In this document: positions 1 through 36,875 of the stretch, in pieces
How the letters are laid out: each line of letters begins with the position of its first letter
How positions within the stretch are numbered: position 1 is the stretch's first letter
IMG/VR virus record: IMGVR_UViG_3300030118_007125
Location: 16,657-53,531 of that record
Length of the DNA stretch: 36,875 bases
DNA from: a virus
Strand: one strand, 5' to 3'
Notes under the pieces: generated by a model
Databases searched by the model: none
Told to the model about the DNA's origin: nothing
Seen by the model: only the letters and a program-made list of their open reading frames with translations
Translations under genes and position numbers: made by a program

Positions 1-276
1 TATGTTCATGTTGTAAATACTACCATAATCTGATTTTCCAATATTTAATTCATCTGAAGACATATTTTCTATGCCTGTTTCTATTCTATTTTTTAAAAAA
101 TCAAAAAAGTTATAGCCATGATATGAAGTCTCATCATTTTTAAAATATTCTAAAAGCTTTCTTTGATCATAAAAAATTGCATAAGCCTCTAAAGGCTTTT
201 TGTCAAAAAAATGCTTAAAGTACGGGCTTGTCTTCTCTAGTAAAATAATTTCTTTTATATACTCTTTTAATAACAT
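1..276 (-). CDS. Tagged late protein, N-terminal part (cut by window edge)
   Basis: The reading frame is open from an ATG at 276 to the window edge, giving the first 92 residues of a longer protein. It begins MLLKEYIKEIILLEK, a lysine/isoleucine-rich amphipathic helix like the one opening the next gene upstream (LENYIKSYLFEA). The rest is aromatic-rich and resembles no family I know. A GATATATAG-like late promoter lies 33 bases upstream of the start. I infer a late, possibly head-packaged protein; the function is unknown. Confidence 0.75.
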   Translation of the reverse strand, partial: MLLKEYIKEIILLEKTSPYFKHFFDKKPLEAYAIFYDQRKLLEYFKNDETSYHGYNFFDFLKNRIETGIENMSSDELNIGKSDYGSIYNMNI

Positions 277-308
277 TACTAAAACCTAATAATAATTTTT
301 AATACGTA

Positions 309-318
309 TCTATATATT
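309..318 (-). promoter_or_regulatory. Late promoter-like motif
   Basis: The minus strand reads AATATATAGA, 33 bases before the start of the leftmost gene. The same motif sits 26-33 bases before five of the next six minus-strand genes and before the plus-strand gene at 14888. Its position resembles the single -10 box of T4 late promoters (TATAAATA). Confidence 0.6.
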
Positions 319-329
319 AAACTAATATT

Positions 330-1166
330 CTAAAATTCACCTGGATCCATTGCGTAATCTAATATTTTAAAATCGCTTGGCTTAGGGTTTTCTGAAAATA
401 ATATTCCTAAACTATCCCAATCAATATCTTCAGGTCTACTAAAAGTACAAGCTTCTGAAATTTTACGAAAATCTTCGTAAAATCTAATTTCTTCAAACTG
501 CTTAGATTGATTTTTATTATCATAATATGCTTCTTCAAAAATCAAATCATAAAAATCTTTTTCACTCAAACCACCTTTATTCTGACCCTTCTTTTTTTCT
601 ATGCTTATCTCACTTATAACATCAGAAATAAAACTACAAAACAAATATTTATCTTTTTTCAAAAAAGAGTCGTCTTTCAAAGAATTATAAAAAGTAGGAA
701 ATACTTTACTTAAATCTTCAATACTCATGTTTTTATGAGCTTTATATAAAGGTACAACCCTCTGCACAATCAACCAACTTGGTTGAACACTTAACTTATC
801 CCAATCGTACAATTCAACAAATAAATTTTGTGGCCCAGACCCATGATCGCCAATGCCAATTTCAACTTCAACAGCATTCATCTTTCTTTCAAATTCATCT
901 TTATCACTTCTTCCTACTGCAATCTTTAAAACCCAATCTTGTCCTGGAATTGCATATGCTTTTCTAGAATTTCCACTTCCTAAATGCTTCATGTTAAATT
1001 TATCAACAACTGATACTAAATCATAAAAAATATCATATTCTCTAGCCTCAGAAGAATAATTTTTAACAATTTCATTTAAAGCTTCAGAAACTTTAATTCT
1101 TAAGTTTTCATCAAATGCTTCAAATAAATAACTTTTAATATAATTTTCTAATATAAGTCTATACAT
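330..1166 (-). CDS. Kinase-like protein with N-terminal tag
   Basis: A 278-residue protein opening with the tag LILENYIKSYLFEA. Residues 62-82 (LGSGNSRKAY then VLKIA) look like a protein-kinase glycine loop plus the beta-3 lysine (K81). E100 or E102 could be the helix C glutamate, and PSWLIVQRV near 130 looks like a hinge strand. At the C-terminus, FKILDYAMD with D270 fits the metal-binding DFG position. No HRD-type catalytic loop is clear, so it may be a divergent or inactive kinase. It starts two bases after the stop of the gene at 1169-1852, has no promoter of its own and only a weak ribosome site, so the two are probably translated from one message. The kinase assignment is by motif only. 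Confidence 0.7.
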   Translation of the reverse strand: MYRLILENYIKSYLFEAFDENLRIKVSEALNEIVKNYSSEAREYDIFYDLVSVVDKFNMKHLGSGNSRKAYAIPGQDWVLKIAVGRSDKDEFERKMNAVEVEIGIGDHGSGPQNLFVELYDWDKLSVQPSWLIVQRVVPLYKAHKNMSIEDLSKVFPTFYNSLKDDSFLKKDKYLFCSFISDVISEISIEKKKGQNKGGLSEKDFYDLIFEEAYYDNKNQSKQFEEIRFYEDFRKISEACTFSRPEDIDWDSLGILFSENPKPSDFKILDYAMDPGEF

Positions 1167-1168
1167 AA

Positions 1169-1852
1169 TTAATCTTTTTCAATATATCTAGGTGGAATAG
1201 TTCCAATCTCACTCATTATAAAACCATGTGGGACATTAGCAGCATAATACTTACCAGCATGCTCATCAATATCATACCACTTCCACATCTCCTCAGGACT
1301 CTTCTCTCCAAAAGCACGGATTTCCTCCAAGCTTAAACTTCTTCTTCTAGTAGCATCCCACCCTTTACTTAAATCGTAACCTAACTCTTCTAACTTACGA
1401 TTATAATCCTCGTCACTCAAATCATTCCACTTAGATATTACTGGCAATAACTCTACGCCTTTTACCCAAGAATTCGGATAATCCCTTAAAAAACGACTCA
1501 GATTTATCTTATAAGTCACCAAATTCCATTTCTTTATAAAATGATCATCTGTTATCTTACTCAAATCAGGCTTTCCAAAAAATACACTAATTCCATTATA
1601 ATGATCTTCATTCCTACCAGCTTTTACGTCTTCAATAAACTTCTTACGCTCCTCAGGATCAGGCCTTGCCATCGCTACTTTCTCTTCATCTTTAATCAAT
1701 GTCACAGCATTTAATAACCCATCCTTCATAACAGATTCTACAGACTCAGGCGTTATTGCTGCATATACATACACGTCTTTATATACATCAATTGTTAATG
1801 CTCTTCGCCATGTTTCAACAATAAACTTTGTTTCTTTTCTACTAGACAACAT
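1169..1852 (-). CDS. Tagged late protein, ADP-ribosyltransferase-like shape possible
   Basis: A 227-residue protein whose first 20 residues carry the tag RKETKFIVETWRRAL, shared with the gene at 3255-4142. After the tag, VYVYAAITPESVESVMKDGL resembles the opening strand-helix of ADP-ribosyltransferase and RNA 2'-phosphotransferase folds. GISVFFGKP follows, and the end reads KYYAANVPHGF and GTIPPRYI. I recall similar uncharacterised proteins in phages and bacteria with a YxxxVPHa...G.IPP ending, but cannot name the family. A ribosome site (GGGATTAAATT) and a late promoter motif precede the ATG. Activity is not established. Confidence 0.75.
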   Translation of the reverse strand: MLSSRKETKFIVETWRRALTIDVYKDVYVYAAITPESVESVMKDGLLNAVTLIKDEEKVAMARPDPEERKKFIEDVKAGRNEDHYNGISVFFGKPDLSKITDDHFIKKWNLVTYKINLSRFLRDYPNSWVKGVELLPVISKWNDLSDEDYNRKLEELGYDLSKGWDATRRRSLSLEEIRAFGEKSPEEMWKWYDIDEHAGKYYAANVPHGFIMSEIGTIPPRYIEKD

Positions 1853-1883
1853 AATTTAATCCCAGATAAATCTTTCAATATAG

Positions 1884-1894
1884 TCATATATATC
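1884..1894 (-). promoter_or_regulatory. Late promoter-like motif
   Basis: The minus strand reads GATATATATGA, 32 bases before the start of the gene at 1169-1852, matching the position and core of the other late motifs in this cluster. Confidence 0.55.
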
Positions 1895-1922
1895 AATTCA
1901 TATCAAAATAAAAATCACACAT

Positions 1923-1943
1923 ACAAAAACGTCATGACTTAGG
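1923..1943 (-). repeat. GTCATGAC-GTTTTTG element, copy 1
   Basis: The minus strand reads CCTAAGTCATGACGTTTTTG across the last codons and stop of the gene at 1932-2561. Copies lie at 2626-2650 and 4210-4233, always between two tagged genes and upstream of a late promoter. GTCATGAC is an 8-base palindrome followed by a T run. It could be a short terminator or a binding site. Confidence 0.6.
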
Positions 1944-2561
1944 TGAGATGCCAAACTCTTCAAAAATATTATTAGCTATGTCTTCTCTAGTAATCTCTTT
2001 ATACGTTCCTTCCACTAACTTATACCCGCTATTATCATCCCAAACTCTTTTATAACTAATCATACCCACTTTCATTATAAACGCTACTTTAATGGGTTTT
2101 TTACTTTTTTCATTATAGTCTTGATAAAATATTTGTCTTTCTAAACAACCTGCGAGCGCTAATTTACGAGAAATACTCTTTGGACCTCCAAGTTTCTTGT
2201 TAGCGCCTTCGTTATATTCAAAGTCTATCTCAACTAAAATCCACCATGGATAAACTATATTATTATAGTCATTAATTGTTCTTATCATTTCTCTCTTTCT
2301 TTTTTCAATTTCCTCATCATCCAAAATACTATCACTTGTTCCAAAAATTGTAATACCTTCCTTTTTTGCTATTACTTTAGAATATTGACCATATTTATCA
2401 TATTTTCTAAATAAATTTCTCTCCATTCCTTCCATATTTTTACTTCCATACACTCTCTTTACTTGTACATCATTGCCAATATTTTCTCCCTCAACTTCAT
2501 CCACACTCTCTAAGAAAAGTCTTCTTATTACTTCTCTCAATCTACTCTCAGTTATAAGCAT
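1932..2561 (-). CDS. Tagged late protein of unknown function
   Basis: A 209-residue protein. I use the ATG at 2561, which has a strong ribosome site (AGGAGTTAAT); an upstream in-frame ATG at 2588 would overlap the promoter motif. It begins with the tag LITESRLREVIRRLFLES, the same type as in the genes at 2672, 4270 and 14888. The body is mixed alpha/beta (GITIFGTSDS, PWWILVEIDFEYN, IKVAFIMKVGMISYK) with many charged residues. I do not recognise it. The tag ends in FLES, fitting a T4-type prohead protease site (small hydrophobic-x-Glu), which is an inference. Confidence 0.8.
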   Translation of the reverse strand: MLITESRLREVIRRLFLESVDEVEGENIGNDVQVKRVYGSKNMEGMERNLFRKYDKYGQYSKVIAKKEGITIFGTSDSILDDEEIEKRKREMIRTINDYNNIVYPWWILVEIDFEYNEGANKKLGGPKSISRKLALAGCLERQIFYQDYNEKSKKPIKVAFIMKVGMISYKRVWDDNSGYKLVEGTYKEITREDIANNIFEEFGISPKS

Positions 2562-2590
2562 ATTAACTCCTGTTCTATATTCATTCATTA

Positions 2591-2600
2591 TCTATATATC
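2591..2600 (-). promoter_or_regulatory. Late promoter-like motif
   Basis: The minus strand reads GATATATAGA, 30 bases before the chosen start at 2561. This is the cleanest copy of the cluster's shared motif, and it supports 2561 over the upstream ATG at 2588. Confidence 0.65.
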
Positions 2601-2625
2601 ACAATATAATCTCAATACCAATCAA

Positions 2626-2650
2626 ACATACGAAAACGTCATGACTCAGG
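2626..2650 (-). repeat. GTCATGAC-GTTTTTG element, copy 2
   Basis: The minus strand reads CCTGAGTCATGACGTTTTCG in the gap after the gene at 2672-3109. It matches copy 1 at 1923-1943, including the following TATGT stretch, and copy 3 at 4210-4233. Confidence 0.6.
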
Positions 2651-2671
2651 CGATACACAGCTCTTTAAAAT

Positions 2672-3109
2672 TTAAAACATATTCTTAAATATGCCAGGAG
2701 TTAAAGAATCGTCTAAATCTAATACGTAAACTTCAATAAACTCTTCCACAGACTCCTTTATCATGTTCTTTGCTTTTTGCAACCTATGATTTCCATCCAA
2801 AACATATTCTATATCACCATCTCTTTTAACAACTATTATAGGATAAGCTAAACTAGCTTTCTTAACTCTTTTCTCACTTTCTTTTCCACCCTTTTCAACA
2901 ATATGTAAAACTTCCTTACCACGACTAAACTTGTAAAAAATATCTTTAATTTTCATTGTAATAGGCTTAATCTCATTAACATCAAAATAATCTAAAACAT
3001 CTTTTAAAGTAATTTTTTTACCACTCTCGCCTTCCCAATAAGTACTATCTAAACTCTCTTTAATTGCACTTCTTGTAGTACTTCTCAATCTACCCTCAGT
3101 TATTCTCAT
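2672..3109 (-). CDS. ParB/sulfiredoxin-like protein with N-terminal tag
   Basis: A 145-residue protein starting at the ATG at 3109, chosen for its ribosome site (TAGGAGTTAAT). It opens with the tag RITEGRLRSTTRSAIKES. Residues 89-113 carry YPIIVVKRDGD then YVLDGNHRLQKA, the core of the ParB/sulfiredoxin fold, in which the (D/G)GxHR segment binds nucleotide. Known members include ParB CTPases, sulfiredoxin and ParB-like nucleases. The domain is short and has no DNA-binding part, so a nuclease or nucleotide-binding role is likelier than partitioning. With its tag and late promoter it could be a packaged protein delivered with the DNA (inference). Confidence 0.8.
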   Translation of the reverse strand: MRITEGRLRSTTRSAIKESLDSTYWEGESGKKITLKDVLDYFDVNEIKPITMKIKDIFYKFSRGKEVLHIVEKGGKESEKRVKKASLAYPIIVVKRDGDIEYVLDGNHRLQKAKNMIKESVEEFIEVYVLDLDDSLTPGIFKNMF

Positions 3110-3138
3110 ATTAACTCCTACTAAATCTTTATTCATTG

Positions 3139-3150
3139 CCTATATATATC
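3139..3150 (-). promoter_or_regulatory. Late promoter-like motif
   Basis: The minus strand reads GATATATATAGG, 30 bases before the start at 3109 and directly after the 88-base repeat at 3151-3238. Confidence 0.6.
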
Positions 3151-3238
3151 AAAAAGCTATCCAAAACTTCTCCCGAAAATTTTTTTACAAAAAACCCAAA
3201 TTACTTTCACACACTGATAACTATTTCGTTGCATCTTT
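3151..3238. repeat. 88-base intergenic repeat, copy 1
   Basis: This stretch matches 5067-5154 at roughly nine bases in ten. Both copies sit immediately upstream of a late promoter of a tagged gene. Each contains an AAAACTTC-TCCC-GAAG(T/A) hairpin followed by T's on the plus strand, and the shared words CTTTCACACACTGATAACTA and TTTCGTT. This copy's hairpin has one arm weakened by GAAAAT in place of GAAGTT. Confidence 0.8.
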
Positions 3239-3254
3239 GACTATATACTCTAAT

Positions 3255-4142
3255 CTATAAATCACTCTGCAAACGAGGCACATCAAATATCTCAGCATCC
3301 TCTGTTTCAAAAAACTCTATTCCATGCCTACTACAAAAACTTCTTAAATAACTCTTCTCAAAATTCTTTTTATATTCAACTAACTCTTCAACTGTTTGAC
3401 CCAACTCCTCCTCCAAACCACGAAATACATCAAATATAAAATCTTCAAAATAAAATTCTCCTCCTAACCAAATAATTCCTACAATTTCTTTAGGCACAAT
3501 CACAAACTCACTTTGATTATATGTAAAAAAATCATCAGGCTTAGATTTAACAGATTTAACATACGCTTCATCATCTTCTAACGGAAAACTTCTACGAATA
3601 TTTGTAGCACAATTTTTTAAGTCATCTTCACGTTGATCAGGATCAGGATCATAATCTATATCATTTCTTGTCCTTTTTCTTAACTTACCATCTCCTACGT
3701 CTTCTATGTTAATTCCTACATTAGTATCAAAAGCCATTGTCACTACTTCAGGCTTCAATATCAAACCAATATAACCCCACGGATCAATACCACCACCACT
3801 ATAATTTGTTCCTACACCCACACGCTTGTCAGGATCAATCAAATTACAAGATAACTCTTCTTTTCTCTCAATTTTATTCATTACACTTTCAAATGCATTA
3901 ATTGAAAATTCAATAAAATAATTCTTTTTCTCCTCAATACTAATTAATTTATCACTCTCACTAACCATCTGATCCATACCTGCTTCAGATACACCACAAA
4001 ATACCCAATGAGCATATAACGCATCTCTAACCGCACCTACATGACCATAATTTTCACGATAATCAATCTTTTCAGACCTTGACATCTCAAATAATAACTT
4101 CCTCCAACCCTCAACCAATAATTTCGTTTCTTTTCTATTCAT
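3255..4142 (-). CDS. Tagged late protein of unknown function
   Basis: A 295-residue protein starting with the tag RKETKLLVEGWRKLLFE, which it shares with the gene at 1169-1852. The middle has GGGIDPWGYIGLIL, an acidic arginine-rich stretch (YDPDPDQREDD), then SEFVIVPKEIVGIIW. In toxin-like ADP-ribosyltransferase folds a late strand pair of the form (Q/S)-x-E-(F/V) carries the catalytic residue, so SEFVIV is suggestive but not proof. The start has a ribosome site (TTAGGATTAACGT) and a late motif 31 bases upstream. No family is recognised with confidence. Confidence 0.75.
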   Translation of the reverse strand: MNRKETKLLVEGWRKLLFEMSRSEKIDYRENYGHVGAVRDALYAHWVFCGVSEAGMDQMVSESDKLISIEEKKNYFIEFSINAFESVMNKIERKEELSCNLIDPDKRVGVGTNYSGGGIDPWGYIGLILKPEVVTMAFDTNVGINIEDVGDGKLRKRTRNDIDYDPDPDQREDDLKNCATNIRRSFPLEDDEAYVKSVKSKPDDFFTYNQSEFVIVPKEIVGIIWLGGEFYFEDFIFDVFRGLEEELGQTVEELVEYKKNFEKSYLRSFCSRHGIEFFETEDAEIFDVPRLQSDL

Positions 4143-4172
4143 ACGTTAATCCTAATTTTCTTTTCTATATAA

Positions 4173-4185
4173 CTCTATATATTTC
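4173..4185 (-). promoter_or_regulatory. Late promoter-like motif
   Basis: The minus strand reads GAAATATATAGAG, 31 bases before the start at 4142. It shares ATATATAGAG with the motifs at 5057 and 14853. Confidence 0.55.
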
Positions 4186-4209
4186 TATATAAATAATAAA
4201 AAATTATTA

Positions 4210-4233
4210 ACAACAAAAACGTCGTGACTCAGG
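4210..4233 (-). repeat. GTCATGAC-GTTTTTG element, copy 3
   Basis: The minus strand reads CCTGAGTCACGACGTTTTTG. One base differs from copy 2 in the palindrome (GTCACGAC). It lies between the genes at 4270 and 3255, like the other two copies. Confidence 0.6.
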
Positions 4234-4269
4234 AGACACACCACTCATACTCACTTCTTATCAATATAT

Positions 4270-5031
4270 TCATCTATGCTTGGTAAGTGCACTAGCATAA
4301 TTATAGAGCACTTGGGCTTCTCTATTTGTAAGAGATTCAATACCTTCTAAGTTTGCCTTATTAGCGATGACTAAAGCTGCATTAAAGCCCAGCTCAGGAC
4401 TCTCGTTACCCGCGGCTTCAATATCCATTACATGCTCATTGAATCGCATGAGCGCTTTATCTAATATTTCTTTAGGCAATCGCCTTTTAGTGTCTAATAT
4501 TTCACTAGTGTCTAATATTTCACTAGAGTCTAATATTTCACTAGAGTCTAATATTTCACTAGCGAAATTTTCATGAGACATCCAATTATTATCCCATTCA
4601 TTCTTAACATTTTCAAATTCATTATATCTATTGCCAAATGTATAATTTTTACTTAACCAATTCTCAACCAATTTAAGTATATACTTGTAATTTTCATTTA
4701 TTTCATTTATCTTGTAATTTTCATTTATTTTATTTATTAATTCTTTGTAATAGCTTCTTCCTTCTTGTCTTCTTAAAAATTCCTCCAAAGCTTGTTTTAA
4801 CAAATCTTCTAGCTTTGGGTTTTTTTCTACAATATCTTCTTTTTCAACTTCAAAAAAAATATCTATTACATTTATTATTAATCCACTAAGCTTTTCTCTT
4901 TCTTCATAAGTCAATTGTTTTAACATTTCTTTAAATTGTTTTAACATTTCTTTAGGAGTCAATTGAGATGACACACTTTCAGAAATTATTGACCTTATAA
5001 TACTTCTTAATCTACTCTCTGTTATAATCAT
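4270..5031 (-). CDS. Tagged late protein with internal short repeats
   Basis: A 253-residue protein with the tag IITESRLRSIIRSIISES. I use the ATG at 5031 (ribosome site AAGGTTAAG). The body is charged and helical and shows three levels of duplication: EMLKQ twice (residues 28-39), INENYK twice (102-116), and four tandem copies of SEILD(S/T) at residues 158-181. The C-terminal third (FNEHVMDIEAAGNES, LGFNAALVIANKA) is more globular. No known domain is recognised. It is the first gene after the divergence region, with a late motif 26 bases upstream. Confidence 0.75.
   Translation of the reverse strand: MIITESRLRSIIRSIISESVSSQLTPKEMLKQFKEMLKQLTYEEREKLSGLIINVIDIFFEVEKEDIVEKNPKLEDLLKQALEEFLRRQEGRSYYKELINKINENYKINEINENYKYILKLVENWLSKNYTFGNRYNEFENVKNEWDNNWMSHENFASEILDSSEILDSSEILDTSEILDTKRRLPKEILDKALMRFNEHVMDIEAAGNESPELGFNAALVIANKANLEGIESLTNREAQVLYNYASALTKHR
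4489..4560 (-). repeat. Four tandem 18-base repeats inside a gene
   Basis: Four head-to-tail copies of an 18-base unit encode SEILD(S/T). Copies differ only at the last codon, so the expansion is recent. The unit length is a multiple of three, so copy number can change without breaking the frame. Confidence 0.9.
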
Positions 5032-5056
5032 ACTTAACCTTCTTTCTATCAATAAC

Positions 5057-5067
5057 TCTATATATTA
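5057..5067 (-). promoter_or_regulatory. Late promoter-like motif
   Basis: The minus strand reads AATATATAGAG, 26 bases before the start at 5031. The following bases (TATTGATAGAAAG) are repeated almost exactly after the plus-strand motif at 14853, ahead of another tagged gene. Confidence 0.65.
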
Positions 5068-5154
5068 AAAAGCTATCCAAAACTTCTCCCGAAGTTTTTT
5101 TCACAAAAAAAACAAATTACTTTCACACACTGATAACTATTTCGTTACGTCTTT
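5067..5154. repeat. 88-base intergenic repeat, copy 2
   Basis: Second copy of the repeat at 3151-3238. It marks the left edge of the divergence region, just upstream of the late promoter of the gene at 4270-5031. Confidence 0.8.
5077..5103 (+). terminator. Hairpin with T-run, possible bidirectional terminator
   Basis: AAAACTTC-TCCC-GAAGTTTT forms a perfect 8-base stem with a 4-base loop, followed by a run of T on the plus strand. Read on the minus strand the loop is GGGA. It lies inside repeat copy 2 and would stop plus-strand transcripts, or insulate the minus-strand late genes from the divergence region. Confidence 0.55.
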
Positions 5155-5204
5155 AATACTACTATATATACTTATTACACTACTCTTATATATAAAACTG
5201 ATTC

Positions 5205-5278
5205 GTGGCCTTAGGGTAACGAAGAAAATACTTTTTAAAGCTGTTCGTGAAGAGAGGAGGGGCGACGACTAAGGCCGC
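5205..5278 (+). other. Long-range stem enclosing a purine-rich loop
   Basis: GTGGCCTTAG at 5205-5214 pairs with CTAAGGCCGC at 5269-5278 (ten base pairs, one wobble). The 54-base loop contains GTTCGTGAAGAGAGGAGGGG. This GC-rich structure stands alone in very AT-rich surroundings. It may be a structured RNA or the 3' end of one, or a DNA cruciform. Confidence 0.5.
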
Positions 5279-5281
5279 GGC

Positions 5282-5311
5282 GTGCACTTTTTACACTGAG
5301 TTTGATATAAT
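5282..5311 (+). promoter_or_regulatory. Early promoter (GTGCAC-18-TATAAT)
   Basis: First of four rightward promoters ahead of the gene at 5786. A transcript from here would begin near 5318, at the GGCCCC hairpin cluster. Confidence 0.65.
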
Positions 5312-5315
5312 ATAT

Positions 5316-5365
5316 AGGCCCCCTAGAGGGGCCCCCTATGAGGGCCCAAAAAGCCCCGGCCCTTT
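5316..5365 (+). ncRNA. GC-rich overlapping hairpins, candidate structured RNA or leader
   Basis: GGCCCC at 5317-5322 pairs with GGGGCC at 5328-5333. GGGCCC at 5329-5334 can instead pair with GGGCCC at 5342-5347, and AGGGCC at 5341-5346 with GGCCCT at 5358-5363. The three stems exclude one another. They follow a promoter by about seven bases, so they would form the 5' end of a transcript. No known RNA family is recognised. Confidence 0.45.
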
Positions 5366-5418
5366 ACACGACGCCAGATTGTATTCTAAATTATTGAAAT
5401 TATTGGACTTTTCGTCGC

Positions 5419-5448
5419 GTGTATAATTTTATTGGATTGAATTATAAT
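5419..5448 (+). promoter_or_regulatory. Early promoter (GTGTAT-18-TATAAT)
   Basis: Second promoter of the array, preceded by TTTTCGTCGC, similar to the TTCGTCAA box at other early promoters. GTGTATAATTTT is the full -35 context found at most sites. Confidence 0.75.
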
Positions 5449-5539
5449 ATATATATAATAAAGGAAATAAAATATAAATTATAAAATAAATTAAATAAAT
5501 AATTTAAAATTATTAATAATATAAATAAAATTATTAAAG

Positions 5540-5568
5540 GTGTATTTTGATAAATAATAAATTATAAT
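5540..5568 (+). promoter_or_regulatory. Early promoter (GTGTAT-17-TATAAT)
   Basis: Third promoter of the array, in the AT-rich leader, preceded by TTAAAG. It lies 99 bases before the fourth. Confidence 0.65.
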
Positions 5569-5638
5569 ATTAATATAATAAAGGAAATAAATTATCAATT
5601 AATATAAATTATAAATTATAAAAGGAATTTATTATAAG

Positions 5639-5667
5639 GTGTATAAAGTATCATTATAAATTATGAT
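5639..5667 (+). promoter_or_regulatory. Early promoter (GTGTAT-17-TATGAT)
   Basis: Fourth and most proximal promoter for the gene at 5786. The -10 box has one change from TATAAT. Transcripts would carry a leader of about 110 bases. Confidence 0.55.
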
Positions 5668-5785
5668 AAATATATAATCGGAAATAATCAATAATCATTA
5701 ATAAATGAAAGGAAAGAAATCTCCCGAGTGCAAATTAAAACCCATCAGTATTACAATATCATGTAATCTAAAATAAGGATAAGCA

Positions 5786-6448
5786 ATGAGACATTCTCAA
5801 ATCCAACAAGTAATTGATACCCCTGAAACACGTGAATTCCTAAAATCATTATTCCAGAAAAATCTGGAGGAAGGAACCGATAAAACCAGTGTCCTAAGAT
5901 TCGGCGAAGCCTTGGTTGATATCTTGAAATCGGAAGTCGGATCATATCGAGGGAAGCGTGCATCGTCCGGAGGCGACACGACGTGGAGATCAGAATTGAA
6001 ATCAATGTTCTCGGGAAGAGGTCGACAATGGATAAAAGTTACACATGAATTCATCCAACCATACCTGGATAAATTTGATGAGGATGGGATTGACACGAAA
6101 GATTATCGATCCTGGATTGAATCCAAAGGACACGCTTGGGTTCGGTTTAATGGGCCTCGAATCCATAACGGTGTAAATTCTGGGGGATTTGAAATAAGGA
6201 CATCAGGATCCAAAATTGATCATCCAAAACAGTTGTGTTATATCCCATCTGATGAATTGATCGAAGATAAAATTGATCGATTACCTGGTACACCGTTTTC
6301 AATGGGTTTGGAAATCATATCAAAATCAGATCCAGAACCTGAGATTCAGGAAAAATCTGAAAATGACAATAATCCTGAAGAAACAATTGAAGACACGCCG
6401 AATGAAGAAATCATCGAGGAAATCGAGGATATCCATAGAGAGGTGTAA
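5786..6448 (+). CDS. FSGRG-family protein 1 (unknown function)
   Basis: A 220-residue protein. Residues about 70-185 form a domain seen in four other proteins of this window (12883, 30740, 33019, 34310), with FSGRGxxW, GHAWVRFNGPR, FEIRTSGSKIDHPKQL and GTP near its end. It is closest to the 12883 protein. A helical N-terminal segment precedes the domain, and the last 45 residues are strongly acidic. A compact aromatic/basic domain with an acidic tail recalls SSB and gp32 proteins, so nucleic acid binding is a guess. The gene is GC-richer than its surroundings and has four promoters, so high expression is likely. The ATG at 5786 has ribosome site AAGGATAAGCA. Confidence 0.85.
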   Translation: MRHSQIQQVIDTPETREFLKSLFQKNLEEGTDKTSVLRFGEALVDILKSEVGSYRGKRASSGGDTTWRSELKSMFSGRGRQWIKVTHEFIQPYLDKFDEDGIDTKDYRSWIESKGHAWVRFNGPRIHNGVNSGGFEIRTSGSKIDHPKQLCYIPSDELIEDKIDRLPGTPFSMGLEIISKSDPEPEIQEKSENDNNPEETIEDTPNEEIIEEIEDIHREV

Positions 6449-6456
6449 ATAGGAAA

Positions 6457-6502
6457 GGGGATCGGGATAGGATTGGGGTTGGGAAATTCGTGGGTTTGAG
6501 GG
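6457..6502 (+). other. G-run cluster, possible G-quadruplex
   Basis: Six runs of three or four G lie at 6457, 6464, 6475, 6481, 6492 and 6500, just after the stop of the gene at 5786. Loops are mostly 2-8 bases. The plus-strand RNA could fold into a quadruplex. This is striking in an AT-rich genome. Confidence 0.5.
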
Positions 6503-6553
6503 ACGAGATTACATAAATGATTCGATATGATTACGTTTCGATTCGTCATTTAC

Positions 6554-6583
6554 GTGTATAATTTTGATTTACAAGGTTATAAT
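6554..6583 (+). promoter_or_regulatory. Early promoter (GTGTAT-18-TATAAT)
   Basis: Preceded by CGATTCGTCATTT, whose TCATTT can pair with AAATGA about 25 bases upstream. It lies about 105 bases before the next promoter, with no gene between them. Confidence 0.7.
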
Positions 6584-6689
6584 ATGGATGAATTCTAGAA
6601 TCGTGTATAAAGGAGAAGTGTATTGTATTTGATATGTTTATTGTTGCTCATCTATCAGATTATAGATAGTTGATGTTTAGAATCACGAC

Positions 6690-6718
6690 GTGTTTAATTT
6701 AGTATATTGGTTTATAAT
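6690..6718 (+). promoter_or_regulatory. Early promoter (GTGTTT-17-TATAAT)
   Basis: Precedes the membrane peptide gene at 6754. The -35 has one change from consensus. Confidence 0.6.
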
Positions 6719-6753
6719 AATCATATAATCCATTTAAAAAAAGGAATCGAAAA

Positions 6754-6843
6754 ATGGAAATTGCATTGAGTTTTGTTATCATTTTACCTATGGCATGTTT
6801 TATCTATTTGTTTGTTGAAGAGTTCGTGAGAAGTCTTTTCTAG
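6754..6843 (+). CDS. 29-residue membrane peptide
   Basis: A tiny reading frame with a good ribosome site (AAAAGGAATCGAAAA) and an early promoter 36 bases upstream. The peptide is one hydrophobic helix (IALSFVIILPMACFIYLFV) with a charged end (EEFVRSLF). Such short membrane peptides are common among phage early genes. The function is unknown. Confidence 0.6.
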   Translation: MEIALSFVIILPMACFIYLFVEEFVRSLF

Positions 6844-6890
6844 ACGGGACGAGAGTATTTTAAATCTATGCACGACGAAAGTTGGTTGAT

Positions 6891-7256
6891 ATGAAGTTAT
6901 ATATTGCGACTTCTAAGAATGAAGACCCGAAGTCTGTTGAAGACGTATTGGATATGTATTCGTTTAACGATGTACCTGAAAAGTCTGTATCTTATCTTAG
7001 AGATTTGTGTGGAGATGATGTTTATATATTTCAGTTGCGATGTTTTCCTTTTAAGATTGAGAGTTATCGTGTTCTTTTGTACGATATGTCGGGTAAGTCA
7101 AAGTCTGTGTTGAAAAAACGAGAAATTATTCCTGATTCTTTTGTTCAGGATATGAAGTTTGTTTGTGCTCCTTGCAGACGTCTTACAAGACGTTATAAAA
7201 GAAGAATGAATGTTGATTTGAGAATGACTTCTAGTACTTCTTATTATCCTTACTAA
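6891..7256 (+). CDS. Hypothetical protein, 121 residues
   Basis: I start it at the ATG at 6891, after GAAAG; a TTG nine bases earlier is also in frame. The N-terminal half is acidic (KNEDPKSVEDVLDMY). The C-terminal half is basic, with CAPCRRLTRRYKRRMN. The CxxC pair and arginine cluster hint at nucleic acid contact. No family is recognised. Confidence 0.7.
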   Translation: MKLYIATSKNEDPKSVEDVLDMYSFNDVPEKSVSYLRDLCGDDVYIFQLRCFPFKIESYRVLLYDMSGKSKSVLKKREIIPDSFVQDMKFVCAPCRRLTRRYKRRMNVDLRMTSSTSYYPY

Positions 7257-7317
7257 TGTATTTACATGTATTTTGATTTAAAGTTAATTCTAATTAATTC
7301 TCTAATCTTTTTAATTT

Positions 7318-7373
7318 GGCTCATCATCATAAATGTTCTTCGAGTCGCAACGTCTTGATTCGTCATCTTGGAT
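7318..7373 (+). repeat. Pre-promoter repeat (GGCTCATCA ... GATTCGTCA), copy 1
   Basis: The pattern GGCTCATCA, then CGAGTCGCAA, then TTGATTCGTCA, is shared with 8350-8405. It ends just before an early promoter. The three fixed words are kept while the bases between them vary. Confidence 0.65.
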
Positions 7374-7403
7374 GTGTATTTATTTTATTAATTGGATTAT
7401 AAT
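7374..7403 (+). promoter_or_regulatory. Early promoter (GTGTAT-18-TATAAT)
   Basis: Drives the small-gene set 7426-8346. It follows the GATTCGTCA box. Confidence 0.75.
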
Positions 7404-7425
7404 ATTATCATAAGGAGGAAACAAA

Positions 7426-7590
7426 TTGGATATTTTAAAATTCTTTTTATTGTTAACAACAATTCTTTTCGTGACGTTTTTTGGATTACGTTTTGAAAAA
7501 CATAAAGTTATATGTGGAAAGGAAGTAACTTATAAACAGTGTCAAGAATTTACTGATGAAATAAACAATGAACTAAGGAAGAGACAATGA
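7426..7590 (+). CDS. Small membrane protein, 54 residues
   Basis: It starts with TTG, chosen because a perfect AGGAGG lies eight bases upstream. An N-terminal membrane helix (LKFFLLLTTILFVTFFGL) is followed by a charged tail with two cysteines (VICGKEVTYKQC). The topology suggests a signal anchor with a periplasmic tail. Its stop overlaps the next start (ATGA). Confidence 0.7.
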   Translation: MDILKFFLLLTTILFVTFFGLRFEKHKVICGKEVTYKQCQEFTDEINNELRKRQ

Positions 7591-7745
7591 AGACAGATGT
7601 TTGGTTTGAATGTAAACCTGATGGAACATATATTATATATAAAGGAATATATGGGACAACAACTAAAACTGCTTTGAAAACTATAAAGCAAAAGAAAGAC
7701 CTGGGTCTTGCTTTAAGAAACGAACAAAGGAAGTATTTGAAATAA
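7587..7745 (+). CDS. Hypothetical protein, 52 residues
   Basis: It overlaps the previous gene by ATGA and the next by TAATG, so the three are translationally coupled. The N-terminal part (FECKPDGTYIIYKG) looks like beta strands and the C-terminal part is a lysine-rich helix. No family is recognised. Confidence 0.65.
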   Translation: MKTDVWFECKPDGTYIIYKGIYGTTTKTALKTIKQKKDLGLALRNEQRKYLK

Positions 7746-7918
7746 TGGATTTACAAGAACTATATAAACAATGTCAGATTAAACTTGACGATGTAAATAA
7801 GAAGATAAACGAAGCTTTGAGTATTGATGATTTTACTGAAGCTAATAGGCTTGCGAAAGAAAGAGGAGACTATTGTAGAAAACTTGCAACTTTAAGAATA
7901 CAGATTCTATCTAAATAA
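7745..7918 (+). CDS. Hypothetical coiled-coil protein, 57 residues
   Basis: Starts at TAATG, overlapping the previous stop. The protein is almost all helix: LYKQCQIKLDDVNKKINEAL, a turn, then a second helix ending KLATLRIQILSK. It resembles a small helical hairpin. Function unknown. Confidence 0.65.
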   Translation: MDLQELYKQCQIKLDDVNKKINEALSIDDFTEANRLAKERGDYCRKLATLRIQILSK

Positions 7919-7959
7919 CATCCCGATTCACGACGAAAGACAGATATAAAGGGTTTGAT

Positions 7960-8169
7960 ATGTTTAAAAAAGAACTAAGTATGTTTAACTTCATTTTTAA
8001 TATTCAGCATGAATGGTTTACATATATCATTAAAGAAGTTGATACTTCTCTAAGTCACTTAATAAAGTTGTACTTGAAAGCATTTTCTAATATAATTGCA
8101 ATATCAATTTCTATAACTACTCCAATCGCATTAATGATGATTGGCTTTGATTACCTAGGTCTACTTTAA
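7960..8169 (+). CDS. Small membrane protein, HEW family member 1
   Basis: A 69-residue protein with FNIQHEWFTYI near the start and a C-terminal hydrophobic segment (IIAISISITTPIALMMIG). It is clearly related to the protein at 25306 (FNVEHEWYKYF ... LPICFMMFG) and less closely to the one at 8182. An internal ATG at 7981 would match the start of the 25306 protein, but the ATG at 7960 has the better ribosome site (AAAGGG). Confidence 0.75.
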   Translation: MFKKELSMFNFIFNIQHEWFTYIIKEVDTSLSHLIKLYLKAFSNIIAISISITTPIALMMIGFDYLGLL

Positions 8170-8181
8170 GGAGCTAACGCA

Positions 8182-8346
8182 ATGTTTGACGTATCATATG
8201 ATATTCACAGATTTAATTCTTTATCCACTATTGGAGTTCTTTGGCTTGCTTTTAAAATGTTTACAAACATGCTAATTTTAAGTCTTGCATTGGTTTCTCC
8301 AATCATTATCGTTTTTCTTATCGCACTTGGACTCGATTCTCTATAA
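8182..8346 (+). CDS. Small membrane protein, HEW family member 2
   Basis: A 54-residue protein after ribosome site AAGGAG. Layout matches its neighbour at 7960: a short polar N-terminus (FDVSYDIHRFN), an amphipathic stretch, then MLILSLALVSPIIIVFLI and a GLDSL end, compared with MMIGFDYLGLL. I take the two as an old tandem duplication. Confidence 0.65.
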   Translation: MFDVSYDIHRFNSLSTIGVLWLAFKMFTNMLILSLALVSPIIIVFLIALGLDSL

Positions 8347-8349
8347 TTC

Positions 8350-8405
8350 GGCTCATCACCTAATAAGTGATTCGAGTCGCAATCCTTTGATTCGTCAACT
8401 GTGAC
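8350..8405 (+). repeat. Pre-promoter repeat (GGCTCATCA ... GATTCGTCA), copy 2
   Basis: Second copy of the element at 7318-7373, again ending just before an early promoter. GATT and AATC segments around CGAGTCGC can form a short stem. Confidence 0.65.
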
Positions 8406-8434
8406 GTGTATTATTTTAATATATTAATTATAAT
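8406..8434 (+). promoter_or_regulatory. Early promoter (GTGTAT-17-TATAAT)
   Basis: Precedes the gene at 8516. The downstream leader TATATAATTAATAAAAT is repeated after several other promoters. Confidence 0.7.
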
Positions 8435-8515
8435 CTTTATATAATTAATAAAATAAAATAAATAATTTAAAATTATTAATTATATCTGTTTCAATCTCTT
8501 TAAAAGGGTAAATCA

Positions 8516-8728
8516 ATGGAATTCAACTACGAATCTATTAATAACGTTTTGTATAATCGTCATCATAATCTCTCGTCATACTGGTCTTCTATCGGTTGGA
8601 ACGATACTCACGTTTCAGTTGTCTATATAATGGAAGATGGTGGACCTGATGAAACTGTAACTATTGATAAGAAAGGAGTAATCTCTATCTCATCTCGTCT
8701 TATGAAAGAAATGGAGTCTATCGATTAA
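8516..8728 (+). CDS. Hypothetical protein, 70 residues
   Basis: A single-gene cassette between two early promoters, with ribosome site AAAAGGGTAAATCA. The protein is acidic, with aromatic-rich strands (YWSSIGWNDTHVSVVYI, then TVTIDKKGVISISS). No family is recognised. Confidence 0.7.
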   Translation: MEFNYESINNVLYNRHHNLSSYWSSIGWNDTHVSVVYIMEDGGPDETVTIDKKGVISISSRLMKEMESID

Positions 8729-8736
8729 TAATTACT

Positions 8737-8764
8737 TGAAGTTATAAGACTTCGATTCGTCAAA
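8737..8764 (+). other. Hairpin plus TTCGTCAA box
   Basis: GAAGT at 8738-8742 pairs with ACTTC at 8749-8753, directly followed by CGATTCGTCAA, just before an early promoter. The same arrangement with different stem bases is found at 10744, 11148 and 11878. Confidence 0.5.
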
Positions 8765-8771
8765 CCCCTAT

Positions 8772-8801
8772 GTGTATAATTTTAATTAATTGGATTATAA
8801 T
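8772..8801 (+). promoter_or_regulatory. Early promoter (GTGTAT-18-TATAAT)
   Basis: A full-consensus copy (GTGTATAATTTT, then TGGATTATAATAT), nearly identical to the one at 11182. Drives the gene at 8869. Confidence 0.8.
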
Positions 8802-8868
8802 ATTTATATAATTAATAAAATAATAAAATTAATTATATCTGATTTAATCATCAAACAGAAAGTTTAAA

Positions 8869-9126
8869 ATGATTTTCATAACAGTATCTCAACGTGGATA
8901 TACAGATTCAACAGAATTACTTGGACCTTTTCAGTCTATTGAAGAAGGAAAACGTCTTGTAACTGATGACATTACTCGAGGTCTTGATGGAGACGAAACA
9001 AGATATACGTTTATCAGAATAACAAATGATAAGATTACAAACTTTGAAATTGGATATGTTTTATTCAGAGACGAGTTTGAACATGAAGGAGAAGATTTAA
9101 AAGAAGAGTATTTCCCTAATGTGTAA
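8869..9126 (+). CDS. Hypothetical protein, 85 residues
   Basis: Ribosome site GAAAG precedes the ATG. It begins IFITVSQRGYTDSTELLGPF and ends FRDEFEHEGEDLKEE, acidic with several predicted strands. An xxSLEEGKR-type segment (FQSIEEGKRLV) suggests a beta-alpha-beta fold. The stop overlaps the -35 region of the next promoter. No known family. Confidence 0.7.
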   Translation: MIFITVSQRGYTDSTELLGPFQSIEEGKRLVTDDITRGLDGDETRYTFIRITNDKITNFEIGYVLFRDEFEHEGEDLKEEYFPNV

Positions 9127-9149
9127 TTTATAATTAAATGGATTATAAT
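9121..9149 (+). promoter_or_regulatory. Early promoter (GTGTAA-17-TATAAT)
   Basis: The -35 box overlaps the last codon and stop of the gene at 8869, an economical arrangement seen again at 9415. Drives the gene at 9189. Confidence 0.65.
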
Positions 9150-9188
9150 AAATCCATAAATCATTAACAATACGAAAAAAGATTAACA

Positions 9189-9413
9189 ATGTCAAAGATT
9201 CAAATAACTTACTCAACTCGTGTTGAACTTGACTTACAAGAAGTGTGCGACGAGTTAAAGATACGAATGGAACACATTAAGACTATCACGACTTCCGGGA
9301 ATCTTTTAAGTATCTTCATGGTGAGTGGAGAATTACTTAACTACGAATTCGACTTCTCGAGGATTTGTGACGCTGAAATGGACGAATGGAACCCAACAAC
9401 TAAAATCGTCTAA
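9189..9413 (+). CDS. Hypothetical protein, 74 residues
   Basis: A small acidic protein opening with a strand (KIQITYSTRVELDL), then a helix (VCDELKIRMEHI), then strands. Ribosome site AAAAAAGATTAACA is modest. It lies alone between two promoters. No family is recognised. Confidence 0.65.
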   Translation: MSKIQITYSTRVELDLQEVCDELKIRMEHIKTITTSGNLLSIFMVSGELLNYEFDFSRICDAEMDEWNPTTKIV

Positions 9414-9414
9414 T

Positions 9415-9443
9415 GTGTAATTTATAATCAAGTATTATATAAT
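9415..9443 (+). promoter_or_regulatory. Early promoter (GTGTAA-17-TATAAT)
   Basis: Directly follows the stop of the gene at 9189. Drives the set 9480-10256. Confidence 0.65.
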
Positions 9444-9479
9444 AAATCATCAATCAACTTAAATATGAAAGATTTTAGA

Positions 9480-9785
9480 ATGGAAACTCTTTACAAGACT
9501 ACATTACCATTTGCAGCCTGTGGTGTTGTTTTAATACTTCTCGGTCATATTTTAATCGGCGCTGACTCGAATACGCCAAATAAAAACAATAAATCTAATC
9601 CAACTTACGAAGTTGTCTGCAAACACCCGATGGGTCATATCTTAAAATATAAAGTTGACAGATTCCAATGGGGAAATCTATACAACAGCAGAAACAGCAT
9701 CTGGCGTTTCTCTGATATTGAAGGTAACTCAATTAAAACATCTGGACCATGTTTTACAGATAATCAAAAGTTTAATGAAAGGTAG
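9480..9785 (+). CDS. Membrane-anchored protein, about 101 residues
   Basis: I start at the ATG at 9480 because GAAAG lies at the right distance; an in-frame ATG at 9465 has no ribosome site. Residues 7-28 (LPFAACGVVLILLGHILIGA) form one membrane helix. The remainder is soluble and aromatic, with two cysteines (EVVCKHPMGH, GPCFTD) that could form a disulfide if periplasmic. No family is recognised. Confidence 0.65.
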   Translation: METLYKTTLPFAACGVVLILLGHILIGADSNTPNKNNKSNPTYEVVCKHPMGHILKYKVDRFQWGNLYNSRNSIWRFSDIEGNSIKTSGPCFTDNQKFNER

Positions 9786-9793
9786 TTTCTAAA

Positions 9794-10012
9794 ATGACTG
9801 TTTCTGAGCTCATCGAATTTCTTAAAAAGAAAGACCCAAACATTCAAATCATTTTTCGTCATAAAGGAATGTTCGTTAGACTCAGCGAGGAAAACTTATC
9901 TACAAAAAAGTTATACCCAGACCTTACTCGAACAGACAACTCATCTTCTGGCAACGGTGAAGCTGAAAGATATCTGTTAATCACTAAAGGGAATTTAGGT
10001 AGTGATGAATAA
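9794..10012 (+). CDS. Hypothetical protein, 72 residues
   Basis: The start (MTVSELIEFLKKKDPNIQI) matches a common small-phage-protein pattern: helix, then a 'dp(n/d)' turn, then a strand. The protein at 19844 opens the same way (KTVGELKALISNLPDDTKL). It overlaps the next gene's start. Function unknown. Confidence 0.7.
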   Translation: MTVSELIEFLKKKDPNIQIIFRHKGMFVRLSEENLSTKKLYPDLTRTDNSSSGNGEAERYLLITKGNLGSDE

Positions 10013-10256
10013 AGAATATAAAATCAAAGTTTACTGGGACATCGCTAAAGAAGCTAATGTTCATAGCTTAGACTTTTTATCAAAAGATAAATATGATACT
10101 GTTTGTAAAGAAAAGAATATACCTTTAGCTGAAGATATCATTACTATTTCAATAACAAACCATTCAGATATGATTCACGACGAAATTGAATCTTACGTTT
10201 CAGAATCTCTCTACAAAGCTTATGGATACGTTCCAAGCTTTTGGTTTGAAGTATAA
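10005..10256 (+). CDS. WDF-type small protein 1
   Basis: An 83-residue protein starting at ATG 10005 inside the previous stop (GTGATGAATAA). It opens YKIKVYWDI and has an 'EKNIPL' segment followed by strands and an acidic helix, ending FWFEV. The same plan occurs in the proteins at 21511 (INVRWEFDL ... ANDIPLKVDL) and 34082 (IKIEWDFTD ... LAGLPTYLDL). I take the three as one family of unknown role. Confidence 0.7.
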   Translation: MNKEYKIKVYWDIAKEANVHSLDFLSKDKYDTVCKEKNIPLAEDIITISITNHSDMIHDEIESYVSESLYKAYGYVPSFWFEV

Positions 10257-10260
10257 AATA

Positions 10261-10290
10261 TTTGAGTCGCAAGGCTCTGAATCGTCAACT
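10261..10290 (+). other. Hairpin plus TCGTCAA box
   Basis: TTTGAGTCGCAAGGCTC can fold (GAG with CTC), followed by TGAATCGTCAA, five bases before an early promoter. Confidence 0.4.
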
Positions 10291-10295
10291 CTGGT

Positions 10296-10325
10296 GTGTA
10301 TAATTTTATTAAAATGAGTTATAAT
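10296..10325 (+). promoter_or_regulatory. Early promoter (GTGTAT-18-TATAAT)
   Basis: Drives the gene at 10396. The leader TATTTATATAATTAATAAAA matches those after 8801 and 10813. Confidence 0.75.
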
Positions 10326-10395
10326 ATTTATATAATTAATAAAACAAAATAAATTATTAATTATATCGGATTTAATCATCTAAAAAGGATACGAT

Positions 10396-10716
10396 ATGAC
10401 GCTAATGCCAAGCGAAATTTTTAATGAAGTAAAAAAGTTTAAAACAATTGCAGAGCTAAAGCAATGGATGGTTTCATTGGGTTATGATTTAAATCCTAAC
10501 TATGAAGGTTTAAGCGATGAAATGGAGCATTCGAATTATCAAAATCATTTTCATTTGGACATTCTAAATTCGGAGATAAAATCTATATCAGACGACGCTA
10601 AAGCAATCGTTATTTATAATAATATCGAAGAGGTTTTGGCTGATGGACTAAATAATCCTTCGTATAAATCTAATTTTACTTCAGATTTAAAATCACACAT
10701 ATTAATTAATCAATAA
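10396..10716 (+). CDS. Hypothetical helical protein, 106 residues
   Basis: Ribosome site AAAAAGGATACGAT. Mostly helical and acidic (FKTIAELKQWMVSLGYDL, then LSDEMEHSNYQNHFHLDI). ATG 10405 (MPSEIF) is an alternative start. A single-gene cassette. Not recognised. Confidence 0.65.
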   Translation: MTLMPSEIFNEVKKFKTIAELKQWMVSLGYDLNPNYEGLSDEMEHSNYQNHFHLDILNSEIKSISDDAKAIVIYNNIEEVLADGLNNPSYKSNFTSDLKSHILINQ

Positions 10717-10720
10717 AATC

Positions 10721-10783
10721 TTTTAACCACTCATCTCATATAATGACTCGATGCTTCAACGCATCGCATCGTCAACTCCTTGT
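10721..10783 (+). repeat. 63-base repeat with hairpin, copy 1
   Basis: TTTTAACCACT, then TATAATGACTCG, then the hairpin CGATGC (10749-10754) with GCATCG (10761-10766), then CATCGTCAACTCCTT, ending at an early promoter. 11850-11912 is nearly identical. Confidence 0.8.
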
Positions 10784-10813
10784 GTGTAATATTTCATCAA
10801 AATAAGTTATAAT
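10784..10813 (+). promoter_or_regulatory. Early promoter (GTGTAA-18-TATAAT)
   Basis: Drives the gene at 10879. The region just upstream is the first copy of the 63-base repeat. Confidence 0.7.
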
Positions 10814-10878
10814 ATTTATATAATTAATAAAGCAAAAACTATTAATTATATCATTAATCATCTAATCAGGAGATTATT

Positions 10879-11136
10879 ATGACTAGAGATCCATCTCTTC
10901 CAAGACCCAAGTTATTTCAAATCGTTATAAAAGGAAAAATCGAAGCGAAAGGACCAGAATACGTTATAAAAGAGCTACAGCTCGTAGCAGATGATTATGA
11001 TCTTCAAGAATCAATCGAAAATCTAACTGATGGTTTTTATAAAGTTGAGTCTATCACAACTAATGAAATAGAAATCGGATACAGCGCATACTGTCAAGGT
11101 GTATTCGTCGAAGGAACAAGAGTTATTCAATCATAA
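10879..11136 (+). CDS. Hypothetical protein, 85 residues
   Basis: Strong ribosome site CAGGAGATTATT. It opens with a proline-rich stretch (DPSLPRPKLFQIVIKG) followed by an alternating helix/strand pattern with an acidic middle (VADDYDLQESIENL). No family is recognised. Confidence 0.7.
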   Translation: MTRDPSLPRPKLFQIVIKGKIEAKGPEYVIKELQLVADDYDLQESIENLTDGFYKVESITTNEIEIGYSAYCQGVFVEGTRVIQS

Positions 11137-11142
11137 ATAAAT

Positions 11143-11175
11143 GTCTCATCGATGCAACGCATCGATTCATCAACC
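11143..11175 (+). other. Perfect hairpin plus TTCATCAA box
   Basis: ATCGATGC (11148-11155) and GCATCGAT (11159-11166) form an eight-base stem with a three-base loop, followed by TCATCAACCCC and an early promoter. Confidence 0.55.
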
Positions 11176-11181
11176 CCTTGT

Positions 11182-11211
11182 GTGTATAATTTTAATAAAT
11201 TGGATTATAAT
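11182..11211 (+). promoter_or_regulatory. Early promoter (GTGTAT-18-TATAAT)
   Basis: Consensus copy. Drives the set 11241-11855. Confidence 0.8.
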
Positions 11212-11240
11212 ATCTATATAATAAATAAAAGGATTTGAAA

Positions 11241-11456
11241 ATGGTTCTTAATATTGAATATGATTCTGAAGGGAACCCAGTTACATTAATAACTGGAGAA
11301 ACTGATCCTAACAAAGATATCAAAGCTCGAATAAAGCTTTTACAACAATACAGAAGACAAGGGTATACTCATGTAAACGATTATTATTGGATCCAGCTAA
11401 CTGGAAAACTCGCAACTATCAATGAATACATTCGTGAAACAAGAAGCTATTTATAA
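11241..11456 (+). CDS. THVxD-family small protein 1
   Basis: A 71-residue protein. The ATG at 11241 follows AAAAGGATTTGAAA; an in-frame TTG at 11235 lies too close to that site. Residues 30-60 (KLLQQYRRQGYTHVNDYYWI) match the protein at 11972 (FKSEGFTHVVDQFISF) and, more weakly, the one at 11472 (RRYNVTQVHDSEL). All three show helix, then TxVxD, then a strand. Function unknown. Confidence 0.7.
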   Translation: MVLNIEYDSEGNPVTLITGETDPNKDIKARIKLLQQYRRQGYTHVNDYYWIQLTGKLATINEYIRETRSYL

Positions 11457-11471
11457 GAAAGATAAATAACG

Positions 11472-11765
11472 ATGCCAGTAACTTACTCATCAGACTATCG
11501 ATCTCCTCCAACAGGATGTGGAACAATTGAAACTGAAAATGGGGAACTAATCTTAATTCAATATAACGGCTGCAGTCCAGCAGTATACGGTGGTATATAT
11601 AGCAATATCATTTACATCCCATACGACTTCAGCGAAGAGTATGATAAAGCGCAAGCGAGTCTTATTAAAATTCTAAGAAGATATAACGTAACTCAAGTTC
11701 ATGATTCAGAGCTATGTGATGGTTTTATGACAATTAACGTTTTTAATAAGCTTAGACAGCTATAA
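11472..11765 (+). CDS. THVxD-family small protein 2
   Basis: A 97-residue protein. Its start is glycine/cysteine-rich (SPPTGCGTIETENGE, NGCSPAVYGGIY), while the C-terminal part (LIKILRRYNVTQVHDSEL) fits the TxVxD family of its neighbours. It shares the operon with 11241. Not otherwise recognised. Confidence 0.65.
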   Translation: MPVTYSSDYRSPPTGCGTIETENGELILIQYNGCSPAVYGGIYSNIIYIPYDFSEEYDKAQASLIKILRRYNVTQVHDSELCDGFMTINVFNKLRQL

Positions 11766-11771
11766 TATCAG

Positions 11772-11855
11772 ATGTATCTATACGTAATCTTATCAATGCT
11801 CGTCTTTCTTATTACGTTTGGATACGTCTTAAGTTATATCAATAAAAACTTTTAA
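11772..11855 (+). CDS. 27-residue membrane peptide
   Basis: Follows the previous stop by six bases. It is one hydrophobic helix (YLYVILSMLVFLITFGYVL) with a polar end (SYINKNF). The ribosome site is poor (AATATCAG), so it may depend on coupling to the preceding gene. Confidence 0.45.
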   Translation: MYLYVILSMLVFLITFGYVLSYINKNF

Positions 11856-11912
11856 CCACTTATCTACTATAATGACTCGATGCTTCAACGCATCGCATCG
11901 TCAACTCCTTGC
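11850..11912 (+). repeat. 63-base repeat with hairpin, copy 2
   Basis: Near-identical to 10721-10783, including the CGATGC/GCATCG hairpin (11878-11895) and ATCGTCAACTCCTT, again abutting an early promoter. The repeat overlaps the end of the peptide gene at 11772. Confidence 0.8.
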
Positions 11913-11942
11913 GTGTACTTTTTTAATCAAATGAGTTATAAT
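11913..11942 (+). promoter_or_regulatory. Early promoter (GTGTAC-18-TATAAT)
   Basis: Drives 11972-12515. The -35 ends in C where most copies have A or T. Confidence 0.7.
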
Positions 11943-11971
11943 ATTCATATAATAAATAAAAAGGATTTAAT

Positions 11972-12235
11972 ATGAAAACTCTTTATATTAAATGTCCCCC
12001 TGAAGAGGGCGAAGCAATGTTTAATGGAATTCCATATACAGAAATTCTTGAAAAACTCAATATCGAAGACTCTGATGATCGTCGAGATTTGGTTATGATT
12101 ATTCATAACGTTCTACAACACTTTAAAAGTGAAGGGTTTACACATGTCGTAGATCAGTTCATCAGCTTCAAAGGAAAAATCGAAGATCATACGGAAGCTC
12201 ACGAAGAGCTATATAAAGCACGTCCAAGGAGATAA
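11972..12235 (+). CDS. THVxD-family small protein 3
   Basis: An 87-residue protein with FTHVVDQFISFKGKI near residue 55, matching the 11241 protein (YTHVNDYYWIQLTGKL). The C-terminus is charged (EDHTEAHEELYKARPRR). Ribosome site AAAAAGGATTTAAT. Function unknown. Confidence 0.7.
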   Translation: MKTLYIKCPPEEGEAMFNGIPYTEILEKLNIEDSDDRRDLVMIIHNVLQHFKSEGFTHVVDQFISFKGKIEDHTEAHEELYKARPRR

Positions 12236-12239
12236 ATCT

Positions 12240-12515
12240 ATGGCTTCAATTAAAACAACTAACGTTGGCGATACGTTAACCATAAAAAAGATTGCACAGT
12301 TCAATAAAATCTTAACAAATCATTCAAACCACAGAGAAAGCTTTTACCCTAAAACCAGAGATCCAAACAGAATACTGCCAGTTGGCACGACGTTAAAAGT
12401 AATTGCAAAAGGAAAACGACAAACAAAATGGGCTTATAGCTACGTTACAGTTACAGACCATCGAAACAATACGTTTGACATCTTATCTCCAGATTTACGA
12501 AGATTCTGCAATTAA
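12240..12515 (+). CDS. Basic beta-rich protein, 91 residues
   Basis: Strong ribosome site (AAGGAGATAAATCT) across the previous stop. It is strand-rich and basic, with VGDTLTIKKI, LPVGTTLKVIAKGKRQTKWAY and a final DLRRF. The 'vGttlkV...gk.k..y' pattern resembles an SH3-like barrel, which would suit nucleic acid or protein binding. That is a shape argument only. Confidence 0.65.
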   Translation: MASIKTTNVGDTLTIKKIAQFNKILTNHSNHRESFYPKTRDPNRILPVGTTLKVIAKGKRQTKWAYSYVTVTDHRNNTFDILSPDLRRFCN

Positions 12516-12523
12516 ACTCAATC

Positions 12524-12553
12524 GTGCAAATTTTAATCAAATAGGTTTATAAT
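12524..12553 (+). promoter_or_regulatory. Early promoter (GTGCAA-18-TATAAT)
   Basis: Near-identical over 40 bases to the one at 12817. Drives the gene at 12582. Confidence 0.75.
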
Positions 12554-12581
12554 AAATCATCACCACACAAAAAGGATCAAC

Positions 12582-12800
12582 ATGAATTCAATCACTCAAT
12601 CTCAATACGAAAATCTCATCAACGGTAAAGTTGATTCTACACTTGATACTAACATTCAGTCTGATATTAAATATGTAAAGACTATACTTTTAACCCAACA
12701 AGACAACGAATTCTTTGTTGAGTTTATCGAGTTAGATGAGCTGTGTGAAGAAGAAATTACTGAATGCATGAACAGAGGAACAATGGTTACTATCAGCTAA
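12582..12800 (+). CDS. Hypothetical acidic protein, 72 residues
   Basis: A single-gene cassette with ribosome site AAAAAGGATCAAC. It reads SITQSQYENLINGKVDSTL, then two strands (VKTILLTQQDNEFFVEFIEL), then an acidic helix. Not recognised. Confidence 0.65.
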   Translation: MNSITQSQYENLINGKVDSTLDTNIQSDIKYVKTILLTQQDNEFFVEFIELDELCEEEITECMNRGTMVTIS

Positions 12801-12816
12801 AGTTAATAACTCAATC

Positions 12817-12846
12817 GTGCAAATTTTAATCAAATAGGTTTATAAT
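12817..12846 (+). promoter_or_regulatory. Early promoter (GTGCAA-18-TATAAT)
   Basis: Drives the FSGRG-family gene at 12883. Duplicate of the promoter 293 bases upstream, including flanking ACTCAATC. Confidence 0.75.
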
Positions 12847-12882
12847 AAATCATCAATCAATCCATTAAAAAAGGAAATCAAA

Positions 12883-13581
12883 ATGGAAAACTCAAATGTT
12901 CAAACACAAAATCAAAACGAGGACACAATGTCTCAACAAGATTTAATCGTTCAAATGTTCCAATCCTTTCTTACTGATGGCGGTTTACCCAAAGTCACAG
13001 ACTTCAAACGTCACATCGACTCTCTAATCAAAGACAATGTTAAACCACTTTGCTTCAGATCCGGCAAGTCTCCTGATGGCGATGATTGGCGATCTCAACT
13101 CAAAGCCCGATTCTCTGGTCGCGGAGCTAAATGGGTTATTGTCCCACTCAAAGAAATCAACCCAACTATCTCAGAATTCGAATCTCAAGGCATTGATTGC
13201 AATGATTATAAAACATTTGTCGAAGCTAATGGCGCAGCTTGGTTACGATTTGCTGGTCCTCGCATTGATTCTCAAGGTAACCAAGCAGCAGCTTTCGAAG
13301 TTCGAACTGGTGGCTCAAAGATCGATCACCCTAAACAACTACACTACATCCCAGTCGATCAACTCGATGAAACAATTCGTCCCCTCGGCGGAACTCCTCA
13401 CTCTCTAAAACTCGAAGGCCAAGAAGAGAAATCAGAAACAAAAGATCTCACCGAAACTGAAGTCTCTACAGATGATACAGAAACTATCAACACTGAAGAG
13501 ACTTATACCGAAGAACTCGTCACAGAAGAAGATCTATTAAATTATGAATTCGCAGATCTTATGAACGACGAAACAGCTTAA
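12883..13581 (+). CDS. FSGRG-family protein 2 (unknown function)
   Basis: A 232-residue protein closest to the one at 5786. The domain spans about residues 70-185: WRSQLKARFSGRGAKW, GAAWLRFAGPRID, FEVRTGGSKIDHPKQLHY, LGGTPHSL. The N-terminal 60 residues are a different helical segment (a Gln/Asn-rich start, then QDLIVQMFQSFL), and the last 45 residues are acidic and Thr/Glu-rich. Codon use is C-rich compared with family members at 30740 and 33019. Strong ribosome site (AAAAAAGGAAATCAAA). A DNA- or RNA-binding role with a protein-docking tail is possible but not shown. Confidence 0.85.
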   Translation: MENSNVQTQNQNEDTMSQQDLIVQMFQSFLTDGGLPKVTDFKRHIDSLIKDNVKPLCFRSGKSPDGDDWRSQLKARFSGRGAKWVIVPLKEINPTISEFESQGIDCNDYKTFVEANGAAWLRFAGPRIDSQGNQAAAFEVRTGGSKIDHPKQLHYIPVDQLDETIRPLGGTPHSLKLEGQEEKSETKDLTETEVSTDDTETINTEETYTEELVTEEDLLNYEFADLMNDETA

Positions 13582-13902
13582 CCACTCCCCGATCTCTTCA
13601 TAATATGATTTGATCAAACATAATCTTAGGTTATTATATAATCATAAGACTATTCATTATCAGCCAACGAAGAATTTATTTTTTAGACTTCACCCCCGGA
13701 GAAACTAGATTCAATGCAGCACAACGATCAACAGAACTGCCCTAGCTCTTTGCTCATCAAGCTCATCGTTTACATACCCTCCGATTCGTCAAGCTGCTCT
13801 CTGCGTTCATTGCACAGCATTGGTTTTTTAAACCCAAGCAGCTCTCTTCTAAAACAGTACTTGACTACTTTTGCGTAGATCTAGTCGCTGAAAGGTTTTA
13901 TT
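13582..13902 (+). other. C-rich gap, possible RNA
   Basis: About 320 bases without a convincing gene. It begins with TTAACCACTCCCC, echoing the start of the 63-base repeats, has a TATATAAT box near 13635 without a matching -35, and holds CCGATTCGTCAAGCTGCTC near 13780. It is unusually rich in C, with repeated AGCTC and GCTGCTC words. A 54-codon open frame (13714-13878) is listed separately. Confidence 0.4.
13714..13878 (+). CDS. Doubtful small reading frame, 54 residues
   Basis: An open frame from ATG 13714 to TAG. Its protein is serine-rich (SDSSSCSLRSL, NPSSSLL) and uses codons unlike the neighbours. GGAG lies 12 bases upstream, too far for a good site. I include it only because the gap is otherwise empty; it could equally be untranslated RNA. 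Confidence 0.2.
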   Translation: MQHNDQQNCPSSLLIKLIVYIPSDSSSCSLRSLHSIGFLNPSSSLLKQYLTTFA

Positions 13903-14130
13903 ATGGATATTCTACTCATCTATGTATACAACATTTGCTGGCCAACAACTACAGCATATGCTTATTACAATACAAAGTGTATGAGAACTAACGCTTATAT
14001 TAAAATCCCTAAAGACTCCTTTAACTCCAAAACAGAAAGAGATAAATTCATCGATTATACACTACAACAGATCAACGGTGTCAAACCCTTACCATATGAA
14101 TACGGAATCGAATACGTATGTCAACTATAA
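13903..14130 (+). CDS. Hypothetical protein, 75 residues
   Basis: Ribosome site GAAAGGTTTTATT. It reads DILLIYVYNICWPTTTAYAYY at the start, then a lysine-rich middle and a helix (RDKFIDYTLQQINGV). The aromatic N-terminus may be a strand rather than a membrane helix. Overlaps the next start by 13 bases. Not recognised. Confidence 0.65.
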   Translation: MDILLIYVYNICWPTTTAYAYYNTKCMRTNAYIKIPKDSFNSKTERDKFIDYTLQQINGVKPLPYEYGIEYVCQL

Positions 14131-14303
14131 AACAAAAGAAAGCGCAATTTAACTATATGAACCTTTTCGTCTTCTTCTTCTTGTTCATTGTACTCCCTAC
14201 AATCAGCATAATCGCTCATCCCGATGAGTTCGTACCATACGCTATCTTCATAATAGTCGTTGCTCTCGTCTATATTGAAAGTCTAAGTCATAGAAATGAT
14301 TAG
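14118..14303 (+). CDS. Two-helix membrane protein, 61 residues
   Basis: It overlaps the end of the gene at 13903. Two hydrophobic helices (MNLFVFFFLFIVLPTISII and FVPYAIFIIVVALVYI) are joined by a short polar loop (AHPDEF). Alternative start at ATG 14157. This is the last gene before the composition changes from C-rich to purine-rich. Confidence 0.6.
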   Translation: MSTIKQKKAQFNYMNLFVFFFLFIVLPTISIIAHPDEFVPYAIFIIVVALVYIESLSHRND

Positions 14304-14327
14304 ATAAAATACTAACAAAACTAAAAA

Positions 14328-14366
14328 GTTCGCGAAGAACGAGGGCGGAGCCTTATCCGTGTCCCT
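14328..14366 (+). other. Double hairpin element
   Basis: GTTC-GCGAA-GAAC (14328-14340) is followed by a second stem, AGGG-CGGA with TCCG and CCCT (14342-14366), loop GCCTTA. It follows the stop at 14303 by 24 bases with no T-run. It may be a terminator-like or processing structure closing the C-rich block. GTTCGYGAAGA also occurs in the GC island near 5243. Confidence 0.45.
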
Positions 14367-14525
14367 TAGTTTAGAATGTGAATAGAGGTATCGAGGATTA
14401 ATTCTGTTTAACTTTTGGAGAAAGTATGAGTATTATAATGTATTGAGTAGAAAGATGCTCTGCGTTTAATTTTTACCATTTGTTGCTTTGAGGCGACAGC
14501 CATTTGAATCATAAGGAGAGAGATA

Positions 14526-14606
14526 GTGATAGAAGTGTTATTTAATGTAGTTGTGACGTGTTTTTTGTTGTATATATTGTTTGATTATGTGAGTGAGAAT
14601 TATTGA
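14526..14606 (+). CDS. 26-residue membrane peptide
   Basis: GTG start chosen for its ribosome site (AAGGAG, seven bases upstream). A single hydrophobic stretch (VLFNVVVTCFLLYILF) with an acidic end (DYVSENY). The small size leaves doubt. Confidence 0.5.
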   Translation: MIEVLFNVVVTCFLLYILFDYVSENY

Positions 14607-14693
14607 GAGAAGAGTAGAGATTATAAATATTTTTTGCTGTTTTTGAAGTTATTGTAGTTTAGAGATATTTATGAGAAAAATTAGGAGATTGTT

Positions 14694-14846
14694 ATGAAGA
14701 GTATGTTTTATATGATGAGTACATTTGTTGGATTTTATTTGTTATTTGGGGTAGTAGAGATGTATGAGGAGTCTTTATTATATGATGAGGAGAGTGTGAC
14801 TTATGAGTTTCCTTTGGTGGTGATAGAGGGGAGAAGTTTAGAGTGA
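14694..14846 (+). CDS. Small membrane-associated protein, 50 residues
   Basis: ATG with ribosome site TTAGGAGATTGTT. A hydrophobic N-terminus (MFYMMSTFVGFYLLFGVV) is followed by an acidic tail (EMYEESLLYDEESVTYEF). The gene ends just before the late promoter motif of the tagged gene. An open frame on the opposite strand is a shadow. Confidence 0.6.
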   Translation: MKSMFYMMSTFVGFYLLFGVVEMYEESLLYDEESVTYEFPLVVIEGRSLE

Positions 14847-14852
14847 TTTCGT

Positions 14853-14863
14853 GATATATAGAG
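14853..14863 (+). promoter_or_regulatory. Late promoter-like motif
   Basis: GATATATAGAG, 26 bases before the GTG at 14888. The next bases (ATATTGATAGAAAG) nearly repeat those after the minus-strand motif at 5057, so promoter and leader are conserved with the tagged gene class. Confidence 0.65.
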
Positions 14864-14887
14864 ATATTGATAGAAAGAGAGTGTAGA

Positions 14888-15433
14888 GTGATTATAACTG
14901 AGAGCAAGTTGAAGAGAATGATAAGAGAAGCTTTGATTGAAAGTAATAGTGAGCAAAAAAACATAGGTAAAGAACATAAAAAGAAGTATGTAGATGAAGA
15001 GTTTAAGTATACAGCTGAAGCGAATGCATTAAAAGAAGAGTTAGAAAGTAAGTATGTTTTCTCAGTATTTTATTTTTACGAACCAGAAATATTTAAAGAT
15101 TCTGAAGAATCTGAAGAAAATGAGATGCTAGTTACATTAATTAATTTAAAAAATCGTGTCCAAAGTTTTGAGGAATTTCCAGATAAAGTAGAACTTGAAG
15201 ATCTTGTAATGACTGACTCTTATAGTTTAGGAGATAAGAATGAGAGAAAGTTAATGAAAGATATAAATAAAAAAGGTGAATTTGAAGTAGAATCGTCTAT
15301 AGAGGGTGAGTATCCTGAAAAGCATTATTATGGTTTTATTGATATTAATGGAAAGAAGCAAAGAATAATTTATAAGCATGCTATTGGTGGATTTGTTTAT
15401 TATTATTTGTTTTCTAAAGATGTTTTAAAATGA
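14888..15433 (+). CDS. Tagged late protein on the plus strand
   Basis: A 181-residue protein with the tag IITESKLKRMIREALIES. I start it at the GTG at 14888, which lines up exactly with the ATG of the tagged gene at 4270-5031; an upstream ATG at 14867 lies inside the shared leader. The body is highly acidic and lysine-rich (YEPEIFKDSEESEENEMLV), with a strand-rich C-terminus ending YKHAIGGFVYYYLF. No domain is recognised. Its promoter, tag and leader match the minus-strand cluster, though its position does not. Confidence 0.75.
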   Translation: MIITESKLKRMIREALIESNSEQKNIGKEHKKKYVDEEFKYTAEANALKEELESKYVFSVFYFYEPEIFKDSEESEENEMLVTLINLKNRVQSFEEFPDKVELEDLVMTDSYSLGDKNERKLMKDINKKGEFEVESSIEGEYPEKHYYGFIDINGKKQRIIYKHAIGGFVYYYLFSKDVLK

Positions 15434-15452
15434 TTGATAGAGTTGTTTTTAA

Positions 15453-15475
15453 TTTTAACTGCTTTTGAGAGGTTT
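15453..15475 (+). repeat. Repeated ribosome-site leader, copy 1
   Basis: TTTTAACTGCTTTTGAGAGG is repeated at 15723-15745 with GAAAGG for GAGAGG. AACTGCTTTT recurs near 17921. Each copy carries the ribosome site of the following gene. Confidence 0.7.
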
Positions 15476-15479
15476 AGAT

Positions 15480-15722
15480 ATGAGTTTATTGAATGACAAT
15501 ATAACTGAAGAGATTCAGAAGAAGATTTATTTTATTACAGCTAAGCTTGGAGTAATTCCTTCTAATGTTAAGGATTACGGTGACAAAGATGTGCAGGTTA
15601 ATTGGATTGTTGATGATAAGAGTTATATGTGGAGAAGTTTAAATAATGGAAAGGTGATGGAGTGGGTAGAAGTTATGGCATGGGGTTCTGAACCTTATTA
15701 TATAGATTTAGATAATTTATGA
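15480..15722 (+). CDS. Hypothetical protein, 80 residues
   Basis: ATG 15480 is preferred to an in-frame ATG at 15465 because GAGAGG lies upstream of it. A helical N-terminus (TEEIQKKIYFITAKLGVI) is followed by tryptophan-rich strands (NWIVDDKSYMWRSL, MEWVEVMAWGS). Not recognised. Confidence 0.65.
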   Translation: MSLLNDNITEEIQKKIYFITAKLGVIPSNVKDYGDKDVQVNWIVDDKSYMWRSLNNGKVMEWVEVMAWGSEPYYIDLDNL

Positions 15723-15745
15723 TTTTAACTGCTTTTGAAAGGTTT
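15723..15745 (+). repeat. Repeated ribosome-site leader, copy 2
   Basis: Second copy of the leader at 15453-15475, starting within the stop of the preceding gene. Confidence 0.7.
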
Positions 15746-15752
15746 TATTCTT

Positions 15753-16121
15753 ATGAATAAGTGTTATCTTGTGACGTATAAAGAAGACAAGAATTATTAT
15801 GATCATCCATTTAATAGAAAGAAGGAGAGTACTGTAAAAGAGTCTATAAGAATTTATGAGTATGGTGATTGTATAGAAGAGATAAAGGAAAGAGTATTTA
15901 AAAAGTGTGAGAAAAACGACAATATATATTGTGAAACTATTAAAGTAGAAGAAGTCAAGTATGTATTGTTGGAGGCTGGTAGTTCGAAATCTTTAGAATG
16001 TAAAGTGAATAATTGGATTAGGAAAGGTTGGAGTTTATTAGGAGGAGTAAGTATTGGTGGAGGAGGTGGAGGAGATAGTGATATATATTTTGTTTATGTG
16101 CAAGGATTAGAGTGGAAGTAA
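15753..16121 (+). CDS. DUF1737-like protein
   Basis: A 122-residue protein from ATG 15753 (ribosome site GAAAGG). The last 45 residues read SKSLECKVNNWIRKGWSLLG, then a glycine run (GVSIGGGGGGDSD), then IYFVYVQGL. The 'Vn..i..GW.l.GG......yvQ.l' pattern is that of the small DUF1737 domain found in many phage and bacterial proteins. The first 70 residues, charged and with several cysteines, are unlike known members. Function unknown. Confidence 0.7.
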   Translation: MNKCYLVTYKEDKNYYDHPFNRKKESTVKESIRIYEYGDCIEEIKERVFKKCEKNDNIYCETIKVEEVKYVLLEAGSSKSLECKVNNWIRKGWSLLGGVSIGGGGGGDSDIYFVYVQGLEWK

Positions 16122-16149
16122 TTTGGTTTTAAATTGTTGTTAATAAAAA

Positions 16150-16178
16150 GTGTAAAATAATATAAATTGAATTATAAT
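16150..16178 (+). promoter_or_regulatory. Early promoter (GTGTAA-17-TATAAT)
   Basis: First early-type promoter after the C-rich block. Drives the gene at 16251 and possibly the tRNA region. Confidence 0.7.
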
Positions 16179-16250
16179 ATAGGTGTGATAAATAAAAAGA
16201 AATAATTTTGATTGCTAAAATTGAAAAATTCATTTGAGGAGATTTTAAAA

Positions 16251-16655
16251 ATGTTTAATACATCTCAATTTACAGATGTGTCTACGAATCGTCAAAGAAA
16301 CAATGGTACGACATGTTATCGTGATAATTTTAATCCAGGTGTTTATTATACATCTCATATTAATGGAAATGTTAATAGGGTGATTAAGAAGCAAACAGAG
16401 ATTATTGATCGCATGTCTAATGAAAGGCGTGTGAAGAATATTGTAACAGCTTACAAGATAAATCCTGTGAGATTTGAGAATCAGGAGAGTGCTGAAAATA
16501 GTGTTAAGTATTTTGAGACATTACCTACTGAGAATATGCGTTTACATAGGATACAGACTCAGGCTAATAAGTTTAATAACAAGAGATATGTTGCTAACGA
16601 GAATAGTATAAGAGTTTTAAATGATGAAATTGTAGTAACGACTGTTAAGATTTGA
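16251..16655 (+). CDS. Hypothetical basic protein, 134 residues
   Basis: ATG 16251 follows GAGGAGATTTTAAAA. The protein is polar and asparagine/arginine-rich, with TNRQRNNGTTCYRDNFNPGV, YKINPVRFENQ and ENMRLHRIQ. No hydrophobic core pattern stands out in the first 40 residues. It precedes the tRNA cluster. Not recognised. Confidence 0.65.
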   Translation: MFNTSQFTDVSTNRQRNNGTTCYRDNFNPGVYYTSHINGNVNRVIKKQTEIIDRMSNERRVKNIVTAYKINPVRFENQESAENSVKYFETLPTENMRLHRIQTQANKFNNKRYVANENSIRVLNDEIVVTTVKI

Positions 16656-16695
16656 TTTACAGGTTAGTTATTATTATTATGATAGCTAACGATAT

Positions 16696-16768
16696 GGGCA
16701 GTTAGCCAAGTGGTTAAGGCTCCGGTCTCATAAACCGGCGATCCTGGGTTCAAATCCCAGACTGCCCA
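16696..16768 (+). tRNA. tRNA with CAT anticodon (Met or Ile2)
   Basis: Full cloverleaf: acceptor GGGCAGT with ACTGCCC, anticodon loop CTCATAA, T-loop TTCAAAT. The anticodon stem CCGGT/ACCGG lacks the three G-C pairs of an initiator, and the first pair is G-C. It is therefore an elongator Met or a lysidine-type Ile tRNA. CCA is not encoded. Confidence 0.92.
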
Positions 16769-16772
16769 TTAA

Positions 16773-16789
16773 GCACTCGTAGCTTAATG
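16773..16789 (+). other. Possible 5' tRNA fragment
   Basis: GCACTCG-TAGCTTAATG looks like an acceptor strand plus the start of a D-arm, similar to the tRNA at 17387. No partner CGAGTGC is visible downstream before the HNH gene. It may be a remnant left by the HNH insertion, or chance. Confidence 0.25.
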
Positions 16790-16856
16790 TAATTTTACAT
16801 TATGTTTATAAACCTGCATCATATATACATTATATGCTTAGAAAGTAGGTTCAAAA

Positions 16857-17378
16857 ATGTTTATTGAAATGAAAGAGTACATTAAACTTTCAAGAAAAGA
16901 AAGAAGAAAACATTTAAATCTTAATACACCTTGTATTGAAATTGGTGGTGATTCTAGATCTTTTAGAGGACTTTTAGCACACTATTTAAAAACAACAATA
17001 GATAAGAATGTTTACGTTTGTCACGCTTGTAATAACGATAAATGCTCAAATGTAGATCATCTTTATTGGGGAACACCAAAAGATAACCATATTGATCAAG
17101 TTGAATGTGGTAGTTGGAGTTCTCCAAGAGAAAGAACAATTAAAAAGTACGGTCTAGAAGAAGCAAATAAAATACACAAGAGGATAGCATCTTTAGGAGG
17201 AAAATCTGGTGGTGGAAAAAACAAGCTTTCAAAAGAGCAAATTCAAAAATATAAAGAATCGATACTTGAATGTGAGTTTCCTAAGAGAGGTTGGAAGTCA
17301 AGAGCAGCAAGAAAAATGAATGTTTCACATACTCAAATTAAAAGGATTTACGATATTTATTTAAAGAATATAATATAA
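16857..17378 (+). CDS. HNH homing endonuclease
   Basis: A 173-residue protein lying between tRNA genes. Residues 53-80 show the HNH motif: VCHACNNDKC (C55, H56, C58, C63), then DHLYWGTPKDNHID with H68 and N77, the layout of phage HNH homing nucleases. The C-terminus (KSRAARKMNVSHTQIKRIYD) is a helix-turn-helix that probably reads the target. It is expected to cut an unoccupied tRNA-cluster site and copy itself in. There is no intron or intein around it, so it is free-standing. An in-frame ATG at 16869 is an alternative start. Confidence 0.9.
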   Translation: MFIEMKEYIKLSRKERRKHLNLNTPCIEIGGDSRSFRGLLAHYLKTTIDKNVYVCHACNNDKCSNVDHLYWGTPKDNHIDQVECGSWSSPRERTIKKYGLEEANKIHKRIASLGGKSGGGKNKLSKEQIQKYKESILECEFPKRGWKSRAARKMNVSHTQIKRIYDIYLKNII

Positions 17379-17386
17379 AAAATTCA

Positions 17387-17460
17387 GCGCTTATAGCTTA
17401 ACAGGATAAAGCAGGGGCCTTCTAAGCCCAAGAGTTCTGGTTCGAGTCCAGATAGGCGTA
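17387..17460 (+). tRNA. tRNA-Arg (TCT)
   Basis: Acceptor GCGCTTA pairs with TAGGCGT (two wobbles), anticodon loop CTTCTAA with anticodon TCT, T-loop TTCGAGT. The anticodon stem has one mismatch. TCT reads AGA/AGG, which are heavily used in these AT- and purine-rich genes. CCA is not encoded. Confidence 0.9.
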
Positions 17461-17471
17461 TTTAATACAAT

Positions 17472-17505
17472 ATACCATACCGGTTCGATTCCGGCAGGTG
17501 GTATT
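17472..17505 (+). pseudogene. Shrunken tRNA: acceptor stem and T-arm only
   Basis: ATACCAT (17472-17478) pairs with GTGGTAT (17498-17504) in a seven-base acceptor-like stem, enclosing ACCGG-TTCGATT-CCGGC, a standard T-arm. D-arm and anticodon arm are missing. It lies between two intact tRNAs with no extra spacing. The likely origin is an internal deletion of a tRNA gene whose remaining halves still fit. Confidence 0.6.
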
Positions 17506-17508
17506 TAT

Positions 17509-17580
17509 GGGTTGCTAGCTCAATGGTAGAGCACCGGACTTTTAATCCGTTGGTTCTGGGTTCAAATCCCAGGCGACCCA
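17509..17580 (+). tRNA. tRNA-Lys (TTT)
   Basis: Acceptor GGGTTGC pairs with GCGACCC (one wobble), D-arm GCTC...GAGC, anticodon loop CTTTTAA giving TTT, T-loop TTCAAAT. AAA is among the commonest codons in this window. CCA is not encoded. Confidence 0.93.
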
Positions 17581-17612
17581 TTATTTCTTTATAAGAAGGA
17601 AAGGAACTAATT

Positions 17613-17921
17613 ATGGCGATTGAATTACATGCTAGAAAAGTTGTTAGTGCTTTTAATAAATGTTTTGATAAGCTTGATAAGTTAAATGTTGAAGACTTTT
17701 TGGTCGAAGATGGTGATTATAGAAAAGCTTATTATAAATGTTCGTATTCTGATTATGAAGAGAATAATAATATATTTATAGTTTTAGAATTTCCTGTTCC
17801 TTCTAATCCTGAATTAGCATCTGTTTCTTTCACACATGATTATAGAGTAGTAGATTATAATCAAGCTTTAAGTGATGAGATATTAGTAAAAGGACAGTAT
17901 ATAGATTATACTATTAATTAA
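17613..17921 (+). CDS. Hypothetical protein, 102 residues
   Basis: Ribosome site GAAAGGAACTAATT. A helical N-terminus (HARKVVSAFNKCFDKLDKL) is followed by acidic strands (YSDYEENNNIFIVLEF, LASVSFTHDYRVVDY). It follows the tRNA cluster directly and may share its transcript. Not recognised. Confidence 0.7.
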   Translation: MAIELHARKVVSAFNKCFDKLDKLNVEDFLVEDGDYRKAYYKCSYSDYEENNNIFIVLEFPVPSNPELASVSFTHDYRVVDYNQALSDEILVKGQYIDYTIN

Positions 17922-17944
17922 ACTGCTTTTATTTAAGGGTTAAT

Positions 17945-18559
17945 ATGAATCATAAAGAAATCTTAGAAAAAGCTAAAATGCATGCAAAGAATCCTAAAGA
18001 TATTCCCAAGATTGAGACTTTGCATCAGAATTTATCTCATATGACTGTAGCTTTAAAAGAAGTTGAAACAAGATTACTTAGAGTTACAGGCAAAATGAAT
18101 AGATTAGGAATAGAAAATAGAGATAAGTTTATTAATGGATTAGCTGAATGTGTATCTGTTTTGTGCAAAAACATTAGCTTAACAGAAGAATATATTAACA
18201 GTTTCTATGAAAGGAATAGTATGTTTTCAGTAGTATCTAAAACTAATCATGACAGTAAAAGAATTGTTGATTTATTGGTATGTGGTTTTGAAGGTGATGT
18301 TATCAGTTGGGGAGAAATTAGTTTAGAAAGTGGAAGTGATTTGTATTCTATAGAAGAAAAAGATTGGCTTGTGAAGATTGTAGATACAGAATCAAAAGAG
18401 GAATATGGATTAAGAATAGAAAACTTAAATATTGGTCTTCAAACAATGGCAGACAAGTTTAATTGGCATTATGAAGACTTTGTTAATCATAATGAAGATG
18501 CTATTACGGGAAGCGTTTTCATTCAATGTTGCTTGTTTGGAGATGTTATTTATGAGTAA
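17945..18559 (+). CDS. Hypothetical protein, 204 residues
   Basis: The N-terminal 100 residues are helical and likely coiled (TLHQNLSHMTVALKEVETRL), with a second helix (INGLAECVSVLCKNISL). The C-terminal half is acidic and mixed alpha/beta, ending GSVFIQCCLFGDVIYE. The ATG has ribosome site TAAGGGTTAAT. Its stop overlaps the next start. Not recognised. Confidence 0.75.
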   Translation: MNHKEILEKAKMHAKNPKDIPKIETLHQNLSHMTVALKEVETRLLRVTGKMNRLGIENRDKFINGLAECVSVLCKNISLTEEYINSFYERNSMFSVVSKTNHDSKRIVDLLVCGFEGDVISWGEISLESGSDLYSIEEKDWLVKIVDTESKEEYGLRIENLNIGLQTMADKFNWHYEDFVNHNEDAITGSVFIQCCLFGDVIYE

Positions 18560-18800
18560 ATTAAAGTTTATTGAAGTAATTGAAAGTAGCACAGGAAGAA
18601 GTATCAGTATATTTATTGATAATGTTTTATATTTTAAACCTATTGTTGAATCAAGAGAAATAGAAGATAAAAATAAAATTTCTTTGCTTTGCTTTGAAAA
18701 CGTTGTAGTAGGAACAGAAATAGTTTTAAAAAATGATAAAGTTATAAACTCAGATACAGAGTATGGATTTTTTAAAGAAATGTTACTGGAGATTTTATGA
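18552..18800 (+). CDS. Hypothetical protein, 82 residues
   Basis: ATG 18552 sits inside the previous stop (ATGAGTAA), with GGAGATGTTATTT upstream. A longer in-frame extension would overlap the previous gene entirely, so I reject it. Strand-rich: KLKFIEVIESSTGRSISIFI, then FENVVVGTEIVL. It ends in ATGA with the next gene. Confidence 0.7.
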   Translation: MSKLKFIEVIESSTGRSISIFIDNVLYFKPIVESREIEDKNKISLLCFENVVVGTEIVLKNDKVINSDTEYGFFKEMLLEIL

Positions 18801-18997
18801 AAAAAGGTGACTTAGTAGTAGGAGTTAGACTATTTCATTTTGGTCCTAGCTTTAGTACTGGAGTTATATTAAAAGAAGTCGATGATTATGATTATGGAGA
18901 AATAAATAATAGATTATATGAAGTTGTATGGAGTGACGGTAAGAAGTCTAATATGTGGGATTATAAATTGGAGTTAGTAGAAGATGATTCAAGATGA
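18797..18997 (+). CDS. Small SH3-like protein, 66 residues
   Basis: Coupled to the previous gene by ATGA. The sequence KKGDLVVGVRLFHFG, GVILKEVDDYDYGE, YEVVWSDGKKSN, YKLELV has the spacing of a small KOW/SH3-type barrel: GD near the start, a central turn and an 'yxVxWxdGkk' strand. This is common in phage accessory proteins of unknown role. Confidence 0.65.
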   Translation: MKKGDLVVGVRLFHFGPSFSTGVILKEVDDYDYGEINNRLYEVVWSDGKKSNMWDYKLELVEDDSR

Positions 18998-19043
18998 CTT
19001 AACTAAAAAAGAACGTGGTTTTAGTGATGATGGATTTTAATAA

Positions 19044-19073
19044 GTGCATATTATTATTTAATTGTAATATAAT
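19044..19073 (+). promoter_or_regulatory. Early promoter (GTGCAT-18-TATAAT)
   Basis: Drives the gene at 19124. The leader ATAAGGAG lies shortly after the -10. Confidence 0.65.
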
Positions 19074-19123
19074 AATACCATAAGGAGAAAACATCAAATA
19101 TTCATTTTAAAAGGATATTAATT

Positions 19124-19519
19124 ATGAATAATATAATTACAAAAAGCCAGTGGGAAAAGATATTATCAGCTGTAAATATTCATTCTTTGAAATTACATCA
19201 ACATGATGATAGAATATATTCAGGTAAGACTTTAAAATCTTCACAAACTAGACATTATATCTATGATAATTATGATCACCATGATAGCCCAGGTCTTGAT
19301 TTTGTAATTCATGAAGGAAGTGATACTGGAAGATTAACAGTATATAATGGATCTGAAATGGCATACGCTCCTATTAACTTTGAAAAAGGTTTATATATTG
19401 CAAAAAACTTTTTTAATTTTAAAGGCAGTAATATGGCAGAAGAAATTGTTTGTGATTATGTGATGGATGGAAATCCTAAAATTAGATTATGGAATCAAGA
19501 ATCTTGTAATGTTATTTAA
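19124..19519 (+). CDS. Hypothetical protein, 131 residues
   Basis: Ribosome site AAAAGGATATTAATT. Histidine/aspartate-rich (SLKLHQHDDRIYSG, YDNYDHHDSPGLDFVIHEG), which could bind metal. The C-terminal half is globular (GLYIAKNFFNFKGSN). The stop is one base before the next promoter's -35. No family is recognised. Confidence 0.7.
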   Translation: MNNIITKSQWEKILSAVNIHSLKLHQHDDRIYSGKTLKSSQTRHYIYDNYDHHDSPGLDFVIHEGSDTGRLTVYNGSEMAYAPINFEKGLYIAKNFFNFKGSNMAEEIVCDYVMDGNPKIRLWNQESCNVI

Positions 19520-19520
19520 C

Positions 19521-19550
19521 GTGTATCATGTTCATAAATTATATTATAAT
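19521..19550 (+). promoter_or_regulatory. Early promoter (GTGTAT-18-TATAAT)
   Basis: Begins at the base after the TAA-C of the preceding gene. Drives 19598-20941. Confidence 0.75.
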
Positions 19551-19597
19551 ATTAGTATAAGGCAACACATTCACCCCTGTTCAAAAGGACATATAAA

Positions 19598-19831
19598 ATG
19601 ACTTTGAAAGAAGAGTATAGAGAAAGCATATATAATGCGATTAATGCTGGAGGATCTATAGGTTTATCTTTGAAAGAGATATTTTTAGAAATATTTGACG
19701 ATGATAAAATTGATGTTGCAGATTTTAATGATGAAAAAATGAAAATTGTTTTTAATATACTTGATGATCTTTTAGAAGAAGAAGTTGTGTCTTTTGATGA
19801 TGAAAAAGATTTATGGAAATGTATAAACTAG
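19598..19831 (+). CDS. EKDLW-family protein 1, winged-helix-like
   Basis: A 77-residue acidic helical protein: a helix (EEYRESIYNAINAG), a helix (LSLKEIFLEIF), a helix (KIVFNILDDLLEE), then a strand pair (EVVSFDDEKDLWKC). The same plan and ending occur at 20666 and 22624. Three helices followed by 'ee.vxfdxekDLW' fits a winged helix whose wing ends in W. DNA or protein binding is inferred, not shown. Confidence 0.7.
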   Translation: MTLKEEYRESIYNAINAGGSIGLSLKEIFLEIFDDDKIDVADFNDEKMKIVFNILDDLLEEEVVSFDDEKDLWKCIN

Positions 19832-19843
19832 AAAGGTTAAGTT

Positions 19844-20098
19844 ATGTCATACTTCAAAGAAGCTAAAACTGTGGGTGAACTTAAAGCTCTTATAAGCAAC
19901 TTACCTGACGATACTAAGCTATTAATGGGAAATAATAGCGGAGGTGGATACAGAAAGAAGATATGGGTTTTAAATATAAATAATAGCAATGAGCAGTTTG
20001 ATTTCTTGTTATATAAAATTAAATCTTATCAATGTTTAGAAGATAAAATTAAAGGTACTTATAATAATTTAAAAGACATTGTAATATTTGGATGTTAA
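19844..20098 (+). CDS. Hypothetical protein, 84 residues
   Basis: Ribosome site GAAAGGTTAAGTT. The opening KTVGELKALISNLPDDTKL matches the 9794 protein's plan. A glycine-rich loop (MGNNSGGGYRKKIW) and strands follow. Function unknown. Confidence 0.7.
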   Translation: MSYFKEAKTVGELKALISNLPDDTKLLMGNNSGGGYRKKIWVLNINNSNEQFDFLLYKIKSYQCLEDKIKGTYNNLKDIVIFGC

Positions 20099-20110
20099 AG
20101 GAGTTTTATT

Positions 20111-20392
20111 ATGAACAATCATTATACAGCTGAAGTTTGGAAAAAAGATCGTAGAGTTTCTGAGAAAAAGGGTGGGAAAAGATTTATTGAGTCAATTGAT
20201 TATGTAGGTAGACCTAAGTCTCATGTTCGAGGCTGTGTTGAAATGAAGTACCCAAGTGATAAAGGTTATATTATAGAAATATTTGAGACTTACGTAACAA
20301 GAAGAAATATTATATCAGGCAAAGAATTTCAAGAGAGATATGATACACCTTATTACTGCTCTCCATCTTCAGAAAGATATTGGAGCATGTAG
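20111..20392 (+). CDS. Hypothetical basic protein, 93 residues
   Basis: Ribosome site AAAGGAGTTTTATT. Basic N-terminal half (KKDRRVSEKKGGKRF), then RPKSHVRGCVEMKYPSDKG and an aromatic C-terminus (TPYYCSPSSERYWSM). The lysine/arginine content suggests nucleic acid contact. Not recognised. Confidence 0.7.
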   Translation: MNNHYTAEVWKKDRRVSEKKGGKRFIESIDYVGRPKSHVRGCVEMKYPSDKGYIIEIFETYVTRRNIISGKEFQERYDTPYYCSPSSERYWSM

Positions 20393-20449
20393 TATGGTTT
20401 AATTGTCTAATAAGGTAACAACAATTTATTTATTAAAAAGGCATTCGAC

Positions 20450-20659
20450 ATGTTTTTTATATTCAAGCATAACAATCAAAAAGTTTTTGAAGGTATTTTA
20501 AAGCAACATGCTTTTAAGATTAGCAAACTTATTAATGATAACCCAAGCGATAGTTTTTCTCTTAAGATTATTAAGCATCTTAAAACAAAGGATAAAGTAA
20601 TAAAGGAAATTACAAACTCATGTGACATTACTGAGTACTGCTTGTTTAGTTTGCTATAA
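20450..20659 (+). CDS. Hypothetical protein, 69 residues
   Basis: Ribosome site AAAAAGGCATTCGAC. A strand, then a lysine-rich helical body (LKQHAFKISKLINDNPSDS, IKHLKTKDKVIKEI) and a short cysteine-containing tail. Not recognised. The opposite-strand open frame is a shadow. Confidence 0.65.
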   Translation: MFFIFKHNNQKVFEGILKQHAFKISKLINDNPSDSFSLKIIKHLKTKDKVIKEITNSCDITEYCLFSLL

Positions 20660-20665
20660 GACAAT

Positions 20666-20941
20666 ATGTTTAATCATAATTCTTCAAAAGACAAAATTGA
20701 AAAAATCATATTAGATTCAGTTAATTCATGTATATTAACTAGGGTTTCTTTATACTCAACATGTAAAGAAGTATTTAGTATTTCTAACATCATAGAATAT
20801 GAAAGTACACTATCAGCTATATACCAAGTATTAGATGAGTTAGTTAAAGAAAAACAAATTACATTTAATAAAGAAAAAGACTTGCGTATGATTGCATATT
20901 ATACTTTAAATACTTTAATTAAAAAAGCTAAAAATATTTAA
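20666..20941 (+). CDS. EKDLW-family protein 2
   Basis: A 91-residue relative of the 19598 protein: helix (DKIEKIILDSV), helix, helix (SAIYQVLDELVKE), then QITFNKEKDLRM in place of EKDLW, so the tryptophan is lost. A 14-residue lysine-rich tail follows. The frame stays open past its TAA into a coding-like stretch (20942-21043), described separately. Confidence 0.65.
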   Translation: MFNHNSSKDKIEKIILDSVNSCILTRVSLYSTCKEVFSISNIIEYESTLSAIYQVLDELVKEKQITFNKEKDLRMIAYYTLNTLIKKAKNI

Positions 20942-21043
20942 AAGGATATTACTTATGAGATCTATAACTTACGGGAAGAGAATGTTAATAGTCTTAGACT
21001 TAATACAAAAGAAGAGTTGTTTGAGAAGTTAGTAGACTATTAG
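20942..21043 (+). pseudogene. Coding-like remnant without a start in frame
   Basis: In the same frame as the preceding gene but after its TAA, this stretch reads 33 residues (ITYEIYNLREENVNSLRLN, then TKEELFEKLVDY) with normal codon use. A proper ribosome site and ATG (AAAAGGATATTACTTATG) sit at its start, but in a different frame that yields only an unrelated 25-residue peptide. It is probably a small gene broken by a short deletion near its start. Stop readthrough from 20666 is the alternative. Confidence 0.5.
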
Positions 21044-21044
21044 C

Positions 21045-21074
21045 GTGCAATTAATTTTTATTTAGTTGTATAAT
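21045..21074 (+). promoter_or_regulatory. Early promoter (GTGCAA-18-TATAAT)
   Basis: Immediately follows the remnant's stop. Drives 21135-22554. Confidence 0.7.
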
Positions 21075-21134
21075 AAATCATAAGGCAAAATTAATTCATT
21101 AATTTAAAATAATTTATGATTAAGGAGAAAAGAT

Positions 21135-21467
21135 ATGGGATTAAGAGTAGACAAAGTTTTATTAGACTTAGTGGATAGGGGAATAAAGATAAATGGTGAT
21201 CTGATAGTGAAAGCATCGTTTGTTAAGGGACTAGAGACTATAAATGTATTAGTAACAACATGTGAGAGAAGAGAGTATGGAGAGAAAGAAGATAAAAACT
21301 GGTATGAAGATAAAAATGGTTTTGTAAGATTGTGGGTTGTAGTTGAGGGATATGGCGAGAAGCATGCCAGTGGTATAAAACCTTTTCAGACGGTTAACGG
21401 TAATGCAAGTGATCATGTATCGATAAAAACATTTATTAAAAATGGTTTTAGAAAAGATTTGTTTTAA
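21135..21467 (+). CDS. Hypothetical protein, 110 residues
   Basis: Ribosome site AAGGAGAAAAGAT. A mixed alpha/beta protein with RVDKVLLDLVDRGIKINGDL, then GLETINVLVTTCERREYGE and a glycine/lysine-rich C-terminus. Purine-rich codon use like the 14.5-16 kb genes. Not recognised. Confidence 0.7.
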   Translation: MGLRVDKVLLDLVDRGIKINGDLIVKASFVKGLETINVLVTTCERREYGEKEDKNWYEDKNGFVRLWVVVEGYGEKHASGIKPFQTVNGNASDHVSIKTFIKNGFRKDLF

Positions 21468-21510
21468 TCATAAGAAAACAATAATTCATTCATTTAAAAG
21501 GAGTGCTGTT

Positions 21511-21834
21511 ATGATTATTAATGTTCGTTGGGAATTTGATTTGAGAGACAATGCTGATCAAGGTAATCTTAAAGAATTTGGAATTGATTCATTAAGAGAT
21601 TATGATGAACTACATACTAATGATAAAAGAAATGTTTATGAGCGTTTTGCAGCTGCAAATGATATTCCTTTAAAAGTTGATCTGTCTAAATATTGGCGAG
21701 AGCCTGAGAATGCTTGTGAAGAAGATATCACAGAATTCCTTAGTGATAAGTGGGGCTGGTTAGTTAAAAGCTGGAGTAAGGAATGGTGTGTTGAAGATCA
21801 TATTGAAGATCATATCGACTGTTTTGTAGATTAA
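21511..21834 (+). CDS. WDF-type small protein 2
   Basis: I start it at ATG 21511 (AAAAGGAGTGCTGTT), giving 107 residues; the longer open frame overlaps the preceding gene. It begins IINVRWEFDLRDN, has AANDIPLKVDL in the middle and ends with an acidic, tryptophan-rich part (SDKWGWLVKSWSKEWCVEDH). This is the longest of the family that includes 10005 and 34082. Confidence 0.7.
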   Translation: MIINVRWEFDLRDNADQGNLKEFGIDSLRDYDELHTNDKRNVYERFAAANDIPLKVDLSKYWREPENACEEDITEFLSDKWGWLVKSWSKEWCVEDHIEDHIDCFVD

Positions 21835-21856
21835 TTAAAAACAAAGGAAAAATAAA

Positions 21857-22291
21857 ATGGCAGCAAGAAAACTTTTAACAGTATTTACTTTTGCAAAAGA
21901 TGGAGAATTCTTTTCTGATTCTTTGGAAAACAAGGATTTACATATTGCCATTAAAGGTTATTGGTACGATAATCCTAAGTATAATGGTCCTGGTATTGAT
22001 AATAGTATCAGACTAAAGAGATTTAAAGAACTTGTATGTGAAGTACATTGTAAAGAAATCTTGAATACGCATAGTATATGGAGATCAACAGTTCTTGAGG
22101 AGGTTTACAAGAACGATAAGCATGTTAAGTTTAACGACCTAAGTGAATGTATGTGGCATCCTCCTAGAGAAAGCGATATAAAAAATGTAGTAAGTGATGA
22201 GGAGTTTGATAGGATGTGGTATCAAGAAAGAGCTATGGAGATTGGAATGTTGCACGGTATAGATGCTTACAATGATTATAGAGGATACTAG
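21857..22291 (+). CDS. Hypothetical protein, 144 residues
   Basis: Ribosome site AAAGGAAAAATAAA. It reads RKLLTVFTFAKDGEFFSDSL, then GYWYDNPKYNGPGID, then a histidine/cysteine stretch (ELVCEVHCKEILNTHSIW), ending MLHGIDAYNDYRGY. The CxxHC and HxxW residues could form a metal site. Not recognised. Confidence 0.7.
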   Translation: MAARKLLTVFTFAKDGEFFSDSLENKDLHIAIKGYWYDNPKYNGPGIDNSIRLKRFKELVCEVHCKEILNTHSIWRSTVLEEVYKNDKHVKFNDLSECMWHPPRESDIKNVVSDEEFDRMWYQERAMEIGMLHGIDAYNDYRGY

Positions 22292-22314
22292 AAAGTTTTT
22301 ATAAAGATATTACT

Positions 22315-22554
22315 ATGAATAGCAAGCATCAATTAATAATGTTCAAAGTTGAAGTATACATAACAGAAAACTACAAGTCTTATATTGATGATGTAATGTA
22401 TTGTATTGGTATCGAAGATGTTCAGAAGTATGTTAAAAAAAAGAGAGAAGAGATAGGAATTGAAAAATATAATGGCTATAGTACAGAAGCTATTCCTTTG
22501 TCTAGCTATTCAGCATCAATTATAAAGCTGGGAGTAGAGAATCATAAAGTGTAA
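22315..22554 (+). CDS. Hypothetical protein, 79 residues
   Basis: It starts at ATG 22315 (GATATTACT gives a weak site) or ATG 22339. A strand (MFKVEVYITENY), a helix (VQKYVKKKREEI), then a strand. A small beta-alpha-beta protein. The stop overlaps the -35 of the next promoter. Not recognised. Confidence 0.6.
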   Translation: MNSKHQLIMFKVEVYITENYKSYIDDVMYCIGIEDVQKYVKKKREEIGIEKYNGYSTEAIPLSSYSASIIKLGVENHKV

Positions 22555-22578
22555 TAATTATTAAACAAATTATATAAT
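22549..22578 (+). promoter_or_regulatory. Early promoter (GTGTAA-18-TATAAT)
   Basis: Formed by the last codon and stop of the gene at 22315. Drives 22624-23088. Confidence 0.65.
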
Positions 22579-22623
22579 ATACATATACAAAAAGGAATTA
22601 TTTATTTTGATTGTGAGGATTAA

Positions 22624-22851
22624 ATGATTTTAACTGATGATATTATAAATGAGTTAAAAGAAAACGTGATGGATATAATTGAAGGCTGCTGTATAACTTT
22701 AAAAAACCTATATCAAGTTATAAATAATTTTGGTATAAATTCTGAAGAGTCTATTTCTTTAAAATATTTGGTTGTTACTTTAGAGTTGTTAGAAGAAGAA
22801 AACAAAGTTTATTATGACGAAGAACAAGATCTTTGGTGTTATAAATTATAG
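22624..22851 (+). CDS. EKDLW-family protein 3
   Basis: A 75-residue protein with the same three-helix plus wing plan as 19598: IINELKENVMDIIEGC, NLYQVINNFG, YLVVTLELLEEE, then NKVYYDEEQDLWCYKL. The conserved DLW lies five residues before the end. Ribosome site GAGGATTAA. Confidence 0.7.
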   Translation: MILTDDIINELKENVMDIIEGCCITLKNLYQVINNFGINSEESISLKYLVVTLELLEEENKVYYDEEQDLWCYKL

Positions 22852-22863
22852 AAAGGTTATATT

Positions 22864-23088
22864 ATGTCTATAAGTGAAAAAGAAAGATTTAATCTAAAGA
22901 TTCGACAAATAAAAAGACTTTTACATCAAGCTTATCAGATTGTACCAGATGTTAATTGTGATAAAGCATATGAAAGTTGGTACAAAAATATAGTAACTAG
23001 CTTAGATAGTATTCATTGTCATGATAATAAAAGCAAATATACAATGAGAGACACATATAAAGATTGGATACTAGAAAAAGACAATTAA
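22864..23088 (+). CDS. Hypothetical helical protein, 74 residues
   Basis: Ribosome site GAAAGGTTATATT. Charged and helical: KERFNLKIRQIKRLLHQAY, then a Cys/Tyr/Trp-rich stretch (DVNCDKAYESWYKNI) and a histidine-containing end. Cotranscribed with 22624. Not recognised. Confidence 0.65.
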   Translation: MSISEKERFNLKIRQIKRLLHQAYQIVPDVNCDKAYESWYKNIVTSLDSIHCHDNKSKYTMRDTYKDWILEKDN

Positions 23089-23128
23089 ATAGAAAAATAA
23101 AGTTTAAGTTAATTTAAAAAACCAATAT

Positions 23129-23157
23129 GTGCATTTTTTATAATATTGATTTATAAT
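23129..23157 (+). promoter_or_regulatory. Early promoter (GTGCAT-17-TATAAT)
   Basis: Leader (ATTAATATAATAAATAAAAC) matches those in the C-rich block. Drives 23203 and the following small genes. Confidence 0.7.
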
Positions 23158-23202
23158 ATTAATATAATAAATAAAACAAATTTAAATATTTAAGGATATA
23201 CC

Positions 23203-23490
23203 ATGTCTAAAGAAGTTTATGAATTATTAAATAATGATTATGAAAAATCATCTAACAATACTAGTTATCCGTATGGTCGCAGTCGTGGAGACGTTAGAAG
23301 AACAACTGTATATGTTAGAAAGGATGGAAAATCAGTTCCAGAGCAAGATCTAAAATTACTACAGGATCGTGATGCAGAGATTATTAAAAGAGGTGGTTCA
23401 ATGGCTGCACTTGGTGGTGTATATACAACAACGCTTTCGCAAGATGGAATGTCATTGGTTGTTAAATATTATAGACATACTGCAGGATAA
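23203..23490 (+). CDS. Hypothetical protein, 95 residues
   Basis: ATG after AAGGATATACC. A polar N-terminus (ELLNNDYEKSSNNTSYPYGR) leads into a basic strand region (VRRTTVYVRKDGKSVP), then a helix (LQDRDAEIIKRGG) and strands. The arginine-rich middle may bind nucleic acid. Not recognised. Confidence 0.7.
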   Translation: MSKEVYELLNNDYEKSSNNTSYPYGRSRGDVRRTTVYVRKDGKSVPEQDLKLLQDRDAEIIKRGGSMAALGGVYTTTLSQDGMSLVVKYYRHTAG

Positions 23491-23505
23491 TAGGAGTTGT
23501 AAACA

Positions 23506-23682
23506 ATGTCTAAGAATAATCAAGCTAATAGAGCAATTCTAATTAACAAAGTCATTTCTAATTGGGATAATGATCAACTTAAAAGTTATGTTGTTAGCAG
23601 CTTGCAAAGATGGTATAAAGAATCAAATATTGATTTTGATTTAGACTGGTCAAAAGAATTTAAAACAAAAGCTGAGGTGTAG
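23506..23682 (+). CDS. Hypothetical protein, 58 residues
   Basis: Strong ribosome site (TAGGAGTTGTAAACA). Helical: ANRAILINKVISNWDNDQL, then YVVSSLQRWYKES and an acidic/lysine tail. It lies two bases before the next gene. Not recognised. Confidence 0.65.
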   Translation: MSKNNQANRAILINKVISNWDNDQLKSYVVSSLQRWYKESNIDFDLDWSKEFKTKAEV

Positions 23683-23684
23683 TC

Positions 23685-23900
23685 ATGTCACATTTAAGAA
23701 GTATGATTGGCAAAGAAGTCCTTATATATCCTGGTGATACACATTACAAGAAAGGAATAATTGAACAAATAACTAACTTTGGTGTATTGTTTAAAATTAC
23801 AGAAGCATCTAAGTATAGTGATAAATATGTCGTAGGTAACTTACATTTTATATCTTTTTCTGCTAATCTATCTTTTAGGGAAGTACAAAGCAATGTCTAA
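23685..23900 (+). CDS. Small SH3-like protein, 71 residues
   Basis: Starts two bases after the preceding stop. SMIGKEVLIYPGDTHYKKGI, then IEQITNFGVLFKITEASKYS, has the 'Gk.V.iy.gd...kG.i..i...gv.fki' pattern of a small barrel. Overlaps the next gene's start by eight bases. Confidence 0.65.
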   Translation: MSHLRSMIGKEVLIYPGDTHYKKGIIEQITNFGVLFKITEASKYSDKYVVGNLHFISFSANLSFREVQSNV

Positions 23901-24312
23901 AGAAGAAAACATTTTTAAAACTTTAACTTTTAAAAAAAAGATTAGAAATCATATTGTTGATCAAGAAATTGATATTACAATAGAGAAAAGTTATAATGAA
24001 TATTCAGGTAAATATGAAGTTATGTTTAAAGAAAATGATATATGTTATATTTCTTTATATTTAACTAACAGACATTATGGTGGTCCTGAAGAAGGTGGTT
24101 GGTGGTATAATACAAATAATCTTTATTTAACAATACCTACAGTATTTAATAGTAATGCTATTAATAAAATCATTGACAACTTTATAAAAGAAAAAGTCGA
24201 AGAAGAAATGTATGGTGATATTAATTCTGTTTTAGGTGGGCAAGACGGATGGATAATAATAGAAAAAGTTCCTGGTAATCTTGAAAGAGCAGAAAGACAA
24301 ACTTACTGTTAA
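23893..24312 (+). CDS. Hypothetical protein, 139 residues
   Basis: Strand-rich protein with basic and acidic strips, a glycine/tryptophan patch in the middle (YGGPEEGGWWYNTN) and a helix after it (NKIIDNFIKEKVEEEM). It ends ERAERQTYC. Start overlaps the previous stop (ATGTCTAA). Not recognised. Confidence 0.7.
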   Translation: MSKEENIFKTLTFKKKIRNHIVDQEIDITIEKSYNEYSGKYEVMFKENDICYISLYLTNRHYGGPEEGGWWYNTNNLYLTIPTVFNSNAINKIIDNFIKEKVEEEMYGDINSVLGGQDGWIIIEKVPGNLERAERQTYC

Positions 24313-24333
24313 AGTAAATACAAATCTTTTTGT

Positions 24334-24459
24334 ATGAAAGTAATTGCTTTGAATAGAAACAAAAATAATGATTTAATAGTTGTTTTTTTAGTGTTATTGC
24401 CTTGTGTGTGGTTTATTTTATTATACAGTATTATTAAAATGTTAGAATCATTTTTTTAA
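24334..24459 (+). CDS. 41-residue membrane peptide
   Basis: A basic start (ALNRNKNN) followed by one long hydrophobic helix (LIVVFLVLLPCVWFILLYSI) and a short end (KMLESFF). The positive-inside rule puts the N-terminus in the cytoplasm. The ribosome site is weak. Confidence 0.55.
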   Translation: MKVIALNRNKNNDLIVVFLVLLPCVWFILLYSIIKMLESFF

Positions 24460-24484
24460 AATACAAATTAAAAGTTGGCTAAAA

Positions 24485-24772
24485 ATGTTTTTAAAAGAAG
24501 AAATATCAAACATATTATTAAATTCAAATAGTTTAAATCAATTAATTTCTGATTTAAAAAAAATATCTAGCTACGGAAGTAATGATCAAGCAAGTTGGCT
24601 GTTAGAGGATATAAGAAACATATCTTTAATTGCTAAAAAAGGTGATTACTTTTATATTTTAGAATCACCTTATAATGATTTTGAAGTATTCTGTATAGAT
24701 GTTTTTTCTAAAAAAGATCGGTTAAGCCTAAAAAAAGACGGTTTTAAATTCTATAAAATAACTAAAGATTGA
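24485..24772 (+). CDS. Hypothetical protein, 95 residues, paralog of 25505
   Basis: Two helices (NSLNQLISDLKKI, ASWLLEDIRNI) then strands (DYFYILESPYNDFEVFCIDVF) and FKFYKITKD at the end. The 25505 protein has the same order: IQAIYLLSEIQRNI, KFVIYPSKSGIDVFI, FKFYDLKT-like ending. They look like diverged duplicates around the membrane genes 24782-25494. Confidence 0.65.
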   Translation: MFLKEEISNILLNSNSLNQLISDLKKISSYGSNDQASWLLEDIRNISLIAKKGDYFYILESPYNDFEVFCIDVFSKKDRLSLKKDGFKFYKITKD

Positions 24773-24781
24773 GGAAATCTT

Positions 24782-24967
24782 ATGATTAAAAATAACATAC
24801 TAGCGTATATCGGCTTAATCCTAATAGGAACTTCTACTGGATTGTTTGCGTCATTATTAGTAAATTACCCTAAAGAAACAATAGAGGCTTCAGCAATACT
24901 TTTTTCACTTTTGTCTTTGTATAGATTGTTTATTTATATAAAGAAAAAGAGTTCATATAATAATTGA
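24782..24967 (+). CDS. Two-helix membrane protein, 61 residues
   Basis: Ribosome site GAGGAAATCTT. Helix one (ILAYIGLILIGTSTGLFASL) and helix two (SAILFSLLSLYRLFIYI) are separated by a polar loop (VNYPKETIE), with a lysine-rich C-terminus. Function unknown. Confidence 0.65.
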   Translation: MIKNNILAYIGLILIGTSTGLFASLLVNYPKETIEASAILFSLLSLYRLFIYIKKKSSYNN

Positions 24968-24992
24968 TATACTATATAAAGAAAGTTTTTTT

Positions 24993-25214
24993 ATGAGAAA
25001 GTTTATTTTTAATGGAAAAAATTATCATGACATGATTATTAATTCTTGGTGTAATGGTGGTTCGTTTTTTTTAGATATAGCATCTAACGCATTATATGAC
25101 CATAATAAAGAGATCATATACATTGAAAAGTCTCATAAAAAAAACTATCTTATTGTACTAGAAAATAACAATAAATATTCTAACGTATTGCTTGATTTTA
25201 TTGATATAGAGTAA
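24993..25214 (+). CDS. Hypothetical protein, 73 residues
   Basis: Ribosome site AAAGAAAGTTTTTTT. Strand-rich with RKFIFNGKNYHDMIINSW, a glycine turn (CNGGSF), then YIEKSHKKNYLIVLENNN. Not recognised. Confidence 0.65.
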   Translation: MRKFIFNGKNYHDMIINSWCNGGSFFLDIASNALYDHNKEIIYIEKSHKKNYLIVLENNNKYSNVLLDFIDIE

Positions 25215-25224
25215 GAATATTGTT

Positions 25225-25253
25225 GTGTATTAAATAAATATATTATTTATAAT
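25225..25253 (+). promoter_or_regulatory. Early promoter (GTGTAT-17-TATAAT)
   Basis: Drives the membrane gene at 25306 and the following set to 26859. Confidence 0.7.
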
Positions 25254-25305
25254 AATAGTATAAGGTAAATAAAAACAATTAAAACTGGATAAAGGATTTA
25301 ATATA

Positions 25306-25494
25306 ATGTTTAATTTTGTTTTTAACGTAGAGCATGAGTGGTATAAATATTTTTATAGAGGTGCTGATATTACTTTTTTTAATTTACTTAAATTGCAATT
25401 AAAAATATTTGCAAATATATTTGCAATTAGTTTAGCTTTTACTTTACCTATTTGTTTTATGATGTTTGGTGCTTATTATCTAGACTTGCTTTAG
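25306..25494 (+). CDS. Small membrane protein, HEW family member 3
   Basis: A 62-residue relative of the 7960 protein, 17 kb away: FNFVFNVEHEWYKYF, then LLKLQLKIFANIFAISLAF, then LPICFMMFGAYYLDLL. HEW, the 'P..f/lMM.G' segment and the 'YYLDLL' end are shared. One membrane helix. Each copy follows its own early promoter. Confidence 0.75.
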   Translation: MFNFVFNVEHEWYKYFYRGADITFFNLLKLQLKIFANIFAISLAFTLPICFMMFGAYYLDLL

Positions 25495-25504
25495 GATTAT
25501 TAAA

Positions 25505-25771
25505 TTGTTTGAAGAAGAAATAAAAAAAGCGCAAGACTTAAAAGACTTTAAAAACATACTTTTAGACTGCTCAAAAAAAGACAAAAACGTATATAATAGA
25601 ATACAAGCCATTTATCTTCTATCTGAAATACAAAGAAATATAGACAGTACAAATGAAAAGATGAAATTTGTAATTTATCCTAGCAAAAGTGGAATAGATG
25701 TTTTTATAGGTAATGATGAAAAAGAAATGATAGAAAAATTTAACTGGAAATTTTATGATCTAAAAACCTAG
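25505..25771 (+). CDS. Hypothetical protein, 88 residues, paralog of 24485
   Basis: TTG start, with AGGATTATTAAA upstream; no ATG fits. Helical first half (FEEEIKKAQDLKDFKNILL), then strands. Similar order to the 24485 protein, but with low identity. Confidence 0.6.
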   Translation: MFEEEIKKAQDLKDFKNILLDCSKKDKNVYNRIQAIYLLSEIQRNIDSTNEKMKFVIYPSKSGIDVFIGNDEKEMIEKFNWKFYDLKT

Positions 25772-25804
25772 TTGTAAATTATTAAAATTAAGCGAGTAAT
25801 TTAA

Positions 25805-26341
25805 ATGAATAATAAGTTAACTTTTAGTTATAATGCTACGAATAGAGAAGGCTATTGTTGGAACGTAAGAACAAATGAAATAATAAATCCATATTCATTT
25901 ATGCGTTCAATTTTTAGAGACTTAGGGAAAAAGTCATCAATAGTCAAAAACAATAAAAGTATTTGTAGATTTGACTTGTCTAATTCAAAAGAAGTTATAA
26001 GTATAGACTTTGTAATAAGAGAAGAGATTATAAGCAGAGGTGTTAAAAATTCATTTCACATGAAGGGAAATAGTCATGAAGGTGTTTGGGGAAATAGATG
26101 GATAATTGGTTTAGATACTTTAACTGTTAAAGGTGAAAGAAATCAAGTATATGAATTCATATTGGAGCAACCTATGATATCAAGATTTTCTTGTGAAAAA
26201 TACAAAAATCTTGACAATGAAAAGATTGAAAGTATTATACTTAAAATTCATATAGATGAATTAGAAAAAAGAGTTCTAGAATGTTATCAGAGTATGTATG
26301 AATTTATTAGTCATTATATACATAAATTAGAAATCAGTTAG
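25805..26341 (+). CDS. QPM-family protein 1, tandem duplicate
   Basis: A 178-residue protein related to its neighbour at 26350. Shared landmarks in order: YCWNVRTNE / FYWNVFTDN, RFDLSNS / RIDLSES, ISIDFVIREE / ISIDFTIKEK, GNS...VWGNRW / GDS...VWGNFW, ERNQ / NRNL and QPMISR / QPMLSR. The fold looks all-beta with a C-terminal helix. No outside family is recognised. Ribosome site AGCGAGTAATTTAA is weak. Confidence 0.75.
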   Translation: MNNKLTFSYNATNREGYCWNVRTNEIINPYSFMRSIFRDLGKKSSIVKNNKSICRFDLSNSKEVISIDFVIREEIISRGVKNSFHMKGNSHEGVWGNRWIIGLDTLTVKGERNQVYEFILEQPMISRFSCEKYKNLDNEKIESIILKIHIDELEKRVLECYQSMYEFISHYIHKLEIS

Positions 26342-26349
26342 GATAATCT

Positions 26350-26859
26350 ATGAAATATGACAACTTTAAGTTTTCAATATCAACTGAATATTCTAAAGGT
26401 TTTTACTGGAATGTATTTACAGACAACACAGTTTCAGCTCAAGATATCGTTTCAGTAGCATGTAAAAGATCAAATAAAAATCTATTATATACTAACTTAA
26501 ATGATAACATTGGAAGAATAGACTTAAGTGAATCTAACATAATATCAATAGACTTTACAATAAAAGAAAAGAAGTTAGGAAGTAATACTTCAGGTTATAT
26601 ACTAAATGGTGACTCAATATATAATTCAGTGTGGGGAAACTTTTGGAAAGTTGATATGAGTGCTGTTACTCTTTTTGGTAATAGAAATTTAATACAAAGC
26701 TTTGGCATTACTCAGCCTATGCTTTCAAGACATAGTCCTAGCTTATCTGAACGTACTGTTAAGTTACGTCATAAGTCTCTTGTCATTAATCATTTAGAAA
26801 ATAGTATAGAATGCATAACAAGCTATCTAGATCATTTTTTAAGTAGACTAGAAGAGTAA
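26350..26859 (+). CDS. QPM-family protein 2, tandem duplicate
   Basis: A 169-residue partner of 25805, eight bases downstream, with ribosome site TTAGGATAATCT. The family landmarks are kept, but the C-terminus differs (histidine- and arginine-rich SERTVKLRHKSL, then a helix). Adjacent duplicates that keep the same core suggest a heteromeric pair or a specificity change. Confidence 0.75.
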   Translation: MKYDNFKFSISTEYSKGFYWNVFTDNTVSAQDIVSVACKRSNKNLLYTNLNDNIGRIDLSESNIISIDFTIKEKKLGSNTSGYILNGDSIYNSVWGNFWKVDMSAVTLFGNRNLIQSFGITQPMLSRHSPSLSERTVKLRHKSLVINHLENSIECITSYLDHFLSRLEE

Positions 26860-26875
26860 TATTATATTATAATTT

Positions 26876-26905
26876 GTGTATAAAATCAATAACTTGTAAT
26901 ATAAT
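26876..26905 (+). promoter_or_regulatory. Early promoter (GTGTAT-18-TATAAT)
   Basis: Drives the envelope-directed set starting at 26946. A second TATTATAAT lies just upstream of the -35. Confidence 0.65.
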
Positions 26906-26945
26906 ATTATTATAACAAAACAAAATAAATATTTTTGGTGATAAA

Positions 26946-27089
26946 ATGATTGATTTAATTACTCTTTTAATGTTTTCTTTAGCATACATTGTAGGTGGCT
27001 TTACTTATTTTAAATCAGGAAATATATTTTTAAGCATCTTTTTATTTGTATCTGTACAATTAACTTATGTATTTTATGGATTTTATTAA
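26946..27089 (+). CDS. Two-helix membrane peptide, 47 residues
   Basis: Almost entirely hydrophobic: MIDLITLLMFSLAYIVGGF, a short FKSGN turn, then a second helix (IFLSIFLFVSVQLTYVFY). Ribosome site TTGGTGATAAA is modest. First gene of a run of envelope-targeted products. Confidence 0.6.
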   Translation: MIDLITLLMFSLAYIVGGFTYFKSGNIFLSIFLFVSVQLTYVFYGFY

Positions 27090-27105
27090 TTAGTTGTGAG
27101 TAAAA

Positions 27106-27480
27106 ATGAAAGCAATGCTAGTAATTATTTTTCTAAGTCTTTTTGGATGTGGTGAAATACATTCTATTGAAAATTATAATCTTAAACTTTCTAATAAAAA
27201 AGACAAATGTAAAAAGTTTATAAATATAAAAAAGGAGTTTTTTCAAAAAAGAAATAGTAATAATCTTTCTGATGATGAAGTGTATATTTTTGACAGCAAC
27301 GGTAATATTAAAACCGTAGAAGTATATGATTTTTCATTAGGACAAGACTTTAATAATTACTTAATTAACAAGTACATTTATAACTGGAATTTAAATAGTT
27401 TACTAGTATATCATTATGACTATATTGATGGTGACTTAATGCTTGATTATTTAGTTTCAAAAACTATGTGTAAAAGATAA
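27106..27480 (+). CDS. Putative lipoprotein, 124 residues
   Basis: A short signal peptide (MKAMLVIIFLSLFGC) ends in a lipobox-like LSLFGC, so the cysteine at residue 15 could be lipid-modified. The mature part is lysine-rich then acidic and aromatic (YNWNLNSLLVYHYDYIDGDL), with a second cysteine near the end. Phage lipoproteins often block superinfection or aid lysis; which applies here is unknown. Confidence 0.7.
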   Translation: MKAMLVIIFLSLFGCGEIHSIENYNLKLSNKKDKCKKFINIKKEFFQKRNSNNLSDDEVYIFDSNGNIKTVEVYDFSLGQDFNNYLINKYIYNWNLNSLLVYHYDYIDGDLMLDYLVSKTMCKR

Positions 27481-27486
27481 CTTTTA

Positions 27487-27594
27487 ATGATTGATCTGTT
27501 AAAAGAAAATATTGGCGTAAATATATGTAATAAAAAGATTTTTTCAATTAAAGTAAAAGATGGTAAAATAATAGAAATAATACAAGATATATAA
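27487..27594 (+). CDS. Hypothetical small protein, 35 residues
   Basis: Starts six bases after the lipoprotein stop. Sequence MIDLLKENIGVNICNKKIF, then strands (SIKVKDGKIIEIIQDI). Plausible codon use, but the ribosome site is weak. Confidence 0.45.
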   Translation: MIDLLKENIGVNICNKKIFSIKVKDGKIIEIIQDI

Positions 27595-27618
27595 AACATT
27601 ATAAAAAAGAGAGATGAA

Positions 27619-27861
27619 ATGTCAAGAGATATTTTAGCATGTTTATTTCTATTGTTTTTTACTTTTTACAGTTTGTATAATGAATATTTAGTTGTAGAAA
27701 AATGTAAAAAGTATATAAGGAAAAAAGACATAATCATAAAGTTTCTTAAAGCTTCTGAAGACTATGATAACTGTTTAGAAAAATATGACAATTGTAATAT
27801 GGAAAAAGTTATTTATAAAAATGAAATGAAGAAAATGGACGAAGCAATTTTTTATAGATAA
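27619..27861 (+). CDS. Membrane-anchored protein with cysteine/lysine tail, 80 residues
   Basis: Ribosome site AAGAGAGATGAA. An N-terminal membrane helix (ILACLFLLFFTFYSLYNEYL) is followed by a basic then acidic coiled segment with repeated YDNC (EDYDNCLEKYDNCNME). Signal-anchor topology. This could be a small envelope or lysis-related protein. Confidence 0.65.
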   Translation: MSRDILACLFLLFFTFYSLYNEYLVVEKCKKYIRKKDIIIKFLKASEDYDNCLEKYDNCNMEKVIYKNEMKKMDEAIFYR

Positions 27862-27886
27862 CTTTAATTTTTCTTAAGGAATTATA

Positions 27887-28420
27887 ATGAAATATATTTT
27901 AAGTGAAAAAGAAAAACTTTTAGCATTTAAAGTAGGATCTAATAGAAATTTTGTTTCGAAAGAAAGAGGTATACATTCTAATAAAAAAAGTAAATGGCAA
28001 AGTGATGAATTTATTGATCAAAACGGTGCTGCAGGAGAAATTGCTTTTCTTGGTATGATGTTAGACAATAATTATATTGACATAGAATCATATGATATGA
28101 ATCTTAAAAAAATAATAGATCCTAATTTCAAGCCTGCTTCTTTAGGATTAGATGATGGAGATGTATTTATAAAAGATTTAAACATAGATGTAAAAACAAG
28201 TACATATAAAACTGCTCATTTATGGATAACAAAAAACAAAAAAAGCACTAATAAAATTGATGGTTATGTTTTGTTAACTGGTAATATTGAAAAAGATAGC
28301 GTCTTTTTCTTTAAAGGTTATTTAGACCATAAGTTTATAATTGAAAACTGGGATATTACAAAATCAGGAACATCTGGAAAATTCAGACAAGATGAACTTG
28401 TTTGCCTCCCTTTTAAATAG
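27887..28420 (+). CDS. PD-(D/E)XK nuclease-like protein
   Basis: A 177-residue protein. GAAGEIAF with E51, then GDVFI with D92, then LNIDVKTS with D101 and K103 match the glutamate, first aspartate and D-x-K of restriction-endonuclease-like folds. HLWITKNKKS and IDGYVLLTG fit the following helix and strand. Members include restriction enzymes, Holliday junction resolvases and phage nucleases. The fold call is fairly strong; the substrate is unknown. Ribosome site TTAAGGAATTATA. Confidence 0.75.
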   Translation: MKYILSEKEKLLAFKVGSNRNFVSKERGIHSNKKSKWQSDEFIDQNGAAGEIAFLGMMLDNNYIDIESYDMNLKKIIDPNFKPASLGLDDGDVFIKDLNIDVKTSTYKTAHLWITKNKKSTNKIDGYVLLTGNIEKDSVFFFKGYLDHKFIIENWDITKSGTSGKFRQDELVCLPFK

Positions 28421-28431
28421 AGAGAATTAAA

Positions 28432-28599
28432 TTGTCTAATGATAATGTAAAGTGTAGTAATTGTAATAAATACATGGACTTTCATATGCATGATTGTGGT
28501 AAAACAATTGGAATGTATTATGGTTGTAAAAAGTGTGATGACTATTGTAAAAAATGTTCAAAGTCTTACGAGGAAAAAAAAGATGAAGACAATAAATGA
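28432..28599 (+). CDS. Zinc-ribbon protein, 55 residues
   Basis: TTG start after AGAGAGAATTAAA. Cysteines are arranged as CSNC, then DCGK, then CKKC and CKKC, with histidines in FHMHD, enough to bind one or two zinc ions. It overlaps the next gene by 17 bases in another frame. An adaptor or nucleic-acid-binding role is possible. Confidence 0.65.
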   Translation: MSNDNVKCSNCNKYMDFHMHDCGKTIGMYYGCKKCDDYCKKCSKSYEEKKDEDNK

Positions 28600-28939
28600 C
28601 TATGAAAAAGAATCAAGCTTAGTTAATAATGTTATTGAATTTTTAAAAAAAGTATTTAATTTAAAAATAGAAGTTAAAGATTTTTACAACAAAGACCTTT
28701 ACCCTTTTTATAAAGCAGAGTTTTCAAGTTATAATGATTTAATATACTTAAGTTTTCCTTCTTTCTTTAGTTCTAATAACTCATCACTTATAATAAAAGT
28801 ATTTGAAAAAGATGTTAAAAAAATTAATTTTAAAAACATTACATTTGAATACAATAAAGGTTTTGAAAAAGAAGTTTTAAAGATAAATAATTTATCAGTA
28901 GAAGATGTTTTTCAAAACGAATACTATAAGAGTATTTAA
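28583..28939 (+). CDS. Hypothetical protein, 118 residues
   Basis: ATG 28583 (ACGAGGAAAAAAAAG) lies in the tail of the zinc-ribbon gene. A longer upstream extension in this frame would be the shadow of that gene. A helix (KESSLVNNVIEFLKKVF) leads into strands and serine-rich loops (FPSFFSSNNSSLII). Not recognised. Confidence 0.65.
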   Translation: MKTINDYEKESSLVNNVIEFLKKVFNLKIEVKDFYNKDLYPFYKAEFSSYNDLIYLSFPSFFSSNNSSLIIKVFEKDVKKINFKNITFEYNKGFEKEVLKINNLSVEDVFQNEYYKSI

Positions 28940-28955
28940 TCATTAAGAGGTTTTT

Positions 28956-29156
28956 ATGAGTGATAAAATTGTAATAAGTAACGATGTTGAAAAAAAACAT
29001 TTTTTAAAGAGGATCGAAGAAGTAAAAAAAACTTTAACAAAGTATGAAAATGCATTAAAAGAATATGACGCAAGTCAAAATAAAAATAATTTTCCAAGAG
29101 GATATAACTTTTTTAAATCAAGCAGTCTTAACAAAAAGAGGAATGATAATGATTAG
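28956..29156 (+). CDS. Coiled-coil protein, 66 residues
   Basis: Ribosome site AAGAGGTTTTT. A central helix (EKKHFLKRIEEVKKTLTKYE, continuing NALKEYD) has heptad spacing, with a polar Asn/Lys-rich tail. The end overlaps the next start. Confidence 0.6.
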   Translation: MSDKIVISNDVEKKHFLKRIEEVKKTLTKYENALKEYDASQNKNNFPRGYNFFKSSSLNKKRNDND

Positions 29157-29265
29157 TTCATTAATAAACAAGATAAAAAAAGTTTTTAATAAAAAAAGAA
29201 AAGAAAACTATGATGAATTATCTAAAGATATTGATGATATATTAAACAGTAATAAAGAAGATTAG
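29149..29265 (+). CDS. Small basic protein, 38 residues
   Basis: I use ATG 29149, eight bases after AGAGG; ATG 29143 is too close. Lysine-rich helix (LINKIKKVFNKKRKE) and acidic end (DELSKDIDDIL). Its stop overlaps the stop of the opposite-strand protease gene. Confidence 0.5.
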   Translation: MISSLINKIKKVFNKKRKENYDELSKDIDDILNSNKED

Positions 29266-30062
29266 TTTTTTAAAAACTCTAATATATTTTTTCTTGTTGC
29301 ACCTAAAGACATATCAGACTTTGAAAAAGATATATTTATATTTCCACAAATTGTTCCTTGAGAATTATAAACACCTGACCCTGAACTTCCTGGTAAAGAG
29401 AGTATTGTATATAGATTTCTTTTAACTTTTTCGTAAGACTCTTTGTCAGTATCTAAAAAAACTCCTGAGAATAAACCTTCTCTTATTGGTACTGAATTTT
29501 TACTATAGAACCCTCCTGAAGAAGATACATTATATACTTTCTCTCCATACAAGCAGTCTTCTTTACTTATTATAGACTTTTTGCCCCAAACTTTTTTTGT
29601 AGAAAACTTACAGAGATCTGATTTTTTATCTGTTTTTAATATCTGGTCAAATACATATATATTCCCATAAAAGTCCTTAACGTAAATATCTGGTACAACC
29701 TCAAGCACGTTATTAATATATTTTACGGAAAACAAGTCTGATATTTCAGCGGCAGACATTATTGAATTCTTTACTTTTTCAAATCGCTTAGGAAGTTTAA
29801 AACTTACAATTTCAGCACAAACATGTTCAGATGTAATTAAATGTGTTTCTTCTTTTTCGTGTGATACTACAAACGCTGATGCTCTTAAGAAAGGACCATC
29901 AATTATGTTATTCATTATATTAAAAGAAAGCGTATCAACATTTGCCTTATTAACAGGTATTATTTTTACTCCTACCTGTATCATGCCGAAAGAATCTTTC
30001 ATTATGTCGACTGGAATCAAGCTTGTCAAAACAAAAAAAATAGATATAAAAGTATTAAACAT
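29262..30062 (-). CDS. Secreted trypsin-like serine protease
   Basis: A 266-residue protein with a hydrophobic signal peptide (MFNTFISIFFVLTSL). The chymotrypsin-fold triad is visible: H80 in LITSEHVC (the TAAHC site), D149 in SDLC, and S227 in LPGSSGSGVY (the GxSGS site), followed by strands and CGNINISF. I infer export to the periplasm or beyond, unlike cytoplasmic phage proteases. It is alone on the minus strand among plus-strand genes, convergent with 29149 and divergent from the lipoprotein gene at 30129. Start at ATG 30062 with a weak ribosome site. It could process an envelope protein or defend the infected cell. Confidence 0.8.
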   Translation of the reverse strand: MFNTFISIFFVLTSLIPVDIMKDSFGMIQVGVKIIPVNKANVDTLSFNIMNNIIDGPFLRASAFVVSHEKEETHLITSEHVCAEIVSFKLPKRFEKVKNSIMSAAEISDLFSVKYINNVLEVVPDIYVKDFYGNIYVFDQILKTDKKSDLCKFSTKKVWGKKSIISKEDCLYGEKVYNVSSSGGFYSKNSVPIREGLFSGVFLDTDKESYEKVKRNLYTILSLPGSSGSGVYNSQGTICGNINISFSKSDMSLGATRKNILEFLKN

Positions 30063-30078
30063 TATTTAGCTTTCTTGT

Positions 30079-30107
30079 GTGTAAAATTGTATTTTTTATA
30101 TTATAAT
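30079..30107 (+). promoter_or_regulatory. Early promoter (GTGTAA-17-TATAAT)
   Basis: Lies in the 66-base gap between the protease start and the lipoprotein start, so it defines the TTG at 30129 as the true start. An in-frame ATG at 30075 is upstream of the promoter. Confidence 0.75.
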
Positions 30108-30128
30108 ATATTGAGAGAGGAAATAAAA

Positions 30129-30458
30129 TTGAATAGATTATTAATAATATTATTCTTTATTTTTAATGTTGGGTGTATTAATAAAGAAATTAAATTAAAT
30201 AAAAAACTTGCTATTGAGTGTAAGATAGAATTAAACTCTAAAGACATACTAATTAATAATTTATTTAAAGACTTAAAGGTTTTAGAAAGAAAAAATAAAA
30301 GTAACTTTAGAATTATAAAGTCTTTAATTGAAGAAGTTAATAAAAACAAGTCTTTATTAAAAATATGCCACAAAAATTATCTAGATTCAAAGGTAAAATG
30401 TGACAAGTACAACGACTATATAAACTTATTAAAAAAAGAAATAAGTGAATTTAAATAA
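30129..30458 (+). CDS. Putative lipoprotein, 109 residues
   Basis: TTG start with ribosome site GAGAGGAAATAAAA, 22 bases after the -10 box. Signal peptide NRLLIILFFIFNVGC ends in a lipobox-like NVGC. The mature part is a lysine-rich helical rod (KDLKVLERKNKSNFRIIKSL) with three further cysteines. An outer-membrane spanin-type or exclusion lipoprotein is possible; the sequence does not decide. Confidence 0.7.
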   Translation: MNRLLIILFFIFNVGCINKEIKLNKKLAIECKIELNSKDILINNLFKDLKVLERKNKSNFRIIKSLIEEVNKNKSLLKICHKNYLDSKVKCDKYNDYINLLKKEISEFK

Positions 30459-30467
30459 GGTAATTAT

Positions 30468-30731
30468 ATGAATTCTGAAAATAAAGAAGAAGATCTAAAC
30501 GAAGAAATAAATGATAAGTTTGTTATGCTTTTAGTTGCTGAAAATGGTAATTTTAGTTGGGTAGTATCTCCTGAAATTTCTGAAGATCAAGAAATAATTC
30601 TAGAAAGAGTTCATGCTGTAATGAATTATCCCTCTATAATTTTATTACTTGTTATTTTTATAGAGATTACTCTTATAAGACTCAGCAACTACATTAAAAG
30701 TTTATTCTCTAATGAAGATATAGAACAGTAG
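30468..30731 (+). CDS. C-terminally anchored membrane protein, 87 residues
   Basis: An acidic soluble part (SENKEEDLNEEINDKF, WVVSPEISEDQEIILE) followed by one membrane helix (SIILLLVIFIEITLI) and a short charged end. Tail-anchor-like topology. Ribosome site AAGGTAATTAT. Upstream of the FSGRG gene at 30740. Confidence 0.65.
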   Translation: MNSENKEEDLNEEINDKFVMLLVAENGNFSWVVSPEISEDQEIILERVHAVMNYPSIILLLVIFIEITLIRLSNYIKSLFSNEDIEQ

Positions 30732-30739
30732 GAGACAAA

Positions 30740-31285
30740 GTGGATATTAAAAGCAAAATTAAATTAATCCATAAAGGCAGAGGTAATTCTTGGCTTAAAG
30801 TAAAAAATACTTCTGAAGTCTATCAGCGAATTATTTCTAAAATATCAAATCTGGATTCTTCAAATATTATTACGTTCTTTGAAAAAGAGGGTTTTGCATG
30901 GATAAGATTTTCAAAAGTAAATAAAGATAACACAGCAAAATATGAAATTAGATATAGAGGATCTAAACTAGATCATCCTGACTGTTCTATAAACTTAACT
31001 TATGACGAAATAAAAAGTTTAAGCCTGTTAGGAAACACACCTGTTAAGTTGTTTCTTGAAACTAATGAAAAAAAGAAAAACATTGTAGAAAAATTAAAAT
31101 CAGTTAATGTTAAAATAAACGGCAATAAAAAAATCAAAAAGGAAAGTGTAGTTAATAATCATGAAGTAGTTGCTGAAATTGATTATAACTCAATTAAAGA
31201 TATAAAACCAAAGAGAACTTCTAAGCAAGAACTTGAAATGTGGTTTAAGTGGTGTAAGTTAAATAACATAGATATAGAGGAATAA
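30740..31285 (+). CDS. FSGRG-family protein 3
   Basis: A 181-residue protein with GTG start and ribosome site AGGAG. The domain is at the very N-terminus: IHKGRGNSWLKV, GFAWIRFSKVN, YEIRYRGSKLDHPDC, LGNTPVKLFLE. A lysine-rich linker (VKINGNKKIKKES) and a C-terminal motif (KRTSKQELEMWFKWCKLNN) follow in place of the acidic tails of 5786 and 12883. AT-rich codon use matches its neighbours. Confidence 0.8.
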   Translation: MDIKSKIKLIHKGRGNSWLKVKNTSEVYQRIISKISNLDSSNIITFFEKEGFAWIRFSKVNKDNTAKYEIRYRGSKLDHPDCSINLTYDEIKSLSLLGNTPVKLFLETNEKKKNIVEKLKSVNVKINGNKKIKKESVVNNHEVVAEIDYNSIKDIKPKRTSKQELEMWFKWCKLNNIDIEE

Positions 31286-31286
31286 G

Positions 31287-31421
31287 TTGCTAAACATACT
31301 ATTATTTTCTTGGGTTTATTGGGTTATTAATACAACAAACTATAATATTTCTTACAAAGATTTAAGGCTAAAAATACTTTCAGGTTATACTATATTCTTT
31401 ATGTACATCTCGCTTTCTTAA
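31287..31421 (+). CDS. Small membrane protein, 44 residues
   Basis: TTG start six bases after AGAGG. Two hydrophobic stretches (LLFSWVYWVI and SGYTIFFMYISLS) flank a polar middle (NTTNYNISYKDLRLK). Likely a small inner-membrane protein. Confidence 0.55.
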   Translation: MLNILLFSWVYWVINTTNYNISYKDLRLKILSGYTIFFMYISLS

Positions 31422-31434
31422 ATAAGGAATTAAT

Positions 31435-32370
31435 ATGTCTTATAAAACTTTTAAATTAGAAGATAATATAATTTCATTTATATCTGAAATAGATAAAAAT
31501 GCATATAATGTAATTAAAAAATGTTTAGATCAAAATTTATGGATAGCTGGAGGATTTGCAAGAAAGTTATTTAATGCTATTACAAATAACGAAAATATAA
31601 AGAATTCTTCTTTTAAATATTTCTTTTTGGAAAAAGGTGACATTGACATATTTGGGAGTAAAGAAAACTCAGACTTGTTTGTAAAAGAAAACATAATAGA
31701 AAGAAGACTGAGCTTCCATAGTATTCATAAAGACTATACTATGATTAATACAAATGCTAAAAACATAAGTGTATATAAAAATGACTATACTAAAAACATT
31801 ATATTTGATTGTCATGAGTTTCTATACAATATTTACAAATCAAAGTTATACAGTTCAGTAAACAAATCTGCTATACAAATTCAAATAGTAGATAAAATAA
31901 ATCATAATAACATATTTGAATGTCTAGATAATTTTGATATTACTAATTGCAAGTATGGAATATTCAATGATAACGGCAATATTAGTATTGTTTACAGTGA
32001 AGATGCTTTAAAGTTTGATAAAGAAAAAACACTTGATATTAGTAAAGTTAATACACCTTATCTTGCACAAAGAATAATAAAATACTTAAAAGCAAAAGGA
32101 TTAAATAAAATATCAGAAGAAAGTAGACATAAAATAAAAGAATATCTATTTAATGTTTTATGTAATAATTGGCCAAGTTATATTAAAAGTAAAAACTGTA
32201 ATAGTATTCATAACCATATTATAAAACTAAATAAAATGATATCACTTACACCTGAAGAAATTATACTTATGCTTAACAAGATTAGTTATCATAAAGTTAA
32301 CGATGATTATTCTTATACAGTAAAAAAAGATTGGGCTTCTGAAACATTGTCTAATCAATTGTCAATTTAA
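31435..32370 (+). CDS. Nucleotidyltransferase-like protein
   Basis: A 311-residue protein with the signature of the DNA polymerase beta-type nucleotidyltransferases: WIAGGFARKLF (G39-G40), then GDIDIFGS with D69 and D71, then IIFDCHEF with a third acid at D125. Later, FDITNCKYGIF, and TPYLAQRIIKYLKAKG in the helical half, resemble poly(A)-polymerase-like proteins of phages and large viruses. It may add nucleotides to RNA or act as a toxin-type transferase; the substrate is unknown. Ribosome site AAGGAATTAAT. Confidence 0.75.
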   Translation: MSYKTFKLEDNIISFISEIDKNAYNVIKKCLDQNLWIAGGFARKLFNAITNNENIKNSSFKYFFLEKGDIDIFGSKENSDLFVKENIIERRLSFHSIHKDYTMINTNAKNISVYKNDYTKNIIFDCHEFLYNIYKSKLYSSVNKSAIQIQIVDKINHNNIFECLDNFDITNCKYGIFNDNGNISIVYSEDALKFDKEKTLDISKVNTPYLAQRIIKYLKAKGLNKISEESRHKIKEYLFNVLCNNWPSYIKSKNCNSIHNHIIKLNKMISLTPEEIILMLNKISYHKVNDDYSYTVKKDWASETLSNQLSI

Positions 32371-32380
32371 AGGAGTTATA

Positions 32381-32692
32381 ATGAACAACAAAGAAATTAA
32401 GGTTGGAGATATTATTTATTATAAAGGTTATAGCGGTGAATGTTCAATTGTAAATTATGGCAGCTCTAATATAAATATTTTTGTTCCAAATAAAATTGGT
32501 ATATCTTTAGAAGGAAATAAATTTCCTATTTGCAATGGCGAGCAGTTTAGAATGGGAACATTTTATATTATTAATAAAGAAGATAAAGATTATACGTTAA
32601 ATATAAACCTTATAAGAGTTTCAAATAATCAGCATTTAATAATTAGTGAATTCTCTTTATACAAATACTTTTGCGTATTGGAAAACACATGA
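32381..32692 (+). CDS. SH3-like protein, 103 residues
   Basis: Ribosome site AAAGGAGTTATA. KEIKVGDIIYYKGYSGECSI is a barrel-type opening also seen in the next protein (KEIRIGDMLWVKLKG). Strands continue to the end. The two overlap by ATGA and look like paired duplicates. Confidence 0.65.
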   Translation: MNNKEIKVGDIIYYKGYSGECSIVNYGSSNINIFVPNKIGISLEGNKFPICNGEQFRMGTFYIINKEDKDYTLNINLIRVSNNQHLIISEFSLYKYFCVLENT

Positions 32693-32949
32693 GAAAAGAA
32701 ATAAGAATTGGTGATATGCTTTGGGTAAAACTTAAAGGAGCAAATAATGATTATGGGTATGGAGAAGTTGTAGAAGTATGGAATGAAAAAAGTATAGGAA
32801 ATTGTTTTAACTTCTTTTGTCAAGTAAACGGAGGACTTAGAATGGGAGAAGAAAAAAACATAATAGATAAGCCTACTGCTAGAATGACTTCAAAATTGTT
32901 TGAAGAGAGAAAACTATCAAATGAAGCATTAAAAAATAAAAGAAGATAG
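32689..32949 (+). CDS. SH3-like protein, 86 residues
   Basis: ATG 32689 overlaps the preceding stop (ACATGAGA); an in-frame ATG upstream would lie inside the previous gene. RIGDMLWVKLKGANNDYGYG, then EVVEVWNEKS and a basic helical tail (KLFEERKLSNEALKNKRR). The tail is not in its neighbour. Function unknown. Confidence 0.65.
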   Translation: MRKEIRIGDMLWVKLKGANNDYGYGEVVEVWNEKSIGNCFNFFCQVNGGLRMGEEKNIIDKPTARMTSKLFEERKLSNEALKNKRR

Positions 32950-32959
32950 ATTTAATATT

Positions 32960-32988
32960 GTGTAAAATTATTAGTAAGTATTTATAAT
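32960..32988 (+). promoter_or_regulatory. Early promoter (GTGTAA-17-TATAAT)
   Basis: Last early promoter of this type on the plus strand. Drives 33019 through probably 36427. Confidence 0.7.
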
Positions 32989-33018
32989 TAAACAACAATA
33001 AACAATAAGGGCTTTAAA

Positions 33019-33597
33019 ATGAATATTAATGACTTAGTTGATGTTGAAATTAAAAGTATTGTTAGAAAGTTAAATGAAAACAATATTATTAAGAACAGTG
33101 ATATTAAAAGAATAATAAATAACTCTGTATTAAAAGCTTTATGTATTCATGATCCTGCAACTATAGAAAGTATTGACAAGATCAAATCAAAATTTTCAGG
33201 TAAAGGTAATGTATGGATAAAGCTAACGCCAGGAAATAGTATATGGGATAAAGCTATTCATACATTAGAATTAAATTCAAAAAATACTTTTTGTTTTAAC
33301 TTAAAAGACATGTTTGAAGAAAATAAAATAGGTTGGATGAGATTTAGTAATGTCAACAAAAAACAAGCAACGTTTCATATAAGACATATGGGTTCAAAAT
33401 TTGACGAACATATTAAATGTTATCTTAATCATGAAGAAGCAATTAACTCAACTTTGTTATATGGCAATCCTCATAAATTAGGATTAGAAAAAGGCAATTT
33501 CAAAGAAGAAGAAAACAAAAAAGAAATTATTGATATACCTGTATCTAAAGAAGAATTAAGTAAATTTGGCATACAAACTTTAGAGGATCTACTTTGA
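33019..33597 (+). CDS. FSGRG-family protein 4
   Basis: A 192-residue protein. Domain: IKSKFSGKGNVWIKL, IGWMRFSNVN, FHIRHMGSKFDEHIKCY, YGNPHKLGLE. DHPKQ is replaced by DEHIK. A helical N-terminus (VEIKSIVRKLNENNI) and a C-terminal acidic linker with PVSKEELSKFGIQ resemble the ends of the 5786 and 30740 proteins. It overlaps the next gene by TTGA. Confidence 0.8.
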   Translation: MNINDLVDVEIKSIVRKLNENNIIKNSDIKRIINNSVLKALCIHDPATIESIDKIKSKFSGKGNVWIKLTPGNSIWDKAIHTLELNSKNTFCFNLKDMFEENKIGWMRFSNVNKKQATFHIRHMGSKFDEHIKCYLNHEEAINSTLLYGNPHKLGLEKGNFKEEENKKEIIDIPVSKEELSKFGIQTLEDLL

Positions 33598-33845
33598 ATT
33601 CAGACTTAAACAAAATAAACAAGTGTGATCTAGTAAAAATCATAGGAAAGTCTATTACTTCTTTTGAGGACAAGCCAACATTAATCGTTTTAGAAAAAAT
33701 CATGCATAACAATAAACATCCAGAGTTTAAGCTTTATTGTAGTGAAACTGGAAGAATATTTTATTGGCCTTTCAGTAGCGGATTTTATCAACTTGTATTA
33801 AAGTTAGATGACTATGTAGATAATTTAGAAAGAGAAAGTTCTTGA
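33594..33845 (+). CDS. Hypothetical protein, 83 residues
   Basis: TTG start overlapping the FSGRG stop (TTGA), so translation is coupled. NKCDLVKIIGKSITSFEDKP, then LIVLEKIMHNNKHPEF and GRIFYWPFSSGFYQLVLK suggest a small beta barrel. It may work with the upstream protein. Confidence 0.6.
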   Translation: MNSDLNKINKCDLVKIIGKSITSFEDKPTLIVLEKIMHNNKHPEFKLYCSETGRIFYWPFSSGFYQLVLKLDDYVDNLERESS

Positions 33846-33846
33846 A

Positions 33847-34098
33847 ATGAAAGAAAAAGTAAATCATCCTGAACATTATTTAAAGTCGTCTGGACACGAA
33901 GTAATAGATGTAATTCAAGCTTGGGATTTAAATTTTCAGTTAGGAAATGCAATCAAGTATATTGCAAGAGCAGGTTTAAAAAACCCAGACAAGAAAACAG
34001 AAGATTTAAAAAAAGCATTATGGTACATAAATTATGAAATTAATAGAATAGATACCATAAGCAATCCAAGAAAGGAAAGTAATGAGAATAAAAATTGA
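33847..34098 (+). CDS. DUF3310 family protein
   Basis: An 83-residue protein with the clear DUF3310 signature: VNHPEHYLKSSGHEVIDVI, then QLGNAIKYIARAGLKN, then EDLKKALWYINYEI. These small helical proteins are widespread in phages and are sometimes annotated as nucleotide kinase-like or MazG-associated, with no proven activity. Length is typical. It overlaps the next start by 17 bases. Confidence 0.9.
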   Translation: MKEKVNHPEHYLKSSGHEVIDVIQAWDLNFQLGNAIKYIARAGLKNPDKKTEDLKKALWYINYEINRIDTISNPRKESNENKN

Positions 34099-34270
34099 AT
34101 GGGACTTTACAGATACAGACTACGAAAATCTTCAGTATGAAGAAGCACTTGAACTTGCAGGATTACCTACTTATCTAGATTTAGAATTTGATGAAGACGA
34201 TGATATGGATATTGATTCATACTTAACTGAAAATTATTATGGATTTGATTTTAGTTGGAATGAAGATTAA
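34082..34270 (+). CDS. WDF-type small protein 3
   Basis: A 62-residue, very acidic protein starting inside the previous gene (AGGAAAGTAATG). RIKIEWDFTDTDYENLQYEE, then LAGLPTYLDLEF, a DEDDDMD run and YYGFDFSWNED. It is the shortest member of the family at 10005 and 21511. Confidence 0.7.
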   Translation: MRIKIEWDFTDTDYENLQYEEALELAGLPTYLDLEFDEDDDMDIDSYLTENYYGFDFSWNED

Positions 34271-34309
34271 ACTAATAATTTAAACTCTTGATTAGAAAGT
34301 CAAATAAAA

Positions 34310-34834
34310 ATGCGCCAAGATATTTTAAAAAAATTTGAAGGTGTAAGTCATAAATGGTTTTATGTTGATATAGAAGACATTAATTTTAAATATGTCATGT
34401 CAGCATTAGAAAACAGTATCAGACAAGGAATGTTTCTTGCCAAAGACTCTATTAATTTAATGAAAGCTTTTAAAATAAAAAATAAAGCTTTTGTTAAGTT
34501 AAAGTCTTTAAGAGGAAGAAGTAATATTAGTTGTATATGCGAGCTAGTAACAAAAGAAAATAAGAAGTTTAGCTTTGAAATACCAGGTAATATTGTTTTA
34601 AAACTTGATGTTATTAGTGGAACACCTAAGAAGTTAAAATTATATGATTTAAGCAAAGAATCTAATGATTGGCAAAAACCTGATGATGGTTTTGATGATG
34701 GTTTTGATTTCCCACTTGATGAAGAATTTACTGAACTTGGTTATAAAATGTACAAAGAGTACCAGCTTGAACTAAGAAGACTTAATGTTACTTCAAAAGA
34801 ATACAATAGAAATATTGAAAGGTATTATAAATGA
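34310..34834 (+). CDS. FSGRG-family protein 5 (divergent)
   Basis: A 174-residue protein. The domain is recognisable by order: LKKFEGVSHKWFYVD in place of FSGRGxxW, KAFVKLKSL in place of AWVRF, then SFEIPGN and ISGTPKKLKLYD. The GSKxDHP segment is lost. A repeated DDGFDDGFDF acidic stretch and a Tyr/Lys-rich end follow. It overlaps the next gene by ATGA. Family membership is probable, not certain. Confidence 0.65.
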   Translation: MRQDILKKFEGVSHKWFYVDIEDINFKYVMSALENSIRQGMFLAKDSINLMKAFKIKNKAFVKLKSLRGRSNISCICELVTKENKKFSFEIPGNIVLKLDVISGTPKKLKLYDLSKESNDWQKPDDGFDDGFDFPLDEEFTELGYKMYKEYQLELRRLNVTSKEYNRNIERYYK

Positions 34835-35010
34835 TTTTAGAAAGCTGGATTTTTTCTGTACTTGGTAGTTTTATTTTCTCTTTGTTTTATAGTTATCATA
34901 AAGAATGTAGACTTAAAAATTTTATACAAGTTTTTTCAATAACAATAATTTTATTAGCTTTAGTTTTAAAGATGTCTTATTGTGATTTAACTCAAAATAC
35001 GCCGTATTAA
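34831..35010 (+). CDS. Two-helix membrane protein, 59 residues
   Basis: Starts at ATGA across the previous stop. Helix one (WIFSVLGSFIFSLFYSY), a basic loop (HKECRLKN), then helix two (FIQVFSITIILLALVL) and a short polar end. The basic loop should face the cytoplasm. Confidence 0.65.
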   Translation: MILESWIFSVLGSFIFSLFYSYHKECRLKNFIQVFSITIILLALVLKMSYCDLTQNTPY

Positions 35011-35030
35011 ATATAAGGAATGTATTTATC

Positions 35031-35510
35031 ATGGATAGAAAATGGAAAAATGGTAAAAGAAGACTTATTGAATATAGTAAGATAATTGAAATAATTAGAA
35101 AAGTTTCTTCTTTTAAAGATCATCTTGTGATAGTAGGTTCTGATAGTGTTAAGTTAGGTGAAGAGTTTGTATTTGCTAATGCTATATGTATATTAAATAA
35201 AGACAAATACTATGATAGAAGGTTTTTTTATTTAAGAAGAAGAATATTAGATGATACATACTATAATCTTTCTAAGCGTCTATTAAAAGAAACAGAAGAG
35301 TCTATAAATATTGCTAGCGACTTACAAGAAAAAGTTAAAGGATTAAATATAGAAATTCACTCTGATATCAACTTTGATGAGAAACATCCGTCTAGTAAAA
35401 TGAAAAATACAATTATTGGATATATTAATGGCTGCGGATTTGATTGCAAAATAAAACCTGATTCTTTTGTTGCATCAGGAATTGCTGATCGATACACTAG
35501 AAAAAATTAA
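35031..35510 (+). CDS. YkuK/DUF458-type RNase H-like protein
   Basis: A 159-residue protein with the DUF458 layout: VIVGSDSVKLG (aspartate at residue 38), a long tyrosine/arginine middle (YDRRFFYLRRRILDD), EIHSDINFDEKHPSSKM, and KPDSFVASGIADRYTRK at the end. DUF458 (B. subtilis YkuK) is grouped with RNase H-like folds; activity is not established. Length is typical of the family. Ribosome site AAGGAATGTATTTATC. Confidence 0.85.
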   Translation: MDRKWKNGKRRLIEYSKIIEIIRKVSSFKDHLVIVGSDSVKLGEEFVFANAICILNKDKYYDRRFFYLRRRILDDTYYNLSKRLLKETEESINIASDLQEKVKGLNIEIHSDINFDEKHPSSKMKNTIIGYINGCGFDCKIKPDSFVASGIADRYTRKN

Positions 35511-35511
35511 A

Positions 35512-35700
35512 ATGAATTCTGGAGACTTATTGTTTGTAGATAAAGATGACGTCATATTTGGTCATAGATTTAATACAAGCGATAAGTATTATTATACTAA
35601 AGTTAAATTAAAGCCAGGATGCTACTTAATAGTTGAAAAATTTAATTATTGCTTTTATGAAATACTTTTTGAAAATGAAATAGTTTTAGTAAGACTGTAG
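35512..35700 (+). CDS. Small SH3-like protein, 62 residues
   Basis: ATG 35512 lies one base after the preceding stop; an in-frame ATG at 35467 is inside that gene. MNSGDLLFVDKDDVIFGHR, then VKLKPGCYLIVEKFN and EILFENEIVLVRL. The barrel-like pattern resembles the product at 36509. Confidence 0.65.
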   Translation: MNSGDLLFVDKDDVIFGHRFNTSDKYYYTKVKLKPGCYLIVEKFNYCFYEILFENEIVLVRL

Positions 35701-35743
35701 AACAATTTGCAATAAATCCTAATTAATATCAGGAGGTTGTATT

Positions 35744-35977
35744 ATGAAAAGTCTTATAATAAATGTTTCAAAAGTAAATAAGTCTTTTGATATTGTTAAA
35801 GATGAAACTATACTTTTATTTGAGAATGTTTCTTCTTACGAAGATGAAATTATATCAATGATAGAAGAAAACAAATTAAGCTTAAGTAATCTTGAAAGCT
35901 TAGTAAATAGTTGGGGCGGAAGCTTAAAGTCAGTTACTTTAAAGCAATTAGTAGAAGAATATTTTAAAAAAGAATAG
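35744..35977 (+). CDS. Hypothetical protein, 77 residues
   Basis: Very strong ribosome site (AGGAGGTTGTATT). Two strands (SLIINVSKVNKSFDIV, TILLFENVSS), then helices (EDEIISMIEENKLSLSNLES) and SLKSVTLKQLVEEYF. Not recognised. Confidence 0.7.
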   Translation: MKSLIINVSKVNKSFDIVKDETILLFENVSSYEDEIISMIEENKLSLSNLESLVNSWGGSLKSVTLKQLVEEYFKKE

Positions 35978-36040
35978 TTTACTTATTTACAGTTTTTTTT
36001 TGGTGTTTATTCTATCTGCCAGAACAATGAAAGGATTTAT

Positions 36041-36427
36041 ATGATTACAAAACTTTATACAACTAGTATTTTTGATAGCATTATTAATGATGTTTTTTAT
36101 AACAAAGACTATTATCCTACTAACAAGTTAATCTATTCAAATAGTGCAGACTTATCTAGAGATGAAGAAGCTTATACTTTTAAGTCTATAGCAACTGGAT
36201 TAAAAGAAGAAGATCTAGATATCTTTATAGACAATCAAGACTTAGTTGTTAAAACAAAAGAAGTAGAAGAAGAAGAAATGTTTAGATCTAAGATTAATCA
36301 CAAGATTAGACTAAAAGAAAAAGTAGACAAAGAAAATGTTGTAGCTAAACTAGATATGGGTGTTTTAGAGATTACAATTCCTTTTGATAAGTCTTCTGTT
36401 GAAAAGCATAAGATAAAATTTGTTTAA
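36041..36427 (+). CDS. Small heat shock protein (Hsp20/alpha-crystallin)
   Basis: A 128-residue protein. After a variable N-terminal 40 residues, the alpha-crystallin domain is clear: AYTFKSIATGLKEEDLDIFI, DNQDLVVKTKE, INHKIRLKEKVDKENVVAKL, then DMGVLEITIPF. Such chaperones hold unfolded proteins; T4-like phages of marine hosts often carry one. The C-terminal IxI anchor is reduced to HKIKFV. Ribosome site GAAAGGATTTAT, and a strong terminator follows. Last gene of the rightward block. Confidence 0.93.
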   Translation: MITKLYTTSIFDSIINDVFYNKDYYPTNKLIYSNSADLSRDEEAYTFKSIATGLKEEDLDIFIDNQDLVVKTKEVEEEEMFRSKINHKIRLKEKVDKENVVAKLDMGVLEITIPFDKSSVEKHKIKFV

Positions 36428-36449
36428 GATAATAAAATTAATGTTAAAT

Positions 36450-36482
36450 AAAAAAGCTGGATCTTTTGATTCGGCTTTTTTT
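36450..36482 (+). terminator. Strong intrinsic terminator
   Basis: AAAAAAGCTGGATC pairs over all 14 positions (two wobbles) with GATTCGGCTTTTTT, loop TTTT, and a T-run follows. It ends the rightward transcript after Hsp20. The flanking A-run would also let it act on the minus strand. Confidence 0.93.
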
Positions 36483-36508
36483 ATATTCTTTTTTATTATC
36501 AAAATATT

Positions 36509-36694
36509 CTATAAGAATTTAATATTTTTTCCATGAATGCAATAGTAGTTATTATCTACAAAAACATTATAATAATCATGAAAAGTTTCAGACTTATCAA
36601 GCACTATACATATCTTGCTTTTTTTATAACCAATTCTAACAATCCCTAAACCTTTATGTTTATTTTCTTCTTCTTTTATTTTACTCGTATTCAT
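36509..36694 (-). CDS. Small SH3-like protein, 61 residues
   Basis: On the minus strand, converging on the terminator. A charged start (NTSKIKEEENKHKG) then GIVRIGYKKSKICIVL and YNVFVDNNYYCIHGKNI, like the small barrel at 35512. The ATG at 36694 has no clear ribosome site. Probably real, given its protein-like composition. Confidence 0.6.
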   Translation of the reverse strand: MNTSKIKEEENKHKGLGIVRIGYKKSKICIVLDKSETFHDYYNVFVDNNYYCIHGKNIKFL

Positions 36695-36756
36695 AGTCTT
36701 TGTTTCGTCAAGCCGTAACTTTTTCTAGTTGATATAGAACTTTAGAAGTGATTTGT

Positions 36757-36875
36757 TTATTTTATAACTATGACGTTACTTTTAGAAATCTTTTTTTGTT
36801 TTAAACTTTCAGATAACATTACTCTTACAAATGTATCTTTAGTATCTAAAACTATAGCTTTTTCTTTATAAACTT
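36757..36875 (-). CDS. C-terminal end of a gene cut by the window edge
   Basis: An open frame entering from the right edge, ending at a TAA at 36757-36759. About 39 codons read VYKEKAIVLDTKDTFVRVML, then SESLKQKKISKSNVIVIK. Codon use is normal for this genome. No family can be assigned from the fragment. Confidence 0.6.
   Translation of the reverse strand, partial: VYKEKAIVLDTKDTFVRVMLSESLKQKKISKSNVIVIK

Follow-up and report, generated by a model that had tools for sequence, protein, structure and literature searches.

A predicted divergent transcription-control hub with stacked T4-early-like promoters in a large uncultured phage

In phage T4, early promoters carry the element GTTTAC in the interval from -36 to -31; a G at -33 is preferred in some related phages (PMC1524935). 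Two of the T4 replication origins, oriF and oriG, require no more than a promoter with an A+T-rich unwinding element within about 100 bp downstream (PMC3016281), and in jumbo phages such as AR9, opposed early and late genes have control regions between them (PMC5312081). The locus considered here lies in a 36,875-nt stretch of DNA (referred to below as the window, and the source of all coordinates unless otherwise noted), which comprises bases 16657-53531 of the 53.5-kb virus record IMGVR_UViG_3300030118_007125. We interpret it, with a probability of roughly 80%, as the central hub from which a large T4-type (myovirus-like) phage controls divergent transcription, built on a stacked array of T4-early-like promoters. 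That reading draws on sequence statistics for the promoter family (one-sided in its distribution, and stacked in tandem in two phages), for the conserved block, and for the extremes of base composition. On the rightward side, five stacked early-family promoters would repeatedly load RNA polymerase onto the first early operon, while on the leftward side a repeated leader/promoter module would drive the leftward genes.

Phage contigs and gene layout around the divergence

The record is a fragment (53.5 kb) from a large tailed phage that is uncultured. To the left of the window it encodes PhoH and an XPD-like helicase, for which the best matches are found mostly in large phages (Tunturi_5, Bacillus phage G) at approximately 31-33% identity; annotated phage records gave no DNA-level match to window positions 1-25000. 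The same divergence region is present in one relative, IMGVR_UViG_3300021378_000009 (102.5 kb), in which a major head protein, portal, terminase, and baseplate protein are all encoded on the leftward strand, and the leftward genes thus include structural ones. Scans with the first rightward protein, its paralogue, the conserved block, the P1 core (all described below), and a spaced pattern led to this one relative only, five additional matches to the spaced pattern being rejected as chance. A search with PhoH yielded ten more contigs, none of which spans the divergence (one, G004, stops just short of it), and the genome contigs searched for the region gave no match. Because the whole region is present in a single relative, conservation rests on two sequences, and each statement about it below is a comparison of our contig with that relative; in local alignment the two phages are approximately 66% identical across the divergence.

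A gap of 730 bases without a long ORF separates the leftward from the rightward genes. A preliminary description of this DNA, made by a model from the letters and predicted ORFs alone, proposed that late leftward genes here give way to early rightward genes behind tandem promoters. The relative's leftward structural genes agree with that proposal, as does a predicted rightward promoter family that starts exactly here in both contigs. Taken as a whole, the observations in that description were largely real, and its interpretation is upheld only in part.

Small ORFs make up the rightward arm, and for most of them no relatives are known. The first of its genes (5786-6448, plus strand) encodes a 220-aa protein with an acidic C-terminal tail that belongs to no known family; three paralogues (12883-13581, 30740-31285, and 33019-33597) bring the group to four proteins. 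Of these four, the two encoded closest to the divergence carry long acidic tails at the C-terminus and have counterparts in the relative. Those tested gave no convincing match in Pfam, NCBIfam, the PDB, predicted viral structures, or phage records, and assignment of a function to the first gene by its fold was abandoned, as the model was of low confidence (mean pLDDT 66) and had no match. We note in addition phage-borne pyrimidine-pathway genes on L009 (positions 11664-14394 of L009), encoding OMP decarboxylase and dihydroorotate dehydrogenase, together with a weak amidohydrolase match that is possibly a dihydroorotase. Near window position 14300, the GC skew leaps from about -0.28 to +0.79 with no change in gene direction, and a similar leap occurs at approximately 97 kb in the relative.

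Promoters and conserved sequence at the divergence

An A+T-rich motif found at 5419 recurs along the rightward arm. We scanned both strands of both contigs for the pattern GTGTA-N17..19-TATAAT and compared the counts with those in Markov-shuffled sequence. Exact matches number 19 on the plus strand and 0 on the minus strand of our record, and 22 and 0 in the relative, against chance expectations of 0.32 and 0.52, respectively (maximum 2). All 19 of our sites, and 21 of the relative's 22, lie at or to the right of the divergence. With the stray site excluded, the spacer between GTGTA and TATAAT is 19 nt long in 29 of 40 sites and 18 nt in the other 11; most family sites share an ATrTAAt around the expected start, both phages have GTGTAw as the -35 core, and, leaving aside the stacked sites, most are followed by an ORF at a distance of 21-151 nt. 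The promoters named in the preliminary description are real in the sense of a phage motif that recurs. A generic TTGACA/TATAAT scan recovered none of them, because their -35 element is not TTGACA. The family appears to be phage specific and of sigma70 type (the sigma factor is our guess), with GTGTAw at -36 and TATAAT at -12. The rightward promoters are presumably recognized by the host RNA polymerase and active early, and their start sites are predicted ones.

Two further repeated features of the rightward arm deserve mention. Many of its promoters have a small hairpin upstream that ends in (A/T)TCGTCAAC, in place of which the promoters of the relative have TACGTCATC upstream; this hairpin-plus-promoter cassette is repeated between early genes (window positions 8370-8410, 8735-8775, 10260-10300, 10745-10790, 11160-11185, and 11875-11915), with the copies at 10745 and 11875 being nearly identical. 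The leader motif TTTTAACTGCTTTTGAAAGGTTT, located immediately 5′ of start codons, constitutes a second repeated expression signal, with two copies in the window (15457 and 15727) and seven in the relative (98.6-102.1 kb).

At the divergence itself, family sites are stacked: when relaxed matches are included, there are five in our phage and four in the relative. The four tandem promoters initially described here are real family sites, but the count is five, all on the plus strand. P1 (5282-5311) reads GTGCA-N19-TATAAT with the extended -10 element TTTGATATAAT; its CACTGAGTTTGATATAATATA (21 nt) recurs unchanged in the relative, there with GTGTA as the -35 element. P2 (5419-5448, GTGTA-N19-TATAAT) and P3 (5540-5568, GTGTA-N18-TATAAT) are exact members, P4 (5639-5667, GTGTA-N18-TATGAT) has one mismatch, and the weaker P5 (5728-5757, GTGCA-N19-TACAAT) is a relaxed match for which the relative has GTGTA-N19-TACAAT at the corresponding position. 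The GTGCA carried at -35 by both P1 and P5 in the window phage counts against the hub reading.

Upstream of P1 lies a conserved non-coding block (5203-5246; TCGTGGnnTTAGGGTAACGAAGAAAATACTTTTwAAAGyTGT), present in a single copy on our contig and on the relative. The alignment contains identical runs of 25 nt (5211-5235) and 21 nt (5294-5314); when its columns were permuted, the longest run reached 25 nt in 2 of 5000 trials, and the second longest reached 21 nt in 0 of 3000. A coding explanation was rejected, as the frame from 5199 suggested by translated-search alignment has stop codons in both phages (by eye). We likewise rejected a conserved RNA structure: of the ten-pair long-range stem originally reported for this segment (arms 5204-5214 and 5269-5279, plus strand; CGTGGCCTTAG/CTAAGGCCGCG), the paired arms are present, but the stem does not outperform dinucleotide shuffles (z -1.1), and the predicted fold of the relative lacks it. 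Because the relative's sequence does not form the stem, it is sequence, not pairing, that appears to be constrained at 5204-5279. We infer that the block is most likely bound by a putative regulator or initiator that would balance transcription in both directions.

On the leftward side, a module at 5057-5154 (minus strand, TTCGGGAGAAGTTTTGGATAGCTTTTTAATATATAGA) stands upstream of the gene at 4270-5031. It had been noted as an 88-base repeat with a terminator-like hairpin; the repeat is genuine, extending over approximately 99 bases with 91% identity to 3140-3238, but an intrinsic terminator at 5080-5101 is not borne out, since only the 5074 copy has a perfect hairpin; those of the second copy, the relative, and G004 are imperfect (pairing judged by eye). 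The hairpin is in fact the almost symmetrical core of the module, TTCGGGAGAAnTTTTGGATAnCTTTTTGATATATA, of which there are two copies on our record (the second at 3140-3238), one in the relative, and three on G004, with one to three mismatches; all except the relative's copy precede genes with products beginning MRITESRLRRIIR or similar. The element TATATAGA occurs to the left of the divergence 10 times on the minus strand versus once on the plus strand. We take the 88-base repeat to be a leftward leader or promoter module, and not a conserved terminator. A possible second leftward -10 region, weak, is found at 5182-5196 (minus strand; TTATATATAAGAGTA, conserved as TnTATAnATAAGAGTAG in the relative). 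As a separate observation, an N-terminus resembling M(R/K)ITESRLRRIIR is common to several proteins (window 4270-5031 and 14867-15433, L035 on G004, and 84.5-87.7 kb in the relative); five or more of this type are clustered on G004, several of them behind the same leftward leader module, and the sequence could be a capsid-targeting tag, as in T4 internal proteins.

Composition extremes, the P1 leader, and the question of an origin

The segment at 5318-5377 is the most G+C-rich 60-base stretch of the 53.5-kb contig (68%, versus a mean of 28%), and that at 5423-5722, which spans P2-P4, is both its most A+T-rich (90%) and its least stable 300 bases as a duplex. In the relative too, the most G+C-rich 60 bases adjoin the most A+T-rich and least stable 300 bases at the equivalent locus. 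The reported GGCCCC/GGGCCC hairpins are present at 5317-5364, in a plus-strand cluster (5317-5366) that would form the 5′ end of the P1 transcript. The three hairpins are not all mutually exclusive, as claimed: in the predicted structure the first forms together with the third, and only the middle one is in competition with both (by eye). It is quite improbable, in our view, that the G+C palindromes and the A+T-rich stretch are a mere structural or mutational oddity and the promoters the sole function; although the sequence of the G+C cluster is not conserved and, in the window phage, the hairpins exceed shuffles to a moderate degree, the two extremes adjoin at the equivalent locus in phages that are only about 66% alike there.

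The position of the G+C segment bears on a second alternative, namely that transcription from P1 yields a small regulatory RNA or an attenuator, whose alternative 5′ G+C hairpins would decide between stopping within approximately 50 nt and reading on into the early operon. In both phages the start of the segment approximately coincides with the +1 expected for P1, so that the predicted RNA would start with strong hairpins, which fold better than most shuffles (z -2.0 in ours and -3.0 in the relative, with 5 of 200 and 2 of 200 shuffles folding as well); competing pairings exist, and P1 alone among the family promoters has such a start. However, no strong U-tract follows the hairpins, no plus-strand terminators were called in either phage, and transcripts from P2-P5 downstream would bypass any attenuation. 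Rfam gave neither a gathering-score match nor a convincing weaker one in the region (the window's only matches are three tRNAs located elsewhere). The leader hairpin sequences are unrelated between the two phages, which are too different here for a count of covariation, and the longer stem is not conserved in the relative. A regulatory RNA at the P1 start is thus weakly supported by the sequence, and we consider the attenuator unlikely. Under the preferred reading of a transcription-control hub, protection, pausing, and attenuation are all possible roles for the leader hairpins, and the one at the P1 transcript start most likely protects or pauses the 5′ end.

The A+T-rich stretch raises a third alternative, that replication, too, starts in this region, from an origin of the T4 oriF/oriG type: a transcript from P1 or P2 would form an R-loop in the stretch and be trimmed to a primer for a rightward leading strand. 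The arrangement of a promoter with an A+T-rich unwinding element downstream is seen here in P1/P2 and the least stable 300 bases, which directly follow these promoters at the equivalent locus in both phages; the unique conserved block lies upstream of the stretch, and the cumulative G-C minimum falls at about the divergence in both contigs. These observations must be weighed against the makeup of the stretch, which consists of stacked A+T-rich promoters and would therefore be expected to have low stability without an origin; indeed, other family promoters rank among the next least stable 100-base windows. The overall skew, moreover, largely tracks gene orientation, and its patterns at third positions and fourfold sites are inconsistent, so that we rejected skew as evidence for an origin; nor was an initiator gene or a clear iteron array recognized. 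This anatomy is compatible with an origin, as it is with a dense promoter array, and we regard an origin as rather unlikely. Rather doubtful, too, is the more elaborate proposal of a new large-phage lineage that combines an early-promoter stack with an R-loop origin, with a priming or leader RNA that begins in a G+C-rich hairpin whose position and type, though not its sequence, are preserved, and with a unique conserved 44-base block that recruits the initiator.

Comparison with known systems

The predicted opposition of early and late genes, with a control region between them, recalls jumbo phages such as AR9 (PMC5312081). The early promoters of AR9, however, have the form AAATATATATTAT-N6-G and are read by a virion RNA polymerase, whereas the motif described here is sigma70-like; no phage RNA polymerase was seen in a non-exhaustive scan of approximately 50 proteins. 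As in T4 oriF and oriG, a promoter here has an A+T-rich stretch that melts readily on its downstream side (PMC3016281). The locus differs from these origins in the G+C hairpin cluster at the RNA start and in its stack of early-type GTGTA promoters, T4 R-loop origins having a single middle-mode (MotA box) promoter. Should the region double as an origin, the earliest transcripts of large phages would be tied to their first replication fork, as happens in T4.

There is likeness, too, to the early promoters of T4-type phages (T4, RB49, RB43, and Aeh1), which have a phage-specific -35 element at -36 to -31 and TATAAT at -12 to -7 (PMC1524935) and, like the family described here, are numerous, with small early ORFs immediately downstream of each copy. 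GTGTAw lies at the same distance from TATAAT as the T4 early -35 element, so that a TATAAT -10 is combined with a phage -35-like motif at the T4 spacing. The core itself is GTGTA(A/T) in both phages rather than GTTTAC or the variants with G at -33, and our family further differs in the ATrTAAt around the predicted start and in the stacking of several copies at one divergence. We therefore file it as a variant that would work like the T4 early promoters, and not as a member of that class. An early-promoter code can in this way be proposed from sequence alone for a phage group without a cultured member in the collections searched, placing the start of its early program at this divergence, with approximately 40 predicted start sites.

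Follow-up and report, generated by a model that had tools for sequence, protein, structure and literature searches.

Partial tRNA genes, also called tRNA gene fragments, are known in prokaryotes (PMC9897764), and pseudo-tRNAs have been reported in phages Aeh1 and 44RR (PMC1524935), as has a degenerate tRNA in phage CBA120 (PMC3184105). In phage T4, the homing endonuclease SegB is encoded between tRNA-Ile and tRNA-Arg, and it has been reported to drive the inheritance of the T4 tRNA region and its amplification or rearrangement (PMC2988022, PMC13096335). Here we consider a viral tRNA array in which a 34-base element with the look of a hairpin lies between two intact tRNA genes. The window, that is, the whole stretch of DNA analyzed, comprises 36,875 nucleotides, positions 16657-53531 of a 53,531-base virus record that is possibly a fragment. 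We conclude that the element is very probably a 5'-truncated tRNA-Leu(UAA) gene, ordinary gene debris that probably came from an endonuclease-linked tRNA swap.

The array and the tRNA-Leu sequence in the element

The array contains, all in the same direction, tRNA-Met, an HNH endonuclease gene, tRNA-Arg(TCT), the 34-base element and tRNA-Lys(TTT). Its features are the following:

16695..16769, plus strand: intact tRNA-Met (anticodon CAT), 96% identical to the syntenic copy in the related record G001
16773..16792, plus strand: decayed tRNA-Arg, 5' end, like that of G001 (17/20 bases)
16845..16855, plus strand: perhaps a remnant of the T arm of this decayed tRNA-Arg, reaching the HNH start codon (11/11 bases); alternatively a ribosome-binding region
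16857..17378, plus strand: HNH endonuclease gene, whose product is probably a free-standing homing enzyme of tRNA arrays (PHROG HNH matches; tRNA-adjacent relatives)
17387..17460, plus strand: intact tRNA-Arg (anticodon TCT)
17472..17505, plus strand: 34-base element, predicted to fold as an imperfect hairpin (stem of 7 pairs, A/CAG internal loop, stem of 4 pairs, T loop)
17480..17503, plus strand: core of the element, a tRNA-Leu(UAA) 3' remnant with T arm, 3' acceptor strand and discriminator A (24/24 bases to two viral tRNA-Leu genes)
17508..17581, plus strand: intact tRNA-Lys (anticodon TTT)

A preliminary description of this DNA had placed the element between tRNA-Arg and tRNA-Lys and had noted that it lacks both D arm and anticodon arm. 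Its position is as described, and the two arms are indeed missing: neither ARAGORN nor Rfam calls a tRNA at the site, and a search of the window allowing as many as 3 mismatches finds no tRNA-Leu 5' half. An Rfam search around the array at E values up to 1 returned, besides the three tRNAs, weak matches that stayed under the gathering scores, and nothing at the element.

The origin of the element is indicated by its 3' part. Positions 17480-17503 match exactly, over 24 bases, the 3' end of tRNA-Leu(UAA) in two IMG/VR contigs (L004 and L005), the only ones in which this 24-mer was found; both genes are called as complete tRNA-Leu by ARAGORN, and the matched bases are the T arm, the 3' acceptor strand and A73. 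A 20-base part of the 24-mer recovered the same two IMG/VR contigs and no others. The best local alignment to the L005 gene begins at 17475 and has 27/29 identical bases, a fit equaled by 0/1000 shuffles. Furthermore, the T-arm motif, defined as G-TTCRANN-C with four Watson-Crick pairs, occurs 4 times in the window where 0.16 are expected in shuffles; three of these lie inside called tRNAs and the fourth, the only one outside them, is that of the element, so that its T arm must be regarded as real tRNA material. A tRNA gene fragment is recognized by significant similarity to one part of a known tRNA and by the absence of the remaining cloverleaf, and both are found here.

Neither the 24-mer nor its inner 21-mer is present in 84,980 bacterial and archaeal genomes, in an exact-match search that one mismatch would escape, and the nearest parents found are consequently viral. 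The 34-base pattern had 0 matches in IMG/VR, in collection scans that work by exact matching or seeds and may omit records very close to the window, and the comparison with annotated phages gave merely weak matches to tRNA-Thr, tRNA-Pro and others (best E 0.9). A complete tRNA-Leu is called neither in the window nor elsewhere in the record, whose upstream part (L003) has no tRNA gene. TTA is the commonest leucine codon, with 100 of the 195 leucine codons in 14 ORFs chosen from the 61 listed in the window. The upstream part of the record also encodes a PhoH-like protein with a PIN domain at its N-terminus (L003:978-2336, minus strand).

Pairing of the element

Folded alone, the element forms a 7-pair stem, a 4-pair T stem and a 7-base T loop at -13.0 kcal/mol, a stability matched or beaten by 8/200 dinucleotide shuffles, and this helix persists when tRNA-Arg, element and tRNA-Lys are folded jointly (17380-17585). 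The preliminary description had read this as a seven-pair acceptor stem on a standard T-arm, and neither part holds as worded. Aligned with tRNA-Leu, the 3' acceptor strand of the element reads AGGTGGT (17496-17502) and is followed by the discriminator A at 17503; in this register the facing bases pair at 5/7 acceptor positions, positions 6 and 7 being unpaired. Seven pairs are obtained only in a register shifted by two bases further out, ATACCAT/GTGGTAT, which has 6 Watson-Crick pairs and 1 G-U and in which the discriminator and the next T are paired. The T-arm motif itself is genuine, but its stem has 4 pairs, followed by an A-C mismatch at 49-65 and an uneven A/CAG internal loop.

The two halves had also been said to pair exactly. 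They do form 7 contiguous pairs (one of them G-U), but such pairing is near chance level: when the 3' part was kept fixed and 20,000 random genomic 12-mers were placed before it, 7.6% gave at least 7 contiguous pairs, and 1.0% gave at least 7 pairs with at least 6 of them Watson-Crick. With 3000 random genomic 18-mers placed upstream, 7.7% folded at least equally well. The 12 bases that precede the T arm were also compared with the parent gene, and their fit to its 5' end under an internal-deletion model was equaled by 26% of random genomic 12-mers, and their fit under a simple-truncation model by 22%.

T arms lying outside ARAGORN tRNAs provide another comparison. At least 7 such pairs were found for 1/10 of these motifs in the scanned loci, the one being the window's own (the overlapping loci L001, L002, L032 and L050 were left out), and for 0/16 in seven named phage regions. 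Since several of these T arms belong to tRNAs that ARAGORN missed, such as the Rfam-called one at L067:1736, these counts set a ceiling on the number of orphan T arms. Taken together, the random-upstream, parent-fit and orphan-T-arm counts show that the stem pairing of the element is at most mildly unusual. The apparent acceptor stem would be mostly or wholly fortuitous pairing of the AT-rich flank and the edge of the T stem with the surviving 3' strand, so the hairpin look of the element is probably accidental; survival of some 5' acceptor strand is possible, judging from the sequence.

The HNH gene, the second tRNA stump and the relative G001

The protein encoded at 16857-17378 matches PHROG HNH families (best E 2e-10) and has no match in Pfam at E 0.001. 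Its relatives were found beside tRNA genes in 6/7 records (5/5 viral loci and 1/2 phage records). In four of the five IMG/VR relatives (L066-L070) tRNA genes are present on both sides, and in L069 downstream only; in L067 and L068 the HNH relative stands directly before tRNA-Leu(UAA). In Citrobacter phage Ursula the relative begins 9 bases after a tRNA, and in Klebsiella phage K6 the nearest annotated tRNA is more than 1 kb away. These comparisons suggest that the window's gene probably encodes a homing endonuclease of the free-standing type that accompanies tRNA arrays. A small family of HNH endonucleases adjoining the tRNA genes of phage arrays can be delimited from these loci (window:16857-17378; L066-L070; L074).

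A helicase from the same record led to 26 related loci, the closest of which, G001 (102.5 kb), has 86% identity. The G001 array consists of tRNA-Met, a different small ORF, tRNA-Arg, a 96-base spacer and tRNA-Lys, and the protein encoded before tRNA-Met has a 55% identical homologue at the same place. The HNH gene is missing at the syntenic position, which is occupied by the different ORF. In the window, both ends of the stretch between tRNA-Met and the HNH gene resemble the G001 tRNA-Arg: GCACTCGTAGCTTAATGTAA (16773-16792), directly 3' of tRNA-Met, agrees at 17/20 bases with its 5' end (0/1000 shuffles), and GTAGGTTCAAA (16845-16855), just before the HNH start codon, agrees at 11/11 bases with its T arm (2/1000 shuffles). 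The HNH gene and tRNA-Arg thus form a block between two tRNA stumps, preceded by the 5' end of a decayed tRNA-Arg and followed by the 3' end of a tRNA-Leu.

The Arg-Lys spacer of G001 contains no T arm, no element and no tRNA-Leu gene. It has GGTGGTA alone in common with the element, and because 132/1000 shuffles equal this overlap we do not count the spacer as a trace of the same tRNA. The comparison of relatives proposed in the preliminary description was possible with this sole syntenic relative, which has neither the fragment nor the complete gene at the site. Searches with the tRNA-Met sequence and the flanking protein yielded no syntenic relative other than G001, and no hairpin homologue for covariation was found in the IMG/VR or annotated-phage searches. 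tRNA genes were present in 5/21 records searched (19 of the 26 helicase-related ones and the two tRNA-Leu contigs). For the neighboring protein at 17613-17921, 0 of 17 IMG/VR candidates were confirmed, and the protein at 17945-18559 was found in 0/26 related records.

Other observations were made in the arrays and spacers surveyed. The G001 Arg-Lys spacer (L032:982-1078, minus strand) forms an unrelated long AT-rich hairpin of -18.4 kcal/mol, and 0/200 shuffles were as stable. In slur09 (L078:6640-6790) and Acinetobacter phage ZZ1 (L076:11530-11650) an RNA-like stretch carries two T-arm motifs along with the common core GAAAGAATGGTTCNCGTAAG and has no Rfam family above the gathering score; blastn with the slur09 stretch gives matches in 475 phage records, and of those listed most are unannotated there. 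The middle of this stretch resembles T4 rnaC (species 1 RNA) in one segment, which makes a broader rnaC-like family possible. At L025:5430-5491 a tRNA match of 62 bases, shorter than usual, scores 31 bits where the gathering score is 29, and tmRNA genes are present on viral contigs at L005:9240-9652 and L025:20451-20852. Phage-array T arms at L005:12318 (minus strand), L066:2509 and L066:3372 lie outside both ARAGORN and Rfam calls and belong to odd or decayed tRNAs.

Origin of the element and comparison with known systems

In the reading that we favor, the HNH gene and a different tRNA-Arg would have entered the array, or been rearranged within it, as one block that replaced an old array segment, cutting into a tRNA-Arg at its left end and into a tRNA-Leu at its right end and leaving both stumps. 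About the last 24 bases of tRNA-Leu would have survived, with T arm, 3' acceptor strand and discriminator A, and the 5' acceptor strand, the D arm, the anticodon arm and most of the variable arm would have been lost. It is the decayed tRNA-Arg on the other side of the block that ties the truncation to it; the part of the HNH gene as its cause is inferred from position alone. An ancestral full tRNA-Leu at the site is likewise a deduction, as no relative carrying one there was found. The element most likely has no function and, if transcribed, would be part of the Arg-Lys spacer. Some findings count against this explanation. The 24-base core is undecayed, which fits a recent truncation and would also fit selection; furthermore, just 1.0% of random 12-mers give seven contiguous pairs with six Watson-Crick, and of the 26 T arms outside ARAGORN tRNAs in the scanned loci the window's motif alone reaches seven pairs. 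The preliminary description had considered an internal-deletion relic, and the relic part of that proposal stands, the parent being a tRNA-Leu gene. The variant of our explanation in which the deletion was internal, removing about positions 5 to 48 and keeping the first acceptor bases (ACCA from GCCA), is possible but the less likely form: 4/5 bases of TACCA agree with the parent's TGCCA, and in the tRNA register the acceptor positions 1-72 to 4-69 form four pairs, but a kept 5' strand is matched equally well by the 26% of random 12-mers given above, and positions 6 and 7 do not pair.

Readings that give the element a function or a different origin fare much worse. It had been proposed that the element could be a minihelix recognized by RNase P or CCA enzyme, acting as a processing spacer or a decoy for tRNA-directed nucleases. 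In such a reading the truncated tRNA-Leu would be released from the array transcript as an acceptor/T-arm RNA of 34 bases, through RNase P cleavage and CCA tailing, and would serve as the spacer or, by binding tRNA enzymes, as bait for them or for the nucleases. The element does lie in a row with tRNA genes of the same direction and keeps its fold within the array segment, but RNase P model substrates copy the acceptor and T stems of tRNA as one continuous stem and here the stack of 7 + 4 pairs is interrupted by A/CAG, with a T stem of 4 pairs only; the pairing is in a shifted register and near chance, the element is absent from G001, the one syntenic relative, and a decoy for anticodon nucleases would here be without an anticodon arm. 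We therefore hold this proposal to be very unlikely. No phage-encoded acceptor/T-arm minihelix gene is described in the titles and abstract openings that searches of an open-access library returned. Equally improbable is an attachment site, in which the 3' end of a host tRNA-Leu would be carried as attP of a temperate phage. attP cores often copy tRNA 3' ends. tRNA genes are common targets of integration, and integration leaves partial tRNA copies (PMC9897764), but the tyrosine-integrase domain PF00589 was found in 0/2 records (the 53.5-kb record and G001, both maybe fragments), the 24-mer and 21-mer occur exactly in none of the 84,980 genomes, and the element sits within a phage tRNA array. 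A split or interrupted tRNA, of which the element would be one half joined in trans or by splicing to an upstream 5' half, has hardly any probability: an upstream 5' tRNA half is present (16773-16792), but its sequence GCACTCG is that of a tRNA-Arg and is not complementary to AGGTGGT, and the window has no tRNA-Leu 5' half and no intron family at Rfam gathering scores. An exon of a group I intron was rejected on the latter ground, and a homologue of T4 rnaC or rnaD was rejected because these RNAs, aligned locally to the array region, match best at a tRNA T arm and at an AT-rich stretch and not at the element.

Read as a truncated tRNA-Leu gene, the element has two implications. The locus is a clean example of the decay and turnover of phage tRNA arrays beside endonuclease genes, with two tRNA stumps flanking an HNH gene and tRNA-Arg. 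It is also a warning that a 3' tRNA stump and an AT-rich flank can mimic a minihelix, for which about 8% of random upstream stretches suffice. If the hairpin were a processed RNA after all, it would be a natural anticodon-less tRNA minihelix, of real interest.

Partial tRNA genes and degenerate phage tRNAs are already known, and the element is most likely another example of them, not a new kind of RNA. Like them it keeps the 3' part of a tRNA and adjoins intact tRNAs and a mobile-element gene. Unlike the tRNA gene fragments described in prokaryotes, it is shorter than the fragments that ARAGORN and Rfam searches call, and no tyrosine integrase was found in the record, the probable cause being exchange within a phage array and not integration into a host tRNA. 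Mitochondrial armless tRNAs keep the anticodon arm and in this differ from the element. T4 rnaC and rnaD, stable RNAs at the end of the tRNA array, are likewise non-tRNA stretches with tRNA-like parts, rnaC having a T arm near its 3' end, but they measure 139 and 119 bases against the 34 of the element. Finally, as with T4 SegB, the endonuclease gene of the window is free-standing, lies directly before a tRNA-Arg and is found inside a phage tRNA array, whereas SegB is a GIY-YIG enzyme and that of the window is a predicted HNH enzyme.
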